From assembly GCF_963675165.1 (NCBI RefSeq), contig NC_087378.1, forward strand, positions 2,101,525-2,165,524: a stretch of 64,000 nucleotides of DNA, given 5' to 3'. The stretch comes from Halichondria panicea. Taxonomy: Eukaryota > Porifera > Demospongiae > Suberitida > Halichondriidae. Positions within the stretch are counted from its first letter, which is position 1. Each line of letters begins with the position of its first letter. The notes beneath the pieces are model-generated. The model worked only from the letters and a program-made list of their open reading frames with translations. It did no database searches and was not told the origin of the DNA. The position numbers and the translations under genes were made by a program. This document shows, one piece after another, positions 1 through 64,000 of the stretch.

Positions 1-3000
1 GAGCGGTATTTCTCCCAATGAGGGACCTCCTGGCACCAAGATTACCATCCGAGGAGAGAACTTGGGAGAGAATAAAGATGATGTGATAGGTAAACACTAT
101 AAAATGAACGATAATTTAAACAAAATGTAATAGCGCAACTATCTTAGGGGTGCATTTCAATACTTCTCTGTATCTCTCTCTCCAGCACTGACTCTCAACG
201 ATAAAAGTTGTCTGGAGTCCCTCGAGTACTTTTCCTCAAAGAAGCTGGTGTGTTTGTCGCCGGACATAGTTGGCAGGAGTCATATCATTGTCACCACTAG
301 ATCCGGTGGAGAGGGCACTTGTCTGGTTTATTTTACTGGTCTGGTGGTCGAACCGAAGCCACAGCTAGGTATAATAGTCTGCGAGAAAAACTAGAGCACC
401 ATATAAGCTTACTGGTCACCCTCTAGTTACTCAACTAGCAGTGAATGACATAATTGTTAAACTGTTCACGGGTTTATAAAATAACAGACATCATCTCATG
501 TATCTGCCACTCCCAGATACCCTGATGGAGTCGGATGTGTGGATAGATGAGGCATACAACCCCCTCACCCCTGGACTGTCCACTGCTGTGCCCGAGCGTC
601 CTGCCTATATGCAGCTGTCTGTCGAGCCTCTGGGCGTGCCCGGTGCTTTCAGGAAGGGCCCAAAGTTAAACCCCTCTCAAGCTAACCTGGAGAAACTGTT
701 CCCAGACTGTGAGCTCTTAATGATTTTAATGTTGTGTGAGAACTGCTTCTACTGTCGATGCCTGTAGTTATACTGTTGTTTTGAGGGTACCATAAGTTCT
801 CGTTGGTCCGGGTCATGGTTTTGCTTCCTTGATAGCAACACTATTAGTTAGGTACATTTCACAATTACCCTTTGACCTAAAGGACTAGTTTGTTAATTAG
901 CCATTATACATTTCTGGCTGCAGGTAGTGGTAATCTTTTGTCGCCCAAATTCAACCCCAAGTGGTTCCTAGTAGAGAGGCATCGCTCCACCTCATTCAGT
1001 GACCTAAAGAGAGGGCTTGTACAACTGCGTCACGAGCTGAACAGGAGTGAGGAGGCCCCTGTCCTCTTCATGAGGGACAACCTGCTCACCTTCTTGCAGT
1101 CCTACGACACCCTCTCTGGTATCCTAAACTGTTGCTGAAGCATGAATATAAATATCCTTGTATCAATCGGTCGTGAATTGTCTTGATTTGTATTTCTTGT
1201 CACTGCTCAGATGTGAATGAGCTGTTGATTCGCAATGAGAGTGAGACAGTTGGAGGGTCCCTCACTGACAAAGTGGAGGAGTTGCTCAAAGGTATGCATG
1301 GTTGTGATAGCCCTACCACACACGCCTATTCTGGGTGTGCTCTATACTACAGTTAAGGGGTCACCCCCTCCCCCAGTTAGAATGTCATAATTTGTAATTA
1401 AGTCCCCCTCTATACTACAGTTAGGGAGTTATATCAAGCTACTCCCTCCCTCCTTCCCCACACACACACCTTCCCCACACACACACACAGATGCAGCCAC
1501 TCACGCTGAGGAGGTATTTGAAGGGATCATTAAGTGCAAGATGCGGGCAGACACGACAAGAAATGGTCTCACTGTCCTACAGAGGTACCGTTTCCTCTTC
1601 AACCTACCTCGCAGCATTGAGAAAAACATCACCAATGTAAGATCAAGTCCATTGTTTTGATAGGCTCATATGATACATGTATGAGGTGCTAGAGTGGTTA
1701 AAATGTGTTTGCCTGACCTTTTACCGTATTACCAAGTTTCAAACAGTACTCTTTCCATCCAAGTTTTCGCATAGGTCACCAGCAAAAGACTCGCAAAGGA
1801 GAGAGCATGCAATTCATAATAGTTAGAAACACAATCAGGCTTGTAAAGTGTCATTCACAATTGATTAACTACAGATTTGAAATAATTATGGTATAGAGTA
1901 CTCTCTAAATTGTGCAGCATATGTTATGATTGTAAGACATGTACGTACATGTATGCTGTACACTCACACACAGGGTGAGTATGATCTGGTGACTACAGAC
2001 TATGAGAGAGCCAAGTCACTGTTTGCCAGTACCCAGGTAAGCAGAGCCACACACCCGCAGTCACGTCACCCCCCACCCTCTCAGGTGAAAGCGTTCAAGA
2101 AGGTGATGGATGAGGTGGAGAAACAGATTCGTAGTTTCAGGCACAACCTGAGGAGGAAGTTGCAAGTTCTGCCATCCAGCCTGGAGGAACAGAAAAGGAT
2201 CATCAAGTGAGTGCCAAACTATCTCTGATTGTATTTCTAACACACCTTTTACCTTGCCTATGTACTTTTTTTGTGACTGTATGAACTATCCATTATAATA
2301 ATGCATTGTATTAAGTGTCCATTATCGTTATACCCTCCCCCCACACACCCACACACATACACTCACACACACACTCACCGTACACATACCCACACACACA
2401 GATATCTCCTTGAGCTGGATTGCGATGGTAACCCTGCTTGGGAGTGCATCACCAACGTTCATCAATGGCTACTCAAGCTCCTCTTCACCTCAAAGAGCAA
2501 CCACCAGAATCCTGACCGTCCCTTAAAGGGGCCCGGGGACTTATCGTCCCTTCCTGCCAGTCTGGTGATCGCACAGGACATACCTCCTGACCTACCCCCA
2601 CGCAGAGGAACTGCCTACACTGATGGAGAGTCTGATCACTCTCGCACTATGTCTACTATGTCTGATATCAGCTTTGCCAGCAACACCTCGTACAGTTCAG
2701 GTGAGAGTTCCGTAGTTACTCTGATTGTACGATATTTCTCTCATAATATATAAACACCATAATAGAATAGTCTCACAAAAAAATAATTTTCTAGCACTGT
2801 AATTACGTCAACTATAATACTAATGGTTGATACTTTATTAAGATTCACCACATATGCTGACTCAGCACACATGTATACAGCACCTAACGGTTGATACTAA
2901 ACGAGGCTATACCTGCTTGCCTTCTTCGTACCTGCACGTTTACCTTATCCTTTAATTTCCTACAGTCCCACCCCCAGTACCTCCCAGTCCACTGCGGTCC

Positions 3001-6000
3001 TTCCAGGTGAACCCTAGCTCTAGTGGGCGTGGATTAGATATCAGTGGTCGTCCAATGAATATCCTGTTTGTGGAGGAGATAACGGACATTGTGTGTGAGA
3101 CCTTCTCCGACCTGTGGCAACTGGGGAGAGCGTATTTCTCAGGCTCCCTGTTTCAGGGGGTCTTGCTAACGGAGAAACAACAGCAGCTGGCTACAAACTG
3201 TGGAGTCAATCAGGCACGGTTCGAGGTGAGCACTGAATCAGGATATACACTGCATAGTGGTGTGAATTCCCCTTGCTTGAATGTATTTGCTGACTAGACT
3301 GTAAAAGCATTTGAAATTAACGTCTAGTTATTAGGATTGGCCAAGGAAAACAAGTGAGAGAGGCTTAACGCTTACAGATGTACATGTATACGTTCTGTCC
3401 ACAATTCCATGAACAGTGGTAGTCACATTATCAAGAGATCGACGGATACATTAGCCTCGAATCCAGGCCTCTCAAGGCTACTGATGCATAATTATACTGT
3501 CTGTACACAAACATGTAACATAGCAAATACGTACATATCACACTGTTTTCACGTACATGTACCCCATCTTTTATTCAGTCGATGATCCTGGAGATTGTGG
3601 AGGTGTACACAGACATGGTGAACAGCTCACTGTTCGATGATGCCTATGAGCAGCTGTCACAGAAGAGGAAAGAACGTCTCGGAGAGTGGAACAAGTTTAA
3701 CGACCCTCTGGAGAACTCGGGGGATTGGCTCCCACAGATTGTCCGACAGATAAGGTGTGTATAAATAACCCTGTGTAGTATACAGCTGGTCTATAGACAT
3801 AGTACTGTATTCCCCCCCCCCCCCCCCCCCAGAGAGTGTGTGGGGTCACTACAGGGCCTGTCCCTACCAGAGAAGGCAGTTACCATCACCACACAGCTGG
3901 CATTCAATGTGAGGACACTCTGTGCAGACACTCTCTTTGAGAGAACGGCAAGAGGTGAACACCTGCATGTATATGTACATGGTGGTGTTAGATACGTACC
4001 ACTTGTATTGGCTAGCTGTTGGGTCCCATATTCTCAAAAAGTAAAGTAGCTATAAGAAGCTCCACTCCATGTGCCATGTGTAACTGAAATAATTCTGATT
4101 AGCCAAAACTTAAAATTCTGAAGACTCTTTCTTTCATCACACACACGCACGCACACGCACAACATCTGTAACCCCCATCCTCACACAGACATTGAGGAGC
4201 TCCACAAGCGAGAGGACTGGCGAGTGCAGGCCGAGGCAGGGGGCATTGTGACCAGTCTCCCTGTCCTGTTTGAGAACATGGTGGTGGAAGTGCTCATAGC
4301 TCTCAAGGAGATTGTGGTGGACTCTCATTCGGAAGTAGTGGACCACCTCAACCAGGAACTCCTCGACAACTCACGCCAACACTTTCACGCTTTACTAGAG
4401 GTACGTACATGTAGGTACACTTGGTATGAGCCGATATGGAAGCAATATATACCTTTGCTAACAGATGACTCACAATGAATTTATTTTGTATTTGCAGCAC
4501 TTTATCAGCTGCTTTGACTACCTTGCCTTTCATAAAGATAAATCAACAACGTAAGCCCTTCCTCACTAACACATGTGTACTGCCTTATGTGTGGTCCCTC
4601 TTGCAGTAGTACCAACGGACGAAATGTAGCTGGCACTAATGAGGAGGCGGAGGGAGACACACCCACTAGTGTAAGTCTAATTATGGAGTTTATTTATAGG
4701 CAGGATTTCATACAGAGGGGGGGGGGCGCCCTGGGACCGCCCCTAGAAATCTGAAATTTAATATATTTTCCCCTAAAATATCTACTATCTCATTAAAAAA
4801 AAAACCCCAGACCCCTGAATCAGCTAAATCTTGTATGAAACCTTGACTGGTGTAGATATTTTTGATTAGTCTGCACGATTATAACCTTTGTTCCTAGGAT
4901 GAACAACTCCTCACGATCCTGAGCAACCTGCACTACATGAAGGAGGAAGTGATCCCCCGACTCTTTCACTGCTTTGCCAGTCACGGCTACCCCCCGGCAG
5001 ATTTGGTTCGAGAGGTCAGTTTCAGTACTTCCCCTTGTACTGTTACTAACAGTAGTACGTACAGTACATACTAGCCTGCCTACTAATGGCTCCCTGTAAC
5101 AAAAGTCGTCTCATTTGACACTGAGCATAAGGCAAAATGCTGATGTTGGCATTCCATAGCACACGTTTCATCAACTCAGCACAAGTAAAACAAAAACCAA
5201 CACAAGCCTGGTGTACAGGTTTAACCAAATTAAGTGTTAGTTCCTGCAACCACTAGTCTAAACAATACAGCACCAGCTGGCTTGTGGCTGCTCTTGTCGG
5301 CCCTCTTGCCCCATCTCCCTCATCTGGTCCATCGTCTCTTGTGGCTGCTCTTGTCGACCCTTTTGCCCCATCTCCCTCATCTGGTCCATCGTGTACAGTT
5401 GCTTGTACGTCACAAAACAGGACTTGTTATAGCTTCTGTTTGTTTCCTCCTGACTCGTTTTATTACCCTCCATCTTAACTGATGCTCCACTTTTGTCTGT
5501 TTGCTTCTTCTCTCCTAAAAACCAACGAAATTTTTGCTATTGATTAAGTGGGCTTTTAATCTAAGTTAATGTACTATAGTATAGCATTCTTATAGGCTAA
5601 TTCTTTATGATTGGTTGATGTAAACAAAATTATCCGTCTCAGATTAGTGAAACCTGACAAATGAAATCTATCTAGATATTAATGTTGAACTTTTGAGATC
5701 GTGACAAGATATAAAATAACCGGATATCGGCTACACTGTATCTATCAACAACAGATAGTGAGCTTACCTTTATTCATTCTTTTCTATTCACTTGACTGAC
5801 AAAGAATGGCTCTAGGTTTCTTTCTGATGCAACAAATAATCTCACGTGATACGGGTTATACCCGGTTTAGCTAACGAAGGAGTGTTTATCCCATTCCAAT
5901 AAGTATCACTTGTTAGAATCCTTCCTACTGTAATACAAAATAGAGTTTTAGATATTTACTGTATGGTTGACTAAGAAACTTTGTTCTCTGTACAGATGGT

Positions 6001-6987
6001 GCTAGAGCAGCTTTGTAATTTGGACGAGAATATATTCACTGAGTACATTAAACGTAAGAGTGAGAGTGTGACAGGAATCATGGAGGAGGGTATGAAGGCT
6101 GGGTTCTTTGACTGGGAACGTTGTACAGTGCCAGACACTGTACGTAACTATGTCAAGGAGGTGCTGTTCAACCTTGTGATCATCCATGCTGAGGTTAGTA
6201 ATTTTAGTAGATCATTTTATATCCATGCCTTTTGTCTTTTCTACTTTGAAATTCGTAGGTACATGCAGTTTCGTCTCGAATTGTGGAGCGAGTTCTTCTT
6301 CGATTGGTGGAGTTACTCTCAGCCGAGTTCCTCAAACTGATCACCGAGCAGGATAACTTCAGCTTTCAGGGGATACTCTATGTGAGGGAATTCCCCTATT
6401 GCCTTGTTCATAATACCCACCCCACTCCGACACACACAGGCATACATTGAGCTAGCGTCGTTGGAGGAAGTGATGGAGCTGTACTTGAGTGAAGAATCAT
6501 TGTCCAATTTTGGGAGCTGCAGAGAGTACCTTTCTGAGTGGGACGTGGAAGCCGATGACAGGTGAACATCTCAGTACACAATTGAACAGTGTACTAATAA
6601 ACACTTTTAATAATTATTAGGTGCATAGTCACTAACATACCTAAACATTCATTACACCCCCCCCCCCCCCCTCCCACACACACACACACACACATATGCA
6701 GTGTACACAAAGCAGTGGATAAATTCAAGGAGAAAACCAAGCTTCAACTTCGTTGCTTCAGAATGGTGGCCAGCAGCACAACGCCAGAGATGGAAGATTC
6801 AGGAGAGTTCTGTCAACCGGAGATCACACCCAAGAAGGAGGAGCCAATATTTAAGCCTCGGGAGCCTTCAAAAGCGGAAGTCAAGCCTCCCAAAGAGGAA
6901 TTCAAGACTCGCAGAGAAGAACGTGGTATTGCGGATGAATTTAAGAAAGTCAAAAAATATAAACCAATGCCAGAAGGCTTTGATTAG
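1..6987 (+). CDS. EXOC2: Exocyst complex component 2 (Sec5), 5'-partial
   Basis: Subunit of the exocyst, which tethers secretory vesicles to the plasma membrane. About 1,033 residues are readable. The model begins inside the N-terminal IPT/TIG domain ([20 protein letters not shown]), the Ral-binding region in animals, so only a dozen or so residues are missing. Exons: 1-89, 186-368, 517-708, 924-1118, 1211-1291, 1491-1636, 1974-2036, 2085-2206, 2402-2700, 2966-3225, 3579-3754, 3833-3954, 4189-4400, 4498-4550, 4607-4670, 4898-5014, 5996-6193, 6259-6381, 6440-6561, 6702-6987; all joins keep frame. Family landmarks include [20 protein letters not shown], the segment DYERAKSLF, and near the end MKAGFFDW and [11 protein letters not shown]. 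After the usual C-terminal segment [13 protein letters not shown], about 65 extra Lys/Glu/Pro-rich residues precede the stop. The human protein ends at that segment (924 aa). The intron at 5015-5995 is unusually long for this gene. Confidence 0.95.
3812..3830 (+). repeat. Poly-C run forming a polypyrimidine tract
   Basis: About 19 consecutive C immediately before the AG acceptor of EXOC2 exon 12. Similar C-runs stand near acceptors in other plus-strand genes: 6657-6672 (EXOC2), 31007-31025 (LST2), and 39046-39061 and 40339-40346 (TTC31-like). Confidence 0.9.
4702..4845. mobile_element. Small MITE-like element with GGTTTCATACA ends, in an EXOC2 intron
   Basis: The 144 bp between coding exons starts with CAGGATTTCATACAG and ends with the near reverse complement, reading CAAGGTTTCATACAAG on the minus strand. 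It has no coding capacity and carries G-, C- and A-runs inside. The ends resemble those of the element at 36853-37089, so both may belong to one non-autonomous DNA transposon family. Target-site duplications were not resolved. Confidence 0.4.
5281..5394 (-). repeat. 57-bp tandem repeat (two copies) in the longest EXOC2 intron
   Basis: Two consecutive 57-bp units (5281-5337 and 5338-5394) differ at only a few positions. The unit is a multiple of three. On the minus strand it reads without stops as a 19-residue Gln/Glu/Met-rich repeat (MDQMREMGQ followed by GRQEQPQ) inside a 71-codon open frame at 5258-5473. This may be a captured piece of a repeat-protein exon or chance. No complete gene can be built around it. 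Confidence 0.6.
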
Positions 6988-7339
6988 CACTTTTTATCCT
7001 CTCACAGAATAACCCTTTGCTATAATTGATTTGTATGTCTAAGCTAGTAGTTTTAGCTTTTCATGTTCTCTATAATTATTACGCATAGTAGTCATCTTGA
7101 AAGTTTATTCAGCACTGTGTAATGTTAATCATGCTACAATGGAATTCTATTATGACCAGTCGTTGTATTGTGAATATGTTGACAGTGACATGAATACCAA
7201 CTGACACATTGTACAGTCCATAAACTAAAATGGGATGGGTGTGCATAGTGTTATATATATGATTTCATCTCACAAATTAACACAAAAAAGGTGTCAACTA
7301 TTGCATGGTTATTAAATTAACGGTTGCTATATAGCTTGC

Positions 7340-8658
7340 TCAGACCCCCCTTGTGATGGGTTGTGACAGCTCCTCAATCCTGGCTGAAGCTTTTGCTTTC
7401 TTTGCAGCCTCACTAACATTGAAAGCATCGGGATTGAACTGGACATGATCCATCGTGTCTCGAATTATGGGCTTGGACAAATCATCCAGCCTGAATAAAA
7501 ACAAAAATTGCTTTTTAAGCGTATATATGGCTTTGTGGATGTTAACTGACCTGTTACTAGCCATTGCATTCTTGGCTCCAGTGCTGATCCTCCACACCAC
7601 TTCTCTACTCAGCTGGTAGCCATCAGCCAGTCTTTTTGGTTTGGCTAAGTCCATTACTCTGTCAGAAGGGGTAGCCTGTAGTGCTGCTGTGGGGACTGTC
7701 CATTGTGGATCACGAAATGGACCACCAGGGCGAGATTTTGGTCTGGCAAGACTCTCAATGTACTCAGAGGGTGTAGCACTCATAGCAGTAGCGCTCACTA
7801 TAGTCTCAACCTGATAGTTACAAGTAGTATAATTTCTTAGCCATTACAAACTCAACAATTTCGAACCTGTCTGTTTGGTCTGTAATCAGAATGTGTTTGC
7901 TTTGGCCTGGCCAGTTCAGCCGTTCTTGGTCTCACTACAGGATTGCTCCAGCTCCTAGCTCGAGGCTGTGATTGCCATATGGATGAGGTTCTTCCACAGC
8001 CGTACACAAACTGGGGTCTGTGCTCAATATGGCCAGCTGGTGCTGTCTTGTGTCTTGCCAAATAAGAGATACGATCTGAGGGAGAGGCAGTCATGGCTGA
8101 GGAATTCAATTGCCAGATCTGAGAAGTCCGTCCACAGCTGTAATAGAACTCAGGACTGCATGTGTGTGTGTGTGTGTAAATGTAGGCGTATATGCATATG
8201 CGCATGAGGTTGAGTGGGTGTACGTGTAATGGTACAGCTTACATGTAAATGTCTGGTTTTAATTGATGCTTCTTTGGCCTGGCCAGTGAAGAAATCCTCT
8301 CAGTAGGTACAGCTATGAGGGTAGCAGGATTGATGGGGGACATGGGCTCCTGGTTGCCCCACGCCACATTTTGACTGCAGAATATACGCAAATTGACAGT
8401 CGACACTCATTCACGAACTGATATGACTGATTATATATGCAACAGTAGAAATTGCAAATCTGTGATGCTCACCCGAAACTAGTAAACCATGCTGCTTTCG
8501 ACTGTTTTGGAATTGCCAGCTTCTGTGAATACGTCATCTTCATGCCTGGATGGGTAACTATGGCTGTGGGGCATGGAGTCACAAAATAAATCAATTTCAG
8601 AGCAGTATCACTAGATCTATGTAGATTATTAGAGAGCAACCCACGTACCTGCAGACAT
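7340..8658 (-). CDS. SPMAP2: THEG-repeat protein (sperm microtubule associated protein 2-like)
   Basis: Predicted 310-residue protein from six exons (8649-8658, 8473-8563, 8243-8374, 7867-8155, 7551-7810, 7340-7490). It consists almost wholly of THEG repeats, short units built on a core like R-I-x-x-L-A-x-P-K. About eight are visible: KLAIPKQ, RISSLARPKK, RISYLARHK, RTAELARPKQ, YIESLARPK, RVMDLAKPKR, RLDDLSKPI and RIEELSQPITRGV at the C terminus. In vertebrates the family (THEG/THEGL) is testis-enriched and linked to sperm and axonemal microtubules; a ciliary or spermatid role here is inference. The start ATG lies in a 10-bp coding exon followed by GTACGT. The donor after exon 4 (GTTCGA) is weak. 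The gene is head-to-head with the SFI1-like gene and tail-to-tail with EXOC2. Whether it corresponds to THEG or THEGL cannot be decided. Confidence 0.87.
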
Positions 8659-8877
8659 TGCAGCTCTCTCCTGCGGTTCTCACACCTTGTGTTTGTTCAA
8701 CCTAGATGTGCAAAAGTGTAATTGCGTGGGCGTAGCTGACCAACTAGCACTGGCAACGGTATCCCATGGAAACACTTCATCTTACATAACAAATAAGGTT
8801 CAAGGGTTCAAGAGGAACCGCTGCCGACCCTGTACCGTACTTGCTGCAGCTAGCTGCTACAGCTAAGGAGCTGCATT
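8659..8877. promoter_or_regulatory. Probable bidirectional promoter between SPMAP2-like and SFI1-like genes
   Basis: Only 219 bp separate the two divergent start codons. No TATA box or third reading frame is apparent. Both 5' UTRs and any shared promoter must lie here unless one gene has an unseen upstream exon. Both products belong to centrosome, cilium or sperm-microtubule families, so shared ciliogenesis control would make sense. This is inference from spacing. Confidence 0.55.
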
Positions 8878-11800
8878 ATGACTGACTACTCTCGAAGACA
8901 GAATGTGCTACAACAACTGAACTCTCAGCTGCATTCTAGGAGAGAAGGGATGCCTGACCTTGGAGTGACTGGCTCAAAGCTCCCCCTCCTTGACTCAACC
9001 AAAGGTTCGTAAAAATATAATAGCTGTCCTGTAATAATTTATTGTTCCATGCCAGGTATCAAAGAGCTGAAACCGAGCAAGATACCACGCCCCTTAACAC
9101 CGACACGCCCCCTTCCAGCCACAGGCTATGTCTCCGAGATCCTCACAACTCACAAGTCCACACCTCACACGCCCACACCACACTCCAATAAAGGCATAAA
9201 GGTAGTCATGCATGGACTACCCCGATCTAATGGTAGTGAGGAGATCCACAGATGCACTCAAATCAAGAAGACAGTATCATCAAAAACAATCCCTAACAAT
9301 CATCTAAAACGAGGCAGTCAGTCTGTTACAAATGAGGCGAAGAAGACTACCAAAACAACAAACAAGAAAAAGGTTCCTATAAAGTTGTCTGGAGATATTA
9401 AAAGAAGAAAATCGAAGCAGCGGTGAGTTGAAAATGCTGAGATACGCCAATTGAATTTCTCTACTGTGAAACGTTGTGAATGTGCTCCCCTCTTTCTGCA
9501 CAGGTATCTAGCTGTCAAGTATGGGAAGGTGTGGATGAGGAAGGTGTTTGGACGGGTTCACCCCGCGGCTGCTAGGACCTGCCATGCCCACCACCTGGTG
9601 AGGAGAGTGTTCCGTGTGTGGAGTGCCGAATGGTGGACAGCACGAAGAGAGTGGAAGCTCAATATACGAGCAGAGTGCCATGATAGGTGGGCACTTAACT
9701 TGAAAACTTTGCTATGACTATTTTAACCCATTTTCCCCTTATCTCAGATATCGACTGTGGCAGTTGGTCTGGGCAGCATGGACCCACTATACCCTCGGTT
9801 GCAAAGAGAAGAGGAGGCTACGGCAAATAGCCGATGGCTTCTCCTCTACACACGTCACACGCCTGGCCTGGCATGAGTGGCGGGAGTATGTGGATGTGAG
9901 GAGGGCGAGGGGCGTGGTCAAGAGACAGGCTGACGAGTGGAGGTGTGGTAGTCTGGTGAAGTGTGTCTGGGTGAGGTGGAGGGGGGCAGTAGAGGAGGTC
10001 AGGAAGAGGCGAGCTATGGAGACACTGGCACTGCACCATTGGGCACACAGGCTCACTGAACAGGTTCGTGTATATTCAGATTTTAAGCCAAATTATTAAT
10101 AGACATAAAGATATAAATACCACCCAACTTTCTGAAGGCACATTTCATCCACGACAGTTGTCTCTAAACTCTATCACATCCATAGCTTCTTGTTGGTGTA
10201 CAGCTAATGACTGATATTATAATTGTCTCGCGCTTGTACAGGTCTGGCAGGTTTGGTTGGAGCGACTTCACATCAGACAAGTGCTGCAGCGTCATGAGGA
10301 GCTGGCAGTACATCACCACTCCCAGACTATCCTCCTTAACACATGGGCTGGGTGGCGAGAGTACATCGTCATCAGACAAGACAAGAAAGCAATGAGAGGT
10401 GTGATAATTCATGGTAAAAACCCTAGCTGTCTGTTTTACATACAGGTCTTGCTGTGAGTGCTTATTACTCTAAACTGGTCTCTCGTGTGTTTGAGACCTG
10501 GAGGGAAAGGTTTGAGAGAGCTCAGGAGATTGCTCTATTCCAGGAGCTAATTATAGAGAGAGGACAACTGGCTGTAAAGAGGAGAGTTTTTCAACACTGG
10601 AAGTTTTGTATCCTATGGTCGAGTAGATTCATTCAGAATTGCACGAGGTGTACAAGCCCCTGCACTTCTGTTTTAACCATCTGTTCGGGGCTGGTAAAGC
10701 ACAGTGCAGTGCTCTGCTTGTAGAGTACTAAACCATTTTGCTACAATCTTTAACTCATTCTAATAGACATATCTCTTAGAGAGTACAAGGTGCACTTGTT
10801 GGAGCTGACTTCTCAGGTCAACCAGCTCTCACTGAAGAGGAGGGCTCTCCATCGATTCAGAATGTACAACCAGCATCAACGGAGAAAGGCAGTCAACCAA
10901 CAACTAGCAGCTTCACATCGGATAAAACAGGTGGGCAGCCTAAATAAATCATCCCACAGTTGTAGCAACAAACCAATAGTTATTGACATCCTTGTTGCTT
11001 ATTTGGAACTTTCATGATTTTACTGTACATACCTTAGCTCCTGTTGTGTTCTTGGAGTGTGTGGCTGCGAGGGTGTGAGCATCGTGAGGAGATGAAGATG
11101 GGCCCACAGACCCGAGTGGCCCAAGCTCACTTCACCTCCGTGGTCACCTGGAAGGTGCTGGCTGCCTGGGTGCAGTACACCAATCATCGCAGACAAAGGA
11201 ACCAACTGTACAGAGTGGCAGATGAACAGTTTAAGACTTATGCTCTGCCACGGTTAGCATTAAAAATTGCTTTCTAAGTGGCTCAGCCATTGTATGTACT
11301 TGCATAAATACCTATGAAGTTTAGTGCTGCCTCAAACGCATGTTTCATGTGATGCTGTGTGTGTTAGGTGTTTTCGTGCCCTGAGGGTGAATGTTGAGAT
11401 ACAGCTATACAAAAGAGACCAAAAGGAGACCGCTGAGGACTTCAGAAAGGAGACAGTACTGAATATGGTCTTCTACAAATGGTGGAGAGGGGCTCAGTTC
11501 AGTCAGGACATAAGGATGCTCGGCAGAGTGGTACGATTCCTGTGTACAATCCTCCTGCTTTGAACCCTTTAATATACTCTAGTTATCCTTCACTGTTCTC
11601 TTCTCCATGCAGGCCATTCTTCATGATGAGGAGGTCAAGAAGAGGCATCTGCTCAAACTGTGGAGGGCTCGTACTAGAGAGAGAGGGAGACACTCTGCAC
11701 AAGAGGTGAGTAGCTACATGTAGTACTGCCCTTACCCTACATTGTGTGTGTTCTGTGTACAGGGGATAGCTAACACTCACTATCGCCACTGGAAGATGAG

Positions 11801-14800
11801 TGTGGCTTTCTGCAAGTGGAACTCACGTTTGAAGGCATTGCTGATTAGGAGAGAGCAGTTGAGTCAAGCTTCTAGTCACTATGGCAACAAGTTGATATGT
11901 GTTGTCTGGTCTGCCTGGAAAAGAGTAAGTTATCACCCAAAAGTACATGTACGTCTAACCACCATCACCCATTTCAGTACATTGGAAAGAGGAGGCAGTC
12001 TAAGGAAAGAAAAACGTTTGTCAACAATCACTACAAAAAGATTATTGCCCACAAACTTCTACAAGCATGGAAGGTAAGAAAACTTCAAATAGCAGTTTCA
12101 ACATTACATTTTTAGTTTTCCACCCACTCACAGACACACCTCTCTCTGTCTCGAGACAAGAGAGCCAGACTACTGAGAGTGCAAGGTCACTTCAGTGCAG
12201 TCCTACAAGGACGGGTCTTCAGCTCATGGGTGGTGTATGTGTCTGAGGAGAGAGTAAGGAGAGAGCTTCACTCTACGGCAGTGGGCCATTTCGAGGCAGT
12301 CACTCTTAAGAAGGTAAACATAATTATTATTGTCTGCTTGATCTGTGTGTGTACTGTCTCCATACACCTATATAATTATACGTTACGTAGCTCCACCTCT
12401 ATTACGGTGTATAGTGATACTATCATTGTAACTACTGTAAAGAGTTGTGTTGCCGTTCTCTTTTGTCTAGTGTTTGAGTGTGTGGCTAATCAGAACTGCT
12501 GAGAGTATTGACAATCGTAGTAGAGAGGACCAGCTTGTTGAAGAGACCACCCATCTTCTCAGTAGAGCCAGACTCTCTCGAATCTTACACCAGTGGCGAG
12601 ACTACTCCATCAGCAGTGTGGCCATGCGACTAGCCAGAGGGAGGGCGGACACGCATCATAGTGCTGTACTCAAAAGAACATGTTTCAGTGCTTGGTGGGG
12701 GCATAATCGGAGAAAACTTAGAGCAACATTGCTGATGAGGCAGGGAGAGTGGTTTATGAGGAACAGGTTATTGTCAGCTGCCTATTCTCAATGGAGAGTG
12801 CAGGTACAGTACTTGAATTTATCTTCTACATGTAGCTCAGCACACGACAGGAACCTAAACATGTGCATCATTGCATATTATGTTTTTTATAGGCCATAAT
12901 TATCTTGAGTTTGAATTGCTCAATTTAGGTAACTTAGCGGGGGTTCCATCACATAACATGTTTGCTGACAGATTTTAATTTCACCATTTCCCAAACTTAC
13001 TTCTCCCCCAGTTCATGCACTCCCTGGTCCTAAAGCAGGCCTCAGTGGGAGCCCTATGGCACTGGAGTGAGGTGTTGCAGCGTCGTTGTCTGGCTGCCTG
13101 GTTCCTACACACTCTGGAGCGAAGGAGGAAGAGAGAGAGGTACTCACAGGCTCTAGAGAGGCATCGCAAGAGACTAGTCACCATTGGGGTGTCCCAGTGG
13201 ATCAAGGTGAGTGTGTTTTGTACTTTAGGCTACATCATTAATTGGAAGACTAGCTGTGCACGTATAGTAAGAGCCTACATGTACATAGCAATACATACTA
13301 ATTATTGCATTATGCAGACTACAGTACAGTGTAGCTGTGTACATGTACGTGGTATGCGAATGAGTAGAGAATGTGATATGGATAAACCTTTGTGTGTGTG
13401 TGTGTCTGTGTCTGTGTAGGTGGCCACTCAGCTACAAGCTCAGAGAGAAGCCATTGCCTTACAGCACCAAGCAAAGGTCAGTGTAAAATGTACGTATACT
13501 ACCGTATAGCTGGTTATTAATACTAGCAGCTAGCTACATGTACGTAGCTACTAGATACAGGTAGCAGCTTGTTAGTGCTTCAAGTTTTATGCAGGTGAAA
13601 AGAACTTTTAATGACAAACGAATTAGCTAGAGCTAATAAATGCCGCTCTTGAACAGTGGCCTCTCTCGAATTGTAGCCTCCTCTTCCAGCAAAAGGAAAC
13701 ATTTAGTAGCCGTGTACATGTACAATATTAATGTAGTTTCTGTGCATATTAAAGCTATACACTTAATGTGACATGTCCACCCTGTATATAGAGTGCCCAA
13801 TCTGTGCTGGGATGTGTTCGAAGGTGTGCCTCTCACTGGCTGGCAATCACCAGGAGAAGTAGAGGCTCTCACCACCACAAACTGAGGGGTCACGGGGTCA
13901 CTAATGACCATACTGTCAGAGTGGTGTCTCCAGACAGCAGGGGTGGAGGAGTGCAGGAAACTGGAGGCTGGGCCTCTCTTCTAAAGTAAGTGTCACTGTG
14001 TAATGCAAAATAGAATAGGACACTGGTAGGTTTGTCTAGGTTGTTAGGTTGATTATCCCCCTACAATTCATGCACTCGTAACATGTGTAACTCCAGGAAT
14101 CTACAGCTGCCTGATGGAAGTCGTACAGAGAGGCCTCGACCAAGAAAGCCCCCCTCACACACCACCATCACCCCACTCATCACACACCCTCACACTGACG
14201 TTCAACCAAGATTGCCGCTCCTACCAGTACCACACCCTCCAAGTCAAGACCTCCCTCATAGTTCCTTTACGTTTCTCACCTCAACTTGCAGCGAACCTTC
14301 AAACATTGAGGAGAGTGTTACGCCAGGAGACACATACATTGTCGATAATCCATCGCCTCAGCACTTAGAGACTGATGATTATTACACGATTCAAACTATT
14401 TCACCGCTTGTTGATGCTAGTACACCTCGCTACAAGCTACAACCTTTGCTTCTTACACACAGTGATTCTTCAAGCTCTCGAATGTCTGATCAATTTAACA
14501 GTCAAGAAGATGTCTACACACCAGCACACAGTCCTGTTATAGAACAGCCATTGGAACCGGCTCTCTTACTCCCCACCTTGACAGATCCAAGTGTACAGAG
14601 GGAGCTAGTGCAGATGAGAGACACTCTCAAACACTTCCACCAACTCAAAGCAAGGAAAAAGTATGAGTGGAGGATTGAGTGATTATAAATTATGTGTATC
14701 TATAATGTTTTGTGTGCACTATAGATTGTTGGAAAGGAATCTGACGTCTCTCACTGATCAAGGCAACTCTGAGGAGCTTCTCAAGGTATAGTATGACTGT

Positions 14801-14986
14801 CTATAATGCTAGTTCACCTCTCTCACACACACCTCACACCCCACACCCCACACCACACACACCACACCACAGGTGAGGCTGGAGTTGGCTTCATTGAGTC
14901 GGATGGTTTCTTCAAAGGAACCCCTGATCAAGCAGTGTGCTCTCAGAATCAATGAACTAGTCACTCAAACTGGACTTGTAAGCTAG
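8878..14986 (+). CDS. SFI1: SFI1-like centrin-binding repeat protein
   Basis: Predicted 1,300 residues from 20 exons: 8878-9004, 9056-9422, 9504-9686, 9748-10063, 10242-10398, 10446-10607, 10767-10930, 11038-11252, 11368-11530, 11613-11705, 11763-11924, 11978-12073, 12134-12313, 12471-12803, 13012-13206, 13420-13476, 13792-13985, 14097-14660, 14725-14785, 14873-14986. The sum is an exact codon multiple. After a basic, low-complexity N terminus (about residues 1-165) come roughly twenty SFI-type helical units, each with a Trp such as LVWAAWTHY, VTRLAWHEWREY, ILLNTWAGWREY and FETWRERF, and many Arg/Lys and His. A Pro/Ser-rich linker follows (exon 18), then a coiled-coil-like tail (RELVQMRDTLKHFHQLKAR). 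SFI1 forms long helices that bind centrins at centrosomes and basal bodies; human SFI1 is of similar length (1,242 aa). The 3' end was copied at 17690-18570. Confidence 0.88.
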
Positions 14987-15173
14987 AACTCGTACTCATT
15001 CCCATTAATTTAATGCCTAACTTTACGATTCTCAAATGATCACCATCAATATTTTTCGTGTCTAAGATTTGATATTGACTTTCAAAACATTAATGATGAC
15101 GTAGTTTCAAGTTATTTGAATAGTTGGCTATAATTATAGTAAACGATGATATTTAAAATGTCTCGTAGTAGGT

Positions 15174-16419
15174 CTATTCTGGGCAAGGTTTGGTAGTGCT
15201 AAAACTGCACACTATACAAGGCACTCTGAGCTCCTCTTCTTTCAGGTCCTTACACTCAGAGCCGAGGAAACAATTCCTCTCTACGGCTGCCAGTTTGTGA
15301 TGTTGGGGTCTCTCAGGGGGTTGGGCAACATTGCTTGGATCCACACAAATGAATTGGCCAGTCGATTCCCAAACTTGTGACAGCACTCCTGTGTATTGTG
15401 GGCACCAGTCTTTAGGGCATTTGTTTGCATCTGGGATGGTAATAGACGTAGATGCGTCTTTAATGAAGCATAGAGAGCAGTCGAGTTTCCATGGCTGTCC
15501 ATTCTTGATATACGCTATTTCTGTCACTTTTTCTACTTCCCAACCAGTCAAATCAAACGGAGACTTTAAGGTAGAAGATCCACACACGTCATCTCCAAAG
15601 TCATCTCCACAAGGTTGAGGAATACAGAGTGGGTTTCCAGCTGAGTTAGTAGTGGCCACTCCAGAATAGAGATTAGAGCTGCTGGTACCCCCACAATACG
15701 TCCTGCCCCAGTGCACATATGTTGTACCAGACGAGCCTGAGAAACACAACTGAATAAAAAGAGTTGACAGTTGTATTTAATTGTCTTACCTGGATCTCCT
15801 GCAGTGAGGTCCATTCATAATTTATAAATAAAGTCATGTTCTGTACATGTATTTAAATATGCCCGCTCACCTTCCTCAACTGCATATCAACATTTTTGTA
15901 TATGAATGAGACATGCAAACACAGTATAGGAAGCTTACATAATCCACCAGGTTCTCCCTTTGGCCCCGGGGGTCCCACCATCCCATCCATGCCAGGGGAG
16001 CCTGTGGTGATTGATACACAGCGAAATAACATAACCTACAAAATCACAAGACAAATTAGGAATGTAAGCAGCGTTAGTTAAAATTGGCATGGGGCATAAG
16101 TACTTATCAGTTAATGTTCTTAAATTAAGTAAGTTAATTACCGGTGTCTCCATGTTCTCCCTTTATTCCTTCGGGTCCAATGATCCCGGGTGGTCCAGAA
16201 CTTCCAGGCAAACCAGATACACCAGTAACACCCTTGGTACCAGGGCTACCAGCTGTATACATGTAGCACCATATATATACCTAATACATTGTCATGTGAC
16301 TCACTGTGTCCTGTGTATCCTGGGAAACCCCTCGCTCCTTTCCCCCCTGTTATTTAATACATGTAGCATGAACATGAATTCAGAGCCATAAGCAAATTAT
16401 TAATGATGTGGCAGAATCG

Positions 16420-16474
<55 letters not shown>

Positions 16475-16665
16475 AGGACGTCCTCGCAATCCGGTCCTTC
16501 CTCTCTGCCCCTTTATCCCGGGGGGTCCGCGTGGGCCAGCTGAATGGAATCATTGAACAAAAATGTTGGCCATCCTAGCTGTGACAGTAACTCACTTTGA
16601 GCGAATGTGAATGAGAAGAAGACAAAGCTCAATACAGAGCAAAGGAGCACCAGCTGAGGTTTCAT
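15174..16665 (-). CDS. Short-chain collagen C4-like protein, copy A
   Basis: Secreted 310-residue protein in eight exons: 16596-16665, 16474-16539, 16305-16346, 16142-16252, 15939-16001, 15871-15879, 15790-15798, 15174-15736. The N terminus (MKPQLVLLCSVLSFVFFSF...) is a clear signal peptide. It is followed by a short Gly-X-Y triple-helix region encoded by small exons, most starting inside a Gly codon, including 9-bp microexons. The last exon encodes a Cys-rich globular domain starting YVHWGRTYC, with PWKLDCSLC, CPKDWCPQYTG, FICVDP and VPCIVC. This matches the C-terminal domain of short-chain collagen C4-like proteins of sponges and other invertebrates. The likely role is extracellular matrix or spongin-type skeleton. 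It is a close paralogue of copy B but lacks the extra exon-1 collagen segment present there, because splicing occurs right after the signal peptide. It is tail-to-tail with SFI1, with 187 bp between stops. Confidence 0.85.
16422..16473. repeat. (CA)n microsatellite in collagen A intron
   Basis: About 26 uninterrupted CA units run up to the donor side of collagen A exon 2. Read on the gene strand, the GT repeat begins at the splice donor itself. It is probably length-variable. Confidence 0.9.
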
Positions 16666-16706
16666 TTTCAGTTATTGCAGTAAGTGCTGCCGACAAGGCT
16701 ATCTGC

Positions 16707-16713
16707 TTTTATA
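16707..16713 (-). promoter_or_regulatory. TATA box of collagen copy A
   Basis: On the minus strand the sequence CTGCTATAAAAGCAGATAG lies about 42-48 bp upstream of the ATG. The same element at the same distance precedes copy B, and roughly 250 bp of upstream DNA is conserved between the copies. This supports a real TATA-driven promoter. Confidence 0.7.
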
Positions 16714-16949
16714 GCAGTGGGTGGGCGACGTGTTTACTGATAGTACGTCATTTCTCTCAGTCATAATTATACAAAACTGTAACAACACGGTAGTTTTTCT
16801 TAACGGAGAAGACGTAAACAATTCCTAGTACGGGCTAAAGGGAAAACCCCCCTAATGGTTATCAAGACATCACACACACACACACACACTGTTTAGGGTG
16901 CTTAAAGTGGCATACCGAAAGTGACTTGTAGGATGACTCTAGACACTAG

Positions 16950-17475
16950 AAACAGTCGCTATATAATAATTTTATTGTGTAAATAGTTGCTATAATTATA
17001 ATGATATTTACAAAAAAATACATTTTAGTTGGGGTGGTTGTACTAGTAGACTGTAGCCGCTCCCTCGGCTCAATGTCCTCTTCCTCATGTCTCAGTCAGT
17101 AGTTCGGGGATCTCTGCCAACACTACTGCAGCCATCGTCTCAGGGCTAGCCTGGAGTGCAGTAGGTGGTCAATAACATCACATTATGATTACTAGCATTT
17201 ATGTATACACACATCAGATAGCCTAGATTAAATACCTTTTTGCTGTAATAGGGAGGTGGAGCTGCTGCTACACGTAGAAGTCTATCTACATAGTTGTAAA
17301 ACTACATGTACATGAATGACTGTTGTACCAATGGCATGGACCATGCAGGAGTACAATAAAAAAAAATAATGTACTCCTGCATGGACTTACTTCTCTGACA
17401 AATAACCCTGATGGGACGCTGGGAGTCGCTGCACAGTGTCTGTGAGTTAACAGTGAATAGCGATCCGAGGTGTAA
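16950..17475 (-). pseudogene. Broken copy of the copine 3' end
   Basis: Positions about 17020-17165 closely match the last copine exon and its flank at 20435-20575 (for example the stretch around CAGGGCTAGCCTGGAGTG). Positions 17395-17475 match copine exon 6 at 22200-22285. The exons in between are missing and the matched exons no longer read through: the copy of the last exon carries small insertions and substitutions. It is a remnant of the duplicated unit that also carried collagen. It is clearly non-functional as copine, and its small open frames are not counted as genes. Confidence 0.75.
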
Positions 17476-17689
17476 TTTTTTTGCTGGCTCTGTAATTAGT
17501 GTATTAGCTATAGATCTAGATCTACATCAATTTTACAGTCTCAAAGTTAGGTCTGACCCCATTTTCGGAAAAGTCATCAGGCTAAATAATAAATATAGCC
17601 CATGCTTTTTTCATAATGAAACATTATTGCTCGAACCCAATCACAACTTAACACAATGCACTGCTGATCCATAAACAGTAGATGGATGA

Positions 17690-18570
17690 TCATCACACCA
17701 CTCAAACTATTTCAACTTTCATGCTTTCTACACACAGTGATTCTTCATTAACAGTCACTATCTGAATTGGCTCTTACTCCCCACTAGCCTTGATCCCAGG
17801 CCGCTCTTCAGTGAAGGAGAACCCCCACCAGACCCTAACAGACCCACGCAAGCTTAGGTGTGAGTGCATGTGTATACAGAGGGAGCTAGTGCAGGTGAGA
17901 TCGAGACACTCTCAAACACTTCCACCAATCTAAACAAAAGCAAAGGTATATTATAATATTATGTACTCATCCGACCTCCCACTTATATACCGTATAGCGG
18001 GTAATTTTCGGGGGACAAAATATTCGTGGTTCAGCAATATTGAGACATTTCGTGGGTAATATTTTCGTGGTTGCTACTTGCACTGTAGGTAAAGGTAGGC
18101 GCTAGGCAAGGTCGCTTCATTCGTGGGTAAAATATTCGTGGTCAGACCTCCAACCACGAAAACCACTAATATTTTGCCCCACAACTATACGTTAGTATAA
18201 TTATAAGTGGGTGGAAATATGCATTATTTTATAGACATTGTTGGAAAGGAAGCTGGAGTCTTTCACTGATCATGATCAAGGCAACTCTGAGCATTCTCTC
18301 GGTAGTGTGACTCTCAGACGGTTTCTTCAAAGGAACCCCTGACCATGTGTAAGCAGTGTGCTTTCAGAATGAATAATAATTATAGTCACTCTCTTGACTT
18401 GTATAAGCTGCAAATTAACTCTACCCCATGCAACTTCAAGAAGTTATCACCATCAGTTTTTTTTTTATGTCACAAACAATTAAGACTTGAAATAGTAATA
18501 TTGACTCAGTGCCATTGCCAAAAAATTAATGATAAAATGCACTTTCAATTGCAAGTTATTTGAATGGTTC
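17690..18570 (+). pseudogene. Broken copy of the SFI1 3' end
   Basis: Collinear with the end of the SFI1-like gene. 17690-17945 matches exon 18 (around 14390-14655), 18235-18300 matches exon 19, and 18305-18410 matches exon 20 beyond its own lost intron border. 18425-18570 matches the 3' flank at 15005-15140. It has many substitutions and indels, and a transposon sits in it at 17988-18194. There is no open coding chain. It marks the left part of the second duplication unit. Confidence 0.8.
17988..18194. mobile_element. MITE with TACCGTATAGCGGGTAATTT ends
   Basis: A 207-bp element bounded by TACCGTATAGCGGGTAA on the left and the reverse complement of TAACGTATAGTTG on the right. Inside, ATATTCGTGG-type motifs occur in both orientations. 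It has no reading frame. Homologous elements lie at 22792-23000 and 41214-41387. It inserted into the SFI1 pseudogene copy and is absent from the parental SFI1 3' end, so it came after, or decayed differently from, the duplication. Confidence 0.7.
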
Positions 18571-18597
18571 GCTATGCCGATACTATATGATGTCCCA

Positions 18598-20042
18598 CTA
18601 GTAGATCTCCTCTAAGCAAGGTTTGGTAGTGCTGAAACTGCACACTATACAAGGCACTCTGAGCTCCTCTTCTTTCAGGTCCTTACACTCAGAGCCGAGG
18701 AAACAATTCCTCTCTACGGCTGCCAGTTTGTGATGTTGAGGTCTCTCAGGGGGTTTGGGGAAATTGCTTGGGTCTACACAAATAAATTGGCCAGTCGATT
18801 CCCAAACTTGTGACAGCACTCCTGTGTATTGTGGGCACCAGTCTTTAGGGCATTTGTTTGCGCCTGGGATGGTGATAGATGTAGATGCATCTTTAATGAA
18901 GCATAGAGAGCAGTCGAGTTTCCATGGCTGTCCATCCTTGATGTACGCTATTTCTGCCACTTTTTCCACTTCCCAATCAGTCAAATCAAACGGAGACTTT
19001 ATGGTAGAAGATCCACACAGGTCATCTCCACAAGGTTGAGGAACACAGAGTGGGTTTCCAGCTGAGTTAGTAGTGGCCACTCCAGAATAGAGACGAGAAT
19101 TGCTGGTACCGCTACAATGTCTCCTGCCCCAGTGCACATACGTCTCACCAGACGAGCCTGCAGAAACACAACTGAATGAATAAAATAAGCGACAGTTGTC
19201 TTGAATTGTCTTACCTGGCTCTCCTGTATTTCCTGCACCAGAGAGTTCATATATGTGTGAACGGTGTTATTAGAATGTTAAGTGTTACACCTCTACTTAC
19301 CTTTCTCAACTGCAAAAAAAAATTGTTATGATGAGGACATGCACTGTATACGAAGCTTACATTCTTCACACGGTTCTCCCTTTGGTCCAGGGGGTCCAGG
19401 AGGCCCAACCATTCCAGGGGAACCTAAAGTGATTGATACACAGCCAAGCAACATAAAATGCTTTGAAACAATGCAGCTTTTGTCAAGTTAGGAATGTAAG
19501 CAATGTTGATTTCACTCACCCATGACTCCATATTCTCCCTTTAATCCTGGTAGTCCAACCACCCCGGGTGGTCCAGAACTTCCGGGCCTACCAACTGCAC
19601 CAGTGTCACCATGCTCTCCCCTGGGACCAGGCCTACCAGCTGTATACATGTACATGTAGCAGCGTATATACAGACAGACTATAATAGTCATAATTTATGA
19701 CTCACTGTTTCCTGCGGATCCTGGGGGACCCCTCACTCCTTTTACTCCTGTAATTAGAATATGAATTCAGAGCCATAAACAATTAGTAGTGTGGTAGCTA
19801 TCAGCACACACCAGGTGGTCCTCGATGTCCAGTCCTTCCTTTCTGCCCCTTTATCCCTGGGGGTCCACGTCTGCCAACTAAGTGGAATCATTGATAAAGA
19901 GGATGTGAGTGGAAATTAAAATTAATTTACCTGGAGGAGGTCCTGGAGGACCAACGCGCCCAGGGGGCCCACTTTGAGCGAATGTGAATGAGAAGAAGAC
20001 AAAGCTCAATACAGAGCAGAGGAGCACCAGCTGAGGTTTCAT
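18598..20042 (-). CDS. Short-chain collagen C4-like protein, copy B
   Basis: Secreted 329-residue paralogue of copy A. Exons: 19931-20042, 19812-19877, 19706-19747, 19520-19639, 19361-19423, 19301-19309, 19215-19232, 18598-19157. It has the same signal peptide (MKPQLVLLCSVLSFVFFSF...), a longer Gly-X-Y region (exon 1 continues SGPPGRVGPPGPPPG) and the same Cys-rich C-terminal domain (PWKLDCSLC, CPKDWCPQYTG, FICVDP, VPCIVC). The 9-bp microexon TTGAGAAAG is conserved. The next tiny exon is 18 bp here against 9 bp in copy A. The C-terminal exon is strongly conserved between copies, while the collagen exons vary in length by whole triplets, consistent with selection on both. It shares copy A's promoter architecture. 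The gene lies just downstream of copine on the same strand. Confidence 0.85.
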
Positions 20043-20086
20043 TTTCAGTTATTGCAGTAAGTGCTAGTGCCGACAAGGCTATCTGC

Positions 20087-20093
20087 TTTTATA
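20087..20093 (-). promoter_or_regulatory. TATA box of collagen copy B
   Basis: TATAAAA on the minus strand about 45-50 bp upstream of the start codon, inside the upstream block shared with copy A (down to the ACTGATAGTACGTC and ACGGTAGTTTTTCTTAACGG stretches). Confidence 0.7.
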
Positions 20094-20455
20094 GCAGTGG
20101 ATAGGCGACATGTTTACTGATAGTACGTCCTTTTTTCAGTCATAATTACACAAAACTGTAACAACACGGTAGTTTTTCTTAACGGAGAAGACGTAAACAA
20201 TTCAAACAATTCCTAGTACGGGCTAAAGGGAAACCCCCCTAATGGTTACCAAGACATCACACACACACACACACACTGTTTAGGGTGCTAAAAGCGGCAT
20301 ACTGAAAGTGACTTGTAGGATGATTCTAGACACAAACAATCAATAGAAACACGAATACTACAAATACTAGTCACTATAAGACACTTTGATCAGGCTAGTT
20401 GTGGGGAAAATCTACTAATTTACAAAAATACATTTTAGTCGGGTGACTATTGTAG

Positions 20456-23967
<3,512 letters not shown>

Positions 23968-24117
23968 TCTATAGAGCTATAAAATGAGCTACTAGGTCAA
24001 CTATTAGGTAGTAATCAATATTTTACAAGTCACAAATGACAGGTTTGTGCAGTACTCAGCCCCACCCCCCAAAACTTTGCACAGGGTAAAATAATAAAAA
24101 TAAAGTGGGAGATACTT

Positions 24118-27100
24118 CTATGGAGTAGTTGTTAGAGAGTCTGATAATTTGACAACAGCAACACCAGTTGATCCAGCCACTTTCTCAGCTGTGTGAATGA
24201 CTTTATCCAATGGACTCAGGCCTTCTTCAAAGCTGAGGCTCCCCAGAGATCGATGAAATGACTGCAGGCCTACACGACCCTCTTGTTGAGGAGTTGACGT
24301 CTTCCCCTCTGTCACCCCCAGTCCATTCATCCCTTGGAGGGAACTTCTTTGCTCAAACCTATCGGTCAGTCTTGCTGGTAGTGCACTATAACCTCCTCCT
24401 GTCAACAGGGACGGTTCGCTGCTTGCTTCGAGGTCTCCGTTCCGAACGTGGTTTGGAAAACGAGAGCTCCCTTGTGTTCTGGCTGCAAAGTCATGTGTCA
24501 GTGTTCTTAATGCTTCCCCAGTGGACCTTGCAACTCTTTCTGCTGTGTTCTGTGCCATTTCTAGAGCCGAAAGCTGCGAAGAGTCTACAGTTTGTTCTAC
24601 TGTACTGTGCGGGTTGGCTGGTGTGTGTTTTAGGAGTGATGTATCTTTGGCAAGTCTCTGCACAGCTTCTCCAGTCGACTGAGCTACTTGTATTGCTGTT
24701 AGCTCTGCTCTAGCCAGTGGACTCAAACCACGATCAATGTCAGCTGGTTCTCTCTCAATTGAAACCTCTGATGGAGTATTCTCTTGATTTGGCTGTTCCC
24801 TCATTTCCTATAGGAGGCAATCAAATTAGTACATGTTTCTGTACAATTTACCGTGAATTTTCTGTGTCCATTTCGTTTTTTGATAACAGGTTCTGTTCTG
24901 TCAATTTTTCGTTGATCGAGAAAATTCCAATCATTGCTGGCATTCTATAAGACAAAAAACGTGATGTTTTTATAGCTGCACTTTACAGTATAGTCTTACA
25001 TTTTGAGCTGTGCTCCAAGTTCCTGATCTTCCATTCTCTGGTTCCAACAAACTGAGAGCTTTGTACCGATACCCAGTGTTATAACCCTGTGCAAATAGCA
25101 TAATTATAATACAAACACCCATGCACTGTAAAACATTTCCTTACTTTGTTATCGAGCATTCTCATAAGTGCCTCAAATTCTAATTCTCCTGGTCCCCATT
25201 TTCTCGAGATAGAGTCAAAGATTGTAAATGTTGATTCCACATCAACACCACCCTGACAAGGCCTGCTTTTTGACCACACTCCCTTACATTGTGTGATGTT
25301 GGTGAGACCGACAGACATCAGTGCAACCTAAACAGTATATGTACACACATTCTTGTGGCGCCCAAATACACTTCATTACCTGTATCTCACATGCCTTCAA
25401 TAGCTTGTGTGTGATGTGGAAGGCTTCTTCGATGCTTTCTCCGAGGGCAACCAGGCCGTGGTTTCGTAGAATAAGCACCTGCAAGAGGTAAGACATGGGA
25501 AATGAGCTGCAGTGTTTGTGGTTGCACTCCATCATACAGGTGGCTAATTCTACCAAATCCAGTCTAATAACAAATGACAGTCATTTGACATGTAAGTGAC
25601 ATAGAATACCTCCTCTGAGGCACTTTTCCCATGTAGCAACTAACAACTAACAACTAACAGGCATTATCATAGAGGGGAGAGGGATGCATACCGGCCAACA
25701 TATTAGGGCCCAATAAGAAAGTTTCTAAACCTATCGGAAAGAAAATGCCTTCTTTTATTAGGAAATACCTTGTTAGTAGGGCCTAGGTTTTCAGCGATCT
25801 GTCTTCTCTGCTCATCAATGGAGAGGTGCAAGCCGTCATGGTATGAGATGCCACCTAACTGTGCATGTGTGCAAGTGCATTATATTACTTTTGCTATCAA
25901 CCTGTCATATTATCTCATTATCTGTAACTTAAGAGTATGATTCTAAAGTATCAAGTCAAATGAATTATTTTGATAACAGTCTTGTTGATACTGATAAGTT
26001 TAAAGGACAGCGCAATTACATACTAGAGGAGCAACATCATGTCTCTAATGATTGGAATATGCATCCATAAGTATAAGAAATTGGGGAAGATATTGTCTAC
26101 TTACACTGAGTGCTTCTTCAGAAATAGGAAGCAGACCACAACTCATCGACGATATCTGGAATTAATCATAAGACATGGTGGGATTGTAATCGTTGGTTTG
26201 TATCCACCAGCTATATAGTTTCAAGGAAAAGTGCCTATTTCAACATTACATTAATGAATAAATGGGACACTGTGCAAGTAACAATTGTTAGTTAATTAGG
26301 GAGAAAACTATATCCCATCCACTTACTGCCACTCCAGCAGTTGTGTGGACATGTACTACACATTTGACATCCTTCCTGGCTGAATGGATACCAGCGTGCA
26401 GTGCAAAACCAGGCTGGTTTATTCCCAGCTGTGTGCTACCAGAGTCTCTGACTTTTCCATCAATATCCACCATCACCAGTCTTGACGCTGTCACTTCATT
26501 ATAAAGCAGACCAAAGGGGTTGACTAGAATGCCATGACCGTCACCAGGTGAACATGCCTGCAAATGAGCATTTCAAGGGTATCATCAGGAGTGCATGAAC
26601 TCCTGGGTATCATACAATGAACTCTTGATACTACATATTGAAGTACTCAAGCTATCACTTACTGTAATACTATTGTATATCAGTTGACTCCAACCGAACA
26701 TCTCAACAAGTCTGTACACTGCTGCCAGCTTACAACGTGTCTGCTTTTCGGCAAGTGTGTACTTGGACGAACTCACTCCCCTCAGATCATCAATCGGAAT
26801 AATAGCTTCTGTTGCAGACCCCAGCGCACCAGTCGTCTTAGTAATCCTGCTTGGAGAATGAGAAGAGCTCTCTTGTAACTTTTGGAGGTTGGTTTTCTTT
26901 GGATGAGCTGAGCCATCTTTCTGTGATTGGAGAATGCTCTCCAGTTGAGCCCGAAAGTGGTCATTGCTGAGGATGGTAGTGACTCTCTTCTCTCTTTCTA
27001 GTACTTTGTAGTCCCTTTGGATTGTGTATGGTGTCTTCTTGGTGAGAGAGGAAAGGGGTGTGGCTGAATGCAGGGGTGGTGGAGCAGGAGGTTGAGGAGG

Positions 27101-27169
27101 GTTGAGGGAACTATTGACTCTAGCTTGAGACCTGCGGCTCCTTGACCTCTGCTGGGCACTGGTAGCCAT
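24118..27169 (-). CDS. Adducin-like protein (class II aldolase-type head)
   Basis: A 676-residue protein in nine exons: 26663-27169, 26327-26557, 26105-26155, 25769-25858, 25380-25478, 25145-25327, 25000-25086, 24852-24944, 24118-24807. After a basic, Pro-rich N terminus, the adducin head (about 65-430) is clear: [88 protein letters not shown] and [11 protein letters not shown]. Adducins cap actin and join it to spectrin at the membrane skeleton. The C terminus is unlike vertebrate adducins. There is no Lys-rich MARCKS-related end; instead the last exon has three related helical segments ([58 protein letters not shown]). It is head-to-head with LST2. Vertebrate alpha/beta/gamma subtype is not assignable. 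Confidence 0.92.
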
Positions 27170-27418
27170 TATACAGTTGCCTTGGTTTTGAAATTCGGCC
27201 TCAGTCTTTGTTCATTCTGCAAAACGAGACCCGCCCCCTTTAGCTTTGTGTACATGTACAAGTTCAGAAACCCATAAAATCTAATTTCCTTGCATTCCGG
27301 AAGTGGTGATCTCCAAGGTGAGATCAGCTGGGTGTAAAACCAGCATGCAGATGAGTTTTGTCAAATTTGAGCTTTCTTGCATTTACTCTATTAGCTACAG
27401 AAAGATTGTCTAAGAGCG
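27170..27418. promoter_or_regulatory. Probable bidirectional promoter between adducin and LST2
   Basis: 249 bp between divergent start codons. There is no recognisable TATA box and no competing frame. Shared promoter use is inferred from spacing only. Confidence 0.5.
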
Positions 27419-30400
27419 ATGTTGGCCCTAAGAAAACTACTAAACAAGCCCAAGGTTTGTCTATTTGCTGTGTATAGCTAGCTAGCTAGTCATACCAGTC
27501 AGTGAGTTCACACTGACCATGAGTTCACACTTCAACTGATGGTCAGTACTGAACTGCAGTGTCCTTGGTTTGTACTCATGGCTTACCTAATAATGCACCA
27601 TGCAGCTAGAGGAGGGCAGTCTTCTCTCTCTATTTTACTACTGCGATGTGGCTGTCAATACTCAAATGGAGGAGCTGAACAGACTCATGAGGACCTCCCC
27701 CGACAACTTGGACAGAAGGTATATACATACACACACACACACACACTACCCTTCATTACTTGACCACTGAATTACTCGACCACTGAATTACTCAACCACT
27801 GAACACAGTCACTAATAATTATTGTAGCTCTAGTACAGGTACAGTATTGTAGTCTGGCTATGTGCATTGCACACAGTACAGGTGCTAAGCGTACAGGTGC
27901 AGGATGCACAGTTTGTAGTGGTTTTGCTATGTGGGGTGTCTAAAGGAACTGTAACACAGTATTCCTACCTGGTGAATCATCAACCACACTAGGAAGCTTC
28001 TCAGAATGGCATGTTTTATCTTTAATTCCGTATTAGTGTTTGCATTGAATAGCCAGCCAAGAAACCAAACATTCCTCTTATGTCCTTTGCAGGTCGACTC
28101 TGATCCAGCACTTGAAGGAGTCTCAACACAACCTAATGACAGTCATCATGAATATTATGGATGAGGCCATTCCACAGAGGAGAGCTTCACGAGACTTCAG
28201 AGCAAAGTACCCCGATGATGTGTTACTGGATCAAATTAGTGGTGAGAGATCCAATACATTGTAAAAGGTATGAGGAATTTTTGTTGTGAGTTTGTGATGA
28301 AGATCACAGCAAAATGGTAAATCGATATCCCATCAGAAACCAGGTATTCTCATTGATGGTCCTCTTGGGAGTTAATTGTTTGGTAACTTTAGAGTCTGGA
28401 TTGGAAATGTTACCATTGTGGTTTCCCTGTTGTTTATCCTGTGTTGTGTGATTAGGGACCCAGGAACATTCACAATGAATAAAGGGGATACTGACTACCC
28501 AATGTTTATGTTGAAAGCTTTCTATACTGAGTACAAATGGACTGGGTTGAAAGTATTAACTGAATGTGGTTTGTCTGTTTTCCTTTCCCTGGATTCTTTG
28601 TTTGGGTATCTCTCAGAATCAGGCTACCTCAATAAACAAATTGTCCAGTTATCATAACTTAATGATGGATGAAAATAACCTGTGGTTTCCTCATTTTCAA
28701 TATTCCCACCCCCATCCCCCACATTCTTTTACTCCCTCCCCTTCATACACACACCCACAGGTCCAATCTGGTTTGGAGCAGAGGTGAGATTCAATTGATG
28801 TGTGTAGCTTTATTACGCTGTTTGTTGCTAAGGAGAGGGAGTAGGTGTTGGGTTCCCCTGCCCACACTTTGGCATTGGGGCATTGTAATGATCTGGTTAC
28901 GTATCAAAGAAGTGTTTGGGCAGCTAAGCTTATCCTGTCCACAGGAATAATTAACCATGTCTATTGTCTAGACCATCTTGAAGCATATATAATAATGAAC
29001 GATCCTGGCATGTTATAATTATTGTATTGCTGTGCTGTGAATGTAGCTAATAGCCCTGACAATGTGTCAAGCATAAACCATGTGATATTTGAATGCTCTA
29101 CCATAGTAACGAGTGTACTGTACATGTGCTCTCATAATGCCCCCTCCCCCCAATGCCTGTATTGACTAACTGTAGTATTTCTCAAATGCCAATTGTTTAA
29201 AGGAAGCTTGTGTACACACTGCATCCTCAGCTTCCCATTACTATTGTGCCAGCATTATAGAGCTCTTCCTTCACTGCCCGACACACACCCTTTGAGGTGG
29301 TGGTGCAGGGCACTTGAAAGTTTGTTTTGCACGATTGCATGCAGGATGTTACTTCATACTTAATTGTATTCATTGTATTCATAGCTCTGTATCCCAGCAA
29401 CAAAGCTCAAGGTTTCCATATGCTATGTGATAATCTTCCTGGTAGCTAGGTATCGCTAGGTATCTCTATGGACCATAGTGTAGAATTTTACATATTCTAT
29501 TATACTCTCACACTAATCACACACACCCACCACACACCACACACAGTGCATAGCAGCAGGCTCCCATATTGCAAATCACGAGTTGGAGTCCATTGAGTTG
29601 AGACCATACGCCATTCACATCTCCAAGAGCATGTCCAAAGTTAGGAGTGCACTGAGAGAACAGTGCTTCCTCAACAGAGCTGTGTACACAGACAGGGTGA
29701 GCTGAGTGCTTGCTCTCCTTAATTTGGGCAGATACACTAATTCTGATTAGTTAGTCTTTACTATTTATTTGGGATGGGATACTTTTGTCTGTATCCTATT
29801 GTGTAGTTGTATCTAGCTACTGTTTTTGGCTGTTCAATCCTTTGACTACTAACTACTACAAACTTCCCACCAATTATTAAGCTGTTATACAAACGTTTGT
29901 CTCTTTACAGTCTTGAATGCTTTGTAGTACTTGATTCATTAGCTTATAATAGCCTTGTACGTAGTGGTACATTTATTGAGGCTGTGTGTTGACCAAGTGA
30001 GAACAGCGTGCAGTCCTAAAGCAGGCACAAAGGGTGCCTTGAATTAAGTACATTGTCTTATACAACTCTTTTTTACCCTACAGCTGAAAGACAGGCTTCA
30101 AAGCTTTGACGAACTCTGGGCCGATTTTGAATTCAGGTGAGCACTTGTATATATAATATAATGATCTAATGCCTTTCCTATTGAACCTAAATACATATGA
30201 ATCAACTTTAAGGAATTGAAATGGTCTCTGACAATTAATGCTGACCCTTTAAGGTGGTAGGAATGACCTAATTCCCATTGGAGCCGATTGTGCAGACTAA
30301 GAGCATTGATGTGGATCAATGCCTAGTCACCTGTGCAAACACACACACTACTCTAACTTGAGCTCATTAATTGAGGTCTCGTAGAAATGTGTGTCCTTAG

Positions 30401-33400
30401 ATGCAGTCGAAAACAATCGTCAACTCTCTGACACACACACATGCACACTTAATACAGGTATGTGGGTCTAATGTGCAACGTCAAGTCAGAGCTTCAGTAC
30501 CTGCACCAGCAAGACGTGGTGGTCCTGTTCTGTGAATCAACACTAAGGTATGTGTTGTGTTCCTGGTTATGAAAACCCCTATGACATTTCTTACCAATGA
30601 CTGACTGTATAGCTGTTGTTTTGTGTACACGTGTATCTAAATTCCCTGAATAAGACTTATAAAGAGCAATATGTAATGGTTCAGTTGTGCTACCTTTCCA
30701 AGAATACATTTGTTCTCAATCACTTCCTACCCATGTTGGATACACATTATCCTGTTGAGAAACATTAAAAATACTCCATAATTTTGTCTGCAGGGCCATT
30801 AAACTGAAGTACCTGACGTACTCCATGATTGAGATGATGGACCCCAGTGCCATGTTTGCTATACCCCGACTGGCAATATTCTGGTGAGACCACCTCACAC
30901 ACACCCTAACACAGTAGTACTACTGATAGTCCAATTACATGTATAATCATAGTAATTATACCAATTGAGCATGCACACAAGTACCACATACATGTACATC
31001 ACCCTACCCCCCCCCCCCCCCCCCCTTCTCTGTGCCTGCAGTGGTCTGGTGGTGTACCCTGACGGACCTTTGGATCCCTCACGGGCACAGAAGGATATGC
31101 CTCCATTTTTCAGGGCTTACAGACAACTACTCACCAGAATCAAGTATGTTAATTAATGCAATAACCTCCTTGATTGTAATGTACATGTACATGTACTTGT
31201 ACTTGTACTTTAATAGAATCAGGTAACAATTAAACACCATTGTGTATATTGCCAATAATTATTGTAGATTGGAATATCATTTTGGCAGTCATCATGTCTA
31301 CATTGAGATATAATGTAATCAGCAAAATTTCCAACTCAGATCACTTACTAATTAGCCTTTGAATTACTACATTATTTATTGTTGTACGAATTACACCTGG
31401 TCTGTACATGTATACGTATTATCATAGAATTATGTATACAGAAATTATATCATGCTACAACTATTAGTTGTCATTCATGCATTAGCCTATTCTTCTCACT
31501 TTAGAGAGCTGTTGGGGCACTTGAATGAGGAGCAGCTGGCCATACTAGAGAAAGCATTGTGCAGTGCGGAAGGACTTGGAACACTCAAGAGGAACGCAGC
31601 CAAAAAAAACCCATCGAAAAAAGTACCCCAGGCCGCTTCACCAAACACCGTGTCAGATGCTAGCAGAGAGACTACACCAGAATCAGTAGAACAGTCCTAT
31701 AGTCTGGACTCAAGGGACACCACCACCACCGTGTTTGAGCCTGCTCCAGTCAACAGCGAACAAGATAAGGAGCAACACGACGACGGTGCACACGCCACCT
31801 CCATGTTGGTTACCGAGGAGACACCGTTTCCACGACTCGGAGATCATGAGCCAATTCCCAACGACCTGCCCTCATCTTCAACCCCCCTCCCCACCCTGGA
31901 GGCCGCTGCTGTCAGCCAACTAGCCCCCCAGATAGCATCTAGCCCTGCAACAAAATCTAAAAGTGGCAAGAAGAGACATTCCGGCCCTGCTGGCTTCCCT
32001 AGTGCAGAGGATCTGATGCACAGACTGTTTCTTGGAATATCAGGAGTTGCAGATCAACTGCAGACAAACCACGCGAGAGATTTGCGAGTGATTCTGAAGC
32101 ACGTGTTTACCGGATGTCAGGAGCCGGATGACGAGTTTGTGGAGGTGGGCAGACTGGAGGAGTGTGTGAGGGCGGAGCCTTGCACCCCCGAGCCTGAGTC
32201 CCCTCTCATCACTGCATCACAGAGTGAGTAGGGTGTTTAGTTGAGCAGCATGTGTAATACAAATAGCTGATTATGACTGCTAGTGCCAGGCTTTGTTGAG
32301 TATACTAGCACTACTTCGAAATTTACATCCAGCTAGTAGTACCCAATTGTGCACTTTTACTGTGTCCTCTACTCCTATAGGGTTCAGTTTCACTTTGGCT
32401 AGTATGAGGGGTGATGAGAGTAGTCCTAACTGGGTACCAGACTCGGATGCTGCCAGCTGCTCTGGTTGTGTGGAGAGGTTCTCCTGGAGGAAGAGAAGAC
32501 ACCACTGCAGAAACTGTGGAAAGGTATGTGGCTAGTGTTTCAGCTCTGTGGTAGGATGAGGTTGGATGCCTCAATGGGGTGTATTTGTTTTGTGGCCCAG
32601 GGGGATATGGACTATGTGTGGGTGATAACATTGTCTAGACCAGAAGGAGGCTCTGATATTGAACAGATTGAGTGGGGTGTAGTAATTGGACAGGATGGAC
32701 TGGTTGAGGGGGTGTTACCCCTGGGAAGCTTTTGTATGTGTCCACCACATGAGACTAATTTAATCTTCCTGCACTCCCAAACAACTCAATAGAGATCATT
32801 TGCTATTTCCTGTACTAGTAAATATCCTTCAATGGAGAAGGAAGCTAGAGGTATCTATAGGTGCATCAAATTGCATTTTAAAGAATGATGACTATGTTTA
32901 CTTATGGGTCCTCCTCCTGTAATTGCAGCCTGTGAAGTACATAGTACAGAGGGTTATTCATAATTAGATTAAACTGGTAGCTACGAACTATTGGTCTACC
33001 GTCTCCCAGACAGTCACATACCAATGTTGTTTCTATAGTCTCATGTGATTGTAACACTACTTCCACTCCCTAGTGACTGCTAGTACTCCCTCTGCTTCAT
33101 TGTGTTCCCCTGCATAGCAACAGGTCTCCGCTACAATGAGATTAGATCTAGATTGATAACTCATGGGTATTTAGTTACAGTTCACAGAACTAGGGGTTAC
33201 CAGAATCTATGACATCGTTCAGCTTGTTATTACAATTCTCCCCACTTAGTGGCGGCACTGTGATCGAAAGTTTTGTTTATTTGTTTAGCTATTTTGGGGA
33301 CTGGCAGTTATTAATCAATTCTTGCTAATTGCTATCGTAACTGGAAGCTGTTGTACATCCATCGCTCCCACACATTATTTACGTGCAGGTCATGATATCC

Positions 33401-33708
33401 CCATTCACACCTAACTTCCTTATCATATATATATAGTTTTGGGGAGTTCTTAAATATGATTTATATGTATACCACACTACATGACTGTAGACAGTACTGT
33501 AGGAATGTAATACGCTTGTTAGATTACACTGACCCCCCCTCCCCCTTCCCTGCAGATTGTGTGCTCTCGATGTTCACGTCACAGTCTCCCTTTACCCCAC
33601 TACGGAATCACAAAGCCAGTACGAGTTTGTACCGGGTGTTACATCAGCAAACTGGGGGAGGTCTCCCGACAAATCACGCCTCTCTCTCAATCCATGCACG
33701 TCCAATAA
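27419..33708 (+). CDS. ZFYVE28: Lateral signaling target protein 2 homolog (ZFYVE28)
   Basis: A 606-residue endosomal FYVE protein in 12 exons: 27419-27454, 27606-27718, 28093-28241, 28761-28783, 29547-29696, 30084-30136, 30458-30547, 30794-30883, 31042-31143, 31505-32223, 32381-32523, 33556-33708. The N-terminal LST2 domain (about 1-290) matches family landmarks: [27 protein letters not shown], the split motif [33 protein letters not shown] and [12 protein letters not shown] disordered Ser/Thr/Pro region follows. Then comes the conserved [19 protein letters not shown] helix and a C-terminal FYVE finger (about 525-590) with [19 protein letters not shown] and RVCTGCY. Those residues predict PI3P binding. 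LST2 promotes EGF-receptor down-regulation in worm and human. The intron at 32524-33555 (about 1 kb) shows no other feature. Start chosen at [12 protein letters not shown], matching the family N terminus. Confidence 0.95.
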
Positions 33709-34066
33709 GCTGGCACAAACTTTGAACTGACCAAATTACTTATCAGCATCAATACTCATCTCATTGATTAATTAATTGTCCCACATCACAATTCAGCAAA
33801 ACCCAAATTTATTTGTCGTTCACAAATAATATTCAACACAAATTTTATTGATGAGCAGCCAAGTGGGTATATACATGGCATATAAGAGCATTCGATAATA
33901 GGGTTAAACAAGGTGATAGATATGTAGAGAAAATAACGGGAAAATTTATAATTGCGGATTGCTTATATATACGTAACAGATCAGGGTGGCTTGATAGTGA
34001 CTTTTGCTTTGGTAACCCTTGATGATAGTTGATGCTGATCTGCATAACACACAAACAAACTCACTT

Positions 34067-36104
34067 TCAATAAGGATGGTATCGACTGTTGCACATGTTA
34101 CCATGATAACGATTATATTCGGCACGAGAAGGGTCATGAAATCTAGTGTGATAGGGGTTATGATCAGGCTGAAATCCAGTGGGATAGGGGTTATGATCGG
34201 ACTGAAATCCAGTGGGGTAGGGGTTTTGAACATGATGATAATCAGTATGAAAGGGATGATAGTGACTATGGTGAAACGGTTTAGCGGGACCACAGTCCCA
34301 GTGTCCACGTTCCGACACACCTTGCTGGGTTAATGGTGGTGCCCTCCAGTTAGTGTCATTATCACTCCTTCCTCGACGTCTGTCCCACCCTCGATTCAAG
34401 TGACCTGTCTCTTTCGTATGATGGGGGTGGGTGCACTCTTGTGGTTTGTGTGGAGAGGGTCTTGGACGTGGGTGTTTACGGTGTACTGTGTTATGATGCT
34501 GGTGTGGTGGTCGTGTCTCCTGCGGTGGGGGAGGTCGACTCCTTGAGGGTGCTGAAGGAGACCTATACACAAACATCGCATTATACATAATAGCAGCAAA
34601 GTTAATACATCAGTTGGCCTACCTCTTTCTAAGGGGTTCCAGATACTTCTTCATCACATGACCACGGGCCTCTTGAACTTCTATGAGGGAGAGTTATAGA
34701 TCAAACACAAAATTAATGCTAACGGATTGGAATTTAGTGTAAGGGAAACTCACTTCTGATTGCTCTATCTGCAGTGAAGCTTTTCTCCTGCATCAAGTAC
34801 CTGTGTGTACAAAGATGGTCAGTTACCACACAATACTGAGTATTGGTGTACCTGCACAATAGGTAGCCTGTCCTGTTGACTCCGTGGGTACAGTGAACAG
34901 CCACTACAGTCCGGGGGTCATCACTGGAGTTGAGGCTCTCCTTTAAAGCAGATGCAAACCTGGAGATGATAATCAAGCAACAATTACAATGGAGAACTCA
35001 GAACATTTCTACATCAATGGCTGTTTTTACTCAACACAGAACGTTTCTACATCAATGGCTGTTTTTACTCAACACAGAATGTTTCTACATCAATGGCTGT
35101 TTTTACACTACAATACAGAGAGTTTCTACACATCAATGGCTGTTTTTACTCAACACACAGAACGTTTCTACATCAATGGCTGTTTTTACTCTACTGTAGT
35201 AGTAACAATACAGATGTTTTGACATCAATGGCTCTTTTCACTCTAAAGTTTCTACATAAATACCTGCAGTATATGTCATCACTGGGTACCACTTTACCAG
35301 GGCATTTGATCTTGATATGCGTCACCCCTGCGTCCTCAAATTCCTGTACACAAGAAAACAAAGGCAGGTACTCAGGGATGTACCCACACTCGTCGTTGGT
35401 ACTAACCACCTCTAGACAAAAAACCAACCTCTGGTCTATTTACTACATAAAAGGTCAAATTGAGATTAAGGATCGAAAATAGAGCCACACCAATTCCAAA
35501 ATTCTGGGTACATCATTGGGTACTGACTACACAGTGTGTGTCTCATTGGCATGCTTACAGCACTGCTGTAGTATCGGTTAGTGTAGGTGAGGTCAATAAT
35601 AGCGGAGAGTTTGAGACCCTTATCAGTCAAAGCATCCATCAGCTGCTGAGGAGTGAATCTGGAGAATAAAGCACACATTAATGATATCTAAATCACAAGA
35701 AAACTTACTCATCCTCTGTACACACTCCAAAATCATATTTTGTCCAACTTTTACTTTGGGGACGACCATTGTTGAACTCCTGTTGTGTGTACGTTTATAT
35801 GGAGTATGTTTACCCGTACTAAAATTAATGTCGCATACTTTTTTGAGTGGCGTCTTTACTGCAATTATTCTAGTTCCTGGTATGACCTCCCCGTATCGAG
35901 TATAGTCAAACCACCTGAATGTGTGAGTTTATAATAATAATATACACCCACTATTATAAACTTGAGCAAAAGGTTTGTATCAAAAGTGTGACTGTCTAGT
36001 GACTCTGTGTATTTCAAAAGGTATACTCCTCACTCTTCGGGAACTGTGAGACTTCCTGGAAATCTTCTATAGGTGTCAACAGCAGGGGAGGCTCCTTCAG
36101 CCAT
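34067..36104 (-). CDS. DUSP11: DUSP11/PIR1-like RNA 5'-phosphatase
   Basis: A 368-residue member of the cysteine-phosphatase group related to mRNA-capping triphosphatases. DUSP11 removes 5' phosphates from RNA rather than protein. Exons: 36034-36104, 35839-35914, 35709-35779, 35559-35658, 35264-35343, 34852-34959, 34754-34800, 34623-34680, 34067-34562. Landmarks: W-F-D-Y...VIPGTRIIAVKTPL, IIDLTYTNRYY and the catalytic loop VHCTHGVNRTGYLLCRY. The nucleophile is about Cys156 and the phosphate-binding Arg about Arg162, so it is predicted active. The C-terminal exon is Pro/His/Arg/Tyr-rich, as in DUSP11. It holds three tandem 11-residue units (NPYPTGFQSDH, NPYPTGFQPDH, NPYHTRFHD) from a 33-bp DNA repeat. 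Head-to-head with the TTC31-like gene and tail-to-tail with LST2 (358 bp between stops). Confidence 0.9.
35001..35260. repeat. Minisatellite in DUSP11 intron
   Basis: About six tandem units of 36-42 bp around TTTCTACATCAATGGCTGTT and TTTACTCAACACAGAA. Later units are more divergent. They create artefactual repetitive open frames on the plus strand, but this is an intron of the minus-strand gene. Confidence 0.85.
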
Positions 36105-36319
36105 TACATACAACAGGACCAAAGACTGACTGAGAATAGGTAATTGTCGTTCACATAGCCTACTGATATCAGGTCGTCAATGTTATAAGCTGTAAAACGT
36201 GAACATGTGACAGTTTTAGGGGGGAGGTACAACTATTGAATTCTGAACAACAAGCTATTAAAAAGAGAAGCTAGTTCTGGACATTTGGTTAACCAAGGAG
36301 CAGTCCCTCACCATTACCA
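36105..36319. promoter_or_regulatory. Probable bidirectional promoter between DUSP11 and TTC31-like genes
   Basis: 215 bp between divergent start codons, without another gene or an evident TATA box. Both neighbours look RNA-related. Shared control is inferred from spacing. Confidence 0.5.
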
Positions 36320-39300
36320 ATGAGTCTCACACGCCATGAGGCTCTGGAAGTACTGGGCTTGGGGGATGGTAGGTTACAACATTTTTCATACATAAATACA
36401 GGGTGTGTCTCATGCTTTGTCTGTGTTTCTAGAATCTACTGATCAGGATATAAAAGACCGATTCAAGCAACTGGCTCTCAAATGGCATCCCGACAAGAAT
36501 CCCGAAGACCCAAAGGCAGCAGAGGAGGTACAAGAGTGTGTGCGTTTAGTTCTTTAATGTGTAGAAGCACTATAAACACTAGACGCCCTTGTAAGGGCAA
36601 AGGTAGATCTAATAAAATTCAATTGACTGTACAGTATATACATTTTGTGTTTGTAATATGCAGAAGTTCCAGAAGCTGTCTGCAGCGTACAGTCACTTGA
36701 AACACGAAGACAAAGAAGACGAGGATACCTACGATGCTGTAAGTGTGCTTTGTCGTTTGTCATATTCAATAATGTGCCACTCCTAACAGGTCTCTCTTGC
36801 AGAACTACTTATAGAGTTATTTGGAAGTAAGTTTAACATACATACCCCGTGTCAGGGTTTCATTTAGGATTAAAAGTTGGGGGGAAGGTTTATTACGCAC
36901 GCCGCAAAATGTTTGGCCACTCCCACATTTGGTTACCACACCCCCTATTACATGCTAGTGCATCACAGTAGATCTAGTTACATATTGCCCATCATACTAA
37001 TGTGACATACGAATGTGATGATGTCATTATTCTACAAACATTTTGAGGGGGAAGGTTTACCCCTGCCCCGCCCACTAGATGAAACCCAGCGTGTTAGCAG
37101 GGTTTCATATTCGTATGTGTGAGGAAGATAGAATATACATATAGGTAACCTTTTTGAATGACAGGTTAGTCAATTCAATAGCAAAGGTTGAAAATCGATA
37201 AAGGCGTGATAGTTTCCTGTTGTATTAATGTTAAAAGTGTATTATTTTGCCCCCTCCCCAGGGAGACGCTTCATGTTTGAACCTACACCGAGCCCCTCCT
37301 GCACATGTTTCTACTGTACCTTGAACTCTGAGTGGAAACAAGATAGACAAGAGATGATGGAGGAGGAGAAGAAGAAAGAATACATCAGAGACTATCATGA
37401 GGCCACTGCAAAGTGTGTGCTCTACTCTTTTGAGTTTGTCTGGTCCCCTTGTTTTGAGCTTAGAAATACCTCTTCTCTTCTCCCTCTCTCTTTCTTTGTT
37501 TCATAGAAGCCTAATTGATTATGTTTCCTATGCCTTTTGATTAATTTTAGTCTCTAGTTGTATAGAGGAGTATATCAGTGTGAAGTTGACATTACTTGTG
37601 TTCTGTGGTGCCTGTTTTTGTTCAATTGTGAGGCCTCCATTTGTCCTCCCACACTCCACCCATACACACTTTCTCCCCACACACACTCTCCCTCCACCCA
37701 TGCACACACTTCCCCCACCCACTCCACCCACACACTCACAGAGTTATTGGAGATCACTTAGTTAAACAGTTCGCAGATAAACTCTATAACAATTTCAACC
37801 AGCCAAGCCGTATGAATAGGAAAGGTAGTTCACAGAACTTGTTATTTACAGTAAGTGTATTTTTGATCCTGTGTTGACTTACAGGCAGTGATACTGCTCA
37901 AGTTAAAGTCAGCTCAGAAGTGAGTTAGTTGAGACCTACATGTAGGTTGCTTTGTGGCTGTAACTAATACCGTGTACTGTATAGGAAGCCAGTCGTAATG
38001 CAAAGCAGTTGTTAGAAGCCGAAGAAAAAGAAGAGAGAGATAAAGAGAAGAAAAGAGAAAGGAATAAGAAGGTTATACTCGGATTTGTGTTAATTTACGG
38101 CTAAGTTGTGTATTTATAATAATTTTTTTTTGTAACTTCTGATCTTTTTCTGTAGAAGAAAGAAGCTAAGAAGAAAAGGAAAGCAGTAAGTTAAGTAACT
38201 ACACATGATGATATATACATTGCCCTCCCCCCCTTAAACACAGAGCGCTGCCAAGGCTACAAAAAATGACTCTGCTGCTGTTCAAGACGAAGATAGCGGC
38301 CCAGAAGAGCCAGAAGGAGGTGCAGATGATGAGGTGTGGATGATGACTGTGCGATATGTTTATATCAGCATTCTCATCTGATCCACCCCTCTAGTTTGAT
38401 GTGACAAGTGCATTCATAGCTCGAGCCAGCAAGAAGCAATCATCCACCGTGAACACCAAGCCACGCCCACCAAGGGATGCCTCCCCATTTACTAGTAATG
38501 GAACTGTTAGTAGTACCAGTCTACAGTCTAACGAAGGGGCGGAGCAGTCTCTCCCCCTCATCCGCGATCCAGAGGTTAGGCCTGATTTCGGTATTCTACA
38601 TTGACGCGTACACTAAATAGTTTATAAATACATGATTGTTTACATTTGCATATGAGAGACAAAGTTAAATGTATCTCTTCGTACAAAGGGTTGGTGTTTT
38701 AATGTACACATCCTTCACCACCCCTCCCCCACACTACATACAGACTATGGAGAATGATTTGGCTCAGAGTCGAAAGCTAGCCTCCCTGGGTAATCGAGCT
38801 GCCAAAGACGGTCATTTTGGTGAGGCTGTGAGAAGGTACACAGAGGCCATTGCACTGTACCCCTACGATCACAGGTAAGGGGTGTTCAGTTATGGCTGAT
38901 CTTCAAAAGAAAGTTTACAACTTGTTTTACATGTGTATTATTTGTTGTCTTGCTTAGATATTTTGGAAACAGATCTTTCTGCTACGACTTTCTCCAGAAC
39001 TACACAAGGTGATTGTTGTGATCCCTTTTCATGGTATTAAATCACCCCCCCCCCCCCCCCCACCTCCTGCAGTGCCTTAGAAGATGCCAACAGAGCCATA
39101 GCGTTGGATGTTACATGGGCCAAGGGATATTATCGTAGAGGAAGAGCCTACGCGGGACTTAAGGTAGGGACCATTAATTTCCTTTGTTGCTTACTATCCT
39201 CACACTCTTGTAGAGGTTGGAGCTATCAGAGGGATCGTACATTCAGGCGCTCAAGTGTGACCCTCAGTACAAAGATGCCGAAGACGAGCTGTTCAAGATT

Positions 39301-40492
39301 CGAGTGGAGCAGCTAGTGGTGTGTGTGTGGAGTGTGGGTGTGCAGGCGGGTGTGTGATGTTTTCACAGTTAGCAGAATGTACTGTATAGTGTACGTACAA
39401 TAATACATTCTTCTGTTTCTCTCTCAGGGTATGGGTTTTCCCCCTGAACTCTGTGAGCCAGCTGTGAAAGAATTTGGATCAGTTCAATCTTCCATTGAGG
39501 CTATACTAGCTGGAAAAGGTACTAGAAAACTATAAAGTTTTCTTTATGAATTTGACCCACTCTTACGTGCAGTTGTGGCCACTTCCACCGTGGCTAACGG
39601 GTACCACCCTGACCCCCCACCGTCAGACCCCCCACAGTCGAAGCAGTCGCGAGAGAGGTATAAGCTTCCCCCCAGAATGCAAGTACGTGCCAGTCAGCCT
39701 CAACCTCCCCCCTCACCACCAAGAAAAGAGAAGTCAAGGTATACGCTTACACTGCTTGCACCTCATGGCACAAACATTGTCTAGCACTTCTTTAATTATT
39801 GGTTGAATTTTAATATTTTCTGAAACAGTGGTGGCCTTGAGAAACGATCTCTATGGGTTGGCAACATCACATCCGATGATATCACTGAGGAAATGATGTC
39901 TGATCTGTTCAAACCGTGAGTGTGAAATATGTATTTGATGTACTTAATTAAGGACCCCCCGTTCCCTTCAGATTCGGTGAGATAGTGTCTGTGAGGCTCC
40001 TCCCGGCACGCCGCTGTGCCTTCGTGAACTTCCTAAAAGTATCCTCTGCTGCAAAGGCTCTCGAGAAATTACAGGTGAGATTGCTTTGTCGAGAGAGTGG
40101 CTCTGCTCTGTTCAAACTATGTTTTTACTGTACAGGGCTACCATCTTGGAGGAAACTACCTTCTTCTGCGTTATCCTGAGATGAGCAACAAAAACCCTTA
40201 CATGCTAAAGTAAGTCATTATTTTATACGTTCAGTATCTCTAATTTCTAACTAAGGTGACCAATAGTATGCATTTTGCCCGCGCAATACCTATAATTTTA
40301 TTGTCAGATGTCATTGTACTCTCCACGACACTAACCCCCCCCCCCACACACCCTCATAGCCTCAAGAAGCCCGGGCCTGTGAACGGTACTGAGTGTTACT
40401 ATTGGAGAACCACCGGTTGTCAGTTTGGTATCCAGTGTCGCTACGAGCACCTACCAGAGAACAAGGGGGTTGACCTGCCTACCATGGTGTAA
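36320..40492 (+). CDS. TTC31-like multidomain protein: J domain, TPR, UBA, RRM and CCCH finger
   Basis: A 647-residue protein in 21 exons: 36320-36368, 36433-36527, 36664-36738, 36790-36826, 37262-37412, 37742-37824, 37885-37919, 37985-38071, 38156-38185, 38244-38333, 38395-38574, 38744-38874, 38958-39008, 39073-39163, 39214-39318, 39428-39518, 39573-39738, 39829-39915, 39972-40074, 40136-40209, 40360-40492. Domains in order: J domain (1-75; helix II then HPD in LALKWHPDKNP); a Cys-containing segment (CTCFYC, about 100); a Lys/Glu-rich coil (175-215); three TPR-like units (305-430; FGEAVRRYTEAIALYP, YFGNRSFCYDFL); a UBA-like helix set (GMGFPPELCEPAV, about 431-460); an RRM (about 520-605; LWVGNI, RRCAFVNF); and a CCCH finger (C-x7-C-x5-C-x3-H, ECYYWRTTGCQFGIQCRYEH). 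The coil plus TPR part resembles vertebrate TTC31. The whole suggests a chaperone adaptor acting on RNA or RNP; that role is inference. Confidence 0.85.
36853..37089. mobile_element. MITE-like element with CAGGGTTTCAT ends
   Basis: 237 bp in an intron of the TTC31-like gene. The left end reads CAGGGTTTCATTTAGGA; the right end on the opposite strand reads CTGGGTTTCATCTAGTGGG. It is non-coding. A further CAGGGTTTCATAT lies just beyond the right end. Its termini resemble those of the element at 4702-4845. Confidence 0.5.
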
Positions 40493-40949
40493 CAATTTAA
40501 AATAATAGATATTGACTGGATAAGCCCTTATAATAATTGCTGAAATTTTTGCATTGTAAAATGTTATAACTAAAATATAGCTGAGACATTTGAACAGCTA
40601 AACTATCCTGTTTTATTGTGTTAATTGGCATTATACATGTAGCTCTTGCTAATTTGTATCAATTGTCGCCTTTATATATACCAATGAACTTGTGTTTACT
40701 TCAAAATGATGAAAGATTATAATTGTTATACCCTCAAATTAATTGTGGGGGTCATGTTTCAATGGGAGTTATTTATACAGCAGTGCAACAAACTAAACAC
40801 AAGAATAGAGATGAAGTGTGATGTGATGTAATAATAAGTAATCCAGCACCTGACAGTGGACAATGTTGCCTGGTTTGCATGTGACTGAGTACCATGTACA
40901 ATTGTACAAAATGTGTAAAAAGATGACATCATAGTAATGTACCCTAAGG

Positions 40950-43477
40950 CTACACGAGTGTTCCTAATTCATTGCTGTCAAGTGATGCAGTATCTGTTGG
41001 CGAGGGACTGGAAACAGCGGTAGTTGTCATCACTACCTGTAAAGAAACATGAAATAATACTTGACCGTCTCTTGATATGCATCTTAGCTATCCTGTAACA
41101 GTACTCTTAGCATGGCACGCATGGCAAGCTATGTCTTACTGAGTACTTTCTTCTCTTGGCATAGCAAAATTAATACACTATTTTAACAGCACTTTAGTAA
41201 GGGGGGAGGGGAGTACCATATAGCGTGTATATTTCGAGTGTATATGTTCACTTATACCCACAAATTTAATATCGCATGTATGCATGCTGCGAAAGGCTAC
41301 TATTCGACGAAAATTAAATCTACGAAAGCCTTTCTAACGGTTATTCCACGAAAGTTTATACCCTCAAAGTATATCCGCTATACAGTATGTACTACGATCA
41401 GATTTACGAAGAATTTGTTGCTATACGTACATGAAGCCCTAACAAAGGCATTTATTTGATTAAACGCTCATCTCGTTTAAACTCCCATGGTAAAAGCTCT
41501 GTCTTTGTCAATAAAGGCCCATGTATGGGACGTGGCACTATGGGTGGAGCTGAAGTAGCACGTGGAACCAGTTGCAAGCATGGCAGCATACAATAATAAT
41601 TATATACTATTTATGATGGCAAAGAGAGAGATACCAACATAGAGGAAGAAACACCACTCTTATGACGATTTAACTGAGAGCTGTGGCAGCAGCCGCATAA
41701 TAACTGCTGCAACAATAAACGCCCGGTTTGAATAAGTGGCCATCTCGTTTAAACGCCCCCTCTACATATGTTGCTAGGAGATATAAACGCCTGGACGTTT
41801 AATCAAAAATATGGTACATACATGTACATGCATTGTTAGCCAATATAACCCACACCCACCGTTTGTTGAGAGGAGTCCAGTGGTTTGACGGAGCTAATGA
41901 GAGCTCGAAAGGCCTCCACCCAGTCCTCCAGCTGCCCGGGGTTGTCAAACTGGACCAGGAATGTGCGTGTTGGGGTCACCACCTCCATCATCTCCTTACC
42001 GGTACTGGGGGAGGGGTAGAACAATTACAGTCTCAGCAGTCTGGTGGGAATCTATGGACTTGATTTCCTTTCTAAGCTTACAGATGGATATAAGGAAAAG
42101 CTTTGCACAAACAGCTGACAGATAATGGAGAAGCAAATGGTACACAGATAAAGGGAATATAATAATGCACAGCACAAAACACCATACACATTCACACAGT
42201 CCCACTACACACACACACCCACACACCCACACAACTCACTCAACAATTGCAGATCTAACGGAGGTGACCTCACCCACGGACAGTGCTCTGATAGGCTCTA
42301 CCTCATCTATGCTCTTGTAATAGGCCAATGCTAACTCTGTCAGCACAAAAAACCGCTTCTTCCAATTCTTCCTCTGTGGGGAGGGAGGTCATGAATGGCA
42401 GACTTATACACAGTGTATGTACTGAAGCACTGATTATCAGTCATGTTTACATACATTGTCCATAACTGTGCACTACCTAGACTAATCCTATGAACAGGCA
42501 CACAGAACTACTTGTAGTTAGTCGTACCACATGTCCTAGTTTGATCCCGTGTCCCGCTTTGATTATTCGGGGAAATCCCCTCGTCTGTTTTTCACCAATG
42601 GAGGCTCCAGGCACAGACTCCATCCCCTTCAGCTCACCACCGGTGGCAGCACCGTCCTTCGCCCCAGCCTCACTCTGCACATGACATTAGTACAGAGCAT
42701 TAATGTGCAATGAAGCATGCAACACCTACAACGATAAAACGGTTGCGATGAGGGTAAGGTAGTAGCACTTACCATGGGTATCTTGTGGACCACACCCCCT
42801 ACGACTTTGGTCCGATAACTGACATCCTCTCCCTGTTTCTGCTGGATGAGGGAGGCCACCTGCCTGGCCGAACCTTGTCTCATCTGGAGGGTACAATGGT
42901 GGTATAGCATTATAATATTGAAAGTAAAGATATAATAATTATGATGTTCATACCGATGCCTTCCTGATAGACTCTGCCCACTGATCTCGCTCCTCCAGTG
43001 AGTCAACAGAGAGAAAGTGGCTGCCACTCGTCGTCACAATCTCTGCAGCATGCCAGCAATATAGTACTATTCAAGATATTCATTGAAGTGTTATCTTTCC
43101 ATATCCTTCACACTCTCCCTTTCTTCTCCACTACCCCCACTCTTTCTTAGCCCTAGATCCTCAATGCTACTAAAGTAAACACACCACAGGCCGCTAGGAA
43201 TAGCCCGAACGAGTATAAAGCTGTCTAGAGGTTGCTTACCTAGTGAATTCAGTGCCTTGGGTCTGGTCAGACTGGCACGCACTTTGGTTATATATTGACA
43301 GTTGATCTCAGCATCACACTCGACCAGGACAGAGTTTTGCTCCGCCTCCTCAGGGTACACCCGCAGTTTGTGTATGCTAAAGTCAAGAACCAGGTAGCAA
43401 CGTACATAGTAGCCAGTGCTGGGGGTCTCCCGCGCCACATACCCCACCACTCGGTCGTCTCCGTCCAATGAGGGCAT
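40950..43477 (-). CDS. Tandem PH domain adaptor (TAPP/PLEKHA1-2-like)
   Basis: A 316-residue protein in seven coding exons: 43240-43477, 42954-43042, 42773-42883, 42528-42674, 42240-42373, 41860-42004, 40950-41036. The layout is that of TAPP1/2. The N-terminal PH domain (about 5-115) begins MPSLDGDDRVVGYV; the linker has the family motif VSYRTKVVGGVV. The second PH domain (about 175-275) has KAGHGIKLGHVRKNWKKRFF and VVTPTRTFLVQFDNPGQLED. In TAPPs the C-terminal PH domain binds PI(3,4)P2 through a Lys-x-Gly-x(n)-Lys-x-Arg-x-Phe loop. KAGHGIKLGHVRKNWKKRFF supplies comparable residues; binding is inferred. The protein ends GTLV, which fits a class I PDZ-ligand (T-L-V), as TAPP1 ends SDV. AG|GGATG at the start indicates a 5' UTR intron; a donor-ended upstream exon is visible near 45327. 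Confidence 0.88.
41214..41387. mobile_element. MITE with TACCATATAGCG ends in TAPP intron
   Basis: A 174-bp element. The left end reads TACCATATAGCGTGTATATT; the right end on the opposite strand reads TACTGTATAGCGGATATACT. ATTCCACGAAA and ATTCGACGAAA motifs lie inside. It is a diverged third member of the TACCGTATAG family and is non-coding. Confidence 0.65.
41455..41807. mobile_element. Candidate MITE with TTTGATTAAACG ends
   Basis: About 350 bp bounded by TTTGATTAAACGCTCATCTCG and, on the opposite strand, TTTGATTAAACGTCCAGGCG. CATCTCGTTTAAAC occurs once near each side in the same orientation. No reading frame is seen. It adjoins another MITE, so the intron between the last two TAPP coding exons is a transposon cluster. 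Confidence 0.5.
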
Positions 43478-43486
43478 CCCTATGAG

Positions 43487-45480
43487 GGGTGGGGTTAGGG
43501 GGGTGGGTGATGGTATGTGTGCAATGAGTATATGAACTAGAACCTTTGTATACAGTCGTTTTAAGACTACTAGATCATGTTACCATAATTTGTTATGCCT
43601 ATGCATGGGGCCAAAATTATTTATACATGTACGTACATGTAGTACACGTATGATCATACTGCCACTGTTACAGGTCTTTGATGAGCATGCCTCACTAAGT
43701 AAACAACAAGGGACCCAAACAAGGCCATCTAACTGCGTTGCATTGCCATGGTAAAATGGCAATGGAACACACTAGGTTGTAATTACCATCTTAAATGATG
43801 TTCACGTATAAGCATAGCCACGGTAACAGAACAGGCAATTATGCAGTAGAGATACAAGCAGTTTAGACAATGTCCATTCAGGAAATGCACATTTTCTTAA
43901 AGGATTACCAAACAAAGAGACTGATTCAGCATGGCAAAGGTCTAGGCACGCACACACACACACACGCGCACACATGTGTGTGCAGGCTGTTATCACTGTG
44001 TTATGATGACAATACAGCTCTCTTTTCTTAAGATGGTACACTGTGTAAAAACTGAAGTTTCAAAGTTTACATTAACAATGACCAGATGTCAATGCAATAA
44101 TGACTCCATATGGAAATAGGGACAGTAAACTTAACCTTGATATACTTATACTTGATAAGTGGAGGTGAAGCTGACTGAATGTGATAGCTACTTGATAACA
44201 GCCCTCCCCCACAACAGTATTGGATCATCGGCACAAAATACCAAATGTTGTTTCTAGTACATCTTTCAGTTTAGTATGTTACTAGAGCATGAATAGTGTG
44301 GTGGTCAGATGGTGGTCAGAGTGTGTCTCACTTAACAGCCAGCAGAGACTATTGATGGTTTGGCAAATCAAGAGCTATAAGCACACTAGGTACTTGAGCT
44401 CATAATTATGAAACTGCAACAATTCTTTAATAGGAGAATTTACACATGTGACAAACTAAGCAATGCATCAACGAACTATTGAATCACTAGATCTCAGGAA
44501 CCAATAATTATACACAGTATGAATCACTGCATTAGAGGTAAGCAAACCACTAACAATACAAAACTCAGTAGGAAGTGAATTCCAAATTAGGGCCAAACAA
44601 GAAAAGGAGCACTTGGGGGTAGGCAACACTTGGGGGTAGGCAATACGTACCCACAGTCTGTGGGGAACTAAACTAACCTCTGCTACAATTAATTTAAGCA
44701 CACACGTACGTGTGAATAAAGTGTCTTGTTTGGAGAACCTACTGTGCTAGAAGATTCACACAGGGAAGTGCTAATCACACAAACAGACAACATACACACA
44801 CACAACAACACTACCAAATTTATCCAAAGATGTAGCCAAATAATTAACACTGGAATCTCTCTAATGAAGTTCTGGTAATAGTATGGTCTAATGTAACCTC
44901 CCAGAGGGAATTCACTCCACTGACCACTAAGATATAGCATTACATTAGGTGTTTACAATGCTATAGACTACACAAAGCTCACTTGGGAGCATACAAACAG
45001 AACTGAGCAAAACTCAAACAAGGCAGGAAGCGCGTACGATGCATATGGCACTGACACACAAACAATCTGACTGTTGGACATGACATGACAGTACAGTACA
45101 GAGGAGCTAGGCTATACAGTACAGCTAAGTGCTGGTTATTATTCGACACAGTTGATTACTTTACAATAAACAATTTCCTACTACACTGAGATACACCAGG
45201 TACTGTGTGTGCTGCATAGGGTAGCTACAAGAGAAGGCTGCAACATAGCACCTTGATAAAGAAAATGTGTGTACTTGTACAAGACAAGACCAGGCTTGCA
45301 AACAGCCCTATGGATATTATACTCACCTTATAGAGATCAGGTAGTGTAGACTCTAAAATAACTGCAAACAACTCGTATAGTTCAATGGTAGAATCCTTGT
45401 GTTCTTTTGTGGTGCAGCTTTTGAACCTCAGGGAAACCTTTGCTGAGCTTGCAGCAATTAGGGCCTATTTGAAAGACCAC
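43487..45480 (-). other. Long 5' UTR intron and leader exon of the TAPP-like gene
   Basis: The TAPP start codon is preceded by a CTCATAG acceptor. The first plausible matching donor upstream is CTCTATAAG|GTGAGT at 45321-45329. About 150 bp beyond that is the probable non-coding first exon, facing the EXOC8 stop. The 1.8-kb interval between holds no convincing gene. It has only small repeats, for example the direct repeat CACTTGGGGGTAGGCAA twice near 44610-44645. Without transcript data the leader exon is a suggestion. Confidence 0.35.
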
Positions 45481-45589
45481 GCCCTTTTAGAAGTGTGTTG
45501 CAATCGAGATCTCGCGGCTAAAATTCGATTAAAATTGTATTAATACTAGTGCAGTGATAAAAAAAAAACGATGATGTTCATGCATTATA

Positions 45590-48368
45590 CTAAACAATGT
45601 CATCATCATCCATATCGGTCATGTCCCCTTCCTCAGAGTCTTCCCCCTCAGAGACATAGGGCTGGGCCGGTCGAGGGCTCTCCTCTGGGGCCTCAGTGGT
45701 GGGCGTTGTCCCGCGCGACGATTTCTCCCACATATTGTGAAGGCTGTGTGGGGATGGAGAGGGCGTATTAATTATAGTACATCATAATACTAGGATAGAC
45801 GAGTCATACAACATTAATGACTACCAACATGTGTCTATAGCCTGAATACCACTTACATGTACCAGGAGTATATCTTAATGTACCTCTGCATGTACGTATA
45901 TACAATACAATGTAGTATTGAGGGTGATTTGACTACAATATTTAATACAGAGGTATTCCACTCACTTAGAGTGTAGGTTGACTAGATCATGAATCTCCAC
46001 CCCCGTTTCCTTGGTGATCCTGTCTGACATGGCTGGGAGGACAGTCTCGGTCACAAACATGGCGTCCTTCTGTATGGACTCTGTCATTGGCACATTCTCG
46101 TCTCGTGACAGTGCATCCGTAAATAGTTCCATCATGTTTCGGAAAATGTCACAGAAACATTCGATAAAGACCTCAAAAGCCTTTGGTGTGTACAGTTTGA
46201 AGAAGTCGTTTGTGAATGAGAGGATAAGTTTGCAGAAGTCAATGGTTGTTTGGCTAAGGTCCACCAGGGAGCCCTCGTGGATAAGGTTCTTGAAGTCTGT
46301 TATTCCAATGCTTTCCATCTGGAGCTGAATAGCTGTGGTAGAGGAGAGAGAATTAGTACTATAGTTACTTGTTGTACCAGTTATTTGTATGGCACAATGA
46401 AAAACGAAGCAATTGAAACTAATGGAATATCGACTTGAAAAACTATCAGTTTTGAGTGATCTGCAAATGTTTAAAGTAAACACTAATTAATTGTAGGTCA
46501 CCCACCAACTAATTGAACTTTGTCTTCACTGAGGTCCAGAGGATTCCAACTCTCTGCAGTGCCTGAGGTGGCACACTGATCCTGGATGTGGTCTCGACTG
46601 TCAGCCAGTGTCTGTGTGTGTGTGTGGGGCGGGGGCGGGGGGAGGGATGTGAAACGACAAACAATAATGTTTACAGTACATGCATACGCAAAATACGCAA
46701 ATAAATTAATAAGCAACTAACATAATGTTGTTTTAGCTATAGTGAACAATAAAACCTTACCTCTAGGATGCATACCCAAGCATACACACACCACAAGAGT
46801 AACATACAAAATACCTGAGAGAGTTGTGGGTAGAACAGTGACATCAGAGCAAAGCTCAGGTCCAGGCCAATCTCCTGGAGGCTGTCACAGGCTTTGATGA
46901 TGGCCGACATACACTCGGCAACAGTAGACAGCGAACACTCTGGCTTGAAGATCTCCGGTGAGGCCCGCTTGTGGAAATCTCGAATTTGACTGTTGCACCA
47001 CACGATAAACGAAGAGTAGGTCCCATCATTATTGCCAAATGCTCTCTCAAATTCCAATGCTGCGTTGTGTAGACCAGTGAAGAACGTGTGGGCATAGTTA
47101 GCCACATAGAGAGTAACTGTTCCTTCTGTCTTGACATCTTTGAGATCTCGTTGAATGATTTGTCGGTAATTTTCGAGGAAGAGGGAGCAAGCTTTGTCGG
47201 AGCGACCCAATCTCAGTAGTAGACTGACGGCACGTCGAGCAGCTCTAGGCCCCCCACGAAGGGACCCACTGGGGGAGGTCTCCAGCTCTTTAATGAGAAT
47301 ACCTACTAGTTTGGTGATACGATGATTCAATTTAACTCTCACATCACGATTGGCAAACGAATCAGAGGAATCTTTGAGAAGCCCTTTGGTACGCTCGATC
47401 AAGGATACAGCTTTTTCAAACTCTCTTTGAGCGATAAACACGTCCAGACTTCCGGGGACATCTTTGAGCCAGTCTGCGGATTTTGATATCAGGTCTTCTT
47501 GTGAGCCTTCCGAGTCAGGTGACTTGAGAGATTGTCGGGTGATTGAACTCATAGATAAATCAAATTGTTGACGATTAGCTTGACGTACAGCTTCCATTCT
47601 TCCATCAACGTATTTCTTGTGCTTTTGTTTAGTACTCTCCAGTAGTTGAAGCCATCCTTGTTTGCTCTCTTCATGTTCAGCCTGATACATGTGACTGTCG
47701 GGGAACATCAAAATCTTAAATGCAAATCGAATCGTGTCGGAATCTTTGACGTCCACAATTGCCATGTTGTCGAGCTCGTACAGGGATTGGAATTTGTATT
47801 GAACTGCACCACGTCGTTGGTGAAGCTTCACCCCAATCATGAGGCTGTCGTTTAGGAGAAAGGCTCGAACCAGGTTAACAGGCTCAAACGTCTCTTGATC
47901 AAGCTCTTTCAGATCCCCCGAACGGATAAGATAGCGTCCTGGTACCTCGGTAACAATTGAACCACCCTCCACTTTCTCGAGGAGTGTGGATATACTCAGC
48001 TTCTCGTGTTTAGCTCCTTCTCCGGTCGTCTGTACCCCAGTCTTGTCGTCCAACAGAGACAGGGTCATAAGGGATTGGGTGAGTGATTCGTGCTCGTGAA
48101 GATAGTGACTCAACTGGTACATTTCAGATTCTAGTGATGAGATCTCTTTGGAGGTGTCTATGAACAGTTCATAGTTCTTGTAGACATTGTGTTTGAGCTT
48201 CTGGGCTGTTTGATCGGCCACAGTAGTGATTCTTCGTCGGTGTTGCTTCAATTCTGGGATGCTGTCATAGCTACAAGCCACTTCTTTGACGTAGGAGGTA
48301 ATGTCGAACTTCTCAGAGGCTAGCTGGGACTCTAGGTCCACGCTACGCTTGAACTCAAAGTCACTCAT
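45590..48368 (-). CDS. EXOC8: Exocyst complex component 8 (Exo84)
   Basis: A 726-residue protein in four exons (46815-48368, 46506-46611, 45966-46332, 45590-45743); the human protein has 725. It is a subunit of the exocyst tethering complex and, in animals, a Ral effector. Landmarks: Vps51/Exo84 N-terminal coil (YVKEVACSY, QKLKHNVYKNYELFIDTSKE, LESEMYQLSHYL); PH domain about 125-255 (TLLEKVEGG, PGRYLIRSGDL, FLLNDSLMIG, KILMFPDSHMYQAEHEE); then the helical C-terminal domain (LDVFIAQREFEKAVSLIE, SLRGGPRAARRAVSLLLRLG, IGLDLSFALMSLFYPQLSQ). The tail is acidic (DMTDMDDDDIV). The first exon carries 518 codons, an unusually long exon for this region. EXOC2 of the same complex lies about 40 kb away. 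Confidence 0.96.
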
Positions 48369-48476
48369 GGCGCCAGGTACGGGTCCGGGTCGGGTCTGGG
48401 GTAGAGCTAGTTAGCTAGCTACAGTATAGTAGACTAGTTGTATGCTATAATAATTACATAATATAAATTTGGTTGA

Positions 48477-48522
48477 CGTTGGGCGCGGCCTGACCTTCAA
48501 GAATACAGGCCACGCCCAACTA
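48477..48522. repeat. Short inverted repeat upstream of EXOC8
   Basis: GTTGGGCGCGGCCTG, then a 16-nt spacer, then CAGGCCACGCCCAAC, which pairs with one mismatch (15-bp stem). It lies about 110-155 bp upstream of the EXOC8 start codon. It could be a hairpin, a paired factor-binding site or a minimal transposon scar. Confidence 0.6.
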
Positions 48523-48640
48523 ACTTATAGCTACTTTTTTTTTTTTTTTTAGGTTAAAGCAACTAGCTATCAATGCATGTATATATACATGTAAATAAGA
48601 AACATAATTATTGTTATTGAGAGTTGCTGCTAGTTCAGCT

Positions 48641-49640
48641 TCAGTTCAGTGGCACTCGGCCCTCTTGGCATGCCAGGTCCATTGTGTCGATGGACGCTAT
48701 TGGATGGTGAATGCTTGATCTTGCACCTCTTAGGCACATTGTAGCTGAGCGTAGTAGAGAATAACTCAGTTTACATCTGATCCAATGGATGATCTTACTG
48801 TACGTCTTGTTCTGTTTCTGCGCTGTCATTGAGGCTATTCTTTTGTAGACTACATTTGCAATTGGGCCCATTCCTCCTGATGTTGAGAAGACTAGGGGGG
48901 AGAAGGATCCATGCTCCACTTCTCTTATGCGTTCATCGTATGCTCTTTTCTTCTCCAGTTCGTTCTTCTTGTAGCATTGACTGAGGGAGGTATGTTGATG
49001 ACTCAGCGCGAAAGGGCTGAACACCCTTATGTCAAAAAATGCGCGGTTCCGATCTCTTCCCCAGAAATTATCTGCTGCAATATCTAGGCGAGCTCCTTCC
49101 TCTCTGTTTGCCGTTCTAAGTCTGAGTTGTTCTCCTGAGAGAGGTTGGAGTGGTGGTTCAGTTGCAACGTTGTGGCAAACCTCAGTGAGGAAACCCGCTG
49201 TGATGTCCCTCAGTTCGTTGTGGCGGATTGAAGGGAATCCTCCACGACTGCATATTAGTGAGTGCTCGACTGTGAATTGGTGACCACAGATGCAGTGTGA
49301 TGGTAGATTTGAAGGTCACCAACCATAACGTAGACAGAGGGCATCTCGAAATGCACCTTTGTGGAGGGCAAACCCATGTTCATCAATGGGTAGGGTGGCG
49401 AGCCAACTTGATGCTCCCTTCTCCGTTGAAACTTGCATTGCCCTCTTCATGTTGTTTGATAGCTTGCTTTCCAGCTCTGCCGCTGCTTGTGAGTCTGATT
49501 GTTTGCGTATTTTTACTGCTTTTTTCTTGACATTGAGTTGTTCTGCTTTGGCCTCCTGATGGTATGTGTGAGATTGGACCAGGATTAGAGAGACGAGAGG
49601 AGCTGTGATGCTTTGTGACGACTTGTGGTGATAGGAGTTA
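48641..49640 (-). mobile_element. Retroelement C-terminal coding fragment (probable non-LTR, REL-endonuclease-like)
   Basis: On the minus strand, a reading frame recognisable from many invertebrate retroelement-derived proteins is present: KGASSWLATLPIDEHGFALH, then AFRDALCLRYGW, a zinc-knuckle-like CICGHQFTVEHSLIC, GGFPSIRHNELRDITAG, ARLDIAADNFW, FFDIRVFSPFA, IREVEHGSFSPLVFSTSGG and SYSLLRSATMCLRGARSS. The knuckle followed by an Asp/Asp-containing segment resembles the C-terminal endonuclease part of R2/NeSL-type LINEs, but I cannot confirm the class. No reverse transcriptase core is present upstream, so this is a 5'-truncated remnant. Confidence 0.6.
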
Positions 49641-49784
49641 TTTCTAGTGGGGTTGCGTGGCCCGTTATTTTTTTAGGGGGGTTGCAAACAAAAAAAAATT
49701 TTTTTTACAAGGAAAATAATGAAAATGGCAAATGAGTTTTAATAAACACAAAAGTCTCTCAGCATGGCCTACGTACTCGGAGGC

Positions 49785-49910
49785 TAGGCTACAACGTCTA
49801 CAAGGGGTATGGATCTTGCTGCCTTCCCCTTGGACGAGCGTGCACCGCATATACACTGTAATGCAGATCTTAGCAGGCTGAATGGTGGGTAAGGCACCAC
49901 ACCCATCTTA
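49785..49910 (-). mobile_element. Second, shorter tail of the same retroelement type
   Basis: The minus strand reads FSLLRSALQCICGARSS, corresponding to SYSLLRSATMCLRGARSS in the neighbour at 48641-49640. Only this terminal piece is present. A second insertion or a local duplication are both possible. A long A/T-rich run (49672-49715) separates the two. Confidence 0.55.
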
Positions 49911-50663
49911 GGTTTTTTCAAAATGACTATGTACAAACCTTCAAATTGCACTCTCTTTGGTTGATTCATTGCGAAACTGACTTGCAATTTGCAAGCTTGC
50001 ATTTGACTCGAAACCCGATAATTATACGGTATACATCTAATTTACTCTTGATGGTGGGTGACATATAAATTAAATATACACAACACAATGCATCTGCTAT
50101 ACTGTCACACCCATTGTGTCTATCACTATATTACGTTTATGCTCTGAACAACCCTAACAGTAACCCTAAACCCCTAACAGCACATGACATACTACTGACA
50201 TGGCTATAAAACAATGCGATATGTGAGACAGAGTGGTACTAGCGGTCATAGTACATACATTATGCTGTACACAATGTGCTTTCAACTTACCACCATAATA
50301 ATTGCACATGACACATGTTTGTGTATACTGCATGCTTATACTATAAGCTACACAGAATAATGATATATATAACTTGTGGCACTGCATGCGTGGAGGCTGA
50401 GCTGGAGCATAAAGGTTCCGAGAGAAGAGGTGCATGTGATTATCAAACTTGAATATGACATGCACACAGCAAACTAGATAATTGAAGGAGCTTCAGAAGT
50501 TGTGGACAGTGACTCATAATTAACTATACAGAGCAAAGCAACGATATAACCAATCTGTTATCAATAAACCTATTATTAGTATCACACACATAATATTATG
50601 CTTTTCAACACACTGCACTGCATGTATACTAGAACACAAACTATTAATTCAGTTTGATTAGAC

Positions 50664-51757
50664 TTACATGAATACACATTCATGCCATCGCTTCCGAACA
50701 TGTTGAGGATTCGGCCGGTGCTCTTGTGGGTTCGGAGCTGGTGGGTTTTCTGGTAGTCCCTGCACTGGTTGTTGTGCTAATTTCTGTCCAATGTAATTCT
50801 CTAATGTTATCTCTTGTTGTTCTTGCGGCTGTTGCCTGAATTCAAAATAGTCGTCCTCAGTGACCATTCTTCCAATGTTTGGTAGAGAATGGTCAACTTT
50901 CTCACTCTCATAGGTTTCAAGCATTTCTTCAAGGCTGTCAAATTCTCTGTCGGTTATTTGGTAGATTTTCCTGTCATCGTGTTTGAAGGTTATCACAAAG
51001 TTTCTCATCTCATGCTTTATTTCGTTCCCTCTTAGTACTGGTTGGTATACGGATAGTAGATATTGCTTGTGATTGACACTGTAGCGAGTAAGATAGCTTC
51101 GAGTTTGGAATGCTTTCAGCCTAAATTCAGCTTCTTTTCCAGAGATTTCGTAATGGTAACTGTCGTGAGGATCCATAATTTGACTAGTTTCTGGGAGCGG
51201 ATCTATTGCAGCAGTAAACTGCATGATATAATTTTTATAGTCACATATTCATGGTGCAAACAAGCTAGAGAGGTCTTCTTACCATTTCTGTTCCCAGACC
51301 CGAAACATTTTCTGCACCTACATTTTGTTGTTCTGAAGTGAAACTTTCAATTGTTGGTGGTTGGGTTTCTGCACAATTGACACCACTTAATTTCAAAGCA
51401 GGAAATATGAATCACAAAAAAATTATACCTTCATTATTCAGTGATAGAGTATAAAACACTCGTCTGGATTGTCTTGAGCCAGTCGTTGAGTACCGTGAAG
51501 CTGCTATAGAATAAATAATGGTGCATGTATTGATGTGAAAAACGATTTTGCAACATACCTTGAGCCTCATGTGGGGGTGGGGGTCTAGGAACAAATCCAA
51601 CAGTATGATAGGGTTTTCTACGCGTGCGCGTATGACAGTCGTCACTATCTATTGCATGTAAAACATTCATTTTAAGCCAGTCACCGATTACAGGATCCTA
51701 GGAATTAGATACACTGTATAAAGTTACAGTACCTCACTCACCATCAGAATCAGCCAT
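50664..51757 (-). CDS. SH2-domain protein, family not identified
   Basis: A 273-residue model in five exons: 51742-51757, 51559-51648, 51429-51503, 51283-51368, 50664-51218. A short acidic/basic N terminus with a Pro-rich stretch (FVPRPPPPHEAQ) is followed by a single SH2 domain at about 110-200. It opens SYHYEISGKEAEFRLKAF, has the FLVRES-equivalent SYLTRYS (Arg about 134, the pTyr-binding position), YLLSVYQ, NFVITFKHDDRKIYQI and FDSLEEMLETY. A Gln/Pro-rich tail ends ...CVFM. SH2 domains bind phosphotyrosine, so this is a likely small adaptor. No kinase, SH3 or PTB domain is seen. The final ATG-TAA overlaps a good donor (AT|GTAAGT), so a further 3' exon cannot be excluded. A decayed relative of the SH2 segment lies at 52500-52590. 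Confidence 0.72.
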
Positions 51758-52499
51758 TGCATGCATGGATAGTCTACACTCACAGGCTCACAGCAAACCA
51801 ACTACATGTGTAGATATAGGTCTAGGCTTTGGGAATCCCCTGGGAAAAATCCAGGGAGAAGCTGACTAGCCTCGATCCCAGGCCGCACTGGGTGAAGCTA
51901 CTATGCAAAAATCAAGAGAGCTACCTGGACTACTCTTCCCCCTCCCCCCTCTGAGAAAAGGTCTGGCCCCCAGACTAGGCTAGCTACAAGCTGAAGTCTA
52001 TAAAATTCATCTGATAGACCTAAACCATCGCTATAATTTATAGCTCATTAATTAAACTTGCAGCGACTCATTATAATTATGATGATGCATTTTTATTATA
52101 CTAAATTGAATGCATAGCACAATGTCATAGTTAACTGCATTTATATCTTGTACTTACGATACCATGCACTTTCATGATTATTTTGGTAGAGAGTTTTTTG
52201 CTTGCACTGATGAATTGGGATTGATCATTTCTAGTGGTAGATGATATATATTAACGATGGCTAACTGTTTTTGCTGTCTCCTCATATATACATTTTTCAG
52301 TTACATACCTCCTAAGGCTGGGTCAAGCCTGTTTTGTAGTAGGCATGAAAATCGTATCACCTATTCGATACATCTTGCTCACACCGTTTCTGAAATTACA
52401 ATGATCTGAAAGTGTTTCATGACATCAACCATGCAATTGGACTTTGCTTGTAAAATGAGAGTAGTAAAACACTGATTCTGTTTACTATAATGAGTAAGG

Positions 52500-52590
52500 T
52501 AACCGTGCATGGATGCAACAAAGCTTCAGTCTCTTTTCAGCTTCTTTTTCACTGATCTCCTCATGGTGCTGACATGTTCATCCATTTTTT
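52500..52590 (-). pseudogene. Decayed SH2-exon copy
   Basis: On the minus strand a frame reads HHEEISEKEAEKRLKLC, clearly like YHYEISGKEAEFRLKAF of the adjacent SH2 gene. It then runs into non-homologous sequence and a stop. DNA similarity to 51105-51165 is also visible. The upstream 52600-52875 frame (104 codons) has no recognisable domain and may be part of the same dead paralogue. Confidence 0.5.
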
Positions 52591-52879
52591 TTCAGTTGCA
52601 GTATAGGCATGTATACCATTCTGACAATTTTGAAAATAGCCAACACACAAGAAGTATTTATACACCTTAGTTTTGTTGAGAAACTCAACTTCTGGTGATA
52701 ACGACAGAATTGGCAATATAGTATTGGCACTCGATCTTCCTCGATAATAATTGAGTCTGGTCTGATTTCCAATTCTATTCAAACTCGGGAAAATTGCACA
52801 TTGCTCCACAAGTTTGGGCCAGAAATTGTACTGCGAAATATCTTCGTTAAACCATCGAAGCTTACATAATTGCATGATT

Positions 52880-53585
52880 CAAATCTATGCAATTTATTAT
52901 GGGAACAAACTTATGATAGGCTAGCCTATTATAGTATGCATGCAATCATGGTCCATCAATACAAATCCAGTGCATGTTCTTGATAACCGTGTGATAATTA
53001 TTATGGTTGGACGTAAAACAGTATTAAACTTCATAGCTACCCCTCTCCATGGTGCTAGTCAACATACCTCTATAAAAGTACTAGTTCCAAGTTGATCCAT
53101 GCCATGCAGTGCTAGTACGTATTTGTTGAATGTACGCGTGTTCTCTTCTCCCACCATCTTGCTGCTTCAATCATACGTGCTCTGCATGGATGAACCTTTG
53201 TCAATTTGCACTTGTCTTTTGGTCCTAACGGGAAAATGATTACATGCAGAATCAGCAATAAAGGTACCCTACCTGACGCCATACCACGCTATAGCAGCCT
53301 AAGTGAAACTATAATTATATCTATACTCTAATACATGCGCAAACACCTGCATGTGTGTACTCTTAAGTCTACCTATATACTATACTCTGGTAAGTGATTG
53401 GTTTATTTCAACACAAAAAGTAAACATTATATATAATTATACTCATCAGGAGAGTTGTATGATAATTATAATTATAGCCACATTAACACAACAACAAGAT
53501 GATACTGAACATCGGAAGTAACAGTTTGCATATAATTATGGCTAGTGTAAGTGCATCATAAATTATAGTGAGAAAGAAGCAACTG
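52880..53585. other. Intergenic stretch without recognised features
   Basis: AT-rich DNA between the dead SH2 copy and the 3' end of the ankyrin gene. I see no coding exon, RNA gene or clear repeat. The stretches 51760-52500 and 49910-50640 are likewise empty of recognisable features. Confidence 0.5.
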
Positions 53586-53589
53586 AGAA

Positions 53590-55706
53590 TTATAAGCTGC
53601 CAGTGATAGGGTTCACGGTCCTGAATGTTGGTGAAGTTCTTGGAGACAGATACTTCCTCTGATGCATATCCGCAGGCGGGGGTGTTAGAGGGGAGGGAGT
53701 GATAACAGACTGCACTGAACCTGACACTGGGTCCCATTCCATGTTCACAACTTTCAATGTGTGCTCATTCGAAGATGAGGAGTTTCCGCGGCATTGTGAA
53801 CCAAAATCTGATAAAGAGAGAGTCAAACTTGATCTTCTCGACTGCTGTTCCTCTATAGCTGATACCTCAATGAGAGGTGTGTCATTTTCTAAAGAATCAG
53901 CGTCTTCTTCATCCCATACGATTCTGCTTCTGGGACTCTTTGTACTGCCCTCAGGCTCTTGGCTGCTTAGCGACTTGATCAGTTCCTCAATAAAACTATC
54001 GTCTATGATCTGCGAAGGTGCAGTTGATTGTTCCTCATCACTGTAACTAGTCACCATTTTCCCCTCGGGTATTGCTCCTAGGCTCAGTCTTTGCTGATGT
54101 GTGATGCTTTGTACAGAGCTTCTTCTTAGTGAAACAGAGCGAGAACGATTTAAGGTTTTTGAGCTAGATTCACCAAGTGACTGCAATAGTTGAATAAATT
54201 CATTTTGAGTTTTGTGTTTGATCATGTTTGGTAGTGCCAGGGTTTCTAGGTTGTTAGCGAGTCCAACATTATGAAACAACAGGTCTTCATCTTCATCCAC
54301 ACAGTCATCCTCTGCTGAGGCTTGTGAGTAGATTTGAAGTGTTTATTGGGTGTGGTATTTGCCTCTTTGGCAGAGGTGTTTTGTATTTTTGTAGCCTTTT
54401 CGTTTGGTGTTGATTTCGATTTCTTTTGCACAATGATTACTTCAGAACGTACTGTAGCTCTGGAGCTTCTACCAGATTTTAATCCATGTTTTGATTTGCT
54501 ATCACCAGTGCTAGAACATCTGAGATGTTTTGGTGGATAGTTGCTGCAAGGATATAGCTTTCTCGGCTTGCCCACAGAGTCGACATTGTGAGGTTCTTGA
54601 CGAGGATTGACTTTGATCTGAGAGTTCACCTTCGAGGATACCTTTCGTGAGACTGCACTCTGCAATTTGCTAGTAGTTGCAGTACATGTAGCACACAGGT
54701 AACCATTCTGACTGGCTCTGCTCCTAACTTGCTTCCTCTCCTCGCAAGCAGAGGGTGTAGACAATCGAGTGGCCTGTTTCTGTTCTAACCACTCCTCAAA
54801 AGCACAATCAGCAGCTTCCATTCTCAGCCTAGAGTGTAGGGCCAGATATTCTTTGTCTTGTTTTTTCCGAAATTGTTCTTTTTTCAACATTACATCCAAG
54901 TCAGTATCCTTTTTATTTGCCCAGTGAAGTGCTTTTAGGAGTCTTGCACACTCGTGTTTTCCGTGAAGACAGGCAAAGTTATACGCTGTGCTCCCACTGT
55001 CATCCTGAATAATTAGATACAGTATAAGTTACTAATTGAATGGCTATTTTGAAGTGCTTACAGTTTTGCTGATGTCTACTCCAAGATTAAGTAGAAACTT
55101 CAAGCTCTTTATATGACCAAATCTTGCCGCTATGTGTAGTGGCACTTGTCCAACTTTGTTTTCCCTGAACAAAACCGCATAGAATAATTATATCGAACAA
55201 TTTGTGGTGTATACACCACCGTATAAGCTATATATATAGCTTGTACAGGCCCTACCTATCCAAGTCTCCACCATTGTCTAACAAGAGGCGTACAAACTTG
55301 ATGGTCATTTTTCCAAGGTTGCTCGCTAGCACAGTGTGCAGAGCTGTGTCTCCGGTAGATGTGACCTGATCATTCACCCCATTGATGTTGTTCTCCAGCA
55401 GATACTTCACACAGTCAAACATGCCATGTTTAGCTGCCAGATGGAGGCATTTCAAGCCCTACATGGCATAATTACATAGTGCAAGCCATTAACTAAAAAA
55501 ATGCTATGTAACATCATAGATAATATAATTCTGTGCTCTATTATCTATGGTAACATCTAGCTATAATTAATCTATTTTGCTGCTCAAGGATTTTTTTGTA
55601 CCTCTTTTGTCATGCTGTTTGAACTGATGCCTCTTTCCAATCCCCTCTTTAGCCAGCCAATGTCCCCTATGGTACAGGCTAGTAGCACATCATTCATTGC
55701 AGCCAT
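53590..55706 (-). CDS. Ankyrin-repeat protein with long disordered tail
   Basis: Exons: 55602-55706, 55256-55458, 55062-55164, then a long region 53590-55004. The first ~130 residues form about four ankyrin repeats (DVLLACTIGDIGWLKRGLER; KCLHLAAKHGMFDCVKYLLE; DTALHTVLASNLGKMTIKFV; VPLHIAARFGHIKSLKFLLN; STAYNFACLHGKHECARLL). Next comes a charged helix (LKKEQFRKKQDKEYLALHSR, AADCAFEEWLEQKQ). A Ser/Lys-rich, then Ser/acidic tail follows, ending PITGSL. Two frames overlap near 54250-54330: the upstream frame stops at 54246, while the downstream frame (from about 54340 to 53590) has a similar composition and codon texture. Joining them needs a small intron not pinned down here, or there is a real or assembly frameshift. 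I do not recognise the family; membrane-skeletal or signalling scaffolds are possible. Confidence 0.65.
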
Positions 55707-57219
55707 TTCTCACACCATTGCTAAGTTTGCTCTGCTAGCTAGCGGGTAAAAGGGGTGGGTCTGGTAACGCGTTTAGCCACAGTTGTATTTTCGACGCCCA
55801 CGTGAATCATACAATACACAACAAACATCTAGTCAGCGGAAAACAGTTTCCAACTTGAAGCTTTATGTCAACTGCAGCACCCATGCAGGGTCATCTTGTA
55901 GTTACTGGGGGGACAGGGTAAAGCAGAGTAGCCTATAGCCTATAGATCATAGCATTGTGTTTGCGATTAAAATGTGTAAATAAAATGACATGTGTGACTA
56001 GAGTAGCCATAGACTATGCTATATGACACACGTACACACATCCACACACAATCTTACCCATTTGCATCGACCTCTCCTCAAAGGTAAGAATTACTGATCC
56101 TCCACATTCATCAGCATGTTGTACTGTTGAACAAAATAATTGCATGAAACATGTTCTCGTGTTACACAGGTTTATTTGTGACGGAGAGATTTGGCGTTTG
56201 ACTAGAAGTGCGTGCTTGAGATCAGATCATCTGGTCAGACTGGGGAACATAATTATAAATCATTAGTTACTTGGAAGCACCATAAACCTACCGAACACAC
56301 TGGGTTCCTTGACTGTACAGCAACAGGCGAGTTTTGGAGCTGGATATATAAATGTCATGTTTTTGTTTGATGTCTCTTTTCCTGTTAAGTAGAGTTTGAG
56401 GCCAAAGCAGAACAACTCAATGCCAAGCAAACTGCGCATTCTAGTAATACGGTATTAACTCTCATTGCAGGTAGTCTCCAAAAGAACTACTATGGCCGAC
56501 ATGCTCTCTCTCTCAGAGCTCATTGTACACTACGTATACATCACAGTCAGGTAATTATGTTCGGAGGTAATGTGCTCATATAATTATTATAGGTGTACTT
56601 CAACGCAGCGCAGCGTTGGTTGGACTCCGCCCAACTAAGGTGTACTCTGCATGTGTAGTGTTTGGAACAATAAACTAGAGCACTGAAGTGCTAACCCTCG
56701 GCTGTTGACATAAATAACTAGAGCACTAAAGTGCAAACCCCCCCCCCTGACTGGTGACATGATTATAAAGAAACCAGGAGAGTGATATATATGACTGAGC
56801 TGTCTAGCACAGCAACTCAGGAGCAATAAAATTAAACCAGACTGGAGGCATGCACAGTGGACTAGGTGATTGACCATGATTGTTGTTTAAAAACAATCGA
56901 TGCCCAGTCTGGCTGCATCAGCAGAGCCTTGCGGCTCTCTTCTCACTCTTGCAGCTACCAATAGCTAGCGTTCTAGTGCAGAGTTAACTACTAAGTAGAG
57001 TAGCAACACTCGGTGAACAAGTTTTGCTACGCACTCTTCTGAAAAGGCTGCAATGGCATTCCTAGTAAGCAAAACTAGGCATAACTCAAGACTAAGCATT
57101 ATCCTTGCAAATCCACGATTTAAAATCCAAGAAAACATGGATTGACAAGAAGCATAAAATACTTGCACTTGATTGATCCTTGAGCAGCTGCATGTAGCAG
57201 TCGACACGCACGCACGCGT

Positions 57220-57257
<38 letters not shown>

Positions 57258-57529
57258 CCGTATATCTCGCTTGCGCATGCGCACCGAGGCTCAATTCATG
57301 ATTTACAGCATTAAGGCATTATGTATGTGCACTGACTTAGTAATGCTGAAGGCAAGCCTGTAGAGACAGGTTACCATAATTATAAACTAAAACATAATTA
57401 TAATACATAATTCAACTGGGCACTTGTTGCAGGGACATTTGAAGTGAAACGAGCAGGGAATATCAGAGTCAAAATTTAGCCTAAATTGCAACCACAGGAA
57501 TTCCTTGACTTTTTGACTTGAGTAAGTAA
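55707..57529. other. Repeat-rich intergenic region with one weak candidate first exon
   Basis: A possible plus-strand first exon at 55865-55917 (MSTAAPMQGHLVVTGGTG, then GTAAAG) could join an exon starting at 56170 (reading on as FICDGEIW). The GGTG-like glycine motif hints at a nucleotide-binding start, but no further exons can be linked. A second isolated open piece is 56471-56551. A tandem duplication around ACTAGAGCACT...AAGTGC occurs at 56675-56765, and a (CA)n run at 57220-57255. No confident gene. Confidence 0.3.
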
Positions 57530-58150
57530 GTATCTATCGAAGGTAGGCCATTCCAAAGTCTAGGCAGACGATTGTAGTAAAAGTGTCAGAGCAAGTTTGT
57601 GCAACAAAAGTTATGATAAATTGTCGACAACCTGGTAGCTTTAGTGATAAATTGTCTGACGACCCATGTAGCAACTGTAGCATTCTGGATATATCGAATC
57701 TGCTTGAAAGATTTTTGTACGAGTTTATACATTCGCCAGTGGAAGAATGTTTTGGTAGATGAGTCGTCTTATAAGTCATAGGAGATGTGGTTTGGGGAAA
57801 GATAAACTTTAACTGTGGCTCTCTTTTGTATTTTTTCTAAGGACTTTGAGCAGCATTGGTCGCCAGAGTTGAGATCTCACTAAGGAAAGGTAGAGTTGTT
57901 TCTTAGTTTTGATCAAGTTGGTAGAAGAAAAAGTTCTTTTCAGAAGGCCTAACACCTTGTAGGCTTTAGCGAGTTGTAGTGGGCCTCCTATTTCAGATCT
58001 GATTGCACCAAAAGTCCAAGATCTTTGTTTATCAGAGTGTACTTTATGCGTGATCCAGCCAGTGTGTATGTGGAAGGTTGAGCAGGTTGTCTAAGGAGCA
58101 GAAGTTCATTTGTATACTTTTGGATTCGTTAAAATAGGAATAGGTCAATT
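57530..58150 (-). mobile_element. LINE relic: 3' end of a reverse transcriptase frame
   Basis: Minus-strand conceptual pieces match the C-terminal part of Jockey/CR1/RTE-like LINE polymerases: [26 protein letters not shown] and [10 protein letters not shown], followed by the usual loosely conserved tail with Tyr/Lys/Leu-rich text. The catalytic core is not present and the frame is interrupted, so it is an old 5'-truncated copy. The exact clade cannot be named from this piece. Confidence 0.65.
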
Positions 58151-59073
58151 TTTTTGCTGATTTGGCTCATTCGCAAAACATTCTAGTGATGAATAATTTT
58201 GCGGTTTTGTCTCGAAGATATGGAACATTATTTAGTGTTTATCTGCCAAACATCATATCCGGCCGTAATAAACGTATAAAAAAGTTAAGTTTAGGGTAGC
58301 CAGTATATACGAATAGCGAGTGGCCGCATTTCAGAGCTAGCAATCCGTTCCAAACCAAATGGCTGATATATCTATAACCCATCTCTTACGGTTTACCAAT
58401 TACCAACCATTATTACTCGCTTACTAGAATATATATGGACATGGTTCAACACTTTGTGGGAAAAGCCTACCAGTTGTATATGATCCTCTTCTTAGTCAAC
58501 AATCTACTGTACCAGAAAAAATTACCTGTTTCAGTGCAGATGATGGCAAACTTGATTGCCTCAATAATATCTAGCAATGATTTCAAGTGCTCACATGAGT
58601 GGCAGCTGAGGCTGAAGTGCTCATGAGTGGCAGCTGAGGCTCAACATCTGCTCACTACAGTTTTCGTTTTCAACTCAAGAACGTGCATGTAAGCAATCAC
58701 ATCAACCAGTTTTTACGCAGTTCTGTCTTAGGTACAAATCTAATACATGCACCCTATAAATCTCTATGTATATTACTTAAAACAGTCATGTTCCAAGCCA
58801 AAGGCATGCAGCTCGAGCATTGTATGCGTAGCAAAAAAAACCTCTGCTAGGGAGATCAAGCAATCCATAACACTGGTGTCCAAAATAATAATTAGAACAC
58901 ACACAACACAAATCAGCACAACAAAATATAATTATAATATTCAAAATTGCCGAATAACAATCGGGTAGGGGAAAACTATAAACATCGATAAGTTATTAAT
59001 GCGAGCTTCTAAATTATACTGCATGCTAACTATTGAAATTGTTAATTGTTCTTTAGAAAATTAGCTACTGTAC

Positions 59074-62000
59074 TCACTTGAAAGTAATTAAGTACTCAGG
59101 ATACGACTGAACATCTGGTACAACAACAAAAATAGTTGGGGCAGAGGTGCTATTGACCAAAGAGTCAAAGAGCACATTTTGATCTTTCGTTGGGTCTTTT
59201 GGTGGAGGCACCACCATGCTACTCTTTCCCACGGTGTACTCACCAGTAAGGACTTTGGCCAAGTACATGTACTTGTGTCCATTTTGGTCAGGCTTGGAGT
59301 ACGTTGGGCTAGCTGAGTATGAGGCATCTCGGGCAAAGTACGTTCCATTTCCATATGCTATAGCTACAAGAGGAAAAAATTAATGATAGACCCAAAATAC
59401 ATTGATTTACCATACCATGTCTTCCAGCATAGCTTCGATTGAATCCGTTGGCATTAATTTTAACTGCACTATCAGCATCTGTACCATGGAATAGTTGACG
59501 TTCATTAGGGTGGTTGGGTGGATTGGCTTTATCCATTGCTTCTTTGGCTTGACGGTACAAGCAATACAACCTTGGGTTTTGTACACGTTGTATTGTGATG
59601 ATTTCGGATTTGGATACAGTCTGGTTAAAGACGACCAGCACTTCTTTGTATTCAATGCTATCAGGCTTGAGGTCAACACAATGAACGGACTTATGAATAG
59701 GCATTTCATCCCATGTGTCTGGTCTTGTGCCTACAGTAATACAACATTTCAAACACAAAACTCACATGCACTAAAACATTACTAACGTACCAACTTCTTT
59801 CGTGGTGAACCTTCGCACACGATTGTGTTGCTTGGTTTTGTGGTCTTCCTCTTCATGCTTCAGGAAGTCTATTGTAAAATTAATTGGTTCTTTTTGATAA
59901 TGAAATATATGCATATCCTTATGAGTTTGTTTCTTGAATGCTAGATATGCTTGTTCAATTTCATAGCTGAATTCCTTGTCATAATTGACAAAATTCATGG
60001 TTCCCTGTTTCTTGTATTGCCATTGAACAGTGATGTAAAGGCTTTCAACTTCAAATTGATGCTGAAGTTGTTGCTGAAATTGTTTGCCACGTTCATCTGA
60101 TTTACGAGACATGACTTTATAGATAATATCGTTAACTTTGCCGCGAATTTTGGTGATATCGTGTACATTTCCAGTTAGCCGAATACGGCCAATATCACGT
60201 TCAATCCTACACTCGACACCCGCATTTAGGCACTCTTTACCAATTTCTTTACATTCAACATTGTTGAGAGCTCTAATACTCTCATTATTAATCTCTTCTT
60301 TGTCGAAATTTTCTCGCATCAGTTTCCTTAACCTTGCAACCGCACCACTAACTCTACTCTCATCAAATCCACAAATAATAATATTGAGCCCTTCCTGTGG
60401 TGTCTCATGATCCGCTCCTGAATGCGATAGATCATCTTCATCAATACTTGATGATATTTCCCTAGACGACGACCAATAATTCAATGCAGATGGGCTCCTT
60501 CTACTCGTTAGCTCATCATCACTGTTGCTTTCAAATTCAAGTGGTGACATATCATCATCGGACAATGCAGAAGCTTCACCATGTAGCTCTGAAGCGGACG
60601 GTGATAGTACAAGTACAGTATCTGGCTGAATTGATGTTAAGAATGTATCGTAAATTCCTTCGTTGAAAATAACAATTCGAACTTGCTTCAAGTATTTAGG
60701 GTTAGAAAGACCGAACTGATTGATCCCTTCATACGTTCCTTTGGCTGCATCCGTTGTAGGGTAGTTTTGAGCTCCAGTTCCTATGACCGGCAATGCAATC
60801 GTCTTATATTGAAGTTGTTCTGCTTTATCAAGGCATGACTTAATTGTTTTGCTGTACAGTCCAGGATCATTGCTGCTGAAGTAAATATGTAAAATGGATT
60901 TACATTTGAGTGGATTCAATGCTTTTGTTGCGATAACTTTTCCTTCAGTGAGCTGGCCTTCTTTTTTTACAGCATCTGTACATAAATCTTGGAGTTTGGG
61001 TCCAGCAATTTTGAGAAGAATCTTTGACACTTCACCACTATTACCTAAATTGATTCCTGAGCTAGTTGTGTTGACAATGGCATCACTTGAATCTTTCGTG
61101 ATATCTCCTTTAACAACTGACACTTGAATTCCTTGAACGTGAAAATCTGAAGTTACTGGTGAGTTAGCAGCAGCTACAGCCAATTTTGGAGAGGAGGTGT
61201 CGAACAATTTGCTCTTTTTCTTTTTAGTGCTCTGCAGCTGCACATTCTCTAATTCAGATTTGAATATCTTATGTTGACTTGCATCAAAAATGATAAGGTG
61301 AATGGTAAACTGTGCATTCTTGGTCTTCGCTAAGTACAAGCAAGACTCTGTGATCATAATACCAGCAACAAGCTGTATGGGGTAACCAAGACCACCAGGT
61401 CCTATTGCTGGAAATGCAATGGAATTCACTTGATGCTTTTCACACTGTTGAAAGCATTTTCGGATTAAGTCTCGAAGAATCTGCGGAATAAAGAGTTCAT
61501 AAATTTGAAAATTAGTCCATCATAACAAACCTTTCCGTCTTTATCAGCAGAGCAGTTAGGTGCAACAGCATGAAAAACATGCTGGCAGTCCAGGTTTCCA
61601 GGGCCAGTTACAATCACATCTCCGGTGTTTGCGCGTCCTTTTTCATTGCATTCCTTTTGGAGATCTGGGCCAGCAAGTTTAGACATATGTTGTGCAATCA
61701 CGCCTCGAGAGAGATCCAATTTGGAGTTGGCAGTACACACATACACATCAATAACAACCTATAGGGAAACCAATAAGGTATAATGACACTTCCTGGGGAT
61801 CAATTAAAGCTAACCTTAGTTGAAAAAAGATCTCCATGGTGTAGCTGTGGCACACTTGAAGTCATCGATTTTTTTTTTGCTGCACCACCACTAGTACTAG
61901 ATCTAGCAGCTAGGCCAAGAGAACTAGAGCGAATGCTTTGTACAGGGATTAAAAACATGCTAGATTCGATATCCAATGTGATAACACTTCCCGGAAAACA

Positions 62001-64000
62001 ATTGGAGAGAGCTTTGTGGAATGCAATGGCATGAGTTTGATCGATGACAATAAATGACACTTCGGTTATTGAAGTTGCTGCTGTTGTGAAATAAGTCATT
62101 GACGCTTCGATGTGAACAAGGGCACATTCATTGAGTGGATATTTAAATATTCCAGAGCTAATTGCAGGGAAGGCGATAGAGGAGAACCTTTTTGCTTTAG
62201 CTAGAGTGTTAATCACTGCACGACTAAGGCGTGACTTCTCGTAAGCATGATCCTTGGATTGGAGTTGGTACCTCGGCCCAATAGCATGTACAATTGCCTT
62301 GCAAGGTAGCTTTCCAACAACTTGTGAGATGTGTACGTCACCGTCTTCCATACCAAATAATGAGTTCTGCATAAATTGGTCACAATCATCTTGTATTTCT
62401 TTGCCGCCTTTCTTGACAATTGCAGCAGCAAGCCCTCCAGAATGACGTAACTGATCATTAGCTGGGTTGACTAGAACATCGGCTTTAAATTCAGTGAGAT
62501 CTCCAATGTACACTTTGAATGTTACAATTGTGTTGGTCTTTTCAAACTTAGTAGTAACTCGACAGTACTCTTTAGCACTTGGAGAGTTGTCAATACTCTT
62601 GATAAATACTTCCGATTCGGCTTTTTCAACGACAACTGTCTCAATACAGACACTGTAGGTACTTTCAACACCTGGGAGAATAGTGGTCTTCGTTGATTCA
62701 CTGAGAAAATATTTGCAAGCTCCAGGAGCACGAACTTCAATGAAATTCATCTTGAGAGATTCTTTTATTTCCAGCAACTTCTTATAGGCTTCGACCACTG
62801 CAAACTCTTCACCTTTCAACTTAACTATCACCTGACGTATCTTTGATTCGTTCTCTAAAGGATTTACTTCAAAAATCCATTCCTTAATATCTTGAATCCA
62901 CCGGTCATCTCTTTGGATTAATTTCCATTGGGGGCTAGTTAGTTGCAAATCTTTCGTAATTGTACATTCATCTTTAATGAAGCTAGACATTTTTTCGACA
63001 GCTTGATTTACATTTTCTAATAACCCACCAAACATAATTTCTGTATTTCCGTAGGAGCACACTACATTGTACTCCATTTCAAGCTTTTTATACAGATTAA
63101 AAATCTTAGATTTTGTCTCGGAGTCCTTTTTAGGTTTCTTAAGGGATTCCGGAATACAAATTTTTCCAACCTTTAGTATTGATTGCAACTCTTTGACAAT
63201 TTCTGTTACATTTTCACATGTAGATCTAGCACCATCGTAGAGGAAATCTAATTGTATGGCACTTGACCGAAAAACAGCCACTGCTACAGTTTTTTTCTCG
63301 TCAAGAAAGCTAGCCAAAAATATTCTGCCAGAGCCTTCATCAGACAAAAAATCAACTAGCAAAGGATCTGTTGAGACAGTTATTGAAGAAAATTTGTAGG
63401 TAGCAAAGTGTTTCTCAAAATTACTTAATTTCGCTTTAGGACCTGTTACATGCAAAGTCTGAGAGTCGATTGGAAGCGAGATGCTCAACTCAGGATGGTT
63501 AGCCGTAATATTTTCTAAGTTCACCTGTGCAATGTATGCATGCTGTGCCGGAGACAATGACAGCTGCGTAGAGTCTATGACAAATGAGCTAGAAATTGTA
63601 CTCAATTGCTCAGTAACTTCAGTAACAAGATTAATTTCCCCACATATATCCACCAGTGTGTCTGCTTCCTGCAAATCAAATGCAAAGGGAAGTTGTGAAG
63701 ACTGCTCCTTTCCCTCTAAGTAATCGAATATATCTTGCTTCGCATCACGTACAAATGATACTTCCATCGTTGTAAACTTATTGACATACTTATTCAAAGC
63801 AGCTTTACATTGAGATCTCCATTCGACATCTTTAATGAATTTGTTCGGAGTCACTAGTATTTCAGTTTCGTCTGGTTCTGAAAATGAGCATGACAGGTTA
63901 GGGTTGCAGTCAGCTAAAACCTGCTCTAGAATGTGTTTCTTCTTTTTTAAAGCTTTGGACAGAAATTGGGTAATTGGAAATGAGAGTGGAGTAGCTGATG
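59074..64000 (-). CDS. PARP14-like mono-ADP-ribosyltransferase, 5'-partial
   Basis: 1,568 residues are readable; the frame is open through the window end, so the N terminus lies beyond. Exons: 61815-64000 (continuing), 61531-61758, 59791-61480, 59416-59730, 59074-59363. Domains (window numbering): an N-terminal region of tandem small alpha/beta modules as in PARP14 (1-490, not assigned); macro domain 1 at about 495-680 ([44 protein letters not shown]); a diverged macro 2 at about 729-870 ([25 protein letters not shown]); macro 3 at about 920-1075 ([29 protein letters not shown]); WWE at about 1288-1365 (VQWQYKKQG); and an ART domain at 1390-1568 ([50 protein letters not shown]). His and Tyr of the catalytic triad are present, but the third position is hydrophobic rather than Glu. 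This predicts mono-ADP-ribosylation. Vertebrate relatives act in antiviral and stress signalling. Confidence 0.92.

Follow-up and report, generated by a model that had tools for sequence, protein, structure and literature searches.

A candidate TTC31 homologue of the sponge Halichondria panicea, predicted to combine a J domain, TPRs and an RRM

A single frame of 647 aa (1944 nt), free of internal stops, could be spliced in silico from 21 exons at positions 36320-40492 of the plus strand. These positions refer to the analysed window, a 64,000-nucleotide stretch of contig NC_087378.1 (positions 2,101,525 to 2,165,524) of Halichondria panicea. The genome holding the window comprises 131 Mb in 39 contigs. 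GT-AG borders were found in 20 of the 20 introns. An earlier note on this DNA had described a plus-strand gene of 21 exons with an unbroken frame at this location, all of which was present in the sequence. The exons are listed below with the tools that support them.

36320..36368, plus strand, exon 1: ATG and start of the J domain, aa 1-16 (Pfam, gene finder)
36433..36527, plus strand, exon 2: J domain, including HPD at positions 35-37 of the protein (Pfam, gene finder)
36664..36738, plus strand, exon 3: end of the J domain, Pfam match to aa 66 (Pfam, gene finder)
36790..36826, plus strand, exon 4: linker; donor GAA/GTAAGT, in the top 0.5% of window GT sites (gene finder)
37262..37412, plus strand, exon 5: linker with SCTCFYC at aa 98-104, no credible Pfam family (gene finder)
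37742..37824, plus strand, exon 6: linker (gene finder)
37885..37919, plus strand, exon 7: linker, then beginning of the TTC31 homology (gene finder, alignment)
37985..38071, plus strand, exon 8: basic coil, TTC31-like (gene finder, alignment)
38156..38185, plus strand, exon 9: lysine-rich KKKKEAKKKRK, aa 203-213, starting at the end of exon 8 (gene finder)
38244..38333, plus strand, exon 10: acidic linker (gene finder)
38395..38574, plus strand, exon 11: together with exon 10, the DDEFDVTSAFIAR patch common to TTC31, followed by a disordered linker (gene finder, alignment)
38744..38874, plus strand, exon 12: TPR1, with one clamp position lost (A317) and one kept (N321) (Pfam)
38958..39008, plus strand, exon 13: TPR2 with clamp residue N352 (Pfam)
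39073..39163, plus strand, exon 14: TPR2/TPR3, carrying K382 and R386 of the clamp (Pfam)
39214..39318, plus strand, exon 15: end of TPR3 and helix 1 of the UBA-like segment (Pfam, gene finder)
39428..39518, plus strand, exon 16: UBA-like segment GMGFPPELCEPAVKEFG, under the Pfam cut-off (Pfam, gene finder)
39573..39738, plus strand, exon 17: proline-rich linker, 54 bp after exon 16 (gene finder)
39829..39915, plus strand, exon 18: first half of the RRM (Pfam, gene finder)
39972..40074, plus strand, exon 19: RRM (Pfam, gene finder)
40136..40209, plus strand, exon 20: end of the RRM; donor AAA/GTAAGT, in the top 0.6% of GT sites (Pfam, gene finder)
40360..40492, plus strand, exon 21: CX7CX5CX3H finger at aa 616-634, followed by the stop codon (Pfam; not picked by the gene finder)

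To score the coding potential, codon use was learned from 12 further ORFs in the window. In the chosen frame the whole coding sequence reached +96 bits, whereas the other two frames gave -27 and -6 bits and the introns about -155. The chosen frame scored above both other forward frames in 18 of the 21 exons, the exceptions being exons 1, 13 and 20. A home-made gene finder, combining codon use from 12 other ORFs with a generic splice model, returned exons 1-19 identically. The finder ended its chain at 40213, right after exon 20, where an unspliced exon 20 would reach a stop, and exon 21 with the CCCH finger was left unspliced.

The gene is alone on the plus strand. Its downstream flank is short, as the earlier note had reported: a reading frame on the minus strand ends some 460 bp away. 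This frame stops near 40950 and is convergent with the gene. The frames of the convergent neighbour (40950-43500, minus strand) presumably belong to a PH-domain-like protein of the TAPP type; no Pfam match was obtained for its ORF at 43091-43579. On the other side, the minus-strand frames at 35.4-36.1 kb, which we take to resemble a DUSP11-type phosphatase, gave no Pfam match either. Elsewhere in the window, two nearly identical minus-strand frames (15174-15776 and 18598-19266) lie about 3.4 kb apart, as if derived from a tandem duplication. The minus-strand frame at 48641-49315 is presumably the C-terminal part of a retroelement polyprotein, and a 582-aa frame at 59771-61519 (minus strand) is assumed to encode a macro-domain/PARP-type protein.

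Five modules had been named for the predicted protein, of which the J domain, the TPRs and the RRM exceeded the Pfam cut-offs. DnaJ was matched at aa 10-66 (E 1.5e-16, 60.6 bits, cut-off 27.8) with HPD at aa 35-37, as it is expected for a class C J-domain protein. TPR_2 was matched in three stretches (E 5.9e-9, 35.8 bits, cut-off 27), TPR_1 being also above its cut-off, and RRM_1 at aa 524-588 (E 2.9e-15, 56.3 bits, cut-off 20.7). The other two modules, UBA and CCCH, scored below the cut-offs; in the HMM check that had been proposed for J, UBA, RRM and zf-CCCH, only the first and third passed. The fragment matches around GMGF at 431 reached E 0.0057 and 17.0 bits for UBA_7 (cut-off 27) and E 0.0059 and 16.9 bits for UBA (cut-off 22.4). 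In a PDB search, the UBA-like segment matched the UBA regions of TNRC6C, USP5 and USP13 chains at just E 0.68-1.3, and these were outranked by an unrelated myomesin match (E 0.25). The fragment match to zf-CCCH had E 0.033 and 14.6 bits (cut-off 20.5). The spacing C-x7-8-C-x5-C-x3-H was found at aa 616-634, and this motif is rare by chance: shuffling the 44-aa peptide of exon 21 produced it in 13 of 100,000 cases, and the window translated in six frames contains it three times, two of these inside a CVCV repeat. Judged from the sequence, both the UBA-like segment and the C-terminal CCCH finger are likely to be genuine.

Searches of NCBIfam returned just DnaJ, TPR and RRM generalities together with weak noise. 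No known Pfam family was matched by exons 4-7 and 17. A BIR match in the linker between J domain and coil (exon 5 region, E 0.018-0.028, below the cut-off) was discarded as chance. The SCTCFYC of exon 5 (37262-37412, plus strand) might form a small, as yet undescribed metal site that separates J domain and coil.

The TPRs form a unit of HOP/PP5 type. The carboxylate clamp that binds the tail of Hsp70/Hsp90 has the consensus K5 N9 - N6 - K2 R6 (PMC2939883), and the corresponding positions here are A317, N321, N352, K382 and R386. Four of the five residues are therefore kept, and the clamp is incomplete in that the first lysine is replaced by alanine.

Human TTC31 (Q49AM3) was represented by a provisional sequence with 519 residues and REERP at 281. 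The published description gives 519 residues, a coil at 147-197, REERP at 281-285 and TPRs at 305-406 (PMC7279152), and the basic coil and TPR letters of the provisional sequence sit where that paper places them. BLASTP against the provisional sequence gave 36% identity over 165 aa (E 5e-23). The matching stretches, again relative to the provisional TTC31 sequence, were aa 172-258 and 294-425, covering the basic coil, the acidic patch and the TPRs. With the same reference, the alignment score of the coil and acidic patch ahead of the TPRs was reached by none of 5000 shuffles; the acidic patch by itself was weaker, 28 of 5000 shuffles reaching its score. No likeness to the provisional sequence was detected at the termini, where the score was reached by 559 of 5000 shuffles for the N end and by 2300 of 5000 for the C end. 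Since the coil, patch and TPRs align and the ends do not, the TTC31 homology corresponds to exons 7-15, the J domain and the UBA-RRM-CCCH part being extra. A coil followed by three TPRs, both homologous to the provisional TTC31 sequence, was thus found, and the likeness that had been claimed for the coil and TPR part was confirmed against that sequence, reaching the basic coil and the acidic patch.

In a whole-genome protein search that scores the best candidates only, 37 matches were obtained. Sixteen of these fell in the gene, and each of the 21 located elsewhere was single-domain (12 J, 8 TPR and 1 RRM). No second copy of the chain was present among the best-scored candidates; since only these are scored, the search argues against another copy without excluding it. 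The protein scan of the viral contig collection revealed no relative. The motif DHRxFGNRSFC had no match in the genome contig and viral contig collections; intron 12 cuts this motif in the window itself, which also gave no match, so that a relative with the same intron would be missed. The exon-13 motif was without match in the genome contig collection. Its one match among viral contigs (L017) was attributed to chance, as that contig is phage-like, the best piece is 9 aa long and no TTC31 relative is present.

Some of the J matches elsewhere in the genome (C16:2747658, C7:4320145, C4:4467999 and C8:4135491) lie inside uninterrupted frames of 4294-4346 aa. The C8 frame, of which 3332 aa were read, is sacsin-like (SACS 490.6 bits), its DnaJ match being below the cut-off at 20.7 bits. 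The region at 0.58-1.71 Mb of contig C3 holds 20 of the 54 DnaJ matches of the genome. Most of these are weak and cover half a domain, and identical scores recur among them, as if a gene had multiplied locally. Two similar short frames are present in one stretch of this region.

The preferred reading, to which a probability of about 0.6 is given, is that one gene specifies a class C J-domain protein of 647 aa, which would be the TTC31 homologue of this animal and, to judge from its domain types, may act as a local Hsp70 loader for RNA-protein particles. Through the RRM and the finger, the protein would be anchored to RNA or to a ribonucleoprotein, possibly inside the nucleus should the lysine-rich stretch act as an NLS. 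The EEVD tail of Hsp70 or Hsp90 would be held in the TPR groove, and the J domain would then trigger ATP hydrolysis by Hsp70 on a client from this particle. The UBA-like segment may favour ubiquitin-marked clients or provide a link to their disposal. In DnaJC7, the contact between J domain and Hsc70 requires the TPR-EEVD contact (PMC13254874). DNAJC17, which carries a J domain, a coil and an RRM, acts in splicing; its RRM inhibits the J domain and is not required for rescue, and no RNA bound to the protein was recovered (PMC13388955). The presence of an RRM next to a J domain therefore does not imply RNA binding.

The exons could also belong to two adjacent plus-strand genes with overlapping ends in a compact genome, either a J gene (exons 1-4) followed by TTC31-UBA-RRM-CCCH or a J-TTC31 gene followed by RRM-CCCH, an arrangement that is considered unlikely. 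The longest gaps, of 435 and 329 bp, directly follow the J exons; read-through of exon 4 leads to a stop at 36865-36867 with ATTAAA at 36869, and exon 5 contains an in-frame ATG. As exons 4-7 and 17 are without known family, no homology bridges those joins, which was counted for two genes. Intron 17 also speaks against unity, with the weakest of the 20 donors (top 23.1% among GT sites) and likewise a weak acceptor (top 35.5%). On the other hand, the donor of exon 4 is near-perfect and is joined in frame to an exon 5 acceptor in the top 5.4%. Exons 16 and 17 lie 54 bp apart, and the RRM needs an upstream exon because exon 18 lacks an in-frame ATG ahead of it. No other plus-strand neighbour was seen nearby, a point on the side of one gene. 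When the cost of a gene end was set cheap, the gene finder broke the locus up at intron 11 and within the J domain, but this preferred split cuts both the J domain and the TTC31 homology and is not biological. The finder is no witness for unity either. In a control over the whole window it merged neighbouring genes into a plus-strand chain of 95 exons (8878-51983) and minus-strand chains of 105 and 28, so that the rebuilt exons 1-19 are no evidence for a single gene, and the costs of forced breaks (-12.6 at intron 4, -12.3 at intron 16 and -13.5 at intron 17) carry little weight. The poly(A) scan covered AATAAA and ATTAAA; since neither is present within 800 bp of the gene's own 3' end, their absence between exons says nothing. 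From the open frames and the consensus splice sites, a merger of two genes appears unlikely.

Two further explanations concern the nature of the protein. One of them, a TPR protein of the HOP/PP5 type with acquired domains that is no homologue of TTC31, is highly improbable. It would agree with the top matches among solved structures, which were HOP (7kw7), SPAG1, RPAP3 and PP5, but the TPRs align better with the provisional TTC31 sequence (score 203) than with PP5 (179) or HOP TPR1 (159). In addition, the coil, the acidic patch and their order are common to the protein and the provisional TTC31 sequence, and both have alanine for the first clamp lysine. The other keeps a single gene whose borrowed domains would serve as protein-binding surfaces, the RRM not binding RNA and the TPRs not binding EEVD; this reading, in which the protein would be a centrosome or spindle scaffold resembling human TTC31, is rather doubtful. 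Human TTC31 has been studied in centrosome duplication and chromosome congression, where supernumerary centrosomes and defective congression follow its knockdown (PMC3817404). This phenotype favours a scaffold, as do the dispensable DNAJC17 RRM with no recovered RNA (PMC13388955) and the loss of one clamp residue. The intact HPD, the RRM well above its cut-off, the finger-like motif after the RRM and the four clamp residues kept stand against it. In the accessible part of PMC3817404, the human studies did not concern RNA or chaperone work, and the centrosome phenotype neither proves nor excludes RNA-anchored Hsp70 loading.

It may tentatively be proposed that TTC31 started as an RNA-anchored Hsp70 co-chaperone with a J domain, a TPR clamp and ubiquitin-reading and RNA-binding parts. 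Human TTC31 would then be a stripped remnant with a further decayed clamp, and its centrosome phenotype a leftover of RNP chaperoning; this history is possible, although we hold it with less than even confidence. The human clamp, with T and R for N and K in the provisional sequence, is weakly consistent with a loss in the human line. Alternatively, as the earlier note had also considered, the chain may have arisen by a fusion confined to one lineage. The zebrafish gene si:dkey-33c12.4 may encode a TTC31-like RRM protein.

TTC31 is nearly undescribed. If the preferred reading is true, a J domain and RNA-binding parts in a homologue would suggest a concrete, testable role for the family, namely bringing Hsp70 to RNA-protein particles. 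The architecture would also extend the set of J proteins beyond the published list of 57 catfish members (PMC4277396). That list, named by likeness to known DNAJ genes, includes J-RRM (dnajc17), TPR-J (dnajc3 twice, dnajc7) and J-UIM (dnajb2) combinations, and none of the 57 proteins unites J, TPR and RRM (PMC4277396). No description of a J-TPR-UBA-RRM-CCCH chain was found in a literature search in which most matches were judged from listings.

Among known systems, HOP/STIP1, PP5 and RPAP3 have a sequence-similar three-repeat TPR unit, but they are without J or RRM, and HOP keeps five of five clamp residues compared with four of five here. A J domain also occurs together with Hsp-type TPRs on the same polypeptide in DNAJC7 and DNAJC3 (PMC13254874, PMC4277396). 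In the catfish list they have seven to nine TPRs in the arrangement 7*(TPR)-DnaJ, without RRM or finger (PMC4277396), so that their TPR array precedes a C-terminal J domain, whereas the J domain is N-terminal here. DNAJC17/Cwc23 shares the N-terminal J domain, the coil and the later RRM (PMC13388955). TPR, UBA and finger are absent from the accessible part of its description (PMC13388955) and from the catfish entry DnaJ-RRM_1 (PMC4277396), in contrast to the protein described here, in which TPRs are present. Human TTC31, in its provisional sequence, is without J domain, UBA, RRM and CCCH finger, and its other clamp positions are T, N, R and R, compared with N, N, K and R here. The provisional human sequence nevertheless has the basic coil, the acidic patch with S-x-F and the three TPRs in the same order, with alanine at TPR1 clamp position 5 as in the sponge protein.
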